From: Lepas anatifera
Taxonomy: Eukaryota > Arthropoda > Thecostraca > Lepadidae
Assembly: GCA_034440635.1 (NCBI GenBank)
Contig: JAOTON010002228.1
Coordinates: 658,001-722,000, forward strand
Length of the DNA: 64,000 nucleotides
Direction: 5' to 3'
Shown in pieces: positions 1-64,000 of the stretch. Every line of letters begins with the position of its first letter. Position 1 is the stretch's first letter. The position numbers were made by a program, and so were the translations under genes. The notes beneath the pieces were generated by a model. It was not told the DNA's origin, did not search any database, and saw only the letters and a list, made by a program, of their open reading frames with translations.

Positions 1-1150
1 AAAATAAACGCCAGCAGCCCAGAAACGGTGGGAAGGGGAAGGGCATACTACGGAATGGGATCGTATTTTATGAAATACTTTATCAGCATTCAAACCAATT
101 AGACTGTGATCATTTTAATTAAGAAATTTTCACAGGTACGTTCCGACAAAAGGTACCTACTCGTCAGAAGGGTAACAGATTCAGAAAAATGGAAGATATG
201 TGATTACACCGGTACACTTAAACACTTTATATTATATTCCCAGGACGTAAAACCTATTTCGGGTTCGTTAATAGCCAACTCGCTAGCGTTAATAACGGTA
301 TCCCCTTGCATTACGCTTCAGTGATGCATTATTTGGTCTAACGAAGGGAAAACAAGCTCAGAATATAATCGTTCTCTTAGCCAAACAACACATAATCACC
401 TGTAAATTTGGGACAGCATATACAACGCCGAACATAGAGGGAAAAAGAGTGCATACTTATATCGGGATAAAAAATACAACCGCGTTTCAAAACAACAAAG
501 TAGCGAAATTTAAGGATAACATGGTCTCGCAAAACGCTTAATCTATCGTGAGCGCTGCTAAAAATAGGAATAAAACTGAGATTACGTAATTAAACCGTCG
601 TCATTTGGTACCAAGATGTAACTAGCTGTATAAGTTGTTTGTTGCTTTGCCCTCTGAAGTGGGATGTTTTGTGACAGGAAATGCAGCTTTGTAAGAGTCA
701 AAAGTGTTCACACAGACGGCTCTATTTTCCTGAAAACAAGGTGAAAAAAACATTCTTTTCTTGCTCATAGCCTTCGAAGGCATATGGGCGTCATCAATTG
801 CTTTCCGCGGATTGGGTGCGCTTCGGCCTATGTTTTTCTTCAGGTTATAGGCTCACTCGCACTCACCGCAAATTTTTAAAACTGCACCGATAGGTGCTCT
901 CTTATATGGTTATGGAGGTGCGCTCAGGCCTGCCGGCCACCCCCTTTCGTGCCCCCCAAGAGATATCATAAATCCGTCGCTGCCACCCACCGAATCCCGT
1001 CGTTAGGATCTAATGGGCTCCTGGTTTCCCGACAGGCGCGCAAGCCCCTCCCCTCCTGCCTGTATGCGCCAATGGGGGGGCCGCCCGGCTCCCGGAGAGG
1101 CGGGACTTATCCCCCTGACATGGCGACGCATGCGCCCACTCAGTCATATC
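1..1150. other. No gene seen; GC-rich right part
   Basis: I find no supported gene here. Open frames are short and lack recognisable domains. From about 910 the sequence becomes GC- and C-rich and runs up to the TTAA site of the MITE at 1155. The 135-codon open frame starting at 949 crosses the MITE boundary and is not credible as a gene. Confidence 0.6.
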
Positions 1151-1154
1151 TTAA

Positions 1155-2179
1155 CCCTCGCCCCACCGGGGGGGCCATCGATGGCCCCCTAAGGTTTTTC
1201 CGGGATAGCAGAAAAACGACGAGGCGCAGCACCGCGGTTGAGGGCTCTACCTCTCACTGCATCATTTTCCCATCATCCCTGAAATTTCTTACCCCGGGTC
1301 ACCCAAGGTCAGGTCACCAGACGAGGTCAACCAAGGTCACCTCACTTCACCTTTAGAGCTCTGTAAGAGCTACATTTCAAAGTCGATCGATTTGAAACTT
1401 CCTACACTTCATGACCCCTCCAGGGTCTACAAGGTGTATATCCGGGATTTTTCGATTTCGTGCCCTGAGGTCAGGTCACGAGGCGACCTCTCCCTTCGGA
1501 AAAGCATGGGGAAAAGCTATTTCATGATATAAAAGCCACAAAAATGATTGCAAATACTCAGACTGCTCAGAACAACGTTTTTGGACACCTTTTCACGGAT
1601 CCCAGGGGTCATATTTGCCCTTTGACTTTTCCAAGGTCATCCAAGGTCACCGGAGGTCAAAAACAGTATTTTGACAATAACTTTTGACCTAATTGATCTA
1701 GAGCGGTGAGACAAACACCATCGTGTTTGTCTTGTCACTGGCTTTCATTTGATATACGGCAAGGTCACTTTTTGACCTTTCGTGACCTCAGGTCATATTA
1801 GGTCACGAGGTGACCTCTGGCGGTCAAACCACTGGCTGGAGGTCATTACGTTTCACATAGCGGAAAAAGTACTGGCAATTTGCTATCAAATGTACTTTAC
1901 CAGGCCTCAATAGCTCTAATGACATAAGAGTTATGCCCAGTTTGCTTAATCATTGCATATTTGAGTGAAAATAGCCGATCTTGACCTAATTTGACCTCTG
2001 GAGGTCAAACCATTGACCTGAGCACTAAAACATGCGAAGTAATTTCTTACTGAATTCACGCGAGCTTTCTATTGCACTTTGCAGATTTGCGCTAACGCCC
2101 ATATTTTCGGAGTTAGAGGGGGGCCATCGATGGCCCCCGGTGGGGCGAAGGTGGCGCCGGACCCCCGGTGGGGCGCGGG
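1155..2179 (+). mobile_element. TTAA-flanked piggyBac-like MITE, copy 1
   Basis: A 1025-bp non-autonomous element lies between TTAA at 1151-1154 and TTAA at 2180-2183. Left end CCCTCGCCCCACC and right end GGTGGGGCGCGGG are imperfect inverted repeats. Both ends carry an inner palindrome (GGGCCATCGATGGCCC), and the right end repeats half of the TIR before an AAGGTGGC spacer. The TTAA duplication and CCC/GGG termini are the piggyBac superfamily signature. There is no transposase frame. The interior is crowded with AGGTCA/TGACCT hexamers. A near-identical copy lies at 25586-26607 and a relative at 41209-42048. Confidence 0.85.
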
Positions 2180-2283
2180 TTAACCACGGCATAGTGCACT
2201 TCGCAGACAAGGACTGACCTATATTTAGTTTACGGCTTGAATTGCCCGACCTAACTTATTTTGCCCTGCACATCCCACTTGCG

Positions 2284-3010
2284 ACTGGGTTGAGGCAAAT
2301 GGACAATTCTAAAACGCTCGGTCCAAACAGCCAGCATTCTAAAGAAAATCAGACAACCAAATGTTGCGTCTTTGTTTTGAAAAAGGGAAACGCTCCAGAG
2401 CCCTTGAACTTAGCACCAGCGTCGAAGATTGGTTTGTAAGCTTAAGCCTTGGCTTCTACTATTTAAGATAATATTTACTTTGCTTTGCATCTATTTAGAA
2501 AGCTCCGAGCCCTCGGCCCTGACAAAGTATGTGCAATTAAAAAAACCGGATCAAACAAAGAGGCAAGCCTGCTTGCTTACGACTGGGTCGAGACAAAATA
2601 GGAACTTATAAAACACTCGATCCAAACGGCAGCATTCTGAAACTGGTTTTTGGAAGCTTAAGCCCGTGCTCCGTCTATTATTATGAGAATTGCATTGCGT
2701 TGCCGCTATTTAGAAGGGTGCAAGCTTTCTTGCTTTCGACCGGGTCGGACAAAATCTAACTTTTAGCACACCCGATCCAAACGTCAAGTATTCTGGAAGG
2801 GCAGGCTAAAAATATTCCATTTTCGAGGAGGCCAAAAGGAAAAGAGAAGGGTAACGCCCCGGGGCCTGTATACTCCAGCACCGAAGATTAGCCTTTAAAG
2901 ACTTAGGCACAAACTTCCGTTGTTTAAGATAAAATTTGTTTTGCATTGTGGCTATATAGAAAGCCCCGAGTCCCAGGCCGTGACATGATTGGTGCAAATA
3001 TGAACTCAGA
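2284..3010 (+). repeat. Degenerate tandem repeat
   Basis: Blocks beginning GACTGGGT near 2284, GACTGGGTCGAGAC near 2581 and a related CCGGGTCGGAC near 2742 share a phrase ending in GATCCAAACG and TATTCT/CATTCT. A second shared phrase (TTTAAGATAA...AGAAAGC.CCGAG) occurs near 2460 and 2930. The units are diverged, at about 300 bp with one shorter copy. No coding function is seen. Confidence 0.5.
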
Positions 3011-4276
3011 ACTAACAAGGAAATAAAGAAAAAACATGCGCGCTGCTTATAATCATTGCCTTAAACGGATTATAACTATGAAGAGGAGCGAATTCGCCCC
3101 TCCGTTATCAATCCTAATGCTTGTACACAATCACTACTTGGGGACAACATTTTACCAAATTTTAATACGTGATTATTACTTCCTGATCCGGTGTGGCGGC
3201 TCAGGAGAGTATGGGTCGGCTAGAGGACAATTTTCCCTACAACTCGTGGAACTTTCTGGTCGTGTGGTAAGGTCAACATAGTAATGGTCGTGATTGGCCA
3301 CGCCCATTGCTGATCATGAGCTTTGACCGAAATTTGCGATCGAAAAAAAGGTGTGAACGAATTTGCTAACTCGTAGTATTTTCCGGTATTTTTGTTCCAT
3401 AACGGCGACAAATGAGGGCGTTTGTTTTGTAATCGGCAAAAGGAAAGCCGTGATAACGAATGAATACTCGTCGTAATTACGGCAATGAGCTGCCCATCCC
3501 ATTGCTCGACTGTGCTATTGCTTCCAGTAAGGCCCTCTGCAAGAAAAAGCTTTATTTTCCCCTTTCATCCTTTTATTAACCTGACATTCCGCGCACCAAA
3601 AAGGAACGCTACAGTAACGCCAGCCTCTGCTTGAATGCCCCTCCTCTCCTCCTCTTCCCCTCGGAGCTTTTGCCTAGCTTATCTCACTGGTTCCGTGGGG
3701 CCTTCCCATTGGCCAATTCGCTTCCGGGTACCGGCTAACTGGCCTTCTGTTCCGCGTTCCTGCCCCCTCTGTTTGTCACGGGGCCATGGTAGTGCCGTTA
3801 ACCCTCGTCACAGCTGGCTCCGACCCGTTTGGTGCTTCCAAGCTGTATTGCAGGAGAAAAAAAGGGGGGTCGTACTTAGCCTTTTATGGGGGCCAAAAAT
3901 GGCTATCCGAGGAATAATGAAAATACGATAGCTAGGAGAGCCTTCCCAGCAGAGGTTCACAATCAATACACAAAAACTTTCCTCCACTTTCCCTGGGCAC
4001 AGACGGTACATCACCGCCTGTGTCGCTTTTGGGGCGGTGCAGCCCATTTTCACACAAAAAACACTCATTCACTAACACGCTGACGCTTCAGGAAATTGGT
4101 CCCAGATACTATGAGAACAGTCAGCCTGCCCCCCTGTGTGCGCCGTACATAGTGCGCGATAGGTCTCCTAACACTCAGCTTAAGAGTGATAAAAATACAG
4201 ACTATCCAAGGCTGTGGGTAGATTACCGGAGAGGTCAACGACACTCTTTGGTTTCGTGGTACAGTTTTTCTTTACG
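3011..4276. other. No gene seen
   Basis: Only short, domain-free frames occur. A C/T-rich stretch near 3630-3830 is unremarkable. Confidence 0.5.
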
Positions 4277-4819
4277 TTAACAGCCAATTTTCTTTCTGGG
4301 CATTATGCTGTCCTCAAAAGCATAGCGTGTTACCATAGGGAAGAGCCATATAGAGACACGACGAAATAAAGTAAGCACAAAAAACACAAAAAAGGAATAA
4401 AAACCAGTGGCCAAAAGCCCGGCACATAGCATGATAGGAGTATAGAAAACGCTTGCGCGCGGCGCCCGGCCGGTCACGGAATTTTGGCACAGCTCGGTGA
4501 CCTGAGGTGAACTCGTGGGTTCGACATCCGTCTCCATGGTTACGGTTGGACCAGCTGCCGGCCCGGTGGCAGTCCCCGATTTTCGCACTTGCCGTACTGT
4601 GCCGCCGGCGGCGTTTCCAGGCCCGTAAACCGGGGTCGCCCCATTTACGTCAGAGGCTACCGTGAGGGGGGAATAATCCCGCAATTCGTCAGCAAAAAAG
4701 AAGGAGGAAGAGAAAATAACAAGCCCCACCCCCGGTAGTTTCAAGATCCGCCACTGGCCCGGCCGCGCGTGTTTCTCCGGAACAGGGTCATAAAACCGCG
4801 GCGCCCTGCCTTTGGACAA
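4277..4819 (-). CDS. Hypothetical 180-residue frame, possible membrane protein or exon
   Basis: This is an uninterrupted minus-strand frame in a CpG-rich patch (about 4430-4960). I do not recognise the product. Visible features are a Gly/Ala/Thr/Pro-rich middle and one strongly hydrophobic stretch of roughly 30 residues near residues 128-158, rich in F, L and V, which could be a single membrane helix followed by positive residues. The CpG-rich surroundings could be a promoter or first exon, but I see no supporting upstream exon, splice pattern or homology. It may simply be an open frame in GC-rich DNA. Codon use and conservation could not be tested. Confidence 0.2.
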   Translation of the reverse strand: MSKGRAPRFYDPVPEKHARPGQWRILKLPGVGLVIFSSSFFFADELRDYSPLTVASDVNGATPVYGPGNAAGGTVRQVRKSGTATGPAAGPTVTMETDVEPTSSPQVTELCQNSVTGRAPRASVFYTPIMLCAGLLATGFYSFFVFFVLTLFRRVSIWLFPMVTRYAFEDSIMPRKKIGC

Positions 4820-4960
4820 CGGCAGCGCTGGGTCTGACCAGACCCCACCCCACTGTTTGTTCCGGCTTTATTCGGCCGCCGGTAGCGCTGCTCCGTGAGC
4901 GTGGCGGCGCTGCTGCAGCACCGGGGGTTTCATTTCCTGTTCTCGGACCAGTGCGTGTTC

Positions 4961-6477
4961 TGGATAGGCGTCATATGACTGGTGCCGTCACAATAGCCTA
5001 TTAATTAATTCAAACAGTTACAAACATGAAGAAAAATTAAGGAAACAAATGACTTATGTCGAAGACCTCATCATTTACGCATTAAAACAGAAATCATCCC
5101 AAAACATTTAGGTTCTCTGCAAACACAACCTGGCTTATAGCCTAGATATTTTTCCGTTTTCCCACTGGGCATCACACCCAGAGGGCAGTATATTTTCCAC
5201 TAACATCTCATTGTTTCATATTATATATTTTCCACTAGTATCTCATCGTCCCACCATGACAGCATTAGCCCCCTCTCTGCTGCTGAGGCTAGCATTCAGC
5301 AGGATAGCAGCGGAAACGCACACAGCGCGTAATACCTAAGGTTATCTCACTGATCGTCTCTTACCAGGTGTAAATGCATCAATTTTCATAAGTATTACGC
5401 GTCTTTCGGTCCCGAAGCTCTAAACGCACGACATGACTGCGGCAAGGAAGTCATGCGTCAGAGCCAAGTCCACATTTTGGGACCTCGAATATGAAAATGC
5501 CAACAAATTCTCGATCTTTTTCAATCTGATTATCGAAATCTGGTTAACTATCATGACCATCGCTTTATGGCTCTTCAGAAGCAGCGTTTCATAAAAGGAT
5601 TTGGTAGAATCAAGAAAGTCCTAGGTTTGCATTTGTTCTCCACACCAGTGATAAAACAATAATCTTTTTTTTTGGGGGGGTGGCTCGGGCATCTTTGTCG
5701 AATCCAGTGTCACTGAACGGGGAGCCCGGTGAAGACGGACTTAACCTAATAACCATTCTTTTTAATTAAAGAGGAAACTTTCTCAGGCTACTTTTCAAGT
5801 CCAAACATCATTTCTGGGAGGTCTTGGCCTTCGCCCCTCATCCAACACCAACACATCACAGAGGCCTAGTTTTTCGCTCTCAGTGCCGAGAGCAAACGAT
5901 TTCAGCCTTGATAATGCACATGCTATTCCAGTCTATAACTGAAAGGTAGCGAGGCTAAAGCGGGAAAACGAAGCAGCGTCCGTGTTTCGTTATTGCTCTT
6001 CCTACACCGCTGCCGCGGCTTATGTTCGTTGCTTTGATTCGTCTTCCGTAAGACTGAGCTGTAGAAAATACTAGAATATTAGAGAAACGTCCTACTAAAT
6101 TCATTGTCTGGCGTTTGGAACTGCTGCTTCCTGATGATATCATTTTAGTAACAGCTAAAAGTTGTTTGGCCGGGCCACAGTCCAAAAATACAGATTCGGT
6201 GACCACAATAGAGAAAGAACTGAAATAAAACAAAAATTTCGAAGAGTTTATATTACACAGGAGCGTCGCCATCAGTAAAAAGCCAAGGGGCCAAGTAATT
6301 GGCCACCTCCCGCTGGCAAGAAAACCTCACTTTTAGAATCCAAAACTTGTCGGATTCTGCCTGCCTGTACCTTTGACTTTTTCTTCAACTTCACTAAAAT
6401 TAGTGGAGCAGATAACTGCAAATAACAGAAAAATCGTTCACTTATGGAAAAAAGCACCAAAATTGGCACACATTCTT
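4961..6477. other. No gene seen
   Basis: AT-rich unique-looking DNA. About 6385-6475 is an inverted copy of sequence at about 21275-21345 (shared phrases around GTGGAGCAGATAACTG and CACCAAAATT), so part of this is an old dispersed repeat. Confidence 0.5.
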
Positions 6478-6898
6478 AAAGTGAATGTGGCACCTTGGTC
6501 GAATCCTGGAATTTAGTGTATTTAGGCGCACTTTTAGCCGAAAACAATGAAACCACTCATGATTTATCTGAAAAAATGTACAATAAGCTCAATATTTTGA
6601 TTTTCTGCCTGTGGATGATGTCATGATCTGGCAACCACTACCATAATCGAAACGATTCAAGGGCTTCGATTGGCCGATGCTCATCGTGATTTCAGCATAT
6701 GTCGTCACACCAGCAGCTCACAAAAATGGCCGCCTGGCGAGAGGTACATGAGATGTACATTTCGGGTAGGTTTTAGCTTTTTTCTTCGAAAATATCGAGT
6801 TTCAAAACAAATGCTATATAGAGTACCGGGTTTTCCGACTTGCTTTACAACTTGGCTATCTCAGTTAACATCACGTTATAAAGATGCCACATTCCCTT
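6478..6898. mobile_element. Small MITE, family with GGAATGTGGCACCTT ends, copy 1
   Basis: Left end AAAGTGAATGTGGCACCTT is answered by AAGATGCCACATTCCCTT on the right, giving imperfect inverted repeats of about 18 bp around a 0.4 kb AT-rich core. A second copy lies at 19780-20169. Both contain an AAACCACTCAT phrase just inside the left end. There is no transposase frame and I could not define a target duplication. Confidence 0.5.
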
Positions 6899-7632
6899 CA
6901 AGGCATTGCTTCTTTGAAAAAAACCCGTTAGCCAGATGATATTTCAAAATGGGCGCCATTTTTCAAGATGGCAGCCAATGAATGCACATTTACACCGCGT
7001 TTCACAATAAATTCACATAGTTGGCTGGTTTGAAATTATTTTATGTTTAGTCCTACATTTTCCACAAAGCATAATTCGAATTCCATATTATAAACTCAAT
7101 GACAATTACAAGAGGGGGCGATTGCGCCATTCTGCCTCCTTGCCGAACTTTCCCATAAGTAACTATACGAAGCATTAACGTTCCATGTCAAGCGACATGG
7201 TTTGGACCGTTATTTGAAAGCTCTAATGCTCTTTTTCGATCTATCTCCAATCCTATTCTGATTCTGGCAACAGGCAGAAATGTTTGCGAAGAAAAGTTAC
7301 CATGGCTACGCGCTGGTAATGTTAAAAAACCAGTAATGTCATTGGCCGTCATTCTGCGGCCAAAGACGTCACGCACAACTCTTAAAAATATGTATTTAGA
7401 AGTTAGTTAGCTTCAAACCAAATGCGTATTATTTCATATTGAGCAAATAAATGAAAACACTGAAAGATGGAGGAGATTTCCAGTATCACAAATTTAAAAT
7501 GAATTATAAAATCAAGAGTTATTTCAAGCCTTGGTAATGACGTTATCAAGACGTACCTATGCATTTAATAAAGGTATTGCATATTCCAGAAGCACATTAG
7601 TAGTAGCATGGAATTGATACTTGGGTACCATA

Positions 7633-7634
<2 letters not shown>
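6899..7634. other. No gene seen
   Basis: Contains a short GGGCGCCATTTTTCAAGATGG phrase shared with 21195-21235, a common TE-type motif, but no supported gene. Confidence 0.45.

Positions 7635-7721
<87 letters not shown>
7635..7721. repeat. (TA)n microsatellite
   Basis: An uninterrupted 87-bp TA dinucleotide tract immediately precedes the 5'-truncated PLE at 7722. Three more TA tracts (9330-9397, 12074-12108, 17158-17203) also abut PLE pieces. Confidence 0.98.
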
Positions 7722-7724
<3 letters not shown>

Positions 7725-8388
7725 TTGTGTTTGAGATTCCTGGCCAACACCCACCAGCAATCCCGCGAGAGGTACTGAAGAAGCTCCTTCTCACCTGCAC
7801 CACCGAGGCCCCCTTCAGAGCCCCTGACTGGAAACTGTACCTACAAAAAGATGGCGTCGCAATGGGGAGCCCCCTCGGCGTCACTTTGCCAACGCCTACA
7901 TGCGCGCAGTGGAGCAGCAGGTCCTCGGGAACATGGAGCAGCCACCTTACATCTACAAGCGCTACGTGGACGACATCTTCGTGCAGGTGGAGTCAGAAGA
8001 CAACGTCAAGGACTTGCAGCAGCAGATGGAAGAGGCATCAGTGCTTAAATTCACCTACGAAATGAATGTGGATGGGAAGCTCCCGTTCCTGGACGTCATG
8101 GTTGGAGCTCACGGTGACAAGTTTGAGACGTCGGTACACCGAAAGAAGACCGACGGTGGAAAGTGTCTCAGCTTTTGCAGCGAGTGCCCCATGAGGTACA
8201 AAACAGAAGTTATCCAAGCTTACATCAGGAGAGCGATCAAGGTGTGCTCTTCGTGGGGTGCCCTTGATATAGAACTCAAGCACGTGAGGCAAATGCTCGC
8301 CAACATCGATTACCCAGCAATGGAGGTGGACAGTGAAATTCGCCGCGTCTTGGATACCTACTTTAACGGAGCAGAAGAGGTAAAATAA
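7722..8388 (+). pseudogene. Penelope-like element reverse transcriptase fragment (PLE-1)
   Basis: This encodes the C-terminal half of a Penelope-like RT. The first frame (from 7727) ends in a DGVAMGSPLG block, the signature preceding the catalytic region. After a one-base frameshift near 7885 the frame from 7900 continues with the catalytic YVDDIF box (YxDD family) and a LPFLDV motif. The start is truncated at the (TA)n tract, so fingers and N-terminal domains are missing. It is followed by a GIY-YIG endonuclease region, the standard PLE order. The frameshift and in-frame stops mean it is dead. PLEs copy themselves by target-primed reverse transcription in the nucleus. Confidence 0.9.
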
Positions 8389-8484
8389 AGAACATGGAGA
8401 AGAAATAGTCCTGTACTACAAAAACACCATTTCATCGAAGTACAAGGAAGATGAAAAGGCCCTGCAGGAAATCATCAAAGGAAC

Positions 8485-8935
8485 GTGAAGGCAACAGACG
8501 GCAGCAAAAAGATAAATCTTCGGATTTACTATAAGAGTAAAACAACCTCAAATCTGATCATGAAGAACAGCGCCGCTGGAGAGTGTGATCTCCAGAAGAC
8601 CTGTGTAGTTTATTACTGGACGTGTCCACACGAAGAATGTAAGCTTCGTCGAGTCGACTACATAGGCCAGACGGTCACCACACCCTCCAGACGGCAAACG
8701 ATGAACCTGCACGCCCATCCTCCGTTCGAGCACTGGCGACACGTCCACCAGTAACCTATCACCAGGAACATCCTCACCAGCAACCTCAAGACCATCGAGC
8801 GCAAGCGGGACCGGCGCCGACTACGAATACTTGAAGCCGTCCTCATTAAAGAGAAGTTCCCAACCCTCAACACCCAGAGAGATTACGTCGGAATATTCAC
8901 CCTCTGCCACACCAGCTCCTATGGTGGAGGTTAAA
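8485..8935 (+). pseudogene. PLE-1 GIY-YIG endonuclease remnant
   Basis: The frame from 8485 contains a zinc-finger-like CPHEEC segment followed by a VDYIGQT block, the YIG half of a GIY-YIG nuclease, and arginines typical of the active-site helix. A frameshift near 8750 moves the rest (ILEAVLIKEKFP and a terminal block ending in SYGGG) to another frame ending near 8932. Related endonuclease tails occur at 9799-10155, 12444-12722 and 12774-13232. It belongs to the same broken element as the RT at 7722-8388. Confidence 0.88.
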
Positions 8936-9107
8936 ACAGAGGACTCCTAAGAAGACACAAATGCCAAAGATAGTTTAGCAGCGGGCCCATCTTTTAACAG
9001 TTTAAATATTCTTCACAGATGGAAGATGCCTGATATTTTGCCGTGATTATTTTTGTGTGACACTTTTGTATTTTTGAATGGTATTGTCATGTTCAAAATG
9101 TCCACTT

Positions 9108-9144
9108 GCTTGAAAACGTTTATTGAATTTACGAAACCGGTCGC
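9108..9144 (+). ncRNA. Hammerhead-ribozyme-like motif 1 (PLE-1 3' region)
   Basis: Order: TGC (stem I) - TTGAAAA (core) - a weak stem II - CGAAAC - self-complementary ACCGGT (short stem III) - C at the cleavage position - GCA (stem I). The core has U at position 3 and A at position 8. Stem II is degraded here, so activity is unlikely. PLEs are known to carry hammerheads with very short stem III. Confidence 0.5.
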
Positions 9145-9329
9145 ATAAGGGATATTTTTCACTTTAATAACAATGACTAGAATTTGACAGATACTTCAAA
9201 GACTTCCAGAAATACCTAAAAGAACATTAAGATACCTAGAAAAAGTTAACAAGAGACTTGTTAATTCCAAAAACGCGGTAATATTCAATCATACTTGTAT
9301 ACTTAATAACTTACTGCCACCCTTCACAA
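9145..9329. other. AT-rich PLE flank
   Basis: No coding features; this lies between PLE-1 and the second (TA)n tract. Confidence 0.4.

Positions 9330-9397
<68 letters not shown>
9330..9397. repeat. (TA)n microsatellite
   Basis: TA tract with one interruption at its left, adjoining the 3' end of minus-strand PLE-2. Confidence 0.97.
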
Positions 9398-9402
<5 letters not shown>

Positions 9403-9621
9403 ATAGTTGTGAACATTTACATACATAGCCAAGGTACATATATATATTCCAATAAGTGGGCAAAATATGTTCTTCATTGCATGTTTTGTTAAAAGATATA
9501 GCATATATTGTTTTCACGAACTTCTTCCTCGTCTTCTCCAATGCTCGAAGAAAGCATTTTTGTATATCTTATATTTGATTTATTAATTGGCCGAATGTTG
9601 GTATCTTTTAGGTATACATTT

Positions 9622-9667
9622 AACGTTGCGACGCGTTTTGGAAGTGACATCTTCCATTATCAAGCAC
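9622..9667 (-). ncRNA. Hammerhead-like motif 2 (PLE-2 3' pLTR)
   Basis: Read on the minus strand: core TTGATAA, stem II GGAAG/CTTCC, then AAAAC where GAAAC is expected, ACGCGT (stem III), C, GCAACGTT. The G12-to-A change should abolish catalysis. U3-A8 is kept in the core. Confidence 0.5.
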
Positions 9668-9798
9668 TTAAAAAACTTAAAAAAACACTCCTATCATATT
9701 GAAATCGATCTTAACTACTTTGAAAGGATAATTATTTTTCATTCAATTATTACGACAGAATAGTGACACAACTAGACGGGCTCTTCTTCTCTGCAGCG

Positions 9799-10155
9799 CT
9801 AGAAGAAAAGCCTCAGTGTAATGGTTGGGTTGCTTTGTTTGTTAATCTCCGGTTGCATGCTTCTGATAAGAACTGCTTCGTGTATGAACAGTTTCGTCCG
9901 GTTTGGTTCCTGTTTCAGGATAGTGGTGTTCTCTGTTAAGTCTTTTCGGGTGAGGTCGTGGTTGTGTTCTAACTTCATGTTGGTTTTGGGAGCTCCTCCT
10001 GCAAGATGCATAGTGAGGCGTCTGGACAATGTCGTTGTTGTGGCACCAATGTAGCTACAGTTACGAAGCTTACAATCTTCGTGTGGGCATGAGAACTGGT
10101 AGACTACGTTGGTGCTCTTCAAGTGGTCACGTTTGGAGTTGAGATTATTCTTCAT
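9799..10155 (-). pseudogene. PLE-2 GIY-YIG endonuclease
   Basis: This 118-codon frame has a CPHEDCKLRNCSYIGATTTT segment: a Cys-His cluster followed by the YIG half of the nuclease core. A conserved LSRRLTMH helix and the C-terminal EAVLIRSMQPEINKQ block follow, carrying the acidic residue expected for the family. The length matches the endonuclease domains of PLE-3 and PLE-4. It is intact locally, but its parent RT frame is interrupted upstream, so it is not functional as a unit. Confidence 0.88.
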
Positions 10156-10549
10156 TATCAGGTTGTGAACTTTTTTGTTGTTCTAGTAAACGATGAGGTT
10201 GAGTCGATCTTCTTTGTTTTTTGGTTGGATATTACTAAGCACGATTTTCTGCAGTACTCTTTCATCGGTTTTGTTTGATGGGCTGATCTGATTTTGATAG
10301 TAAAGAGTTATTCTTTCTTTTCTGGTCTCCTGTTTTTCTTCTTTCTCTTGCTGAGCCACATGGGGGTCATTTGTTTGTTAATCTCTTGATCGAAAATTTT
10401 GTTAGTATAACCGTTGTTGACCAAAATTTGTTTGACCCGAGTCAGCTCAGCGTGAAGGGTTGTCCAGTCTGATGAGAGTTTGATGGCTTTGCTGACGTAA
10501 GATCGGATGGCGCTGATTTTGTACCGGTCAGGGCATTCGCTCCTGGCGT

Positions 10550-11459
10550 TTAGACACCGACCGGCATCCGTAGGCTTTTAATAGACCTTGGTCTTGAAAA
10601 GTCCGTGCGTGCTTTCAATCTCAACGTCGAGGAATGGGAGCTTGTTGTCCATGATCTTCTCGGTGGTGAACTTGAGGACAGAGCTGGTTTCAAGATTTTC
10701 CTTGAGTTTTTGTAGTTGGTCCTGGTTGTCAATGTCCAGGAAGATGTCATCCACGTAACGGCAGAATAGGTACGGTGGGATGTTCAGTGATTTGATGACC
10801 TTGTTTTCCACTCAGCACATATACGCGTTGGCGAACAGAGGGCCAAATGGTGACCCCATCGCAACACCATCAATCTGGCTGTAGAGCTGGTTATTGGGGG
10901 CTCTAAACAGAGACTCGGACGTGCAAGCCTTCAGCAGGCTCTTCATAATGTTAGGAGCCAGGTTTGGTGGCGGCAGTTCTGGGTGGTTATACACATCTTC
11001 GAGGATAATGTCAATGGTTTCAGTAACCGGAATATTTGTGAACAATGATTCTACGTCAAGTGATGCCAATATTCCCTTAGGGTGATTAGTCCTCAGGATG
11101 TTTGTGAACTCATCTGTTGATTTCAATGCGAACTCCATTGGTAAAGATGGAGCGATGAGTTTGTTCAGTCTTTTTGCGATGTTGTATGTAGGAGTAGGAC
11201 GCTGTGATATGATTGGGCGCAGTGGGTTTCCCGTCTTATGGATCTTTACATTCCCATATGCGTATCCGGGCTGGTATTCACCAACTTTAGGCTCCAAGTG
11301 CTCTCCACCTGCCAAGGCATTGGCGCTTTTTATGATTCTGTTTACTTTGGCTTTTATTTGGGCTGCTGTGTCCTTTGAGATTGGTTTAAACTTCGTTTTA
11401 TCCGTCAATATCTTGTCCATCTTAGTCATATATTCCTCACGGTCTAGAATGACGTAAAT
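10550..11459 (-). pseudogene. PLE-2 reverse transcriptase
   Basis: The minus-strand frame from about 11501 down to 10812 carries the palm region: VNRIIKSANAL, a GNPLRPIISQ block, ASLDVESLFTNIP (motif A with catalytic Asp) and DGVAMGSPFGPLFANAYM (motif B). After a stop and frame break near 10812, the frame 10811-10578 adds the catalytic YVDDIFLDID box and LPFLDVEIE. The order is that of a PLE RT. The reading frame upstream is cut by the SINE at 11474-11655, which explains the odd N-terminus. Confidence 0.9.
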
Positions 11460-11473
11460 GACGTAAATGGTAG

Positions 11474-11655
11474 GGGGATGAGGTGGCTTAGTGGATAGCA
11501 CCCTCGTCTTCTAAGCCACCGGTCCCGGGTTCAAGTTCCCGGCGGAGCCTCTGAATAAGTCGATCTGATCCCCAAAATCCCTTCCAACAGGGTGAGAGTT
11601 GGCGACGCCGTATGACCCTGGCAGTTGGTGCGTCGTTAAACACCAACAATTATTA
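11474..11655 (+). mobile_element. tRNA-Arg-derived SINE with perfect 14-bp target duplication
   Basis: The 182-bp insert is flanked by identical GACGTAAATGGTAG at 11460-11473 and 11656-11669. The head has an A box (TGGCTTAGTGG) and a B box (GGTTCAAGTTCC). An anticodon-like loop CTTCTAA points to tRNA-Arg(TCT). The tail contains GTCGTTAAACACC, as in other tRNA SINEs, and ends in an AT-rich run. It sits in opposite orientation inside the PLE-2 RT and so is younger than PLE-2. Transcription would be by RNA polymerase III. Confidence 0.9.
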
Positions 11656-11877
11656 GACGTAAATGGTAGACTTGTCTGCCCGCCTTATTATTATATTGTT
11701 GTTGTTGCACAGTTGTTTAGCAGCTTCTGTGTTCTTTCGTTAGAATTTTACTAGCACTGTGACTTCGTTGGATAGTACTTTCGCCTAATAGTCTGTCTTT
11801 GATGTTCGGGTTCACTTCTACCTTGCCATTCTTTTCTAGGTTTTCGCTATTCTGAAACAATACTTCCATTCCATAAG

Positions 11878-11921
11878 TGCTTGATAATGGAAGATGTCAC
11901 TTCCGAAACGCGTCGCAACGT
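11878..11921 (+). ncRNA. Hammerhead-like motif 3 (5' inverted pLTR of PLE-2)
   Basis: Stem I TGC, core TTGATAA, one extra base, stem II GGAAG-ATGTCA-CTTCC (5 bp perfect), GAAAC, self-complementary ACGCGT for stem III, C at the cleavage position, then GCAACGTT. All elements are present apart from the U3-A8 replacement of C3-G8. Confidence 0.6.
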
Positions 11922-12071
11922 TAAATGTATGCCTAAAAGATGCCAGCATTCGGCCAATTAATAAATCAAATATCAGATTTACAAAAATGCACTCTTTGAG
12001 CATTGGAGAAGACGAGGAAGAAGCTCGTGAAAACAAGATATGCTATATCTTTTAACAAAACATGCATTGAG

Positions 12072-12073
<2 letters not shown>

Positions 12074-12108
<35 letters not shown>
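12074..12108. repeat. (TA)n microsatellite
   Basis: TA tract between the outer ends of PLE-2 and PLE-3. Confidence 0.97.
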
Positions 12109-12110
<2 letters not shown>

Positions 12111-12722
12111 GATGGAACAAGACTACGTTGCGTGCGTTGATTAGCTTCTTTTGTAAATTTTCTAAATTACGTACCGCTGACCTTACTTCATCGCTTTCAT
12201 TAGCTATCAGATCTCCTATGATAGTCATAAGGAATAAAGTTCATAATTGCAACCGGTTTCGCTATATTCTAATAACGTTATCAAGCATATGAACATAGAC
12301 AAAATACATTACATTGTGAAAATTAAAGGACACAAGTTTAAAGTGCATATTTTGAAACACTCGGATTATACAAACAGATACAATGTCACGCGTAAACCGT
12401 TTGAGGCATCCCATTCTTCCGGCGAATTTCCAGCCAATCGCGCTCAGCCAGCACCATAGGTATTCGTGCTGCAGAGCGTGAAAATCCCTAGATAATCACG
12501 TTGGGTGTTGAGCGCAGGGTACTTCTCCCGGATTATAACAGCCTCGAGTATCTTCAATCTCCACTGGGCTCTCTCCTGCTCAATAATCTTCACGTTATCC
12601 ACCAGATCCTTCAGCGTGATTTGTCGATTGTGGGTGTTCTGCGTGTGATTAGAGGGTGGGTGTGCGTGGAGGTGCATGGTCAAACGCCTAGAAGAACGTG
12701 ACACCGACAGACAACAACACAA
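12109..12722 (-). mobile_element. PLE-3, 3' portion on the minus strand
   Basis: The minus-strand frame 12722-12444 encodes the C-terminal part of the GIY-YIG domain (LTMHLHAHPP, a DNVKIIEQE helix, YLGIFTLC). After it come the 3' untranslated region, hammerhead-like motif 4 and a stretch equivalent to the N-terminal coding region seen at 16951-17148. That order (3' end, ribozyme, start of next copy) fits a tandem pLTR junction. PLE-3 and PLE-4 are arranged head to head around about 12.69-12.77 kb. Confidence 0.8.
12249..12286 (-). ncRNA. Hammerhead-like motif 4 (PLE-3)
   Basis: Read on the minus strand: TGC-like stem I, core TTGATAA, extra C, stem II GTTAT...ATA(G) (weakened), CGAAAC, ACCGGT (stem III), T at the cleavage position, GCA. 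It is a near copy of motif 5. Confidence 0.55.
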
Positions 12723-12773
12723 TCCAGCTCATCATCTACTATAAGAACAGGAGAACGTCAAACGTCGTTAATA

Positions 12774-13212
12774 ATGAAGAACAACATGCACCAAGAGATG
12801 ATGCTGCAGAAGACTAATGTAGCCTACCACTGGACATGCCCTGATGAAGGTTGTAAACTTCGAAACAAGGCGGACTACATTGGTCACACTACAACAACGC
12901 TCTCTAGGCGTTTGACCATGCACCTCCACGCACACCCACCCTCTAATCACACGCAGAGCACCCACAATCGACAAATTACGCGGAAGGATCTGGTGGATAG
13001 CGTGAAGATCATTGAGCAGAAGAAAGACCAGCGGAGATCGAAGATACTCGAGGTTGTTATAATCCGGGACAAGTACCCTGCGCTCAACACCCAACGTGAT
13101 TATCTAGGGATTTTCACGCTCTGCAGCACGAATACCTATGGTGCTGGCCGAGCGCGATTGACTGGTAATTTGCCGGAAGAATGGGATGCCTCAAACTGTT
13201 TACGCGTGACAT
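12774..13212 (+). pseudogene. PLE-4 GIY-YIG endonuclease
   Basis: This frame contains CPDEGCKLRNKADYIGHTTTTL (Cys cluster, then YIG), LTMHLHAHPPSNH, a VDSVKIIEQKKD helix and the terminal YPALNTQRDYLGIFTLC block. It is about 90% alike to PLE-3 in the overlapping part. The natural C-terminus and 3' region are cut at 13213, where the TAGCCG-ended element is inserted. The PLE sequence resumes at 16776. There is no intact upstream RT, so this is a fragment. Confidence 0.88.
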
Positions 13213-13255
13213 TAGCCGTTTTCACAACGTGAATTAAACCTTGGGAGTCTTTTTG

Positions 13256-14880
13256 CAAGGTTTTTCGGTAGCACAGTAATATTGCTGCCATTTGTCAGAT
13301 TTTCACAAGAGTCTTGGGAATTTATTGAGTACATTTATCTGGCACATCTGGCAATGCTTCAGTGTCGCCGGGCAGCCTGTGTTGAGTGTTGCGGATTTTA
13401 ATAGAATAAAATTCAACTTTAATAAGTCGTATAATGAGTGAAATTTGCATCAGTTACACTCCTGCTACCCCAGTCGCTTCAATTCACTTATCGTTTTTCT
13501 CTCAGCTTCCATATTACCTGTGTAGTAAGTTCAAAACAAAAGGAGTAGGGACTAGGGTAACGTCTGCTCGTGTAATACTCAGGTAACTTTCCAATTACAT
13601 TGATAAAAAGTTTATTACCTAGGTAACCAACTCCCATACGAGCAGGGGTGTCCTAAACAAAGGGTGACAGGCAGAGGAATCCTTAAATGTAAATCAGGGT
13701 GGATATTATGCCAAATGTTTGGGGTTGAATGATGTAAGTTTTCTGCATTCTCATTACAATTAATGTGTGGATCCACCCAAATTTTGAGACTTGCTAAATT
13801 TTTTGGTGAATTGTTTGAACAGCATCATTTGAAGACAAACAATTTAGTCCAAACTTTTGTCCCACTACATGTTATCCCCTATTCCTAGTCGGAGCATCTC
13901 CCCAAATAAAAACTAAGTGGCGACGTCCCGTATTGCGGGGTATGGGTGTTTGGACTGTAAGCGGTTTTTACCTTGAAGTGGGCGCAACTGGAAAATTATA
14001 ATTTATCTTGGTTTCTCAGGTTTGCTTGGGCATATGTGCTTTGCAACTAGCAATGCAAATCACTTTGTTTATTATTGGAATAGAGATATATCAGCTTTTC
14101 AGGCCAGGGCAGGCTTTTCTTGATTGGCTGCAAGGTGGTTCCAAGTGAAATACAAGATATGTGCAGATTATCCTTGTTTTTAAAATATGCCTACAGGCAA
14201 TAATTTTAATTCATCATAATAAGATGGTGTAGCTTTGTTGGTTGCATTGTTCATTTACCAAAAAGATACTGGGTTTTCAGAGATAACTAAAAAGTAACTA
14301 AAGGAGTTTCCTGATGTTGATCATTTTGCCATGCTATTGGGATTCATACTTTAATACCTTAAAAGTATCAAGCTATAAAGTGGTGCAGTATCAGGCTTAA
14401 CTTTGGTATCATTTGTGAATTATGTGTGACAGCAAGTCACTTGGTGCCCCACATCGGCACCCCTTCTAGTCAGGGGCACTGTCACAGAATTTTTACAGGG
14501 TGGACGGACCCGACCCGGTGCTAACTGGAGAACGCCAATTCTGAGCATATTTAGTACCTGACAGCATTAATGATGATGGACCAAAAATTTGGGGGGACAT
14601 CCCCCTGGTTGGCCAACAGGGGAGATGCCCCCCCCGTTTTCAGCGCCTATGCTTCTGGTGATATGAACCAAAGTTTGAGGTTGAAATGCTGGGTGAATCA
14701 ACCCCACATGCTTCAGCAAGCTTGGCTTTGCACATTAGACATCTAGAGCTGACATTTGTTGAGTATGTACTCCAGGCAAATGGAATGGATGGTACTATTC
14801 TATGCAAAGAGTGAGAAGTTGAGGTACACTGCTTTTACCATTATTGTACCATGCTAAATTCACTGACACACTGCCCATTT
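13256..14880. other. No gene seen inside copy A
   Basis: AT-rich, with short frames only. 13545-13665 has an inverted CTGCTCGT/ACGAGCAG pair around a TTACCTAGGTAA palindrome, and a TGTCCTAAA phrase also found in reverse near 21165. The stretch 14580-14640 is a G/C-run fragment of a common small repeat also seen near 29250 and 38885. Confidence 0.45.
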
Positions 14881-15410
14881 CACCATGTTGACCTGCAAAC
14901 CCCAAAGTATGTTTGGTGAGCTATCGCCGATGGAGTTGGCCGCCTACCGGAGATTGCAGGGCAGCTTGCCAGGCGTGGCATTGTGAGAAGGTATTCGGCG
15001 GCGGCGGCTTCCCCACCTGGGCTTGCGACAACGGTAGTCGCCTGGGTAACTGCGGCCCAACCCGGACCAGCGGCGGCAACGGCCCAACCCGGGCCAGCGG
15101 CGGCTCCTTGGAACAGCGGTGGCCCCCTCTGATTCAGTCCGTCCTTGCCATACTCGTGAACGTGACAAAGGCGTTGTATCGACGAAGAAGATCCCTCCAC
15201 TGTTCGATGAGCCGATGTGCAGTCTACGGCGTCATGGTCTCCCCCTTCCCCAACTATCCATCGCCTCGCGCCTCACGAACACCATTGCCTCCCGCCTCCC
15301 GCCTTGCTAGTGCCGTCACCCTCCGCCTCACCAGTGCCGTCACCTCCCACCTCACTAATTCCGTCACCTCGCGTACACCGATCTAGGGGGGTGGGGGTAG
15401 GATAGACCCT
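14881..15410. other. GC-rich patch, simple repeats, no recognised gene
   Basis: Frames on both strands are open because the DNA is GC-rich (Gly/Ala/Pro-rich translations). 15240-15370 has short imperfect repeats of a CCTCACCAGTGCCGTCACC type. I do not recognise a product. Confidence 0.4.
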
Positions 15411-15439
15411 CGGCGCCACCTGAAATGATCACGGAAACC

Positions 15440-15780
15440 CCTAAAAGTTGAATGACACCCCTAAAATGTCGCTTCCCACCCACCCCCCTAGAATGCGAGA
15501 ATCGGCGCCCACCGATAGGATTTTGCACCCACCTGAGAAGTTTTGCAGGCAAATAGTGGCGCACACTGGAAAGGTGCCCCCGATCGGCAATCTCGGAGCC
15601 GTCCATGCCTTCCTGGGGGTGCCATCCGGACCAGTGGGCGCAATTTTTTTACCGGAAAAATATTTCAGGCGGGCGCAAAATCCTAGCAATGGGTGCCGAT
15701 TTTCGCATCCTTGGAGAAAGGGTGGGAAGCGACATTTCAGGGGGCGCCATCAACCCTTCAGGCGGAGCCACAGCCATCCA
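15440..15780. repeat. Degenerate copy of the GGCGGATCC-family repeat
   Basis: Phrases such as AATCGGCGCCCACCGAT and TTTTGC.CCCACCTGA match the copies at 15785-16018, 30052-30345 and 52.6-53.3 kb. The ends are not clear. Confidence 0.55.
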
Positions 15781-15784
15781 GGGA

Positions 15785-16018
15785 CATAGGCGGATCCAGG
15801 GGTGGGGCAGGTGCCCCTCCGATTGACCCTCTGCCCCCTCTGAAATGGCCACGGTGCCCCCTAAAATTTCGGTTCCCCCAGAATGTGAAAATCGGCGCCC
15901 ACCGATGGGATTTGGTGCCCACCTCATAGGTTTTTCTGGTCAAAAGTGGAGCCCCCCGGGTCCGGATGGCGCCAATTCGGAAAGGTACCCCCGATCGGCC
16001 ATCCTGGATCCGCCTATG
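15785..16018. mobile_element. MITE of the CATAGGCGGATCCAGG family, copy 1
   Basis: A 234-bp element with inverted ends CATAGGCGGATCCAGG and CCTGGATCCGCCTATG (perfect over 16 bp). The interior is rich in GGCGCC blocks and there is no coding capacity. Target duplication is unclear; TCCAG occurs near both ends. Confidence 0.75.
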
Positions 16019-16475
16019 ATCCAGAGGCGCATATGGTCGATCGGAGGGGCGCCTGCCCCTTTAATTGGCCCCCGATCTGTATGATAGGAATCTGACTGTA
16101 TCCTGACTGTATCTGCCTGACTGCGGCTAACGATAAAATAATTTCAATCAAATATTCAACTTGTGTTTTAAAATACATGTAAAATAACGATCGTAGCTCA
16201 TATACCGTGAGTAAACATTCATTAGAGAACAAACTTGGCGTTGCGTCATTATCGCCCAAGTTTCCCGAACGCGGCCTCTCTCTCTAGGGCCTTGAACGCG
16301 GCCATGCTGCTCTCAGTAAACTGTCCGGTGATTGGTTCTTGGCCATGATGTAGTTAGTGGTGTCAAGCTGGCATCTCGTGCATAAGTAACCGACTTCAAA
16401 ATTCGCTTCTGCATATGGAAGCCTTTAAAAATCCCTCCAGACAAATCTAGAGGCTGAAAAGACCGGATCTAGAGG

Positions 16476-16535
16476 CTTGGGAGTCTTTTGAAAAAAACCG
16501 ACCCTGGAGGTCGGTTTTTCAAAAAGACCCCCAAG
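16476..16535. repeat. Strong imperfect hairpin, 28-nt arms, 5-nt loop
   Basis: Left arm 16476-16503 and right arm 16509-16535 pair with one mismatch and one or two unpaired bases. The inner 11 bp (AAAAACCGACC/GGTCGGTTTTT) are perfect around a CTGGA loop. It lies inside copy A, and its outer arms contain the CTTGGGAGTC phrase of that element's TIR. Confidence 0.8.
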
Positions 16536-16799
16536 ATGTTGGGATATTTCCAAAATATAAATCCATTAGTTTAGATTTATTTATTGAATGCCATGCCAGG
16601 AGAAGCTCAAAATCAAGGATTCCGAGTCTTGGCTTTCAATGCTGAATGATCATATTTATATAACTTATATACTTTCACTGAAATGAATGCCGTTTTTGGC
16701 TTGGGAAATGTTTAAAAAAATTACCAAAAGACTCCCAAGGTCTTTTTGAATTTGTTCACGTTGTGAAGACGGCTAATGTACCTGTTTGTATAATCCGAG

Positions 16800-16836
16800 C
16801 ATAGAGATCTACTATAACTTATGGTAGATCTCTATG
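16800..16836. mobile_element. 37-bp palindromic micro-element with 8-bp target duplication
   Basis: The arms CATAGAGATCTACTATAA and TTATGGTAGATCTCTATG pair with one mismatch around a single C. AATCCGAG is duplicated exactly at 16792-16799 and 16837-16844, while PLE-3 has a single AATCCGAG. The 8-bp duplication suggests hAT-type mobilisation, or a footprint retaining only both TIRs. Confidence 0.8.
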
Positions 16837-16916
16837 AATCCGAGTGTTTCAAAATATGCACTTTAAACTTTTGTCCTTTATTTTTCCAATGTAATGTATT
16901 TTGTCTATGTTCATAT

Positions 16917-16954
16917 GCTTGATAACGTTATTAGAATATAACGAAACCGGTTGC
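16917..16954 (+). ncRNA. Hammerhead-like motif 5 (PLE-4)
   Basis: TGC (stem I), TTGATAA core, extra C, stem II GTTAT-TAGAAT-ATAAC (5 bp perfect), GAAAC, self-complementary ACCGGT (stem III), T at the cleavage position, GCA (stem I). Best preserved together with motif 3. Confidence 0.6.
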
Positions 16955-17148
16955 AATTATGTACTTTAATCCTTATGACTATCATAGGAGATCTGATAGC
17001 TAATGAAAGCGATGAAGTAAAGTCAGTGTTACGTAATTTAGAAAAGTTACAAAAGAAGCCAATCAACGCACGCAACGCAGTCTCGTTTCATCATTCCTGC
17101 ATATCTAACAGATTGCTACATAAGTTTAAGGCCAACGGATTGCTCTAA
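16951..17148 (+). pseudogene. Putative N-terminal coding stretch of a PLE
   Basis: This 65-codon frame contains a DEVKSVLRNLEKLQKKPINARN segment of helical, charged character. The same segment occurs on the minus strand at about 12110-12240. Its position just after the ribozyme-like motif fits the beginning of a PLE frame in a tandem pLTR arrangement. It stops at the (TA)n tract and there is no RT downstream. Confidence 0.45.
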
Positions 17149-17154
17149 GTTTGT

Positions 17155-17157
<3 letters not shown>

Positions 17158-17203
<46 letters not shown>
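17158..17203. repeat. (TA)n microsatellite
   Basis: TA tract with a short variant tail, bounding PLE-4 on the right. Confidence 0.96.
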
Positions 17204-17209
<6 letters not shown>

Positions 17210-17211
<2 letters not shown>

Positions 17212-17522
17212 GTTACCTCTTGTATGTAGATACCTGTTATATATAGGTAGCTCCTTATTAGAGGATTTCAATGGTCAAAAGGGACCTGCCCGTCCCAAAA
17301 TAGAGTGCTGGAGAGGGCCTTAAGAGGGGCTGTCTAAGATGAAATTCCACGGTCGGCCACAGAGCATAGTGGGAGTGGACCGCGCTTCGCGTGGTCCGTT
17401 AAATTTCCTTGAAGGGACACTCAGGGGGCCGCCGCTCCAGCCGCCCCTCGACTACGCCTCTGTAGAGGGTCCAGCCGACCAGAGGGCCCTGCTGGCGATA
17501 GTGAGCACTGCGGAGAACAGTC
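17210..17522. other. No gene seen
   Basis: Host flank of the hAT element. GC-rich from 17340 with CCGCCGCTCCAGCCGCCC; no recognised product. Confidence 0.4.
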
Positions 17523-17537
17523 GGTCCTACCAGACTT

Positions 17538-17725
17538 GTTGAGTCGCGACTCAGAGTCGGAATCGATTCTGAGTCGACTCAAAATTTCTTTGAGTCAGAG
17601 TTGAGTCGACTCACTTTCAGATTTGGGTTGAGTCTGAGTCGACTCAACTGCTTGACCAATTGAGTCGAGTCAGAATCAGAGTCAGCCTCTAGGCTGTGAG
17701 TCGGGAGTTGAGTCGACTCAGCTTT
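17538..17725 (+). repeat. Left subterminal GAGTCGACTC array of the hAT element
   Basis: Repeated TTGAGTCGACTCA palindromes and GAGTCAGAATC variants. The same block recurs in direct orientation at 19149-19326. Confidence 0.9.
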
Positions 17726-19148
17726 CTTTTTCTTAACGTATGTGATGACATGGCTGACATATTAGAAATGTTTGCAAATAATTTTGAAGGATTTCATATT
17801 GCAATTTACTAATAATAGGAAACTTATTATTATTCATAGCAACACTACACCCATCCTGGGATCAATCATTAACAAAAATAAGTTATGTAAAATATACAGT
17901 TTCAAAAGCACACACACTTCCTAGTATTTTCTATTTAATATTAGCGATAGCATGCAAAATCATACAGATGAATGGGCTTTGGCACACATTTACATTTTTC
18001 GACTTTAAGGGTACACACCATAAGAAGTCCTAAGCTAATAATCATGCAATAATTCACTCTTTGGAAGCCACATCTTTGTTTTCTATTTTCTTCCTTTGGT
18101 TAACTGAAAACACAAAAAAACTAAGAAGCGCCAGATAGAGGGTACCAAAAACCTTGTTTTGCACATAAACCTTGAAATGGGTCAAAACGGAAACCAAAAG
18201 CTTCAATTAGCTATTTTTTAAAAGTACTTTCTTGATTTGTCATGGTTTGAGGACATCTTCTGGAAGATAATATAAACACTGACGGCACAACACTGTACGT
18301 ACTGTTCTCTGTATACGGAAAGTAAAACTCAGTCCTATATCTGGCATTTCTTACATATCAAGTCTCTCACATACCACCACTCTTTAAACTATGTTGATAA
18401 TCATTATTTACCTATTCAGCGCCCATTGCCTGCACACAACATAGCATTGCACCCTCTGCACCCCACGTGCACCACTCCAGTCACAAAACCATCATTGTGC
18501 GCCACAATATATTAGCTTTGTTCGTATGTAGATTTTCTCAGGTTTTATTAAGTCAGGTGACTTTGAAACTGCTATTTATCGTTATTCAACTGCCCTGATT
18601 GTGAAACCTTTTGCCTTATCGGAGGTTAGGTGCGCGTAATGTCTTCAGTGCGCCATCTGTAGTATTTACCGCAACTTTTTCGGGAGGACAACGCGAGCGT
18701 CCATTGTTTTGTTTTTGATTGAGGTGGTGCACAGATTCGGTTAGACTCGGCTTAGTATGTACTTCTAAGCATAATTTGTCACAGGATTGTTCAGAATGCA
18801 CTAGGGCAGGAATTGCCACTCAAAATGTCAAATGTTAAGTTATTGAGTCCTGTTCTTTGTGATTGAAACCTCACTTATTGCTTCAATTATGACTTTACTC
18901 ATGAAGGACATACCTTCAAAATGACAAGCCTCCAGGCCCTTCATCTCACTCATATCTTCGCATTTAGATCCTATCTTCATTCCTATGCAGACATAATTTA
19001 TGTCATGGATTAATGCATTGCAATTGACATTTTATTGAAAGAAATGTGCAGTTATTAAACAGTTGAATGAATTTCAATGAATAAATCCAATGAAATTTGT
19101 GTACTATTAAAGGAAATGTGTATTTTTGTGTACATACTTAGCCACCAC

Positions 19149-19326
19149 TCTGAGTCAGAATCGACTCCGACTCAATGTTTATTTGAGTCAGAGTTGAGTC
19201 GACTCACTTATGAATTTTGGTTGAGTCGATTCGACTCACCATTTTCAACACAGTGAGTCGAGTCAGAATCAGAGTCAGCCTTTAAGCTGTGAGTCAGAGT
19301 TGAGTCGACTCAAACAATTTGAGTCA
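19149..19326 (+). repeat. Right subterminal GAGTCGACTC array of the hAT element
   Basis: Same motif order as the left array, including TGAGTCGAGTCAGAATCAGA and an AGCTGTGAGTC block. Confidence 0.9.
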
Positions 19327-19346
19327 TCAACAAGTCTGGGTCCTAC

Positions 19347-19779
19347 TATGGACTATGGAACGTATGGAAGTAAACACCCACTTGCAGTGGTCTATAAAAA
19401 CACAATGTTTGGGAAGACAAACTAGCGTAAGACAAACACGTTAGAATCCCTTTGTGCCATAAAATAGATGGTAAAAAACACCGCAGTTCTCATTAGAAAC
19501 ATCATCTATTCTATGCACTTACAAATGCGCAAATACCAGAGGGATCTCCTCAAGTGGGGCGTAGTCCCCCATTCCCCCACACGGTCCATTTTCGTGTAGA
19601 GTGCGAACCATTGTAAAGTTTGATTTAGAACGCCATGGGCTTTGGCCTGCTGTACTGAAGCACAAGTCCACATTTGATGGTACTTTCCACTCGGGGTGCA
19701 TCGAGCAAACCATTCCGCTTACTGATGTCCAAATTCCAGTTAATTCCACTTAATCAGTCCAGTTCAGTTACCGGCAGAT
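19347..19779. other. No gene seen
   Basis: Only short domain-free frames. Confidence 0.4.
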
Positions 19780-20169
19780 AAATGGAATGCGGCACCTTCA
19801 TGCTGGGATTTGATCTGAGATAGTCATTTGATAGAATATGTCGAGAAACCACTCATTGATAAATACGAATTAAATTCATAATTATCATTTTACTTCCTAA
19901 TAGTAACTTGTTTTAGCTGAAAACGCCTAATTTGCATTCTTTTCCATTTTTGCTCTAATCAAACAGGTTCAATCTAGCTCAAAACATTACCAGCTCAAAT
20001 GCCGACTTCACGTCATGCTTATTTGTGGAGACTATTTATTGCTAACATATCGATAATAGCTTGCCAGTCATTTTTTGCAGCCGAAATAAGACCAAATCCT
20101 TTATTTTCAACCTAGATTGTTCATAAAACCACCACAGTCTGGAATTTAGCAAAGTGCCACGTTCCCTTT
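19780..20169. mobile_element. Small MITE, GGAATGTGGCACCTT family, copy 2
   Basis: Left AAATGGAATGCGGCACCTT and right CAAAGTGCCACGTTCCCTTT are imperfect inverted repeats. Same family as 6478-6898 and of similar length. Confidence 0.5.
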
Positions 20170-20559
20170 AACTGAGCGTGCGTGCCGGTTAAAATGCCTT
20201 CGTTGACGCAAGTGTTATCGTTTGGGCTTGCCATGCACAGTGCTATAAGCTGCAGATATGAGCTCTAGACACTGTCACAACATTTTGCAACACAATGTGA
20301 TGTGACGTCGAAAAACTGAACAAGGTGTCATCAGCGCCTCGAATGGAAAGAATATATAAACCTATCAAAGATGTAAGCGATGTTAGCAGGGTTTACCAAC
20401 ATTTTAGTTCCGAAACTGGTTTAACCACAGAAGGATGAAAGTGAACAGTATTGAATGTAAAAAAAGATTTTACACAGCAAAAATGACATAATATGGCTAG
20501 AATATGAACGAAAAGGGTACACTTTTACAATTTTTTTTACCGAGCTCACTCTTACAGTT

Positions 20560-20960
20560 AACTTAACACGCACAGTGGAGAGGGAGGTCACAGACAACTT
20601 TCTCCGAAATTTTGAGGTCAAGGTCATTCAAGGTTAATGACTTATGACGACACAATATGATATATTACCAATAATGTACAATATAACTGGCACTATAGCA
20701 GTCATTGGGCGGGAAAGGAGGGTTCAACCGTGAAAAACCTTGACCTGTGACCTTGACCTTGAGTAGCCTTAACTATGACGCCATAGCATAACATGTATGT
20801 TCCACATTACATGTTAGTATGACGTATACGTCATACTGATTAATGTCATCTGACCGGATTACTGTGTTCAATGACCTTGAATAATGACTTTGACCTTCAT
20901 GTAGGTTGACCTTGACATGCAACCTGATTATTTAACGCTATGACGTCACCACTCGGTCAA
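20560..20960. repeat. Cluster of AGGTCA/TGACCT hexamers
   Basis: The block contains many TGACCTTGACCT and AGGTCAAGGTCA strings, like the interiors of the TTAA elements, but no TTAA-type ends were found. It may be a relic of a related element. Confidence 0.5.
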
Positions 20961-21457
20961 CAAAGCAAGCGAACTGATGCGACCGCGCGATTGCGACGGT
21001 CTCAAAATATAAGGCGGACTTTGAAAGCCTATAATTAAAAGATTATTCATCGATTTTCAAAACTCTTTCACCAATGACGCACTCATCAATTCTCTCAAAT
21101 TTGGCCTTGTAGCTTTTTCCAACAGCGAACGGATCTCCGGCCAACGTGGAAAAATAGGTGGGGGTACTTTAGGACACCCTCTACTGCGCGTGTTAATGGC
21201 GGCCATCTTGAAAAATGGCCGCCATCTTGGAATTTCAGGTGGAAAGTGGTTTTTTTACACGAGCAGTCCTTAAAGTGTATGCGTGCAAATTTTGGTGCTT
21301 TTATCTAGACTTGAACGATTTTTACAGTTATCTGCTCCACTAAATGAGGAAATTTTCACGAACAGTTGGAGGTAGGCTTACAATGACCTTATTCCATTAT
21401 CATCCTCATTAGTCTTTTTTTCTAAGATTGGAGATAAAAAGGTTGAATGTTGTCATT
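20961..21457. other. No gene; short repeat fragments
   Basis: 21195-21240 has an inverted GGCGGCCAT/ATGGCCGCC pair. 21275-21345 is an inverted relative of 6385-6475. Confidence 0.4.
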
Positions 21458-21618
21458 GTGAATAGTCCTAAAAATAACCGTCTTACATTCATACTATATA
21501 TTGAAGAGAAAAGGCCAAGATGATAAACTTTTAACAAGATAATAATAGTTTATTATCTTGGCCTTTTCTCTTCAATGTATAGTATGAATGTAAGACGGTT
21601 ATTTTTATGACTATTCAC
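21458..21618. mobile_element. 161-bp near-perfect foldback
   Basis: The arms 21458-21528 and 21548-21618 (71 nt each) pair with three mismatches around a 19-nt loop. This implies a recent inverted duplication or a foldback MITE. I see no clear TSD. Any transcript would form a long hairpin. Confidence 0.85.
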
Positions 21619-22039
21619 ATTATTCTTTTTGTTATTTTAGGGCGAGGCGACAACTGAGGTCGTTTTCAAAAATAACAAGGGAAAAAATAACAACAAAATA
21701 AGAAAAAAAGATAAAACAAAAAAACAAAACAAAATAAAAAGAAACGATAATAACAAGGGAAAAGACGCCTTCCGTGTCCGATCTGACCCGGTGGAGACGA
21801 TCCTTAAACACCCACGCCAATACTCCCTGTAATTGGGTAAGTGTGCCTGTTGGGAGTGGCCCTAATAATATTAAAAGCACGGAAATACCGTCAAACTGCG
21901 GCTATGTCATCTATAAGACCAAAAAAGTACGTAAAATAACAGATGGGCGCAAAATAGTAGATCTTAGCCCAAAGGAGAGTAGATGGCATTAAGGCCAACG
22001 CTCTCCAGATAATACATTATGCTGGTGATATCAACAGAC
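21619..22039. other. Probable LINE 3' untranslated region and A-rich run
   Basis: Follows the LINE tail at 22040-22340 on the minus strand. 21660-21760 is a low-complexity A-rich stretch on the plus strand. No gene. Confidence 0.35.
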
Positions 22040-22340
22040 AGATGATTCGCTCACAGGTTCATCACACAGATTCGCTCCCCAGGAGCGAATCCAGTACAGA
22101 AGACCCCCGCAGATAACGAATCCGCTCTGTCTCAAAGTCCCGACATTCCACCAGGTCATGTTTTGTGAGGAGTCTATCACCACTCTTTCTGGTACGACTA
22201 GCTAAAAGATAGGCGGACGTAGCGTGGGTGTGTCCTAATTGCAATCTACTTAGCGTAACCCGTCCTTTCTACAGCCCACGTTGCAGCTGCTGGACGGCCA
22301 GGATCCTAAACGGGGCTTTGGCTCCCTGAGTTGTTGCTCG
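22040..22340 (-). pseudogene. C-terminal tail of an RNase H-type LINE (I/Jockey group)
   Basis: The minus-strand reading gives a W.SS block, then TLSRLQLGHTHATSAYLL and DRLLTKHDLVECRDFETER. These are the conserved basic helix and the H...L.EC zinc-like segment found after RNase H in I-type LINE polyproteins. One Cys pair of the knuckle is missing and upstream domains are absent. A short, dead fragment. Confidence 0.75.
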
Positions 22341-23976
22341 TAGGGTCACCGGACCTCCCTATTCCGACGTTTATGATAATATACATCCGGGCCTATGCGC
22401 ATAGAACCACTTGCGAACTGGTAAAATAATACTTTTTAGTTGTTGTGATTTTGTCACGTTGCCGAGCCGCATGTGTGCTACGCATACGTGTGCGGACAGG
22501 ATCATAACAGCAGCGCCGCGTCGAATCCGCTCTGAGAGTTACCAAATATTTTTCGAACTACTACGATACTTTCGACTCGTCAACGTTTTTGGTATCGAGC
22601 CTCTGCTCTTGGTATGGCCCAGTGCTACACAATTTTAGATTGGAATAGAAAAACAATCACAATATACGCATGTGAGAAGAGGACCGGAACGAATGGCGCG
22701 GCAAAAAAATATTTAAGAAAATGAAAAAAGAGAAATCAGGATGACACTTCTGCCAAAGAGCAAGGAATATATACGAACCTTCGAATCAAGCAGCACTAGA
22801 AGTTACGGTATACAAAATTTGGAAATTGATCTAATACGCTGGGATTACATAATCGGGCCAGCCCTTCATCAGAATCTGGTAGAACCTATCGCTTACTTAC
22901 CTTATTCTGGAGCAGAACTGTGCCCAAATATACAATAGTAGTGTATTAGACTATTTCGCAAACCGGATTCGAGGAAGCAGGTCATTAAACATCCTATCAA
23001 CTTATAATCATGCTCCTCGCCTCTGCATCACGAAAAAAGTCTGGAAAGATAACTAATAACTTTCAGTTTGTAGTGTGCCGTATATCCTTGGCTTAATATC
23101 TTGCCATTCCCAAAACATGTGTTTTCAAGAGCCGTGAACGCTTTTACCAAGGAATTCAGTCAGAATCCGTCTCCACCACGCTTCCACCCTGGACACCACT
23201 CAATGGAACTTACTTACTTATGGCCTTTATAAGGCGTTCTGTGCATAGCACCTTTGCCCGCCTCTAAAGGAGTGTGTGGGAGAATTTTAGAATTTTGCGT
23301 GAGGGCAAGCTACGTTAGTATGTTAAAGCAATGGGAGTTATTTCAAGTAATGGGTTGCAAGATGTTTCAGCTTGCGAATGGACGGTCGTGGCAATGGCAT
23401 AGCCATGCCAAGGGAGTTCTTTTAATAAAATTAGACCCGCAGAGTGCGAAGGTTATCTCTGTGGTTGAAGACCTTAAATTTAGAATTTGGAATTTAGAAT
23501 TTTGTGTGTCAGCTACTGATGTCCGCTTGTCTACGTTACTCGAAATCCTCCGTTAAATCAATAATTTTCATACTTTAGAAACTGCGCTAAACACCTGGCC
23601 AGGGTGCCGCGAATTTACCCTGCAACCCGGAGGTGAGGTTGCAGCTCCCCTCTCCGGCTGGGCAGCCGCCGCACAGAGGAAAAAGGTGTGAGAGGACAGT
23701 TAGATTGTTAGTAAGAGTATGAGTGTGGTTAGCATAGAGCCGAAGTGAAAGGTATCGCTGCGGTGAAGAAATATAACCTATTTAACCCAACCTGATTTCA
23801 AAGCTAGCCTAACATAACCTATCCTTAGCCTACGATATACCATTTAAAGATTAAACAACTATTGCTTAAATTTTGCAGTGGATCATCTATGACATGAATG
23901 GTTAATTTGAAAATAGGCAAGTCCTACTTTGGGGGGGCATCATGCACCCTCCATCATATATACTGGGAGGGGTTAT
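22341..23976. other. No gene seen
   Basis: Short frames only. 23580-23976 probably includes the 3' untranslated part of the minus-strand LINE beginning at 23977. Confidence 0.4.
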
Positions 23977-24402
23977 TTATAGAAACTTCTCTAGCCCAGA
24001 GTCCTTTAGAAATGTAAAGAGTTTTTCGAGTAGCTCAGGATGGTCGTTACCGAGCAGAGTTTTTAGGTTTACAGGGATGTTTTGGATTCGGCAGTAATCT
24101 AGCATGGGTTGCCGATGGGTATTGTGCTGGGGACAATCGACGAGAATGTGATAGGGATTCTCCATTCCGTCGCAGGTACCACAGGTACCCGCGTTCCAAT
24201 AGGCATTTAATTTTGTGTGTCCATTTCTGAGTCTGGTTAGAATAACCTCGCGCCGGCGACTCTTTTGGTTGGAACTGGGCCAGTAGCCGATGTGAGGCTT
24301 AATATAGAATAGGTGGGCGCTGTGGTTTGTGGTCCAGTTATTTTGAATTTGCTTCCGGATACTGTCCTGGAGGAGAGCTTTGCTATCATCTCCAGACCAC
24401 AT
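23977..24402 (-). pseudogene. LINE C-terminal Cys/His region
   Basis: The frame contains HIGYWPSSNQKSRRREVILT and RLRNGHTKLNAYW, then CGTCDGMENPYHILVDC. This is the WPSS basic block and CxxC...H...C knuckle that end I-group LINE proteins. It lies directly downstream of the RNase H and ends at a natural-looking stop at 23977. Confidence 0.85.
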
Positions 24403-24425
24403 TAAAGGTGCGATCTCTCTAAGTT

Positions 24426-24665
24426 CTAGGGACTTTTTGCCTGCTCATCGGCCTTTTCATTCCCTTGAATTTTGCAGTGGCCCGGGATCCAAAGAAAAGA
24501 GACATCAGGGGTATCATCGATACCTTTCTGAATATCTGCTATAACGTGGTGGCTGGGGTTGACTACGTTACTGACGGCCTGCAGGACAGATTTAGAGTCT
24601 GAAAAGATGACGGCTGAGTTGATATTTTGGGTTCTGATTATGGCTAATGCATCTAGGGATGGCAA
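24426..24665 (-). pseudogene. LINE RNase H domain
   Basis: The segment has VIFSDSKSVLQAV (catalytic Asp of the second RNase H motif) and FLWIPGHCKIQGNEKADEQA (the H...N..AD motif). The first catalytic Asp lies upstream in a different frame. The role is degradation of the RNA strand during target-primed reverse transcription. Confidence 0.88.
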
Positions 24666-25581
24666 CAGCCTCGGCTGTGAAGATAGAGCAGTTGTCCGGA
24701 AGTCTTTTCTGTAGGCAAATATTTTGCCCCCAGATGCCGAGGCCTACTTTTTCGCCTATTTTGGAGCCGTCTGTAAATATAAAAGTCTTGCCCGCGTTAC
24801 AAGATCGGAACTCTAGGAATTTCTGGGAGATTTCTTCCTCTGAGAAGTCCGTTTTACGGGAAGTGAAAAGAAATTCAACTTTGGGCTCTTTCCGAGTCCA
24901 GAAGCGGGAGAGTGGGGGTTTGCCTATTGTTGCTGGCAGTGCAAGATTAAGGCTTTCCAGGGTTTTCGCTACTCTGTGTTTAAATGGGGGCCACTTCTGT
25001 AGAGTGGCTTTATTTGCTCGTCTGGGGTGGGCGAAACATTGTTTTGCCGGGTGGTTTTCGGTGGATTGGACCTTAATATAGTAAGAAATAAGCTGGGCGT
25101 CGCGTCTTGACTGCAGTGGGCATAGCCCGCTATCAGTTAGCAGGCTGGTGATGGGGGATTCTGAGAGCGCGCCTGTGGCTGCCCGGATACTGGCATTTTG
25201 GACTCGCTCTAGCTTTAGTTATTGGTCTTGTTCGTCGAGTCAAAAACGAACGAATTATATTCGAGAATGGACCGTATCAGGGACTTTTAGAGCATAAGCA
25301 GGGTCTTTCGATCCCCGCCATACTCTGTGCCGCCGAGCATGCGGAGAATGTTGACTCGCTTTTGACAGCTAGAGACGACTTTGGTGATATGCTCATTGAA
25401 ACTCAATCGGGAATCTAGGGTGACGCCCAATAATTTGAAGCTATTGGTGCATTCAATAGGTTTACCCGAGATTTGGAGCCGTGGAGGGTCGTGTCTGGAA
25501 TGCGCTCTGGCAAAGACAACGACTGATTATTTTTCCGCCGAGAGTGATAGACCCATTAAACTACACCATTTATCGATGTCG
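24666..25581 (-). pseudogene. LINE RT thumb and connection region, frameshifted
   Basis: Minus-strand translation in shifting frames gives LINE-like segments. Next to the MITE junction is a DIDKWCSLMGLSLSAEK-type segment, followed by a region with LLGVTLDSRFSFNEHI character. No single long frame survives. Confidence 0.7.
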
Positions 25582-25585
25582 TTAA

Positions 25586-26607
25586 ACCTCGCCCCACCGG
25601 GGCCATCGATGGCCCCCCCTTAGGTTTTTCCGGAATAGCAGAAAAACGACGAGGCGCAGCACCACGGTTCAGGGCTCTTCCTCTCACTGCATCATTTTCC
25701 CATCATCCCTGAAATTTCTTACCCCGGGTCACCCAAGGTCAGGTCACCAGACGAGGTCAACCAAGGTCACCTCACTTCAACTTTAGAGCTCTGTAAGAGC
25801 TACATTTCAAAGTCGATCGATTTGAAACTTCCTACACTTCATGACCCCTCCAGGGTCTACAAGGTGTATATCCGGGATTTTTTTATTTCGTGCCCTGAGG
25901 TCAGGTCACGAGGCGACCTCTCCCATTGGAAAAGCATGGGAAAACCTGTTTCATGATATAAAAGCCACAAAAATGATTGCAAATACTCAGACTGCTCAGA
26001 ACAGCGTTTTTGGACACCCTTTCACGGACCCCAGGGGTCATATTTACCTTTTGACTTTTCCAAGGTCGTCCAAGGTCACCAGAGGTCAAAAACAGTATTT
26101 TGACAATAACTTTTGACCTAATTAAGCTAGAGCAGTGAAACAAACACCATCGTGTTTGTCTTGTTACTGGCTTTCATTTGATATACGGCAAGGTTACTTT
26201 GTGACCTTTCGTGACCTCAAGTCATATTAGGTCACGAGGTGACCTCTGGAGGTCAAACCACTGGCGGGAGGTCTTTACGTTCCACATAGCGGAAAAAGTA
26301 CTGGCAATTTCCTATCAAATGAACTTTACCAGGCCTCAATATCTCTAATGACATAAGAGTTATGACCAGTTTGCTTAATCATTGCATATTTGAGTGAAAA
26401 TAGCCGATCTTGACCTAATTTGACCTCTGGAGGTCAAACCATTGACCTGAGCACTAAAACATGCAAAGTAATTTCTTACTGAATTCACGCGAGCTTTCTA
26501 TTGCACTTTGAAGATTTGCGCTAACGCCCATATTTTCGGAGTTAGAGGGGGCCATCGATGGCCCCCGGTGGGGCGAAGGTGGCGCCGGACCCCCGGTGGG
26601 GCGCGGG
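25586..26607 (+). mobile_element. TTAA-flanked piggyBac-like MITE, copy 2
   Basis: A 1022-bp copy lies between TTAA at 25582-25585 and TTAA at 26608-26611, about 95% alike to copy 1 by eye. It interrupts the RT of the I-type LINE. The LINE frame reads through correctly when the element and one TTAA are removed, which proves both the exact ends and the TTAA target duplication. Confidence 0.95.
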
Positions 26608-26611
26608 TTAA

Positions 26612-27469
26612 GCTATCCTGCAACTGCGTAGTTGCATGTTGAAATTCTGGCTCATTATACCGCCTGGTATCTATTCCAGTGGATTTCCAAACAGCGACAT
26701 CGTCCGCAAAAAGGGAGTAATTTATTCCAGGCGGTAGCTTTTTAGCGAAGAGATCATTGATCATTACTAGAAAGAGGGTGGGGGACAGAACGCTACCCTG
26801 GGGTGTGCGTTGGTCTTGGGTTGCCAGGTAGGAGTATGTGGTGCCACAACGAACTTTGAAATTTCGGTCCTTGAGGAAGTTTTCAATAAATTTTGCAAGG
26901 TGGCCGCGAACTCCTAGCTTGCTTAATTTATACAAGTGGGCGTCTTTTTGTACGCGATCAAACGCCGATTTAATGTCTAGGAATGCGGCTATTGTTACTT
27001 GCTTTTTGTAGAAGCCATTCTGGATGTCACTGACCAGTTTCACCAAATTGTCAGTGGTGGCTCGCCCGCGCCGGAAGCCTGATTGCATAGCATCAAGTTT
27101 CTTTTCGAGGATCTCGTGAAGTCTAACGTTTACCATGCGCTCGACAAGCTTGCTAGCACAGCTAGTAAGCAAAATTGGGCGATATCCTTTTGGGTCTGTT
27201 TTTTCTTTGCCAGGTTTTCGAAGGGGAATGATAATACTCTCTCGCCACGATGTGGGGAAAGAGTCGCTAAGAAACATGTTGTTAATGGCCGAAAGCAGGT
27301 ACTTTAGTGCTGTTTGGCTGAGGTGCCTGAAGAAAGAGTAGTGAATTTCGTCAGGGCCCACAGCAGTGTTTCCGCACTTGCTAATGGCGTAATTTAGCTC
27401 GGTCATTGTAAATAGTACGTTATAGTACTCTCGATTACCATAATTAATGAATGTGTGCTTTTGCACCAT
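26612..27469 (-). pseudogene. LINE reverse transcriptase, N-terminal and palm
   Basis: The frame reads PLRKPGKEKTDPKGYRPILL (fingers), LDAMQSGFRRGRATTDNL, AFLDIKSAFDRV (motif A, catalytic Asp), TPQGSVLSPTLF (motif B) and YSLFADDVAVW (motif C, FADD). These are the canonical RT motifs of I/Jockey-group LINEs in correct order. It continues without a stop up to the MITE insertion. It is among the best-preserved domains of this copy. Confidence 0.93.
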
Positions 27470-27553
27470 TCTGCCTGGTCTTTGGAGCGCTGGCTGTATG
27501 AATTATTAGCTGCGACACTGGCGTAGTGATCAGCCAATTTATCCATGACTTCC

Positions 27554-28537
27554 TTAGGTTCGGCGATGGGTTGGCCGGCTATTTTTAGTTGAGGGAAGGG
27601 TCCACGGGGTGGTCGCTTCGCAGAGAAAGCTCTGATAGTTTTTACAAACTTGGGTGGTGGGAGTGAAGCGGTTGAATTTGGAGACAAAAGAGTTGAAACT
27701 GTCCTTTTTAACCCGCTTGCACGTGTTTCGAAAGTGTTCTTTTGCTGCCCGAAGTGCACATCGAGTAGGGCTGTGTGCCCTTCTCTCATATGCCTTGCGG
27801 GCTCTTATCATTTGAGCTTTGGCGTGTGCCGTCTCTGCGTTCCACCATGGGGCTCCGTTTTTCTTTCGGGGTCCTCTGGTTTTTGGTATTGCTACTTGTG
27901 CTGCTGAGCTTATGGCTCTTAGTACTAAATTAATGTCTGCCGAGTGTGGGTCGCCTTCGGTGACCAGTGTGAGGTCGACCTCTGCCTCAAATTTTGTCCA
28001 GTCCGCTCGTTTTAGATTCCAGGAAGGGGTAAAAAGATCAACGCGGTCGAGTGCTCCTTGGGGGATATCAATTTTGATTGGGAGGTGATCGCTCATGCCT
28101 GGGTTGTCTTCGACATCCCAGGTAAACAGTGACGCAATTCTAGGCGTGCAGCACGAAATATCAATGGCTGAGTCTGAATGCCCGCTTTGCGTTGCTTGGC
28201 GGGTTGGTGCACAGTTATTTAGGATAACTAAATTTTGAGAACCTATTGCGTCATATATAATTTCACCTCTACGGTTTGATGTGGCGCTGGCCCAGGATGG
28301 GTGGTGACCATTCAAGTCTCCAAGTAATAACAAAGGCCATTTTAATTGATTAAATAGTTGTGCGAGTTCCCGATCCGTTGGATCAGCGTCGCAAGGGGAT
28401 ATGTATATTGAAACAACCGTCAATTGGACGTGTTGTATTTTCAGGCTAATAGCTACACAGTCCAGTGATGTTGCCAGATGCACGTGACTGTGCGGGATGC
28501 TATTGTCTATGAGGATGGCTGTGCCTCCCTTACGCAT
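27554..28537 (-). pseudogene. LINE endonuclease (AP-type) and linker
   Basis: The frame contains GGTAILIDNSIP, VVSIYISPCDADPTDREL, LLLGDLNGHHPSWAS (GDLN.H motif) and a GHSDSAIDISC block with a NPGMSDHLPI motif (catalytic SDH). These are the APE-like endonuclease motifs. The first catalytic Asn and Glu motifs are lost by 5' truncation at about 28560. A charged linker with KKNGAPWWN and CKRVKKDSF follows and leads to the RT. Confidence 0.92.
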
Positions 28538-28560
28538 AGCAGCGATTACGTTATGGCGAT

Positions 28561-29477
28561 ATCAAGAGTAGCCCGAGATTTTGAATTTATCATTATCTTT
28601 ATCACTCAATGGAAAGCGGAAATCCGCGGCAAAGTGCTGCTTTCCGCTAATGGGGAACTTACTATATGCAACTGCGTGGTTTTGGATAAATGAAATATGA
28701 ATCAGGTTATATCCTCTACGGGAGAAGTATTTTTACCTAAGTATTCTTTATAAAAAAACTCACGATGATATCATTCAGTAGCTGTACGCACTCAAAATAG
28801 GACGACCCGAAACGTCTTGGGAAAATATCCGTCTATTTAAGTATGTTATTTGCCGATCTTCTTCTAACTCCAAAGGACGTTTTTTCTAAAAATATTTCGC
28901 TTTAACCGTTTTACTGTGGACATAAAACAGAAAATAAGACACTGTTTAAAGCTGGTGTCTCTGATATTCTTACACCGGGAAATTATTTACTTCACACCAC
29001 GTGCCTCATCAACGACGACCAAATTGTAACGCCTACCATTCTCAGTGATCGCGTTCCGGTCCACTGTAGGTCATGGGAGAGGCTACACAATAAGATTGAG
29101 GGTTATATGTGCAATACATGTTGTATCTGAGGAAAACCAACAGAGTTGATTTCCTGTGAAAACTGTTACAAACTAAAATGTTTTCCCGAAAGTCCGGGCC
29201 AAGCGAAAATCGAAAGTCCATGGCTCTTTGCTATCTTCGCCGATTTAAGGGGGGCACCTCAATGGTGATGCCCCTCCAAATCACAGTCCAAGGAGGGTCC
29301 GATGCCCCCCCGTTCCGACGCCTATGGCTTTACGACAAACCACCCGACTGCGGCCGTATGGCGCCACCAACTTTCACCTAGTTAAAAGAGTATAGTCAAG
29401 ATCAGGAAGTTATTATTCCGTATTACCGCCAGGGATTTGGGGCTTTCCATGGGCTTTCCATGGCTGTCGGCCTAGGT
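28561..29477. other. No gene seen
   Basis: AT-rich flank of the LINE. 29240-29330 is a fragment of a small repeat (ATGCCCCTCC, CCGACGCCTATG) with relatives near 14600 and 38900. Confidence 0.4.
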
Positions 29478-29672
29478 AACAGTTTTGAAGCTTTAATCCG
29501 CTACCCGTTACTCCAGGGCTGCCCATTTTACTGGCACCTCCCAGGTTTGCAGAATAGTCCACCAGATTCTCATTATTTGGTCAAAATGCTACTCAAAACT
29601 GGTTTTGGTTTCCTCAAGACTAAAAAAAACTGACCATGCGCAGCGGGGGTAAACATAGCCCCTATATCGTAA
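29478..29672. repeat. Outer left segment of a long inverted repeat
   Basis: Matches the reverse complement of about 36329-36471. Shared phrases include AGGGCTGCCCATTTTACT and CCATGCGCAGCG. Confidence 0.75.
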
Positions 29673-30051
29673 CAATACACAGTGGTGCAGGAGACCAGAA
29701 GAAAACGGGTTGGAGCCTCTAGCTCAAAAACTATTTACGATGGAACGATAGTGTTTGCTTCAAATGAAGCTTCTACTGGGTGGTTCAAGCAAGCACGCGC
29801 AATGATGGTTTTTGATATAGGACTTTCGACCAATGACCATTTAGTGATTTCAGTAAAATATCATAATTGTATACTGGTGATAACCACTCTTAATTGATAA
29901 CTTATGAGGATATTATGATGATTTTTACCTCAATTGAAGGCTGGTGGTCAAATGGTTTGGATACAAACACAAAATATCAGATTCAGATTCCAGACTTCGA
30001 CAAATTATAATAAAGTGGTGCCATAAAAATATCACTACACGTTGGTAATAC

Positions 30052-30345
30052 CATAGGCGGATCCAGGGGCAGGCAAAGAAGGGCAGGTGCCCTCCCCGAT
30101 CGACCCTCGGCGCCCCCTAAAGTGGTCACGGCGCTCCAGTAAAGGGTCGATGGCGCCCACTTGAAATATGTCGCTTCCAAACCCCCAAGCGAAAATGGGC
30201 GCCCCGCAATAGGATTTTGCGCCCATCTGATAAGATTTTCCTGCCAAAAGTGTAGCCCCCACAGCCAGCACAAAAAGGCAGCCCCCACCCCAGCAAGGTG
30301 CCCCCCCCCTCCCACCCCCGATCGGCGATCCTGGATCCGGCTATG
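30052..30345. mobile_element. MITE of the CATAGGCGGATCCAGG family, copy 2
   Basis: A 294-bp element with inverted ends CATAGGCGGATCCAGG and CCTGGATCCGGCTATG. GGTAAT precedes and follows the ends (8-bp windows GGTAATAC and GGTAATGG), consistent with a slightly mutated 8-bp target duplication. Confidence 0.75.
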
Positions 30346-31071
30346 GGTAATGGTCTTTTTTAATCGAGGACTTATTATGATAGAATATCAATTTTTAATT
30401 AACTAGAAGGCTTTTCGTTGAATGGTACAAACAAACACAAAACATACTTGTGGTTTGAATTAAGGTTTCCGTCAAATCACGCTTTGGTCACGAATGAAAA
30501 CACCACAATTGTTCTTTGCTAACGCTCATTTTCAGTTTCACCACGGAGACTATTGCGGGTATTTGATGGCTCTGATGCTCAATACAATAGATTCAAATGA
30601 CTACAAAGCCGGAAAATCTGACCAAAAACAATAAGCTGAGTAAAACTTGCGACTTATACGGAAACGTGTTTGAATTGGAGCATATGGACAACTGCAGCTA
30701 ATGCCATGTTACGTGCTATTACGTACACACATAAGTAAAATCGCCAGTTTTATTCTCTGTAGCATTTAAATGGCGACAGCATCAGGCTGGCATGCAGCGA
30801 CCCAAAACAAATTCACGATTTTAGCTCTCCGCTAATTATCAATAGGACTAAAACCGTCATAACTTGTTTTCGGTCGCCGGATGCCAACCTGATAATTCCA
30901 TTATTAAGACTATAGAGGACACTCCCTCAATTATTCGCTAAAATTTTCCAGCTGATCTTGAGAGTAATTTTTTTGCTGGTTTAAGAAAACGTGCTTTGTG
31001 TGGGATTTTATTTGAAAAACACACCGTAATTAACATGGTCTCACAATGTTGGTGGGACCAGCTAGAGCCGC

Positions 31072-31099
31072 ATTTCTGTGACCAGAAGGTCACAGAAAT
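31072..31099. repeat. Perfect 12-bp hairpin
   Basis: ATTTCTGTGACC pairs with GGTCACAGAAAT around an AGAA loop. No context suggests a known regulatory role. Confidence 0.8.
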
Positions 31100-31389
31100 C
31101 TGAACGGCAACAATGTAATGATCGGTAGGTGTTAGTATTTACTATTCTTGTTTAGAATCATGCCATTGTTTTTTTTTAGTAACATTGCGGTATGTAATGA
31201 TATGGAAGAATTGTCATGTTTCAGCAGCCGTGAAATAGACGTGGCACGGTAAATGAAGTAAGTAAGCAAGGTTTCGCCTGTTCCAATGAATTCTTAAACG
31301 TATTCTATCCATTTGATATTCTTTCTAAAAAGTCACTTTTAAGGGTTTCATCCTGTTGTTTAGACCCGCTGCATCACTATGCAATACTC

Positions 31390-31993
31390 CAAACTAGACC
31401 ATGAAAACTATAAACTATCAAATATGTTTAGCAAAAAGACCATCGATTGTATAGCCACACCCATTTATTGCGCTTCATAGAGTACGAATGAAGCTTCACG
31501 TGTAACACAGCACCAAGTCACAGTCAATCGCAAAAAGCATTGATGTTTCTCCCTTCACAGCACCTCTAAGCCGCCGACGCCACCGGCACCGCCGGCCTAG
31601 ATTTTGAGTTTAGATCTCAAGTGTTTAATACGGTGCAACCCTTTGAACTTCAACTACCAGTAGTTTTTGTTGTTCAGTGTCTTTTTGGAGAAGTTGGGAT
31701 GCACCTTCTGGAACTTCTCCACGCCCTGACAGTTTTTCTTAGCTGGTCTTCCCTAGAAAGAATCTTGATGCACTTGTGATGGTGCCGCAGCACCTCTCGG
31801 TCAGGTCGTTGGCCACTCTGACATTCTGCACAAACTCCTCCGTTCCCTTGTACTGCTGGTCCTCGCCCCACAGTTTGCAATCCATTACCAGCCACGTGCG
31901 ATCGATTTTGAAGATGGTGAAGAGCATGTATGAGTTGGAGCCGCATAGGTCGGCCAGTTTGGTCTTGGAGGTGAGCTTCTCGAGGGAGTGGTG
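31390..31993 (-). repeat. Left arm of the long inverted repeat, carrying a gene-like remnant
   Basis: Reverse complement of about 35675-36310. It includes a CACCGGCACCGCCGGCC block, the coding remnant below, and a 3' region with GTGTAACACAG. About 80% similar to the right arm by eye. Confidence 0.8.
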
Positions 31994-32065
31994 CAAAGGG
32001 GATTGTGTGCGAGGCTGCTGGCTGGCTCGGCGGTATACCAGCCGTGCCTGCTCAACACTTGCCAC
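31674..32065 (-). pseudogene. Unrecognised coding remnant, left copy
   Basis: The minus-strand frame 32065-31739 encodes KTKLADLCGSNSYMLFTIF, WLVMDCKLWGEDQQYKGTEE and FVQNVRVANDLTERCCGTIT. It then shifts frame near 31745. The right copy at 35806-36045 encodes the same C-terminal part. The FV.N..V.ND..ER pattern looks like a multi-copy arthropod protein of TE origin, but I cannot name it. Both copies are broken. Confidence 0.5.
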
Positions 32066-32575
32066 TTGCTCAGTTCAGCGCGCGCGGCGCCGGTGACTGG
32101 ACGTGCCGCTGAGCTCTCCTGACCGTCCCACCAGCGCCCTTTTAACGTGAACGGTGTGCGTCAGCGTGTGTGCAAGTTTGACTGTGCCTGTATTGACTGC
32201 ATGTGCTCCTACCTCTCACGTCATACCAGCGTGTGCAACCGAAGCCAGGATTCTACCGGTGGACTCGAATTGTATTGGAAACACGCAAACAACATCGACC
32301 CTGCAAAGATAAGGTTATTGCCTTTGCGAGATTTTTCAAATCAGTCATGGTTCATCGTGACGTATTACGCCATCTAGTCCTGCTTGCCGTGTTGCAAATT
32401 ATTGTGCGTGCAGCCCAACCAGCGACCCGACCCTGGCCCGTCCGTCCAAAAATGCCCCCAGGGCATAGGCACGTGACCACTGGACTAGGCTCCGCCCATA
32501 TGCCTGGCATGACAAGTGCGCTGAGGACCGCTGCGTCAGAAATGATCGCCCAGCCAACAGCTACTACAGCCAACA
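31994..32575 (+). other. Inner flank and probable 5' untranslated region of the CR1-group LINE
   Basis: The LINE start is not defined. The region is moderately GC-rich, as expected for a LINE promoter/5' untranslated region. Short frames are not convincing as ORF1. Confidence 0.4.
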
Positions 32576-35515
32576 GTGGTGAGACTGGCCGCCGCAGAAC
32601 GAGGAGGGTCAGACGGTCACGGGCGCGAGGCAGCAGAGGCGGCATCAGATGGGCCGGACCGGGGGGGATTTCGTCCTGGTCATCTGATGAGTGGCCACCT
32701 TAACATCCAGTCTATACGATCCAAACTGCCCGATCTCCGCCACAATTTATCGGATGTTCATGCGTACCATGTACTTGCCCTCGCCGAGACATGGCTAACG
32801 CCTACTATACCTTCGCGCCTCCTGAACGTTGATGGCTACACGATCTTCCGGTGCAATCGTCCCAAAACAAGTAAACTACCTAAGGGCCACGGAGGAGTCG
32901 CACTACTAGTACGGAATAACTTTGACGTTGAAATATTGCCCAACCCAGTGACGACAACTGCTCAAGTCTCCAATCTCGAGATCATATGGGCACTTGTGCG
33001 ACCTGGAAAATTCAAGCGATTAATTGTAGCATCTGCATATCGCCACCCAACAAATACGGTCAACCAACTAGTCGCTGATTTTGATGATCTGGAACACCAG
33101 ATCCAATACATGATTGCAACGCATCCCGGCACGACGCTGATCATCTGTGGAGACCTGAACGCATGCCTTCTTAAAGGTGGGGTTAGCACCAGCAACGCCA
33201 CCTCAAAACTACGTCAGATGATACTAACTTATGGACTACACGTGTGCAACCGAACCGTTCCGACCTACAGACCGGCAAGCTCACTCATTGACGTCATTTT
33301 AATGAACCGACCAGAAACGATACTGAAGAGTGGTGTCATTAGATGCCACTACGGAGGGCCCCATGATTATACCCGAGTCCTGATAGAGTACGGCTCAAAG
33401 ATCAAATCGCAGCAGCCAATAATCGAATCACGACGCCTAAACCGGATCGATAAATCTGCCTTCAATCTAACGTTAGCAGCCACGAACTGGGACTCAGTTT
33501 TCAACGCTGACGGACCAGCCGCCAAGTGGGACAATTTCACTCGAATTTTGTCCCCTCTACTGGACACCGTAGCACCGGTACGCCGGAGACGGCTGGCGCC
33601 GCCCTCAGCACCCCACGTGACCGGCCCGACCCAGCAGCTGCTGGCCCAGCGCCGCGCCGCGCTGAGGAGGGTCGGAGGCGGGCGGGCCGACTACAAAGAT
33701 ATCAACAGGCGGTGCCGCGCCGCCATACGCAGGGACACACGCGACCATCTACAACGTCGGCTCGTCGAAGCTGGCCCGAGCCGGATGTTTCATGTATTAT
33801 GACCAATTATTAGCGGTGGAAAAACGAGTAGCAGTGTACCGAGTGTCACACCTGATGTTATTAACGAGTATTTTGTTAATGTCGGAACAAGAACCGCAGC
33901 CAGTGTGACACCACCAACAACAGAGCCACCCAGCCGGCTGCCACGCGTACCATCGTGCGGCTTTAGAGTAGGTCCAGTGACACGGGATGACTTGTGTATA
34001 GCTGTGGGATCCATGAAACCGTCTTCATCTGTTGACAGCACAGGTTTTAGCGTTTCACTGTTTCAAATGTTCTTCTATGGTATTCATCACGTTTTAATCG
34101 ACATCAGCAATTCTAGTCTAGTCACCGGAGCTGTACCACAACAGTGGAAGCATGGTATCGTGGTCCCCCTCCCGAAGGGTGGTTCATTAGCTGAGCCATC
34201 GAACTGGCGCCCTGTGACAACATTGCCTGCGATCATGAAAGTCACGGAAAGACTTGTACACACCCAACTTAATTCTTACTTGAATGAGAGCAGCCTATAC
34301 TCGAATGCCCAACATGGATATAGACGAAACCATTCGACCGAAACAGCCATCACTGTGATAACAGATAGGATCTACCAGGCCATGGATCAAGGACAAATTT
34401 CGCTTCTCCTCCTACTGGATCTTTCTAAATGCTTTGACGTAATCGACCATACCAAGTTACTTGAAAAATTTTACCTTTATGGCGTGGAAAATCATTGGTT
34501 TACCGACTACTTGAGAAATCACCGACAACAAGTCAAAATTACAACCAAGGAGGGTGCAACAATCTGGTCAAAATCTCTTCCAAACACAACGGGAGTCTAT
34601 CAAGGTGGATCGCTCTCTTGTTTGTTGTTTTCGGTCTTCACAAACGAGCTGAGTCTATACACCAAAAAGTCCAAAATTATCCAGTTTGCTGATGACACCC
34701 AGATCCTCATCTCAGGGAAGAAACATGACGTTTTCCAAATGATTGCAGATCTTGAGAACGAAGTTTCACTATTACTCGACTGGTTTGCCCACAGCTCTCT
34801 GAAATTAAATGCCTCCAAAAGTCAACTCATTGTCTTTGGTACACAAGCCATGCTGAAAGGTCTTCCAAACGTTAGCATTCGAGTAGGCAATATTGTCGTG
34901 ACCGAGAGTAGGGAAGTAAAAAACCTTGGACTTTACATGGACAGATCTTTGAAATATCGACCACACATCGACTACTTAGTTGCTAAATGCACAGGCATGT
35001 TGATTGGATTGAAAAATTCCAGCCATGTTCTGCCTCGATCCATTTTGAAACCTGTCATCAACGCGTTAGTCATATATTCAATCCGATACTGCATTTCCAT
35101 ATATGGCACGTGCTGTACAACACAACTACATCCAGTACAGAAACTCATCAATTTTTGCGCTAGGATAATCACTGGCAAAAGAAAGACAGACCACATATCA
35201 GAAGATGTTCGGCGCCTTGACTTTTTATCTGCATCCAACTTGACTTCATATCATCAACTATGTTTAGCTAAAAACGTGTTTTTTACACATGAACCGTCCG
35301 ACTTGAATGCGATATTCGAACTCGTTCACCATTCTCATGATACCAGGCAAATAGGGCAGCTTCAGATACCCCGCGTAAGAACCAATGCGGGAAAGCGCAG
35401 ATTTGCGAGCGTTGTCTCTGCAAAATATAACGCGTTACCATCCGAAATACGAGATTTAGAGACCAAGAACCTCTTCAAACGAGCATTGCTGCATGTTTTA
35501 CGTGGCGACGGCTGA
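32576..35515 (+). pseudogene. CR1/L2-group LINE polyprotein, intact except for one stop
   Basis: A single frame runs from 32576 to 35515, broken only by TGA at 33800-33802, and the frame continues in phase after it. Endonuclease part: LNIQSIRSK, ALAETWL (catalytic Glu), ASAYRHP, IICGDLNA, SLIDVILMN. The usual terminal SDH motif reads GPHDY. RT part: NWRPVTTLP, HGYRRNHSTETA, LLLLDLSKCFDVIDH (motif A), GVYQGGSLSCLLFSVF (motif B), IQFADDTQIL (motif C, FADD). C-terminal LINE thumb from about 34900. There is no RNase H, as expected for CR1/L2. The stop could be a recent TGG-to-TGA change. The 3' tail ends in (CTGAAA)n at about 35655-35674. Confidence 0.93.
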
Positions 35516-35674
35516 GGAGTTACATGTGTGTATGCTGTGTATGAGTGTTCTAGCTAAACGCGTTTTTGACGTTTTGCTTCTTTTCAACTATTATCCACAA
35601 TGATTTGACGTGGGAGCATGAAAAAACCTCGTTTATTTGAGGATGTACCCGAATAAACTGAAACTGAAACTGAA
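35516..35674 (+). other. LINE 3' untranslated region with CTGAAA-repeat tail
   Basis: Short 3' region ending AATAAACTGAAACTGAAACT, a microsatellite-type tail typical of CR1/L2-group elements. The next base begins the right arm of the inverted repeat. Confidence 0.8.
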
Positions 35675-36310
35675 CACTACTCCCTCGAGAAGTCCAGCGT
35701 CAAAGAGCTCAACTCCAAGACCGAACTGGCCGACCTGTGCGATCCTAAATCCTTTATGCTTTTCGCCATCCTTGGGAGTCGACCACAAGTAACTGGCGAG
35801 GGATTCTAAGCTGTGGGGCGTGGGGCGAGGACCACCAGTACAAGGATACTGAGGAGTTTGTGCAGAATGCCAAAGTGACCAACGACCTGACTAAAAGGTG
35901 TTGCTGCACCATCACAGAGTACAGCAAAATTCTTACCTGGAAAGACAGGCTCAGAAGAATAAAACTGCTGCAAGGTATGGAGATGTTCCGGAAGGTATAT
36001 GCCAACTTCACCAAGAAGACATTGACAAACAAAAAATACTGGTAGTTGAAGCTTAAAGGTTTGCACCGTATTAAAAACTTGAGGTCTAAACTGAGAATCT
36101 AGACCGGCGGTGCCGGTGGCGCCGGCGGCTGGGAGGTATTGTGAAGGGAGAATCACCAATGTTTCTTGTGAATGACTGTGACTTGGTACTGTGTTACACG
36201 TAAATCTTCTTGTCGCATTCGTTCTCAATGAAGCACAATAAATGAGGTGTGTGAATATAACCAGTAGTCTTTTTGCTAGACATTTTTGATAAGTTATGTT
36301 TCATGGTATA
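35675..36310 (+). repeat. Right arm of the long inverted repeat
   Basis: Reverse complement of 31390-31993. It begins CACTACTCCCTCGAGAAG directly after the LINE tail and includes the CCGGCGGTGCCGG block and GTGTTACACG. Confidence 0.8.
35806..36045 (+). pseudogene. Unrecognised coding remnant, right copy
   Basis: The plus-strand frame gives EEFVQNAKVTNDLTKRCCC, then YSKILTWKDRLRRIKLLQGM and a stop after NKKYW. It is the same protein end as the left copy but with a cleaner C-terminus. The upstream frame is broken near 35790. Confidence 0.5.
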
Positions 36311-36328
36311 TATTGGGATATTAGTGCA

Positions 36329-36471
36329 ATATAGGGGATATTTTCAGCCTCGCTGCGCATGGTCAGTTTTTGGAGTCTTGAATCTGGTGGACTATTTTGG
36401 AAACCTACGGGTGCAAGTAAAATGGGCAGCCCTACCGTTACTCCGCTACTTTTAAGCCTTAGAAACCGCTT
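36329..36471. repeat. Outer right segment of the long inverted repeat
   Basis: Reverse complement of 29478-29672, contiguous with the right arm. Confidence 0.75.
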
Positions 36472-36758
36472 CCACTATTCTGGTACAATTGAAAGGGTTC
36501 GCAATTAGCGGAGTAGCAGACTAAAACAGCAACCATTGACTCCGGTTCCTTACTCTTCCAGAGCGTCCAGCGCGGGCGGGTCGTAGGTGTATGCGGTGCG
36601 GTACTGCGCCAGTGGGTGCTGAACCGGTGCCGCGCGAACCCGCGCTGTGGCCAGCTGCTCCAGAGCCACCTCCCGATCTGGCAGGAAACTCCAGCACATC
36701 TTCCGCCGAGAGAATCTCCTGCGGGCAGGGGCACACAGGCACTCAGCATCTGTTCTAC

Positions 36759-37330
36759 CGGTCAGGGTTACGCACAAAGCTCGGCTTCTCATCTACTGGA
36801 CAGGGTTACGCAGGATACTAGCTTCTCATCAATTGGACAGGGTTACGCAGGGAGCTCGGCTTCTCATCTAGTGGACAGGGTTACGCAGGAAGCTAGCTTC
36901 TCATCAACTTGACAGGGTCACGCAGGGAGCTAGCTTCTCATCTACTGGACAGGGTTAGGCAGGAAGCTAGCTTCTCATCTACTGGACAGGGTTACGCAGG
37001 GAGCTCGGTTTCTAATCTACTGGACAGGGTTACGCAGAAAGCTAGCTTCTCATCTACTTGACAGGGTCACGCAGGAAGCTAGCTTCTCATCTACTTGACA
37101 GGGTCACGCAGGAAGCTAGCTTCTCATCTACTGGACAGGGTTACGCAGGGAGCTCGGTTTCTAATCTACTGGACAGGGTTACGCAGAAAGCTAGCTTCTC
37201 ATCTACTTGACAGGGTAACGCAGGAAGCTAGCTTCTCATCTACTGGACAGGGTTACGCAGGAAGCTAGCTTCTCATCTACTGGACAGGGTTACGCAGGGA
37301 GCTCGGCTTCTCATCTACCGGACAGGATAT
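36759..37330 (+). repeat. 37-bp tandem array, about 15 copies
   Basis: Unit phrase GGACAGGGTTACGCAGG plus AAGCTAGCTTCTCATCTA, including the palindrome GAAGCTAGCTTC. The period is 37 bp wherever measured. Variants alternate between GCTAGC and GCTCGG centres, suggesting higher-order duplication. Confidence 0.95.
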
Positions 37331-37845
37331 TGATAGATACAAGAATAAGTGTTTTAAAAGCCGACTATATATGAGGCAAGTCTATCAAACGGTTGATAAC
37401 CTGGCCATTCGAAAGCATTGCAATTCAACAGCTATCCCCGTTGTTTGCTACCTTCGGGTAATCAGATCCTATAGATCTAAGTGGCAACAAAAACAGTTAT
37501 TTCAACCAAAGCCACGGGAAATATTAGGCAATAAAGCTGTAAAATTCAAATTTCAACCATAGTTGTGAGCAGTTCTGTGAGAATCACTGCGGGCACCAGC
37601 GAAAGCCTTTGGTTAAGCAGAAACTTTGCACGCCGCACTGATAAGCCATCGCAGAAAAATACCAATCTCGTGCTTGTGCGGAGACACTAACAAGTCCTCA
37701 GGCTTCACCACCAAGCCCAAACACAAATTTCGATATTGTTGTTTCTGGGAGATGTATTCATTTGACAAAAATAATGTAAACGTTAAGCAAGTAGCCATAT
37801 AAAAAGCTGGGCACGTGACATAGTCTCCATGAATACTCGCACACC
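37331..37845. other. No gene seen; between two arrays
   Basis: AT-rich spacer with short frames only. Confidence 0.4.
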
Positions 37846-38130
37846 AGCCATTCACACGGTAACACCCCGGAACTGGCACGCCAGCCATTCAAACGGTAAC
37901 ACCCTGGAACTGGTACGCCAGCCATTCACACGGTAACACCCTGGAACTGGTACGCCAGCCATTCACACGGTAACACCCTGGAACTGGTACGGCAGCCATT
38001 CACACGGTAACACCCTGGAACTCGTACGCCAGCCATTCACACGGTAACACCCTAGAACTGGTACGCCAGCCATTCACACGGTAACACCCCGGAACTGGTA
38101 TGCCAGCCATTCACACGGTAACATCCCGGA
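37846..38130 (+). repeat. 37-bp tandem array, about 7.5 copies
   Basis: Unit phrase CACGGTAACACCCTGGAACT plus GGTACGCCAGCCATTCA. The period is 37 bp. The sequence is not obviously related to the array at 36759-37330 despite the identical period. Confidence 0.95.
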
Positions 38131-39104
38131 GAGATGCCGTGTCACAGACACGGGTCTGCAGGGCACGTTTATCGCTGCTTGTGTGGCTGCTGCCGGCCTG
38201 CACATTGCTGTTCTCACAGGTAGCTGGACATCTTCCTTTTCTTGAACTCAATTTGTAACGATTATTCATTTAACTCTTCTGTAAATCTATTGGTTTTGAA
38301 TGGCCCCAAAAGAAAGAAAAATAAGGTGGGTGGCATGGATTGATTTACATTATTTCTGGATTTATTAACTTACATATGTTTATAAGCAGGAGCCTCGCCA
38401 CCTATTTTTTCTCGGGGGGGGCGGGGAGGGGAGATGACTCTCACTTAACGACGACCGAGGGGGGATGGGGCGAAGCCAAAACTTAAGTCCGGGCTCGCGA
38501 GGACTTACGACGCTCATCGAGGCAGTTCAGCAAAAACTAATTCGTAATTATCTCAGCACTAATTGAATGTGAGGCATTATCATAAGAAATATCAAGTTTT
38601 TTGCCTCCTCACAATACTACAAAAAAACCAAAGCAGATGCTTATAGTATGAAAATTCGACAATATTTCGTTCTCGGAACTTCTTCAGATCGAGAAACTGA
38701 AAACATTTCGAAAACAAAATATCATCGAATGTTAATATTAGAAGCGTTTGTTTTAGTGTTTTTTTTTAAGTATTGTGAAGAGGCCAAACAAAAGGTGCTA
38801 TTGATTTAAAAAATAATTCGGGAATATTTGTCGAAGTTTGTTTTGATAAGCGTAAAATTGACAAAATCATCGATCACGTGCCGAACTTTTTGGGGGCGTC
38901 TCCCCATTTGGCCAATTGGGGAAGGGGAAACACGTCCCTCAGCCACTGGGTTTTGACGCCAATGTATGAAGCCTCTGACATTTTCCCTCACCCAGGGTAG
39001 GTCTAGGCCTAGCTTGAACCAGGGCATTATGTGCCAAGCTGTGGTAAGTCTATTCGATCCCTTGCTCTAAAGGGGGTGGAAATCGGCCTTCACTGGGTTT
39101 TTAG
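38131..39104. other. No gene seen
   Basis: Contains an AT-rich block and, at 38880-38960, a small-repeat fragment (GGGGCGTCTCCCC, TTTTGACGCC). Confidence 0.4.
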
Positions 39105-39345
39105 AGCAGCGAACACCGACTGGGTGTGGGACAAAGCCGCCCGGCTCGACCACACCAAATCTGGAGCAGTCGACAGCGGCTGGGTGTGGGACAAAGCCGC
39201 CCGGCTCGACCACACCAAATCTGAGCAGCCGACAGCGGCTGGGTGTGAGACAAAGCCGCCCGGCTCGACCACACCAAATCTGAGCAGTCGACAGCAGCTG
39301 GGTGTGAGACAAAGCCGCCCGGCTCATCAACACCAAATCTGAATT
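39105..39345 (+). repeat. 59-60-bp tandem array, four copies
   Basis: Unit includes GGGTGTGGGACAAAGCCGCC and CGGCTCGACCACACCAAATC. Spacing 60, 59, 59. Apparent frames on both strands are a by-product of the repeat. Confidence 0.93.
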
Positions 39346-40689
39346 TGGTGCACATATTCCTTAGCGCACACAGAGACAGGGGTATAACTTTGTGAAAAAG
39401 TGTAAGGACATTTTTTCCTAACCGACCCATCAAATGTCATTAATGGGTCAAGGGGATGAAAAACTGCCATGCTGTCTTTATGTATCTTGCGACTTTTTTG
39501 TATTCTCGATGGCCTTGAAATCTGAGTGTTTGTACAGCAGAGTGGGCCAATGTCGTACCTGTTCGGGTTATATATCCGTGCTGCTCTCCACATTAGTGGG
39601 GTGGCGTTATATGCATATCGAGATGTTCTCAGTCGATGATAGTCCTTATTGGAAGAAATAATTTTCGATTGCGTTTTAGGTGAAACATCTTCTAAATGGG
39701 GGTCACCCCAGGATTGTTTTCTGTGAAATTTCCCTGTACTTCCTTGACTAAATTACGGGTCATGTGGCTTGTTTTGAAATCGTTCACACTATAGGGATAC
39801 AGGGGTAATTATTTGGGCTGATTTATACGTTATTCACGTCAACATCATTTCGCTCACGGGCTTGACGCATTATTTAATAACTTATCATTCAATTGTCAAG
39901 CGTTTCGAATTTAGTATTTACGTACCCACTGTATACAAAACTAAGTAGCTTTTCAGCGAGTTTCGAAACCAGCTAGTTTCGAGTTTCGAGACACGTTTAC
40001 ACGTAGTGATCAAAATACAGCCTAAATAGGTAAAAAATGTCCCAGGATTATATGAAATCCTCGGGCTCGTAAAAAGTACTTTTTTTCGCGAAACATCTGT
40101 ATTATCAACTACATACAGCATTTAAGTGGGACATTATTACTAGCGAACAACTTCGAACAAGAACATCATTCTGACACAGCAACAGAAAGTTCGGAAACAT
40201 GAATGAACTGTCAGTGCCAACACATTGGGATGGTACTACAAGAAAGAACAAAACTGCCTTGATGAAAACAGCGCTTACGGCAAAAAATATGCAAAAGGAT
40301 ATGCAACACGTGGACTAGCACTTTCAAGCATTTCAAATTAACAGACTAACCCGTACGATCCTCCATTGCTCGCAAAAGAGACATATACATTCCAGCTGAG
40401 GGAAAATAACTATAGTGATCAGTCCGGCTATTCTTGCCATGATCACAAGGTAGTACATTTATCGTCATCATCGCAGTTGACTGTCACACTCCATTTAAAC
40501 GTAGCACGACGAAAAGGCGATCTGGTTGTTTACATATTAAGTTGGAAGCTTTGGCTAAGAAATGGGCTCCATCTTTCCTCAAACTGCGTTATTTTCCTTA
40601 AGTTCTTTGCCTGCAACAACTCAATATTAAATTGTTTCGTTATAAATGGGATAAATTGGTCAGCATTGATTGGTTTGCCCCTGAATCAC
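39346..40689. other. No gene seen; possible LINE 3' untranslated region at right
   Basis: AT-rich. The part next to 40690 is presumably the 3' untranslated region of the Tx1/L1-type LINE on the minus strand. Confidence 0.4.
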
Positions 40690-42265
40690 TTATTCGTGAT
40701 AAATTGTTTTCCATTTAACGTCATGAAGTTTACAGCAGCCGATGCTGATAATGAGCCAAATAAGATGTTTTTTGTTATCAGGATGAAACTGCTGCTGTGA
40801 ACTTAGCTTGCTATTGAATCTTGCTGCTAATTCAGCCCAAAACCTCCTTACCTCCTCGCATTGAACAAAAAAATGTTGAAGCGTATCGATTTCTCCGCAC
40901 TGCGGGCAAAATGGGTCGTCTGTGACCTTTCTTACACACAGGTACCGTTGCGTGGGGAAGAACCAGTGCAGTATTCTATATTGAAGGCTTTGCAGTCTGG
41001 TTGATGTTGTGATTGTAAAGGGAAGTCCATGAATTTTTGGCCAATGTACTGCAAAATTAATTCCTTCACTAATCCACTTGGTTTGTGCCTTTGGTGTGAT
41101 TTGTTTTAGCCATTTTACTTGAAAATATTTAGATTTTACAAATTGGATTGGGATTATCTTATTCTTTATTTCAATCCTTGGTAACATAGATATATCCTCA
41201 ATAGTTAACACGCGCATTGACGGGGGCGGGTACCCGCCCACCCTCGGGTTTTTCGGATATAGTAGAAAAACGGCGGCGCGTAGCGCCGCCGTACTTGGTA
41301 TACCTTTTCCCTCATAATTTTTACAACTTCTGTGTAAATTTTAAGGATAGGTCATCTCAGGTCAGGTCACCAGTACAGGTCAAGTGACCCGACCTCAAAA
41401 AAAGTTTAAGATAGCATAAGTCGGAGCAGGGTGAACTTATCCGATTGAAACTCATATCACATAATGGCCCCACCGAGTTCCCTAAAATATGTTCCGGTAT
41501 TTTTGATATCGATGACCTAAGGTCAGGTACGACGCATGACCTCTCCATTGGAAATACATGGGAAAATGGTTTTTACGGAATAACTCAGTAACGGATGGTG
41601 ATAGAGCATTTATTTTAGCTGCATTAGACTCGCCTGGGCTTTGCGGTTCTAATGATATGCATTTTATATAATTTGACCCTAACCTGACCAAAGGTCAGGT
41701 CAAATCCTTGATTTGACCTAGCAAGGTCAAATTATATATCATTCGATTTGGCTTGCTAAGAGGATTCATATAGTTTAAGTCGTTTTGCTCTATCTTTACT
41801 TTTTCAGATGTAATGCCCGAAAAACTGAATTTTACATGTTATCCCTATGACGGGCATGTTTTGACCTCTCGTGACCTTAAATGTGACCTGACAAAAAAAT
41901 GGTTCAAATGTTTTCGATGGAGAAGTGGATGGGCAGCCCAACGCCGTTTACCGTTTTTCGCTACCTACCGTGGTTCTCGAGATCTTAGGGGGGCGGGTAC
42001 CCGCCCCCGTCAATGCGAAGGTGGCTCAGACCCCCGTCAATGCGCGTGTTAAAGGCCCGGTACCTGCGACTAGTCGCTTCCAGACTGGAGGTACGGCCCT
42101 GCACCAGCCCATATATTTTAGAGGATTTAAATTTTGTAGCGAGTGTTTTACCCTAAAATCATTAACACATAAGATATAACCCCGACTGTCAAAGAAATCG
42201 ACCAAAAGCTTTATGTCACGCTGGTATAAGATTCGGGAGAAGAGGTGATGACCACCGACTCGCAT
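40690..42265 (-). pseudogene. Tx1/L1-type LINE C-terminus, split by a TTAA MITE
   Basis: Minus strand. 42265-42053 encodes LYQRDIKLLVDFFDSRGYIL and a WKRLVAG segment. After the MITE, 41204-40690 continues with LTIEDISMLPRIEIKNK, KWLKQITPKAQTKW, then RLQSLQYRILHWFFPTQRYL and CPQCGEIDTLQHFFVQC. The last block is the zf-RVT zinc-binding domain of Tx1/L1-group LINEs. The frame joins smoothly across one TTAA when the MITE is removed. RT and endonuclease are missing. Confidence 0.88.
41209..42048 (-). mobile_element. TTAA-flanked element, family 2 (GTCAATGCGCGTG ends)
   Basis: 840 bp between TTAA at 41205-41208 and 42049-42052. Ends CACGCGCATTGACGGGGG and CCCCCGTCAATGCGCGTG, with inner palindrome GGGCGGGTACCCGCCC. 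It has the same end architecture as the elements at 1155 and 25586: palindrome, half-TIR, AAGGTGGC spacer, full TIR. The interior is AGGTCA-rich and also shares the TAGTAGAAAAACG-like block. It sits inside the LINE at 40690-42265. Confidence 0.92.
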
Positions 42266-44220
42266 CTTTGAGAAAGCTGCTCGCTGTCACGCCGTGCATC
42301 TGCGATGAGCATCTGTCCCTAGTGGGTCACTGCCAGTTCCGACGGCACACAGTCGCGTCAACAAGGGTCCCGCATTGCCTGACAGCGGCCAAGTGGGCCT
42401 GACCTACTCAGCGCTGGGTAACAGTCGATACTGGTCCACGCTCTGCCGATCCACGCTCCTGCTCAGGCCCACATGGGCGCGCACCGCCCGCCACCGCCCT
42501 CACCGAGCGCGATCCAACATCACTTGACAGGAATGGTTCCCAGCACAAGTTTGCCTGTATCTTGACACTATGGGATTCCTCTAGTCCCGTAATCACATTC
42601 CGCGGCACGCGGTACCACCTATCGGAAGTGGTGGACATATTTGCACAGGGGTAATCGAAACACATCGCACTGTGTATAGGTCTGTGCGTTACGGCCTATC
42701 ACCCCGGCGATGGCGCTGCCGTGGGTATTTTTGTCCTTGATGTCCTCATTAAATTACATTACCACCTTCCACGAGCCTCTTGTAACTATTCTGCAGAGGA
42801 TATTTGTTTCAAACAGAGCTGCAATGAGGAGAGTGACTCATTCGGACGAAACTGAGATCGATCTACAATTATTTTGTTACGAAAACTGGGCTAGCTGAGT
42901 GGAACTTCGTTGGCCATCCATATATCTAGCTAAATGAAAAATATATGTATATTTCCGTTCTAGAATACTGGTTTAATCTAGCAAATTTAAAGCATTTTTC
43001 GGTCACGAAAAAAACCACTGGCAAAGTGAAACCACCCACTGTTTAACATTCTGGTATATAACTTGCACATGCCACTCTACAGAACGTCTGTAGAAGAACG
43101 TCGAGAACATTGGGCAGGGAGGGGGCAAGTTGCATTTTGAAGTCAGTTCTTTCCAGTCAACGACAAAGTGTCGATGGTTAAGATGTTGAACATTGGAGGG
43201 GGCATGGCCCTCGTCCCCCTATTCCTACATCTATGCATGCCACTGTTTGAAACTAGAAAGCACGGCAGAGCAAGTGCCTCAATAATTACGTAGAACCTCA
43301 GGGGAAGCAAACAGACCTTCCTCCCTACAATTGCTCAAAGCACCTTGCATCTCAAGGCTTCCGGTGTTGTCAAACAATCTGGTGGGGCCTAATCGTAGAT
43401 TAAATACTTCAAGGAGATTGTACAAAATCCTATGATTGAGATACTGACTATTTTCAGGCCGCGAGTGCTGATCCGGCACTCACTGCTATGCGATCAGCGA
43501 AAGGCTTCTGCGCGTTTGTTCTTCTGACAAATTTCCCTGGACAATATTTACTCCTAATTTCCTGAGTTACCTATGAATTTGCGTTGGAATAGGAAAGGAA
43601 CAGGGGCTCCCTTCACGTTCCATCCAACAATTTCCGATATGAGTCAGACTAGGAAGAAATTGGAAAACTTTATAATCAGGCAGTGCGGAAGGCAGCAATA
43701 AACCCAAATCCAATCAGTTTTTGGTTCTAGAGGGTAAACTTATTTGTTAGCAGTAGATTGAAGATTGATTGGCCCCCTGCGCCCTTCGGATTGGCGATTT
43801 CTCGCCACCAAGAACCCGTAACGGAGCAAAGATTCCGCTCAGCATAGGAGTTGAAGCCGGAGCCGCCAGAATGCCAACTACGGGCAGAGGGTGGGCCTAT
43901 TCCAGAAGTTACCAAGGGTGCCCTGCCGAAGCAAATTTTGAGCATTTTAGGGGTATATTTTGGGGTTTCAAATGCCCTAACGGGTAGTAACGAACCAAAC
44001 TTCATTACTAGGATGTTGTTGTCTGGAAATGAACAGCCAGCTAGTCGAACTGGGGCGATTGGCCGAAGCCAGGACACCTCCGCCTGAGCCAACTTGCCAG
44101 AGGTCAGAAAAAAGTCCGAACGTGCCAACATAGTTAGGGAAGATTTTCAGCTGCCGGGAAGTCTAAGCATTTTCTTTCTTCCTCTACTGCTGTATTTCTG
44201 GTCTTCTGACATGTAAATAT
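42266..44220. other. No gene seen
   Basis: 42400-42700 is GC-richer with short frames on both strands. 43110-43240 carries a small-repeat fragment (GGGGGCATGGCCC). A 134-codon minus frame at 43727-44131 has no recognisable feature. Confidence 0.4.
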
Positions 44221-44273
44221 TAGCCGTTTTCACACGAGGAAATAAATGGAACTTAGTTCATACTATTCACCTT

Positions 44274-44301
44274 CCTACTATTTACCCGGGTGAATAGTAG
44301 G
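44274..44301. repeat. Hairpin at left TAGCCG end
   Basis: CCTACTATTTACCC pairs with GGGTGAATAGTAGG (one mismatch, no loop). An alternative partner CTATTCACC lies at 44263-44271. Confidence 0.75.
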
Positions 44302-44869
44302 TTTTAGATACTCACATTTTGGGTCCTAAGAGCTCATTTGGGGCCAAAATACAGTTATAAAATAGATATTGTATGATTTTAAGTGATCTGCAATCATCCT
44401 CATTCAGAATATTCATAGAAATTCCCTTAAATCTAAGCCATAATCCCTACGTGGGAAGAAGTAGTACGCGAGCCCCTCCACCGAATGTTCCGACCCGCCC
44501 GGTCGGAATTTACATCTGGCAAAGTTCCACCTTGGGAAAAGTACAATTCTAGTAGGAGGGTACTTAGCCACTGCCTATGCTGCCGTGAGCATTTTAACCA
44601 ATCAGGAGCACTCACGGTTCACCGAACTTGGGATATGTTCACCCTTCGCAAACTTTTCTCAAGATAACAGAAATTAACCCCATGCTGCCACCCCAAATTT
44701 TCTGGCAAATTGTTGGATGTCCAGGCAGCCATTGTTGATGGGCAAATATCTTAGGAATTCAGATGTGTGATGCGTAGGTTTGTCATTGCAAAGTTGCTGC
44801 CAATCAATTGGTCAAAATAATTGATATGGCAGGTGTTTAAATAGGAAAACTAAGTTAGAGATGCGCTCT

Positions 44870-46870
44870 TCCAATTGATTAGTTAGAAACATTCACAAAC
44901 ATCTGCCACGTGGTCAAGCAGAAAACCTTCGGATAAGTTTTAGGCTTATGTTGCTACCCATATGAAGTGTATTTTTCTTGAAAATAAATAGGTATTTGTT
45001 AAGCTAATGGAATACAGTTTGTAGGTGTATGAATTTTTAAATAAATCCCATGATTATCCATATTCTGGTTAGCCGCAGTCTTCTGCGGAACAGTAAAAAT
45101 CATATACCAAGTTTATTATTTGATACTGATGTATTCATTAAAATATTAAAAATGTTTTTAAAAATAAATGTGATTGTGAAGCTGATGAAATTCAGTTCAT
45201 GAGTGCTTAAATTTATAGAAAAACTTTGCACACACATCTACCACGAGACCATTCAGGGTAAGTTGTAGGCTTATTTTGCTACCCATATGAAGTGTATTTT
45301 TCTTGAAAATGAATAGGTATTTGTTAAGCTGATGGAATCCAGTTTGTGGGTGTATGAAATTTAAAATAAATCCCATGATTACCAATATTCTGGTTAGCCG
45401 CAGTCTTCTGCGGAACAGTAAAAATCATATACTCAATTTATTAATTATTTGATAATCCTGAATTCATTAAAATATGACAAATGATCTTAAATATAAATGT
45501 GATTGTGAAGCTGATGAAATTCAGTTCATGAGTGTTTAAATTATAGAAAAAACTTTGCACACACATCTACCACGAGACCATTCAGAGTAAGTTGTAGGCT
45601 TATGCTGCTAGCCATATAAAGTGTATTTTTCTTGAAAATGAATAGGTATTTGTTAAGCTGATGGAATCCAGTTTGTGGGTGTATGAATTTTTAAATAAAT
45701 CCCATGATTATCCATATTCTGGTTAGCCGCAGTCTTCTGCGGAACAGTAAAAATCATATACTCAATTTATTAATTATTTGATAATCCTGAATTCATTAAA
45801 ATATGAAAAATGATCTTAAGTATAAATGTGATTGTGAAGCTGATGAAATGTCAGTTCATGAGTGCTTACATTTATAGAAAAAATTAGCACACACATCTAC
45901 CACGAGACCATTCAGAGTAAGTTGTAGGCTTATGCTGCTCGCCATATGAAGTGTTTTTCTTGAAAATAAATAGGTATTTGTTAAGCTGATGGAATCCAGT
46001 TTGTGGGTGTATGAAATTTAAAATAAATCCCATGATTATCCATATTCTGGTTAGCCGCAGTCTTCTGCGGAACAGTAAAAATCATATACTCAATTTATTA
46101 ATTATTTGATAATCCTGAATTCATTAAAATATGAAAAATGATCTTAAATATAGATGTGTTTGTGAAGCTGATGAAAATCAATTCATGGGTGCTTAAATTT
46201 ATAGAAAAACTCTGCACACACATCTGGCACGAGACCATTCAGAGTAGGTTGTAGGCTTATGTTGCCAGCCATAGGAAGTGTTTTTCTTGAAAATAAAGAG
46301 GTATTTGTTTAGCTGATGGAATCCAGTTTGTGGGTGTTTTTTTTGTTTATAAATCTTTATATGTTTATAAATTTTATAATTTTGTTTGTAAATCCCTTGA
46401 TTATCAATATTCTGGTTAGCCGCAGTCTTCGGTGGAACAGTACAAATCATATACCCAATTTATTAATACCAATTATTTGATAATGCTGAATTCATTGCAA
46501 TATGAATTATTTTCTTAAAAATAAATGTGATTTAGAAGCTGATGAAATTTAGTCCATGGGTGCTTAAATTTATAGAAAAACCCAAAGTGATTGATATTCT
46601 GATGAGCTGCAGCCTTCTGCGGAGCAGTACAGATTATGTACCCAATTTATTAAATATTTTACTATGTTGAAACCACTAAAATGTGAAATCCATTTTTCTA
46701 AAAACAAGTATTTGGTAAACTGATAAAATCCAGTTTATGGGCTCATGGGTTTTTAGAAAACTCAAAATTATTTATATTCTGATGAGCTGCAGTCTTCTGT
46801 GGAGCAGTAAAAATGATGTACTGAACTTATTAACTATCTGATAATGTTGAATTCCCACTTTTCAAGGAAA
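44870..46870 (+). repeat. ~327-bp tandem array with a conserved hairpin
   Basis: Spacing of the AGGTATTTGTTAAGCT phrase is 325, 329, 328 and 327 bp. The following copies are 365, about 187 and about 181 bp apart and more diverged. Each unit retains CCGCAG-TCTT-CTGCGG or a variant (from 45070, 45395, 45724, 46052, 46418, 46608, 46788). Outer bases GTT/AAC also pair around an AG bulge. AT-rich elsewhere and non-coding. Confidence 0.88.
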
Positions 46871-47749
46871 TATTTAATGGGGTGGGTCTTAAGGCTGATT
46901 TCATTTTATTTCTACAAAATAATCTGGAAAATTCACCTGTTTGAATGTTTTTGTTTTTCGTTAAGTATTGTCCTTACGTGTGGTACAGATTGGGAAGTTC
47001 ATATTCATGTGTTTACATCTTAAGGATGTTGAAGCTTAAATATTCTGTCAGGGTATGCATCATTTAGTTCAGAGGGTTGATTTCCATGTGATCTCTGTAT
47101 ATCTTTCGGTTAAATTCACATGTTTCATCGTCTTCTGGTTCTCTCAAGTGGTTGTGAAGCTGGATATATGTTTCCCAATTTCAAAACCTGATGATATTCA
47201 ATTAGAAACTTTATCAAACTAAGCATTATTAATATCTTCAGGTTGACTTCTAGATGATTTGTGATTTGAGTTTTCTTTGAACTTAACATGATTTATAATG
47301 TAGGTACTGGTTTGACAATTAGGTTTCAAGGCTACTCAAATAAGAACCATTTTGTGTTTGAATTGTTAATGTTAAGCTACAAACTATGTGGTAAACTACA
47401 CATAGGTTGATTCTGGAGCTGAATATCACGTGTTTTACACATTTTCTGTAAAATTTGACAATTTCATCATTTACAGGTTCTTGTCATTCTTGTTGTTTCA
47501 CAGTGCATGTGCTTCATTTTCCTTTTTCATCCCCACCTCCATCCATACATGTATTTTGCGACAACACACACAGGCAAAACACTACAACGGTAAAAAACGA
47601 ACAAAACAATGGGTGTGCACCCTAAAATCCTAGCGCCGGGCGGCATGATTACGCTAAGCAATATTATAAAATGCATGAGTACCAGTACAAAACAGCGGAA
47701 CAATATAGTGCACACAACCGCCGGGCCAGATCCCGGCCGCAGAGAAAGA
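46871..47749. other. No gene seen
   Basis: AT-rich, T-rich on the plus strand to 47520. At 47610-47660 a short GC-rich motif precedes the satellite. Confidence 0.4.
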
Positions 47750-48795
47750 CGCCATGCCGCCACACGGCGACCGGAGACGTGCAGCCGCAGAGCGCACACC
47801 GCTCTGGACGGCGAGAGGCCGCCAGGGCACGGTGATTGCCGGGACGCAGCCGTCGAGCGGCTGCCACGCCGGACGGCGAGAGGCCGCCAGGGCGCGGCGG
47901 TCGTTGAAACTGCAGAGTAGCCGCCGCGGCGACCGGAGACATGGAGCTGCAGAGAGGACATCGCTCCGGACGGTGAGAGGTCGCTAAGGCACGGCGACCG
48001 CCGAGACGCAGCCGTCGAGCGGCCGCCGCGTCGGAAGGCGAGAGGCCGCCAAGGCACGGCGACCGCCGAGACGCAGCCGTCGAGCGGCCGCCGAGACGCA
48101 GCCGTTGAGCGGCCGCCGCGCCGGACGGCGAGAGGTCGTCAGAGCGCGGCGACCGTTGAGACCGCAGAGTGGCCGCCGCGGCGGGTGGCGGGAGGCCACC
48201 CCACCGCGGCGACTGGAGACATGGACCCGCAGGGAGGACACCGCGCCGGACGGCGAGAGGCCGCCCGGGCGCGGCGATCGCCGAGACGCGACCGTCGAGC
48301 GGCCGCCGCGCCGGACGGTGAGAGGCCGCCAGGGCGCGGCGACTGCCGAGACGCAGCCGTCGAGCGGCCGCCGCGCCGGACGGCGAGAGGCCGCCAAGGC
48401 ACGGCGACCGCCGAGACGCAGCCGTTGAGCGGCCGCCGCGCCGGACGGCGAGAGGTCGCCAGAGCGCGGCGATCGTTGAGACCGCAGAGTGGCCGCCGCG
48501 GCGGGTGGCGGGAGGCCACCCCACCGCGGCGACTGGAGACATGGACCCGCAGGGAGGACACCGCGCCGGACGGCGAGAGGCCGCCCGGGCGCAGCGATCG
48601 CCGAGACGCGACCGTCGAGCGGCCGCCGCGCCGGACGGTGAGAGGCCGCCAGGGCGCGGCGAGTGCCGAGACGCAGTCGTCGAGCGGCCTCCGCCCCGGA
48701 CGGCGGGAGGCCGCCCGGGCGCGGCGATCGCTGAGAATGCAGAGTGGCCGCTGCGGACATGCAGCTGCAGACGGACGCCGCGGCGGGCGGCAGGC
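47750..48795 (+). repeat. GC-rich satellite: 65-bp monomer, 320-bp higher-order unit
   Basis: Markers GGACGGCGAG or GGACGGTGAG start at 48123, 48248, 48313, 48378, 48443, 48568 and 48633, giving spacings of 125, 65, 65, 65, 125 and 65. The 320-bp unit (125 + 3 x 65) therefore repeats. The 125-bp segment is a monomer plus a diverged 60-bp monomer containing ATGGACCCGCAGGGAGG. Because stops are rare in this composition, several frames stay open on both strands; these are not genes. Confidence 0.92.
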
Positions 48796-48823
48796 GGGTA
48801 TCCACCCTCCGTCAATGCGCGTG
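48796..48823 (-). mobile_element. Right end of a TTAA element (family 2), adjoining the satellite
   Basis: GCGGGTATCCACCCTCCGTC then AATGCGCGTG precede TTAA at 48824-48827, matching the right TIR of the element at 41209-42048. The matching left end was not found, so the satellite may lie inside an incomplete or expanded TTAA element. Confidence 0.7.
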
Positions 48824-48827
48824 TTAA

Positions 48828-49406
48828 CTGAGATAGCCAAGCTGTAAAGGGTGCCGGGAAACCCGTTATTCAATATATCATTTATATCATTTATATTTAT
48901 CAATATATCATCACAGAAAAAATGTTGCCACACAAACGATCTGATTAGTTAGAGTTTGCAGATATATTACATTCTGTGTTAGTCAGAATCGGTGCGGTTA
49001 TGGAACGCTTTGAAAGGAAGTAAAACACCCTTTTGTGGAAATGTCCCAATACAAATTCCATGCCTCCAGTGGGGCTGGGCGCGGGGCGGCAGACGAATAA
49101 TTTCATCACCAGTAAAAATAAATCGCCCCCAGGACAGTGTATTGTGCCCCCTTTACTAAATCATTCCGGGTAGGGTCCTGAGACTAATCGTAAGGTCACT
49201 CCAAAACTGATACTTTGGGCCCTCGTAACAAACAATTTTGGACCGCCCCGAGATAAACTCTTTACAGCCCCCGGGATAAACGATTTAAAACCACTCAGAC
49301 TAGCTCTTGAGAACCCCCGAGACCAACTTTCGGGACATCCAGACCAACTCTTCTGCGGACCTAAACTAACTCGTGGGACCCCAGCCCAACTTGTGGGCCA
49401 CTTAAC
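48828..49406. other. No gene seen
   Basis: 49170-49380 has loosely repeated phrases (GGGCC/GACC-type with CTCGTGGGACC) but no coding feature. Confidence 0.4.
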
Positions 49407-49545
49407 CAGTGGCGGATCCAGGAATACATTGAGGGGCTGCAGGCTCAAACCTCCTCCGCAGTTTGCTCAAAACGGAATCTAACTATGCATTTATTATAAG
49501 CACATATTTGGGTTCGAGCGCCCTCCACCTTTGTATCCGCCACTG
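49407..49545. mobile_element. 139-bp MITE with CAGTGGCGGATCC ends (hAT-like)
   Basis: CAGTGGCGGATCC and GTATCCGCCACTG are inverted repeats with one mismatch. CAG...CTG ends suggest hAT. The flanking 8-mers CACTTAAC and CCTTGGCC match poorly, so the TSD is decayed or the assignment is wrong. Confidence 0.65.
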
Positions 49546-49779
49546 CCTTGGCCAATATCTGGGTGGCGTTTGAGCTTCCCATCAACGCCCATCTGACATC
49601 AAAGAGAGCCGCCTTGCAGTGCTTAATCCTATCCCAAAGGGAAGCGGCCACGCCCTCGCCCACCCCCTTGGATCTCCACCTGAGGACCCCCAAGTTAATG
49701 GCGGACACGGACATACGTGAATCGAAGGAGGCAGATGCCTCCATCGCCCATCAGCGCTCCCTGAAACGGTCACTGCAGC

Positions 49780-50078
49780 CCTAAAAGGCTGATGGCGCCT
49801 CCTGATATGCCACTTCCCCCAGGATGCGAAAATCGGCGCCCAATGATAATATTTGGAGCCCACCTGGTGAGTTGTCGACCAGAAAAGGCGCGCCTGGTCT
49901 AGATGACACCCCACGTGGGGAAGGGAAGGCACCCCCTTACAGGAGGGTGCCCCTCCCTCCGAATGCCAATCCTGGATCTGCCTATGTTCAAGGGAAGCCG
50001 GGCATACACAGATCCAGGGGCAAAGAAGGCATGTGCTCATCCCTCCCGAACGACACTTGATGCCCCCTGAAATGGTCA
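49780..50078. repeat. GGCGGATCC-family repeat, left part, split by Transib
   Basis: Contains AATCGGCGCCCAATGAT, CCTGGATCTGCCTATG and AAATGGTCACGG. It is interrupted after CGGCG at 50083 by the Transib element; the family sequence resumes at 52553. Confidence 0.7.
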
Positions 50079-50478
50079 CGGCGCACTGTGTTACAAGGAG
50101 GGCCTAAAATGGTACGAAAATCCATTTTTCGACCAACACAGAGTGCCTTAGGATGACTTTATATCAAAGGGAAACATCCCAGACCATCCGGGAGCATATC
50201 TCAATCTCCGATAAAATGTCTGTTTATCCGATTTTAGATGTGGTAAAGGTGATGTTTTCGATAGGACAACAAATATTGCTTCCGACTGTCAGAACGTACC
50301 GGAACTTGGAGCGCTCGCGAACATGCTTTCATATCTCTGAAAACACACCGAATGATTTTTTTTTAAACTACGACTTGTTTGCAGCACAATTATATGCTTT
50401 TCAATGTTGTGATTTCTTTAAAAGTATTTCATTTCATTTTATGTATTTTAATAATTTACAACTCAGAGATTTCCACTG

Positions 50479-51014
50479 AAGGGTAAACTTGATTAAGCCG
50501 GCAAAAAATCCCACAGCTTCCCACAATATGAGACCACCACAGTGGTAGCTGGACACATGTTGACAATGCGTACAGAAAGTTTCAGCTGCATTTAGTTGCA
50601 TTTCCATGATTTATGACCGATTATGTAAGGGTATGTCGGCGGCCCGCGCGCTGTCCCCCGCCCGCCGCCGGGTCGCCGCCCGTCCAACCGACCTCTTATC
50701 TGCACGGCCTGGCCGCTTCTGTTGGGGCGCGTGGTGGAACCATGGACGGCAAACAAAGCGGTGGGATGAAAATACAAATAAAGTTAGGTTTTTCCACCGA
50801 ATGGTGGGTATAACACATACCCTGGTCAATGTATGCGCTCAGAAAAGTGTGCCGAGTTGTTTGAACAGGACACTTGGTACAACTGGGCTGATAATGAAAG
50901 GCAAACACATGAGGCGCGTTTGCATTATAATCCCTCGGTGCAAACGGTTTCGAAGCAAACCTGGAATTGTGTTGGAAAGGACACAGGCAGGTGATCTAAA
51001 GGGTAAGAAACAAT
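50479..51014 (+). other. Transib interior: GC-rich patch, possible 5' region
   Basis: 50630-50720 is GC-rich (CCCGCCCGCCGCCGGG). A few in-frame segments occur to 51014 (for example KKQFACDFGGERLW near 51008-51050), but no clear start was found. Confidence 0.4.
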
Positions 51015-51490
51015 TTGCTTGTGACTTCGGAGGTGAACGGTTGTGGTCTCGAGATGGAGCTCTGTGTAAAAAAGAGTGACCTAGTAGAAAAACTGGTAGA
51101 TAAAGGTACAATATCAGACGCTAAGCGCGGTGTCGAAGTAGCAAAGAAATACCTTATTAGTCGCTTAAAGGAGGGAGAATTATTGACAGACGAATCTGAG
51201 ACTATGCTGGATCAGCAACTTGAGTTGTTTTGCAGGAATTTCTGACAGAAGTGGTCATTGGTCAGCCGAGACAAGAACAGGGTTTTCAACAAATATGGAA
51301 CCCTCTTGGCAGAGAAAATATATTTCACTGTCCAAAACCAGAGTTTCAGCGAAAACAACGTCTTCGGCCGCACCTGACGCAGCAGAACCAGGTCCGAGCA
51401 AGCCCCTGGCAAGAAAAAGACGCCGGCCCCAAAAGAGATACAGAGACCTAAGCCAGAAAAGGCGTAAGCGAACCTCTGAAACTGTCCTAT
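51015..51490 (+). pseudogene. Coding remnant inside Transib, possible transposase N-terminus
   Basis: The frame 51015-51245 gives a helical, charged segment with KKSDLVEKLVDKGTISDAKR and KKYLISRLKEGELLTDESE. After a frame break near 51240, LTEVVIGQPRQEQGF continues in a second frame. A third frame gives GPSKPLARKRRRPQKRYRDL followed by a basic cluster. A K.YR.LS.R.KRR-type motif is, from memory and unverified, a feature near the N-terminus of Transib transposases. The RAG1-like catalytic core is absent; it was replaced by GC-rich repeat sequence at about 51490-51545 and a SINE. Confidence 0.5.
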
Positions 51491-51656
51491 GGGGGGCCCT
51501 CGGGGGGCGGGGGGCTGACCTTGCCGCCCCCCTTGGCTACGCCCCTGATTCGATATGGTGTTAACAACTCGTTGATAGTGCTTGCAGTAGCTAAAATACA
51601 TTTTGCTCAGAATGGTATTGGAGCATTTTTTTCTCAGAATGCTGTTGAACTGAATG

Positions 51657-51875
51657 CCGCCCCGGTAGCTCAGTTGGCAGAGCGTTGGGCTCCGGCCCGC
51701 TGCTCAGAAGCATGCAGTGGCAGTGCATGTCCAGGCTGGGATCGGTTCCCCTGAGACGCTCCGGCGCTCAATAGTTTGCCCGACGTAGGTCGGCTGGCAA
51801 CCGACTGGTGAGAGGGTGACCTGAGCGGGGCGGCCGTCCCTGTGCTTTGTGGGGCGTTAAACTTTGGTTTCTAAA
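51657..51875 (+). mobile_element. tRNA-derived SINE, second family
   Basis: The head has a perfect A box (TAGCTCAGTTGG) with GCAGAGCG after it, an enlarged middle and a weak B box (GGATCGGTTCCC). The tail contains GGGGCGTTAAACTTTGG, similar to the tail of the SINE at 11474. It is not an intact tRNA gene because the anticodon arm region is expanded. A target duplication was not defined. Confidence 0.65.
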
Positions 51876-52500
51876 TTATCCCTTCATTGTGGGAGTTGTT
51901 CGTTCGGGTGGTGGGGTCGGGGTCTCCGTGACAAGTCCCTTGAGGACTTAAGTGAGACTCCGACTCCAGCAGCCGTACTGGGAATAAGTTGGACAAAATT
52001 TATAAAAAACTGTACATCCCTCTTTGGAATTTCGTCTATTTTTCCATTTCTGATGTTAAGTCCTACAAATCACTATTCAAATCATCTGATCTCATTTGAG
52101 GTCAGCCTGAGAAAGCCCATTTTAGTAAAAGAGAGGTAGGTCTGGTAGCTGCTCATCTGAAAGTAGGATGAACAGCTTATTGATGTCCGATGTTATTTGA
52201 ATTTTCCCACCGAAACTGGCAGGATCTTCCACTGAAACATCCGACCTCGGTTCAGGTCAAATGGAAAAGATGCATTTGCGGGGCATCAAAACACAAAGAA
52301 AACAATTTCGTAAGATCAGGTCTTTATGATGAAGTCTTAACTTAAGTAAATGAGAAACTGATTCTGATCATTTACGAACATAAGAATTCAACTTGACCTA
52401 GGTCAAAGACCTGACCTGACTGAAACTTGAAACTAAACCTCAATAATGCTCAGGATATCAGCATACTGTGGTTCAAATTTGAAGGCAATATCTTTGATAG
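51876..52500. other. Transib interior, right part; no gene
   Basis: Short frames only. 52230-52430 has several AGGTCA/TGACCT hexamers. Confidence 0.4.
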
Positions 52501-52557
52501 AACGCAAGATATAGATTTTTGTACCGTTTTAGGCCCTCCTTGTAACACTGTGCGGCG

Positions 52558-53330
52558 CCCCCTGAAAGGCCGGTATCCCCCCTCCCTGAAATTTTACTTC
52601 CTACTCCCCTCTTCAGGATGCATAAATCGGCCCCTGCCGCCGAAAGGTTTTGCGCCCACCTGAAAGTTTTTCCCGGCCAAAAGTGTCGCACCCTAGTCCC
52701 GATGCCCCCCCTGATTGATAATCATGAACCTGTTTATGTACAAGGGGTGCTAGGCATACGCGGATCCAGGGGGAAGTTGCGCCTTGAGATGGTCACGGTG
52801 CCTCTACGAAATGATCACAGTGCCCCCTGAAACGTCGGTGTCCCCCTCCTGAAATGTCTCTTCCTACTCCCCTCCTCAGGATACGAAAATCAGCGCTTAC
52901 AGATAACTTCGGCAACCATTTTATAGATTTAGTCGGCCAGAAGTGGCATCCCCTGGTCTGGATGGCGCCCCCAGGGAAGGCGCCTTCCCCCGATGGCCAG
53001 TCCTGGATCTGTCTGTGTTCAAGGGGGGCTAGACATACGCAGATCCAGGGGGCAAAGGGGAAGGTGTCCCTCCCTCTCGAGCGACCCTTGGTGCCCCCTG
53101 GAATAGTCACGGCACCCCTCGAACGTCGATGCGCCCCCCCTGAAACGTCGCTTCCCATCCCCTCAGGATGCAAAAATCAGCACCTGCCGATAGAATTTTG
53201 CGCCCACGTAATAGCTTTCCCGGTCAAAAGTGGCGCTGAAAAAGAAGATCGGAAGTCCAGATAGCTCCGCTCTCGGAAGCTGCCCACCCCCCCCCGACGA
53301 TCGGCAATTCTAGATCCGCCTGTGGCAAAC
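52558..53330. repeat. GGCGGATCC-family repeats, right part
   Basis: Continuation of the family split by Transib, with at least two tandem or nested copies (GATACGAAAATCAGCG, TTTTGCGCCCAC, CTGGATCTGTCTGTG and AGATCCAGGGGGCAAAGG recur). Boundaries are degenerate. Confidence 0.65.
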
Positions 53331-53913
53331 GCTAAGCAGGCGGATGGAGGGATCTAGTCCCCCTGGAAAATATCAGATTCGTTATAATAACTACAGAGCC
53401 GGGGCTGCTACGAGGCAGGAGCGAGAAAAGCGAGAAAGGTCCCCAATAAAGTCCTGAATTCGCCATCGCCCTGCGACCAACATTTGGGCGGCACTTGGGT
53501 TCCCCATTCAACTTCCAGAACACCCATCAGACCTCCCGTGGGAACAATGTCGGTTCATTTGCAGTGTTTTGGCTCAGTGGCTCAGTCCAAAGGAGTCCTC
53601 GCCCCATCACCATTGCCCCTGGGTTTGTCTTTGAACTGAGAAATTCCAATGACGTTGAAAAAAATAGATCCTGATAATCCCGTCTTCGATACCAGTAACC
53701 CGGGATCCTGGGAAAAATCCCAAGGGTATGAACAAATCCCAATACCAATGAATTTCTACTAGCACAAATGCGTATGTTGCTCTACAGAGCAGAAATGTAT
53801 CTTTGTGCGATATACCCTTCTAAATATGTAAACAAATATTTATTATCATACTTAAGAGCTTAAATCTTTTCATGAATACAAAATTGGTGCTCCAGAAATG
53901 CAACTACCTAGTA
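53331..53913. other. No gene seen
   Basis: Short frames only. Confidence 0.4.
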
Positions 53914-53947
53914 CCTACTGTTTACCGTTAGGATGGTAAACAGTAGG
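53914..53947. repeat. Perfect 13-bp hairpin at right TAGCCG end
   Basis: CCTACTGTTTACC pairs with GGTAAACAGTAGG around an 8-nt loop. It corresponds in position to the hairpin at 44274-44301. Confidence 0.85.
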
Positions 53948-55186
53948 AACTAAATTCCCTTTATTCCTCGTGTGAAAACGGCTATTATGTCTTACTTTTA
54001 CTTATGTGGTACTTTTGAGCTGTGGACTTTCCGACTTTGTGGACAATTTCACCATTGGACATTTAGATAGTTATTCATGGGGACGTTCTAGCTTTGACTC
54101 TTTCTTCTTGAGGTCGAATTAAAATCCGCCCTGCTATTTGAGTAAAGTGCGTCTGTGCGTCTGTCTGTCTGTCGTCTTTTGTAGTTTAGCTGATTGGGAT
54201 TGGCTGCAAACTATAGGCGATATTGAGACGAAACTTTTTGTAATGTGTCGGAAAATGTTGTGGGGAGTGCCTTTGAGGGTCTCAAATTCTGGTTGCAGAT
54301 AGTTTGCACGTGGCACATGCTCAAAGTTGAACTTTTCTCCCCATTGACTTAACATGGGAAACGGCGACGAAAAATAGAAACACGGCAAAACGGGCACCAA
54401 TTTGTAGACCGCTCCAAAACGTCCCACTTAGGCCAATCTCGGAAAAAGGATACCCGAAACGTAGCACCGCGTTCTGGCTACACAGTGGATACAGATTAAA
54501 GTTCGCACGTGCTGCGTGCTCAGCAGGGCGTGCGTTCTTCGGAATGGGGGTAGTCGTCTAAAACCACGGTTTTTTCGACATTTCTCCGAAAGTAAGAGCC
54601 GTACGGACTCGAAACCGGCTCACATCGATGAAGCGAAAGGATTTGCACGTTGCGGTGTGCTTTTGGTAAGAAAATTCCATTTGAGAAGAAAATTAATCAT
54701 GAAAAACACCAAAAAATCGACAAAAAATCGAAATCAAAATAGGGACTGTATCTCGGAAACTGTTGATGCACGATGTGGGGTATCTGTGAGTCAAGGTTGC
54801 GTCCATGTACCGTCTATCCGATGCAGGAAAGACCCAGGCCGTAGGTTGCACGTGCTGGTCACGAAGAGGTGTCAAACAGGTCACTGTCGATTTTTGGGTT
54901 TTGCGGTTTTTCGACTGTAACTTGGGAACGGTGAGCGATAAAAACACGAAATAAACCGCACGGTGTGCTCCGAGCGAAGGCGCATCTTTTTATGTATTTA
55001 CACCTAACCACTAAACACGATATCCTAGAAAATTATTCCAAAAGATTAAAGTGCTCTAAAATTACAATTCAAAATGGTCACACAATTTGTTCAAATTTTC
55101 TATGTTTTAATGGCTTTTAAATTCCAAAACATAAAGCATCGTAAACGATGGAAAAATACCTTCAATGATCTGGTTTTATTTTCTAT

Positions 55187-55813
55187 TGTTATAGCGACGG
55201 TAATTGTTGTAACGGCTACTGTGTGCGTGTTGACTCGGTAGCCTAATGGATAGAGCACTCGGCTCTTGTATGGGCACCCCGAGTTCGATTCTTGGTGTCG
55301 GCGCGGCTTTTGCGCGCGCTTTTCTGTGTCATGTGACCTGGATCACGTGACCGTGAGGTGACGCCAGGCATGTGCTGGCGGCGGAGGGCGCAGTCGCCTC
55401 AACGCAGCGCTACAGGTAGGACCTCCAGCGGGGCCCTGCCCACACCTCCCACGGTAGGTACCTCGAACCCTTCGAGTACCGGTCCCTCCCCGCACGGTAC
55501 CTCGAAACCTTCGAGTACCGGTCCCTGCCTCGCGGTACCTCGAACCCTTCGAGTACCGGTCCCTCCCCGCACGGTGCCTCGAACCCTTCGAGTACCTGCC
55601 TTCCCTCCCCTGTGCCCCCATTGATTGAGCGCCCTACCTGTAAGTAACGCTTGGTTACCACACGTGTTTTCGGGTGTAGCTGCCGGTGCCATAGTTTGAT
55701 TTAGTTTCCGCCGGTGTGTTATGTATGTGCTTGTGTGTTTCCATTTAGACAAATAGACCCGTTCGTTTTCAAAATACCTTTCTTATACGCAGCATCGTAT
55801 ACAAACGTAACAC
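55187..55813 (+). mobile_element. Insertion in U0 with tRNA-like head and 39-bp repeats
   Basis: Units U1 and U2 lack this segment between TTTTCTAT and the CTAATAGTTT phrase. It contains a tRNA-like head at 55233-55303 with A box TAGCCTAATGG, B box GAGTTCGATTC and a CTTGTAT loop suggesting tRNA-Thr(TGT). A tandem array follows. It is probably a SINE-like insert; no clean TSD was found. Confidence 0.6.
55455..55605 (+). repeat. 39-bp tandem array, four copies, each a hairpin
   Basis: The unit includes GGTACCTCGAACCCTTCGAG then TACCGGTCCCTCC. Spacing 39, 38, 39. Each copy folds by pairing TCGAA with TTCGA and GGTAC with GTACC around CCC. Confidence 0.92.
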
Positions 55814-56049
55814 TATGTACCTCTAATAGTTTAAGAGTAATAGGCCCAAGTCTATAACAGTTACAAAATTTCATTTGGAAGCAAGAAAAATCCGTCTTAA
55901 CATTGTAAATATCTGTCGGAGAATAAAATTCGCATGTGCTCAGAGGTTCCTCCACTTGAGAGATGCTCAAGTATTTAAAATAGCCACAATTTTGTTCTTG
56001 AAAATGCAAGTTTTCAAAATGCGATGTTTTCGGCCGATGCCTAGGGGAG

Positions 56050-56640
56050 GAAAACGATCCGCAGCGAGGCCGCGGGGGTGTCCGCGAGTGAAGCTCGCGG
56101 ACTGGAACCAGAGGAGGCGCGGGCAACCGCAGCCGACGAAGGCGTACCGTTGCACCGCAGGTTAGGTGCGCCGCAGGCCGGCTAGCTGCATAGGGAAAAA
56201 GTTAGGTAAGGTTCAGTTATGTCATGACAGCTTCGAATATTGCGGCGAAGCCGCGGGGGTGTCTGCAAATGAAACTCACGGGCCGGAGCCTAAGGAGGCG
56301 CGGCGCAGCCGCAGCCGACGAAGGCGTAGCTATGCACTGCAGGTTAGGGAGGCACCTAACCGCAGGTTATGTGCGCCGCGGGCTGGTTTGCTGCATAGGG
56401 ACAAGGTTGGCTAAGGTTTGGTTATGTCATGACAGCTTCGAACAGAGCGGCGAAGCCGCGCGGGTTTCCGCGAGTGAAACTCGCGGACCGGAGCCTGAGG
56501 AGGCGCGGCGGAGCCGCAGCCGACGACGGCGTAGCGATGCACTGCAGGTTAGGGAGGCACCTAACCGCAGGTTAGGTGCGCAGCAGGCCGGTTTGCTGCA
56601 TAGGGACAAGGTTAGGTAAGGTTCGGTTATGTCATGACAG
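56050..56640 (+). repeat. GNA-hairpin repeat block in U0, three copies of ~205 bp
   Basis: Each copy has GCGGC-GAA-GCCGC, CGCGAGT-GAA-ACTCGCG, GCCT-GAGG-AGGC, GCGGC-GCA-GCCGC, GCGTAGC and CCTAACC-GCA-GGTTAGG (or parts of these), ending in GGTTATGTCATGACAGCTTC. Confidence 0.9.
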
Positions 56641-56899
56641 CTTCGCTCAGGGAAATGTCATTGAGGGACCTTGGAGCGACGGGAAAGCTAACTTTTAAGG
56701 GGTTGGGGATAACGACGCACGAACTGCTGAAGTTTTATGCTGGATGGTCAAGGATAAATATGAGGTAGGGAAACCCTCCACATCAAGATAGGGTTTGTGT
56801 TTGGGGATCGCAACAGATAAATATGGTTCGGCTTGGTTTCCTCACAAGAGCTTTTTGCAACAAGCATAGTGGGCTCAGCGAAGCGAGCCAAGGCGCTTG

Positions 56900-58856
56900 T
56901 CTATAGTACTATTTGAGTAAAATGCGTCTGTGCGTCTGTCTGTCGCTCTGTCCGTCGTCTTTTGTTTTTTAGTTGATTGGGATTGGTTGCAGGTCAAACT
57001 AAAGGCGATATTGAGACGGAACTTTTGTAATCTGTCGGAAATTGATGTGGGGAGTGCCTTTGAGGGTTCTCAAGATCTGGTTGCAGATAGTTTGCACGTG
57101 GCACGTGCTCAAAATTGAACTGTTCCCCCAAGTAACTTAACATGGGAAATGGTCATGAAAAATATAAACACGGCAAAACGGGCGTCATTTTGTAAGCCGG
57201 TCCACAACGTCTTACTTTGGCCCATCTCGGAAAAAGTGTAGCAGAAGCGTGGCACAGGGTTTTTGGTATACAGTGGATGCAAATTAAAGTTTGCACGTGC
57301 TGCGTGACCAGCAGGGGGTGCGTTCTCCGAAATCGGGTTAGTCGTCTAAAATCACGGTTTTTTCCACATTGGTCGAAAATTAAGAGGGTTACGGGCTCCA
57401 AACTGACATAGACCAATGCAGCTCATAGATTTGTACGTTTTTATGCCCTTTTTCTATGAAAGCCTCCATTGAGAAGATAATTAATCATGAAAAACACGAA
57501 AAATTCGACAAAGAGATCAAAACCAAAATAGAGTCTGTATCTCGGGAACTATTAATGCGCTATGTGGGGTATCTGCAAGTCAGAGTTGTGTCCATGTACC
57601 GTCTATCCGATGCAGGAAAGACCCAGGCCATAGGTTGCACGTGCTGGTCACGAAGAGGTGTCAAACAGGTCACTGTCGATTTTTGGTTTTTGCGGTTTTT
57701 GGACTGTAACTTGGGAACGGTAAGCGATAAAGAGACGAAATAAGCCGCACGGTGTGCTCCGAGCAAAGGTGCATGTTTTTGTGTATTTACACCTAGCCAC
57801 TAAACACAATATCTTGGAAAATTACTCCAAAATATTAAAACCCTCTAATATTACAATTCAAAACGATCACACAATTTGTTCAAATTTTCTATGTTATAAT
57901 GTCTTTTAAATTCCGAAACATATATATTCGTAAACGATGGAAAAATACCTTCAATAATCTGGTTTTATTTTCTATGTAACTCTAATAGTTTCAGAGTAAT
58001 GTGCCAAAAAGTTAAACAGTTGCAAAATTTCCCTTCGAAGCACGGAAAATCCGTCTTAACACTGTAAAAATCCGTCTGAGAATAAAAGTCGCATGTGCTC
58101 AGGGTTTCCTCCACTTGAAAGATGTGCAAGGATTTCAAATGGCCACAATTTTGTTATTGAAAATGCAAGTTTTCGAAAAACGATGTTTTCGGCCGATGCC
58201 TAGGGGAGAAAAACGATACGCAGCGAAGCTGCAGGGTGTCCGCGAGAAAAACTCGCGGACGGGAGCCAGAGGAGGCGCGGCGCAGCCGCAGCCGACGAAG
58301 GCGTAGCGTTGCACCGCAGGTTAGGTGCACCGCAGGCCAGCTAGCTGCACAGGGACAAGGTTAGGTAAGGTTCGGTTATGTCATGACAACTTCGAACAGC
58401 GCGGCGAAGCCGCGGGGGTGTCTGCGAGTGAAACTTGCGGACTAGAGCCTGAGGAGGCACGGCGGAGCCGCAGCCGACGAAGGCGTAGCGTTGCACCGCA
58501 GGTTAGGGAGGCACCTAACCGCAGGTTAGGTGCCCCGCAGTCCGTTTTGCTGCAAAGAGACAAGGTTAGGTAGAGTTCGGTGATGTCATGACAGCTTTGC
58601 ACAGGGAAAGGTCATTGAGGGACCTTGGAGCGAAGGCAAAGCCAACCCTTAAGGGGTTGGGGATAACGACGCACAAACTGTTAAAGCTTTTATGCTGAAT
58701 GGGCAAAGATAAATATAAGGTAGGGGAAAACCCTCCAATTCAAGATAGGGTTTGTGTTTGGGGATTGCGACAGATGAATAGGGTTCCGCTTGGTTTCCTC
58801 ACAACAGCTTTTTGCACCAGGCTTAGCAGGCTCAGCGAAGCGAACCAAGGCGCTAG
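56900..58856 (+). mobile_element. Helitron-like unit U1
   Basis: Starts TCTATAGTACTATTTGAGTA immediately after U0 and ends in hairpin GGCTCAGCGAAGCGAACC (58829-58846), AAGGCG, CTAG (58853-58856), then T. 1957 bp. The hairpin repeat block at about 58210-58610 holds two copies. One hairpin reads GCAGC-GAA-GCTGC (58220-58232), a paired change against GCGGC/GCCGC in the other units. Confidence 0.85.
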
Positions 58857-60962
58857 TCCGCCTTACTATTTGAGTAACGTGCGTCTGTGTATCTCTCCGT
58901 CTGTCGTCTTTTGTATTTTAGTTGATTGGGATTAGCTGCAGGTCAAACAAAAAGCGATATTGAGCGAATCTTCTTGTAATGTGTCGGAAAATGTTGTGGG
59001 GAGTGCCTTTGAGGGGTCTCAAGTTCTGATTGCAAATAGCTTGCACGTTGCACGCGCTCAAAGTTGAAATTTTCTCCCCATTGACTTAACATGGGAAACG
59101 GCGATGAAAAATACACACCGGCAAACCGGGCGTCATTTTGTAAGCCGGTCCACAACGTCTCACTTTGGCCCATCTCGGAAAAAGTGTAGCAGAAGCGTGG
59201 CACAGGGTTTTTGGTATACAGTGGATGCAAATTAAAGTTTGGACGTGCTGCGTGACCAGCAGGGGGTGCGTTCTCCGAAATCGGGTTAGTCGTCTAAAAT
59301 CACGGTTTTTTCCACATTGGTCGAAAATTAAGAGGGGTACGGGCTCCAAACTGGCATAGACCAATGCAGCTCTTAGATTTGTACGTTTTTATGCCCTTTT
59401 TCTATGAAAGCCTCCATTGAGAAGATAATTCATCATGAAAAACACGAAAAAATTCGACAAAAAGATCAAAACCAAAATAGGGTCTGTATCTCGGGAACTA
59501 TTGATGCGCCATGTGGGGTATCTGCAAGTCAGACTTGTGTCCATGTACCGTCTATCCGATGCAGGAAAGACCCAGGCCATAGGTTGCACGTGCTGGTCAC
59601 GAAGAGGTGTCAAACAGGTCACTGTCGATTTTTGGGTTTTGCGGTTTTTCGACTGTAACTTGGGAACGGTTAGTGATAATAAGACTAAATAAGACGCACG
59701 GTGTGGTCCGAGCAAAGGCACATCCTTTTTGTATTTACACCTAGCCACTAAACACAATATCTTAGAAAATTACTTCAAAAGATTAAAGTGCTCTAAAATT
59801 ACAATTCAAAACGGTCACACAATTTGTTCAAATTTTCTATGTTTTAATCACTTTTAAATTACGCAACATATATATTCGTAAATGATGGAAAAATACCTTA
59901 AATTATCTGGTTTTATTTTCTATGTAACCGTAATAGTTTCAGAGTAGTGTGCAAAAGTGTTAAACAGTTGCAAAATTTCCCTTAGAAGCACAGAAAATGC
60001 GTCTTAAAATTGTAAATATCCGTCGGGGAATAAAAGCCGCATGTGCTCAGGGGGTCTTTCGCTTGAAAGATGTGCAAAGATTTCGAATAGCCACTATTTT
60101 GTTATTAAAAATGCAAGTTTTCGAAATACAATGTTTTTGGCCGATGCCTAGGGGAGGGAAACAATCCGCGGCGAAGCCGCGGGGGTGTCCGCGAGTGAAA
60201 CTCGCACCCCGGACCCTGAGGAGGCGCGGCGCAGCCGCAGCCAACGAGGAAGTAGCGTTGCACCGCAGGTTAGGGAGACACCTAATTGTAGGTTAGGTGC
60301 GCCACAGGCCGGCTAGCTGCATAGAGAGAAGTTTAAGTAAGGTTCGGTTATGTCATGACAGCGTCGAACAGTGCGGCAAAGCCGCGGGGGTGTGCGTGAG
60401 TGAAACTCGCGGACCGGGGCCTGACGAGGAGTGGGGCAGCCGCAGCCGACGAGGGCGTAGCGTTGCAAAGCAGGTTAGGGAGGCACCTAACTGCAGGTTA
60501 GGTCCGCGGCAGGCCGGCTAGGTGCATAGGGACAAGCTTAGGTAAGGTTCAGGTATGTCATGACAGTTTCGAACGGCGCGGCGAAGCCGCGGTGGTGTCT
60601 CCGAGTGAAACTCGCGGACCGGAGCCTGAGGAGGCGCAGCGCAGCAGCAGGTGACGAAGGCGTAGCGTTGTACCACAGGTTAGGGAGGTACCTAACCGCA
60701 GGTTAGGTGCGCCTCGGGCCGGCTCGCTGCATAGAAACAAAGTTAGGTAAGGTTCGTTTATGTCATGACAGCTTGGGACAGGGAAAGGTCATTGAGGGAC
60801 TTTGGAGCAACGGGAAAGCCAAATTTTAAGGGGTTGGAGATAACGACGCACAAAATGCTGAGGTTTATTGCTTTTAACTTTTTATATGGTTCGGCTTGGT
60901 TTCCTCACAACAACTTTTTGCAACAGGGGTAGTGGGCTCAGCGAAGCGAGCCAAGGCGCTAG
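58857..60962 (+). mobile_element. Helitron-like unit U2
   Basis: Starts TCCGCCTTACTATTTGAGTA directly after CTAG of U1. The terminal hairpin is at 60935-60952 and CTAG at 60959-60962. 2106 bp, with three hairpin-repeat copies (about 60165-60780). No coding capacity. Confidence 0.87.
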
Positions 60963-62050
60963 TCCGCCTTACTATTTGAGTAACGTGCGTCTGTGGATCT
61001 GTCTGTGTGTCTGTCTGTCTGTCCGTCGTCTTTTTTTAGTTGATTGGGATTTGCTGCAGGTCAAACTAAAGGCAAAATTGAGACAAAACTTTTTCTAATG
61101 TGTCGGAAAATGTTGTGGAAAATGCCTTTGAGGGGTCTCAAGTTCTGGTTCCAGATAGTTTGCACGTGGCACGTGCTTAAAGTTGATCCTTTTATCCCAT
61201 TGACTTAACATAGGAAACGGCGATTAAAAATACAAACACGGGAAAACGGGCATCGTTTGGTAAACTGGTCCAAAACTTCCCATTTTGGCCCATCTGGACA
61301 AAAGTGTGCCCAAAACGTGGCACAGGGTTTTTGCTAGACAGCGCATGCAGATTAAAGTTTGCACGTGCTGCGTGACTAGCAGGGTGTGCGTTCCCCGGAA
61401 TGGGGGTAGTCGTATAAAATCACAGCTTTTTCGACAGTGCTTAGAAAATAAGAGGGGTACGGACTTGAAACTGGCACCGATCGATACAGCTCAGAGATTG
61501 GCACGTTTTGGCACCCTTTTTGTAAAAAAACTCCGATGAAATCAATCATGAAAAACACGAAAGATTCGACAAAACGGAGTCTGTATCTCAGAAACTGTTG
61601 ATGCGTGACGTGGGGTATCTGCGAGTCGAAGTTGTGTCTATGTACCGTCTATCCGATGCAGGAAAGACCCAGACCGTAGGTTGCACGTGCTGGTCACGAA
61701 GTTGTGTCAAACAGGTCACTGTCGATTTTTGGGTTTTGCAGTTTTTTTACTGTAACTTGGGAACGGTTAGAGATAAAGAGAGAAAATAAGACGCACGGTG
61801 TGGTCCAATGAAAGGTGCATCTTTTTTGTATTCACACCTAGCCACTAAACACAATATCTTAGAAAATTACTCCAAAAGATTAAAGTGCTTTAAAATTACA
61901 ATTCAAAACGGCAACATAATTTGTTCAAATTTTCTATGTTTTAATGACTGTTAAATTCGAAAACATATACCATCGTAAACAATAGAAAAATACCTTCAAT
62001 GATCTGGTTTAATTTTCTATTTAACCCTAATAGCGTCAGAGTAATGGTTA
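60963..62050 (+). mobile_element. Helitron-like unit U3, interrupted
   Basis: Has the same TCCGCCTTACTATTTGAGTA start as U2 and the same body up to a GTCAGAGTAATGG phrase. It is then cut by the 3' end of the minus-strand LINE. The hairpin block and CTAG end should lie beyond the LINE, outside the window. Confidence 0.82.
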
Positions 62051-62683
62051 TTTGGGCTTAAGGGGCGCACCAGCCTGGCAAGGCCATATAGCGCCCAAAA
62101 CAGTACAGTCGCTAAAAGTGTTCCATCTGGAACAAGAAGAACGCCTGATTCAGAGACTCATTACCCCTTTCGGTGTCAATACCTCGCTGTGCGGGTGAAT
62201 GGCAAAGCAAACAGAGAAGCGCACACACTACTAACATCAATCCCTCCTGTACTGAAAAAACCGACACCCCACAAGATCCACCAGGTAACGCTGCGCAGAG
62301 AGCGCCCGGCACGAGGCGTCGGGGCGTCAGTTCCGACGCCCACTCCGTACCCCCGGACCCAGGGGGCCCGGGAGTACGGGGAGTCCCTGAGTCCGCCCGG
62401 GCGCCCAGCAAACAGCTGGGAACCCAGGCGGACTCCCCCTGCGCTGCCCTCCTACGGAAGACGAGCGCAAGCCACATTTTCATGTGATCCACGCCCGCCC
62501 TCCGCCGGACGGCAGTGTAGTCCCAGCACGGGGCGTGAGACTCCACAGGGGGAGTCGGGCGCTCCGCGCCAGGCAGCCCTCCGCGCAGCGTCACCCGGAG
62601 GACCCCCAGGGTATGTGCACAAGGCATTAGGCTACAGTGTGCCAAACAGTGTTCATCTGAGATCCTCACAGAGCATCTTGTGC

Positions 62684-63457
62684 TTAACCAGGGTCATAGA
62701 TGATTCTAAAATTGATGGCCTTCAGGAAAGTCAGCACTTGTTCGATCAAACGGGAGTCGCGACCAACCATCTCTGACATAGCAAAAGGCTCCTGTCTCTC
62801 GCCAAAGTGTGTGGTTCTCTCTCCGTTATACCCAGGGCAGGACGTCAGCACGTGCCTGACTGACAAGGGTGCACCGCAACGCAGGCAGGGCGGCCTCGCT
62901 TCCCCACAAAGGAGGTAACGATGGGTGGCCAATGTATGGCCGGTACGTAATCTGCAGAGGGCCACCTCCTCTCGCCGACATCGGCGCGATGCACACTGCC
63001 ACTCACCGAGTTCAGGCTTTATCTCGAACAGCTTGCTGCTCGCAAGCACCTCCCATGACTGCTGCCAGGCCTTGCGGAGGTGATACAATAGATGGGGGAA
63101 CAAGTCCCTGGCCGGGATTGGAAGTCGACGTGAACATGTTCTTTCCGCTGCACGCTTTGCCGCCGTATCTGCTGCCTCATTGCCTCCTATTCCTACATGG
63201 CTGGGTATCCAACACACCTGAATCTTCTTTTGATTTTTCCCTAATCGTGAGATGTGTAGGCGTATCTTACGCACAAGACCATCGCTCGGGTTGAAGATGT
63301 TTAATGCCTGCACGCTGCTGAGTGAGTCGGTAAAAATTACGAAACGATTCTCTTCACACGTTTCAATATAACATAGAGCTTTTGAAATCGCGATCAATTC
63401 AGATGTGAACACCGATGCATACGATGGAAGCGAAAAGGTTCTGGTCGTGGGGCCCAC
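62684..63457 (-). pseudogene. LINE RNase H and C-terminal Cys/His domain
   Basis: The frame has SELIAISKALCYIE (catalytic Glu), VIFTDSLSSVQAL (catalytic Asp) and VCWIPSHVGIGGNEAADTAA (H...N.AAD motif). These make a nearly complete RNase H except for the first Asp, which lies in a different frame just upstream. It is followed by LGEWQCASRRCRREEVALCR, RLRTGHTLATHRYLL, and CLRCGAPLSVRHVLTSC, the I-group knuckle, then a stop. This 257-codon stretch is intact and looks younger than the copy at 24 kb. The body is related to the fragment at 22040-22340 by domain type. Confidence 0.9.
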
Positions 63458-63561
63458 AACAAAAGAGCATCCTACCCCAGCTCTCGTCTTCGACCCATCT
63501 GTGAATATTTTTACATATTCACTGTAATGTGAAATGTGATCTTAGGCTAGAGCATTCATTT

Positions 63562-63995
63562 TTACCGGGGGACACTAGATTTCGCGTAACCAGCAAGAGA
63601 TGAGTCTGTCTCAGTTTCCGCAATCTGCCAAGGTGGGATTTCGGACGGTTCGTTAAGGGCAATCATTCGCCGTTGGACTCCACTTTCCAATGCCAAATTT
63701 CGCGCACGAACACAGAAAGGCAATCCCCTGTGAAGGTCATCAAAAAGCTGCACAACTCGGCGCGAAAAGACCATCTTATATGTTGGGTGGCTCGGAAGTT
63801 GTGCCAGATTGTATGCGTACCTCTGGCCAAGAAGGCGACGCCGCATCGCCAGTGGAGGTTCATTCGCTTCGACAAGCAGGCTGCTTGTCGGTGTGGTGCG
63901 AAAATCACCTGTAGCGATACGAACAGCACTATGGTGGATGGTATCCAAGCAGCGCTTCGCGGAGTCAGACGCCGAATCGTACACAAAACAAGCAT
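63562..63995 (-). pseudogene. LINE RT C-terminal (thumb/connection) region
   Basis: The frame 63984-63562 gives KRCLDTIHHSAVRIATGDFR and TPTSSLLVEANEPPLAMRRR, the conserved connection between RT and RNase H in I-group LINEs (typically LD..H..A+R...G.....P...L..E....PL..RR). The RT catalytic core should lie to the right of the window. There is a frame break between this frame and the RNase H frame near 63460-63560. Confidence 0.85.
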
Positions 63996-64000
63996 AGTCT

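Follow-up and report, generated by a model that had tools for sequence, protein, structure and literature searches.

The window analysed here is a 64,000-nucleotide stretch of the Lepas anatifera genome (contig JAOTON010002228.1, positions 658,001 to 722,000), and a Transib element of 2469 bp lies at its positions 50084-52552. CGGCG abuts both outer edges of the element as a 5-bp target-site duplication (TSD), and the sequence just left of position 50084 reads ...CACGGCG. The two 42-bp terminal inverted repeats (TIRs) are 90% identical to each other; with the TSDs counted in, the inverted pair 50079-50125 / 52511-52557 spans 47 nt and is 89% complementary. The features of the element are collected in Table 1.

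Table 1. Features of the Transib element and its flanks, in window positions.
Feature	Position	Strand	Remarks
Left TSD, CGGCG	50079-50083	.	end read-out and inverted-pair search
Left TIR, 42 bp	50084-50125	+	
Left heptamer, CACTGTG	50084-50090		followed by 23 bp, 50091-50113
Left AAAA, end positions 23-26	50106-50109		conserved across families compared
Left nonamer-register block, ACGAAAATC	50114-50122		
Transposase N-terminal frame remnant	51054-51374	+	stop at 51243-51245
Same protein in another frame, basic stretch	51375-51484	+	F1 homology ends at 51484
63 bp without L031 homology	51485-51547	.	replaces ~845 bp of L031
Family sequence resumes, element positions 1465-1569	51548-51652	+	alignment to L031 and siblings
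SINE-like insertion, 354 bp, tRNA-like head CCCCGGTAGCTCAGTTGGCAGAGCG	51655-52008	+	absent from L031 there
3' part of element	52009-52510	+	alignment to siblings
Right TIR, 42 bp	52511-52552	-	
Right nonamer-register block, ACAAAAATC	52514-52522		
Right AAAA, end positions 23-26	52527-52530		conserved across families compared
Right heptamer, CACAGTG	52546-52552		23 bp at 52523-52545
Right TSD, CGGCG	52553-52557	.	

The letters and spacings given in the original prediction are right: CACTGTG, 23 bp and ACGAAAATC on the left, CACAGTG, 23 bp and ACAAAAATC on the right, and CGGCG on both sides. It had also claimed an exact recombination signal sequence (RSS) heptamer and eight of nine nonamer bases at one end, and we see precisely this at the right end (7/7 and 8/9, with ACAAAAACC as the nonamer), while the left end gives 6/7 and 7/9. 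That a 23-bp register is found at both ends, with no 12/23 pairing, can be read directly from the two ends. Both also carry TTA at positions 8-10. Using the base frequencies of the window, the probability of a chance match to ACAAAAACC at one fixed spacing is 1.3e-4 for at least 8/9 and 1.6e-3 for at least 7/9, or 8e-4 and 1e-2, respectively, over six spacings (11-13 and 22-24). The values for the two ends cannot be multiplied, because the ends are inverted copies of each other.

The element lies in a degenerate tandem repeat with spacings of ~260-315 bp, which covers 49738-50083 and 52553-53264 and is also seen at ~15407, ~15827 and ~30104; its GGTCACGG motif supplied the target site. Compared with its closest counterparts elsewhere in the window, the rejoined target agrees in 37-40 of 60 bases, giving an empty site that is only approximate. 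Further tandem arrays, with units of ~330 bp and ~2 kb that are ~82-89% alike in the longer matches, occupy 44931-46581 and 54125-62046.

The interior of the window copy is decayed. Over 100 residues, its N-terminal remnant shares 79% identity with P0001, a protein of 117 aa that was the sole database match found, and in sibling frames the basic stretch of this N-terminal protein contains a GRP-type motif. An equivalent of the nonamer-binding domain (NBD) with conserved GRP positions has been described for Transibs in the text of PMC9435367, and the sibling motif may represent this same NBD equivalent. Compared with the sibling locus L031, the window copy aligns at 92-94% identity over element positions 1-1401, 1465-1569 and 1925-2469; the same pieces are 89-97% identical to complete siblings, with values of 90-94% for 52007-52552. 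The ~845 bp that are missing relative to L031 include the part with homology to the Transib C-terminus. A complete catalytic acidic triad is thus not present in the window copy, where the matching segment is missing and only the N-terminal part is kept. No Transib or RAG1 match came from Pfam scans of four open reading frames (ORFs) of the window, of the N-terminal reading and of the ORF in L031, and a PDB search with the N-terminal reading gave nothing useful. The tRNA likeness of the SINE-like head, CCCCGGTAGCTCAGTTGGCAGAGCG, was judged by eye; searches of the window for tRNA genes with ARAGORN (bacterial settings) and for Rfam families returned none. Sequence related to the SINE-like insertion recurs at other places in L024 and L039; L022 and L023, where the Transib insertion is the same one as in the window, have it too. 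We file the window copy as a non-autonomous Transib derivative whose family membership is given by its ends.

The original prediction had proposed a genome search with the TIR for full-length copies. Using the 64-nt left end of the window element as query against the 1.04 Gb assembly (2126 contigs), we obtained 138 candidate places, of which 40 were scored, those 40 matching at 95-100%. Longer stretches were compared for 20 loci, the next in rank behind the window copy itself; the family to which they and the window element belong is called F1 here. The left end CACTGTG, 23 bp and ACGAAAATC is present at 20/20 loci, which had been chosen by that end. Right ends were found at 13 loci, all with the heptamer CACAGTG and 11 with the block ACAAAAATC; the block ends in A in L030 and has lost one base in L029. 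For the other seven of the 20, the end pattern found no right end within the stretches examined, and in L037 the homology ends 8 bases short of it. From these 20 left and 13 right ends, it is evident that the small difference between the left and right ends of the window element recurs from copy to copy. A typical F1 sibling is ~2.86 kb long. The search yielded many copies with the same ends, but an intact F1 transposase was not seen among them.

Some of these loci have left flanks in common: L021, L022 and L023 with the window, L025 with L033, and L034 with L035. The 20 loci and the window therefore comprise 16 distinct insertions. The window element is found with the same flank on three other contigs (C2084, C668, C925 and C36 being the window and L021-L023), which implies either a duplicated host segment or assembly duplicates. 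With the 300-bp left flank shared at 99.7-100% identity, the chances are even that these four loci are assembly duplicates or haplotigs and that the insertion has been overcounted, although this would alter the copy count only, as the left flanks of the other loci define 15 further insertions. Both ends could be read for 11 distinct F1 insertions, and ten have a perfect 5-bp duplication (CACTG three times, CGGCG and CGGTG twice each, and GGCTG, CACCG and CAGCG); the flanks of L029 are unmatched (GGTTG and CAATG). A target pattern C-R-S-Y-G fits 11/12 tabulated duplications and 3/7 further ones from the sister family F2, giving 14/19 overall with 5/19 that do not fit.

Evidence for the identity of the F1 transposase comes from the siblings. 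L031, which has the same two ends, contains a 303-aa open frame in which residues 168-261 match 6PQN, the solved Helicoverpa Transib transposase, with an E value of 5.6e-20. The match spans a SEEAxExxNK stretch, which we take to hold the catalytic glutamate. In L028 the F1 left end is followed by ~6.5 kb of other sequence and then by a 340-aa Transib C-terminal frame that holds both the SEEAxExxNK and a TMIDG stretch. Frames of the same protein are found in L042 (388 aa, the longest F1-type frame listed) and L043 (361 aa, known by its frame, its ends not having been seen). In these three frames, the ones read for the catalytic core, the second and third acidic motifs are present and the first was not found; the F1-type frames listed also include two of 366 aa (C1020) and 364 aa (C303). 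The F1 family combines CAC heptamer ends, a GC-rich 5-bp TSD and a Transib/RAG1-core homologue in its siblings, and its heptamers fit CACWRTG, the Transib type.

The sister family F2 has long open transposase frames. Open frames of 781, 781, 781, 782 and 753 aa were found at C618, C1434, C116, C565 and C1597 (L041 and L044 among these loci), a lower bound since 60 of 1342 candidates were scored, and the other four proteins are 99, 99, 99 and 95% identical to that from C618. The match of one F2 protein to 6PQN covers residues 8-457 of the 497 in the chain, with an E value of 2.7e-102. The inverted ends of F2 are 33 bp long. Two copies align over 3874 bp at 99.3% identity, with homology breaking at the CACAGTG ends, and matching 5-bp duplications, compared by eye, flank 9/9 insertions for which both ends were read (C618, C1434, C388, C565, C797, C42, C64, C838 and C217). 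The F2 end pattern occurs at 220 places compared with one for the backward control, and among the first 100 matches listed, many are in inverted pairs ~2.96 kb apart. Because its open frames are near-identical, its duplications match and its ends are paired, F2 has likely been active recently, judging from the sequence. Together, the sibling (L031, L028) and F2 proteins bear out the Transib identity originally proposed for the window element.

The original prediction went on to suggest that a RAG-like recombinase in this lineage used, or still uses, such a signal. As the genes found are Transib, the wording should be Transib transposase in place of RAG-like recombinase. We consider it highly improbable that the ends belong to an element of the RAGL/ProtoRAG type, with RAG1L and RAG2L genes, even though the CAC heptamer and 5-bp duplications are common to RAGL elements according to the text of PMC7204232. 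The F2 protein is far closer to the Transib transposase than to RAG1, for which the best chain gives an E value of 0.0034 and the Pfam model a score of 15.1 bits, under the cut-off of 25, and the F1 sibling ORF is significant for Transib only. The same text describes protostome RAGL ends as having AAA conserved at positions 8-10, where the F1 ends have TTA. The Pfam RAG1 model had 0 matches in the genome, but was equally silent in all 14 control genomes, so this result does not show absence.

The remaining claim concerns the nonamer. An alignment of TIRs from all copies had been proposed as a check, and within F1 both the heptamer and the nonamer-register block are indeed conserved, yet the whole TIR is near-identical and the loci were picked by that end, so this alignment is uninformative on the nonamer. 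Other families were compared instead. Further ends were sought beside other Transib C-termini, with the first choice made by likeness to F1 and F2. In 12 flanks, the best CAC site beat nearly all shuffles in four cases (reached by 1, 0, 1 and 2 of 100 shuffles for L049, L052, L053 and L056, respectively); for the others, the score was reached by 8 (L051), 17 (L054), 23 (L048), 31 (L047), 44 (L058), 94 (L057), 97 (L050) and 100 (L055) of 100. L047 lacks a heptamer that its homologue L049 carries, and the heptamer of L057 is altered. This gave seven families for comparison, F1 to F7, six of them with supported ends and F5 represented by one copy. The F3 and F7 ends are each supported by two copies in which homology stops within 2 bp and 1 bp of the end, respectively. 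At the F4 end, homology of L053 to five further copies breaks, and heptamers are intact in L094, L097, L099 and L100. L093 (C1666:1117434-1117745) is of F4 type with a listed 742-aa open frame; homology in its 3' flank reaches the F4 end, where the heptamer scan found none intact. The F6 end has 361 matches in the genome and 0 for its control, and the 16 that were read show nine different flanks. Further support comes from a repeat in the flank, which picks up again directly after the end.

The F6 data suggest that these ends sit inside larger repeated units. The 361 places include C77, C211 and C415 (L077-L092), and on C77 the ends recur on the same strand every ~23-30 kb. Of the 16 that were read, L081, L082, L085, L086 and L092 have one flank in common, and L077, L078, L084 and L090 another. 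F8 (L050, L095 and L096) was considered as an added family and set aside, having no confirmed end. An out-of-sample test of eight extra flanks returned five of F4, two of F8 and one (L098) with no end, and so no added family.

Across the seven families, the heptamer is nearly invariant, and the resemblance to the RSS that had been predicted holds up in this part of the end. It holds less well for the nonamer, as a close match at 23 bp is seen for F1 (8/9 and 7/9 at its two ends) and in part for F6 (7/9 in the C1738 copy, 6/9 in the common version), compared to 2-5/9 in the others (F2 3, F3 2, F4 4, F5 4, F7 5). Close resemblance to the vertebrate nonamer thus appears, from these alignments, to be mainly an F1 feature. 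Information averages 1.92 bits per column over the heptamer, 0.99 over positions 8-30 and 0.82 over positions 31-39; the initial selection of F3-F7 and n = 7 bias these figures. AAAA at end positions 23-26, which lies inside the 'spacer' of the original prediction, is present in 7/7 families.

It may be, then, that the 8/9 nonamer is close to a chance product in a Transib end, with RSS homology limited to the heptamer and the AAAA at 23-26 serving as the inner recognition block. We regard this as an evenly balanced question. The information figures and the constant AAAA argue for it, as does the comparison of F2 with F1 at fixed register, where 14-15/23 spacer positions are identical and 2-5/9 in the nonamer position. 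Given a 22-bp spacer, however, the F2 block agrees with F1 in 5-7/9 and reaches 6/9 to ACAAAAACC, as does F7. The bias in the information figures also weighs against it, as does the candidate F8 end in L095 (CACTATG), unconfirmed, which has AAAA at 21-24 and is a possible exception to the 23-26 position.

A register scan over the seven families bears on the same question, although it is exploratory, since the registers came to attention once the data had been seen. Averaged over the families, the match to ACAAAAACC peaks at spacing 12 (5.29/9, with 4.86 at 13), and there is a second local peak at spacing 23 (4.57/9). When the inner bases of the six supported families were shuffled, 0/10000 shuffles reached the spacing-12 value and 2/10000 the spacing-23 value. 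Without F1 (F2, F3, F4, F6 and F7), these counts become 0 and 182 of 10000, and three registers (13, 15 and 37) rank above 23; adding F5 and the unconfirmed F8 candidate to this set gives 0 and 54 of 10000, with 23 outside the top five registers. For F2, F3, F6 and F7 alone, the fractions are 0.0004 (spacing 12) and 0.046 (spacing 23). That A-richness in the 23 register beats most shuffles without F1 speaks against a pure chance match, and A-richness around spacing 23 is probably real, though weak. Any A-rich tract will score well against an A-rich nonamer, so the scan is no proof of a shared binding mode.

These peaks raise the idea that Transib ends are double signals, each with A-blocks in both the 12-RSS (23-26) and 23-RSS (33-36) registers, one helical turn apart. 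We consider this improbable, the more so since three registers outrank 23 when F1 is removed. If true, both vertebrate signal types could derive from one ancestral end, by keeping either the inner or the outer block, and, should both blocks prove to be contacted, existing transposases would allow the origin of the 12/23 rule to be tested. In the text, as distinct from the figures, of literature on Transib and RAG ends (including PMC8355894, PMC9435367 and PMC11844651), we found no statement that one end holds both registers, and we make no claim to priority.

Overall, the window element is well supported as an ordinary fossil Transib in a genome rich in such elements, and we are highly confident that it is a decayed copy of the F1 family. 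In the history that we infer, a Transib transposase acting in trans would have bound both ends and cut beside the CAC heptamers, and the element would have been excised via hairpins on the flanks, a chemistry taken from the text of work on Hztransib (PMC6941560). Insertion into a GC-rich 5-bp target, duplicated as CGGCG, would have completed this cut-and-paste transfer. Afterwards, the middle was lost in part, the SINE-like insertion gained, and the stop and frame change acquired.

At least six delimitable Transib families, among them one in which several near-identical genes are open, make this genome a useful natural set for the study of end recognition. A caution also follows, in that, once families are compared, the inner block conserved best is no longer the '23-RSS nonamer' but one at the position of the 12-RSS nonamer. 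Transib is regarded as a cousin or ancestor of RAG1. The RSS likeness of Transib ends is already in print (PMC8355894, PMC4411706, PMC6941560), so the window element is a new instance and not a new link. The texts of these and related papers describe symmetric 20-22-bp spacers, with 12/23 asymmetry in some Transibs (PMC8355894, citing earlier work), some ends with heptamers and nonamers identical to the RSS consensus (PMC6941560), symmetric ends in most Transibs with little or no nonamer likeness in Hztransib (PMC8289069), and a split of Transibs into two subgroups (PMC9435367). In our data, the RSS resemblance is real; that of the heptamer was known already, and that of the nonamer is largely family-specific. 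The earlier work behind the description of spacers is presumably that of Kapitonov and Jurka in 2005.

Finally, the F1 ends can be placed among known systems. Hztransib and the Transib superfamily (6PQN and related entries) have the same CAC heptamer ends, 5-bp TSDs and RAG1-core-like transposase, with presumably the same acidic motifs; F1 differs in that its nonamer-register block is nearer to the vertebrate nonamer than those of its sister families, and in that an intact F1 transposase was not seen. ProtoRAG and RAGL elements also share the CAC start and GC-biased 5-bp duplications. Protostome RAGL ends differ in the AAA noted above, and RAGL elements hold RAG1L and RAG2L genes between their ends. 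The vertebrate RSS, cut by RAG1/RAG2 next to antigen-receptor gene segments, works by 12/23 pairing, unlike F1, which has the 23 register at both ends; in its letters, the vertebrate 23-RSS resembles the F1 right end in the exact CACAGTG, the 23-bp spacing and eight of nine nonamer bases.
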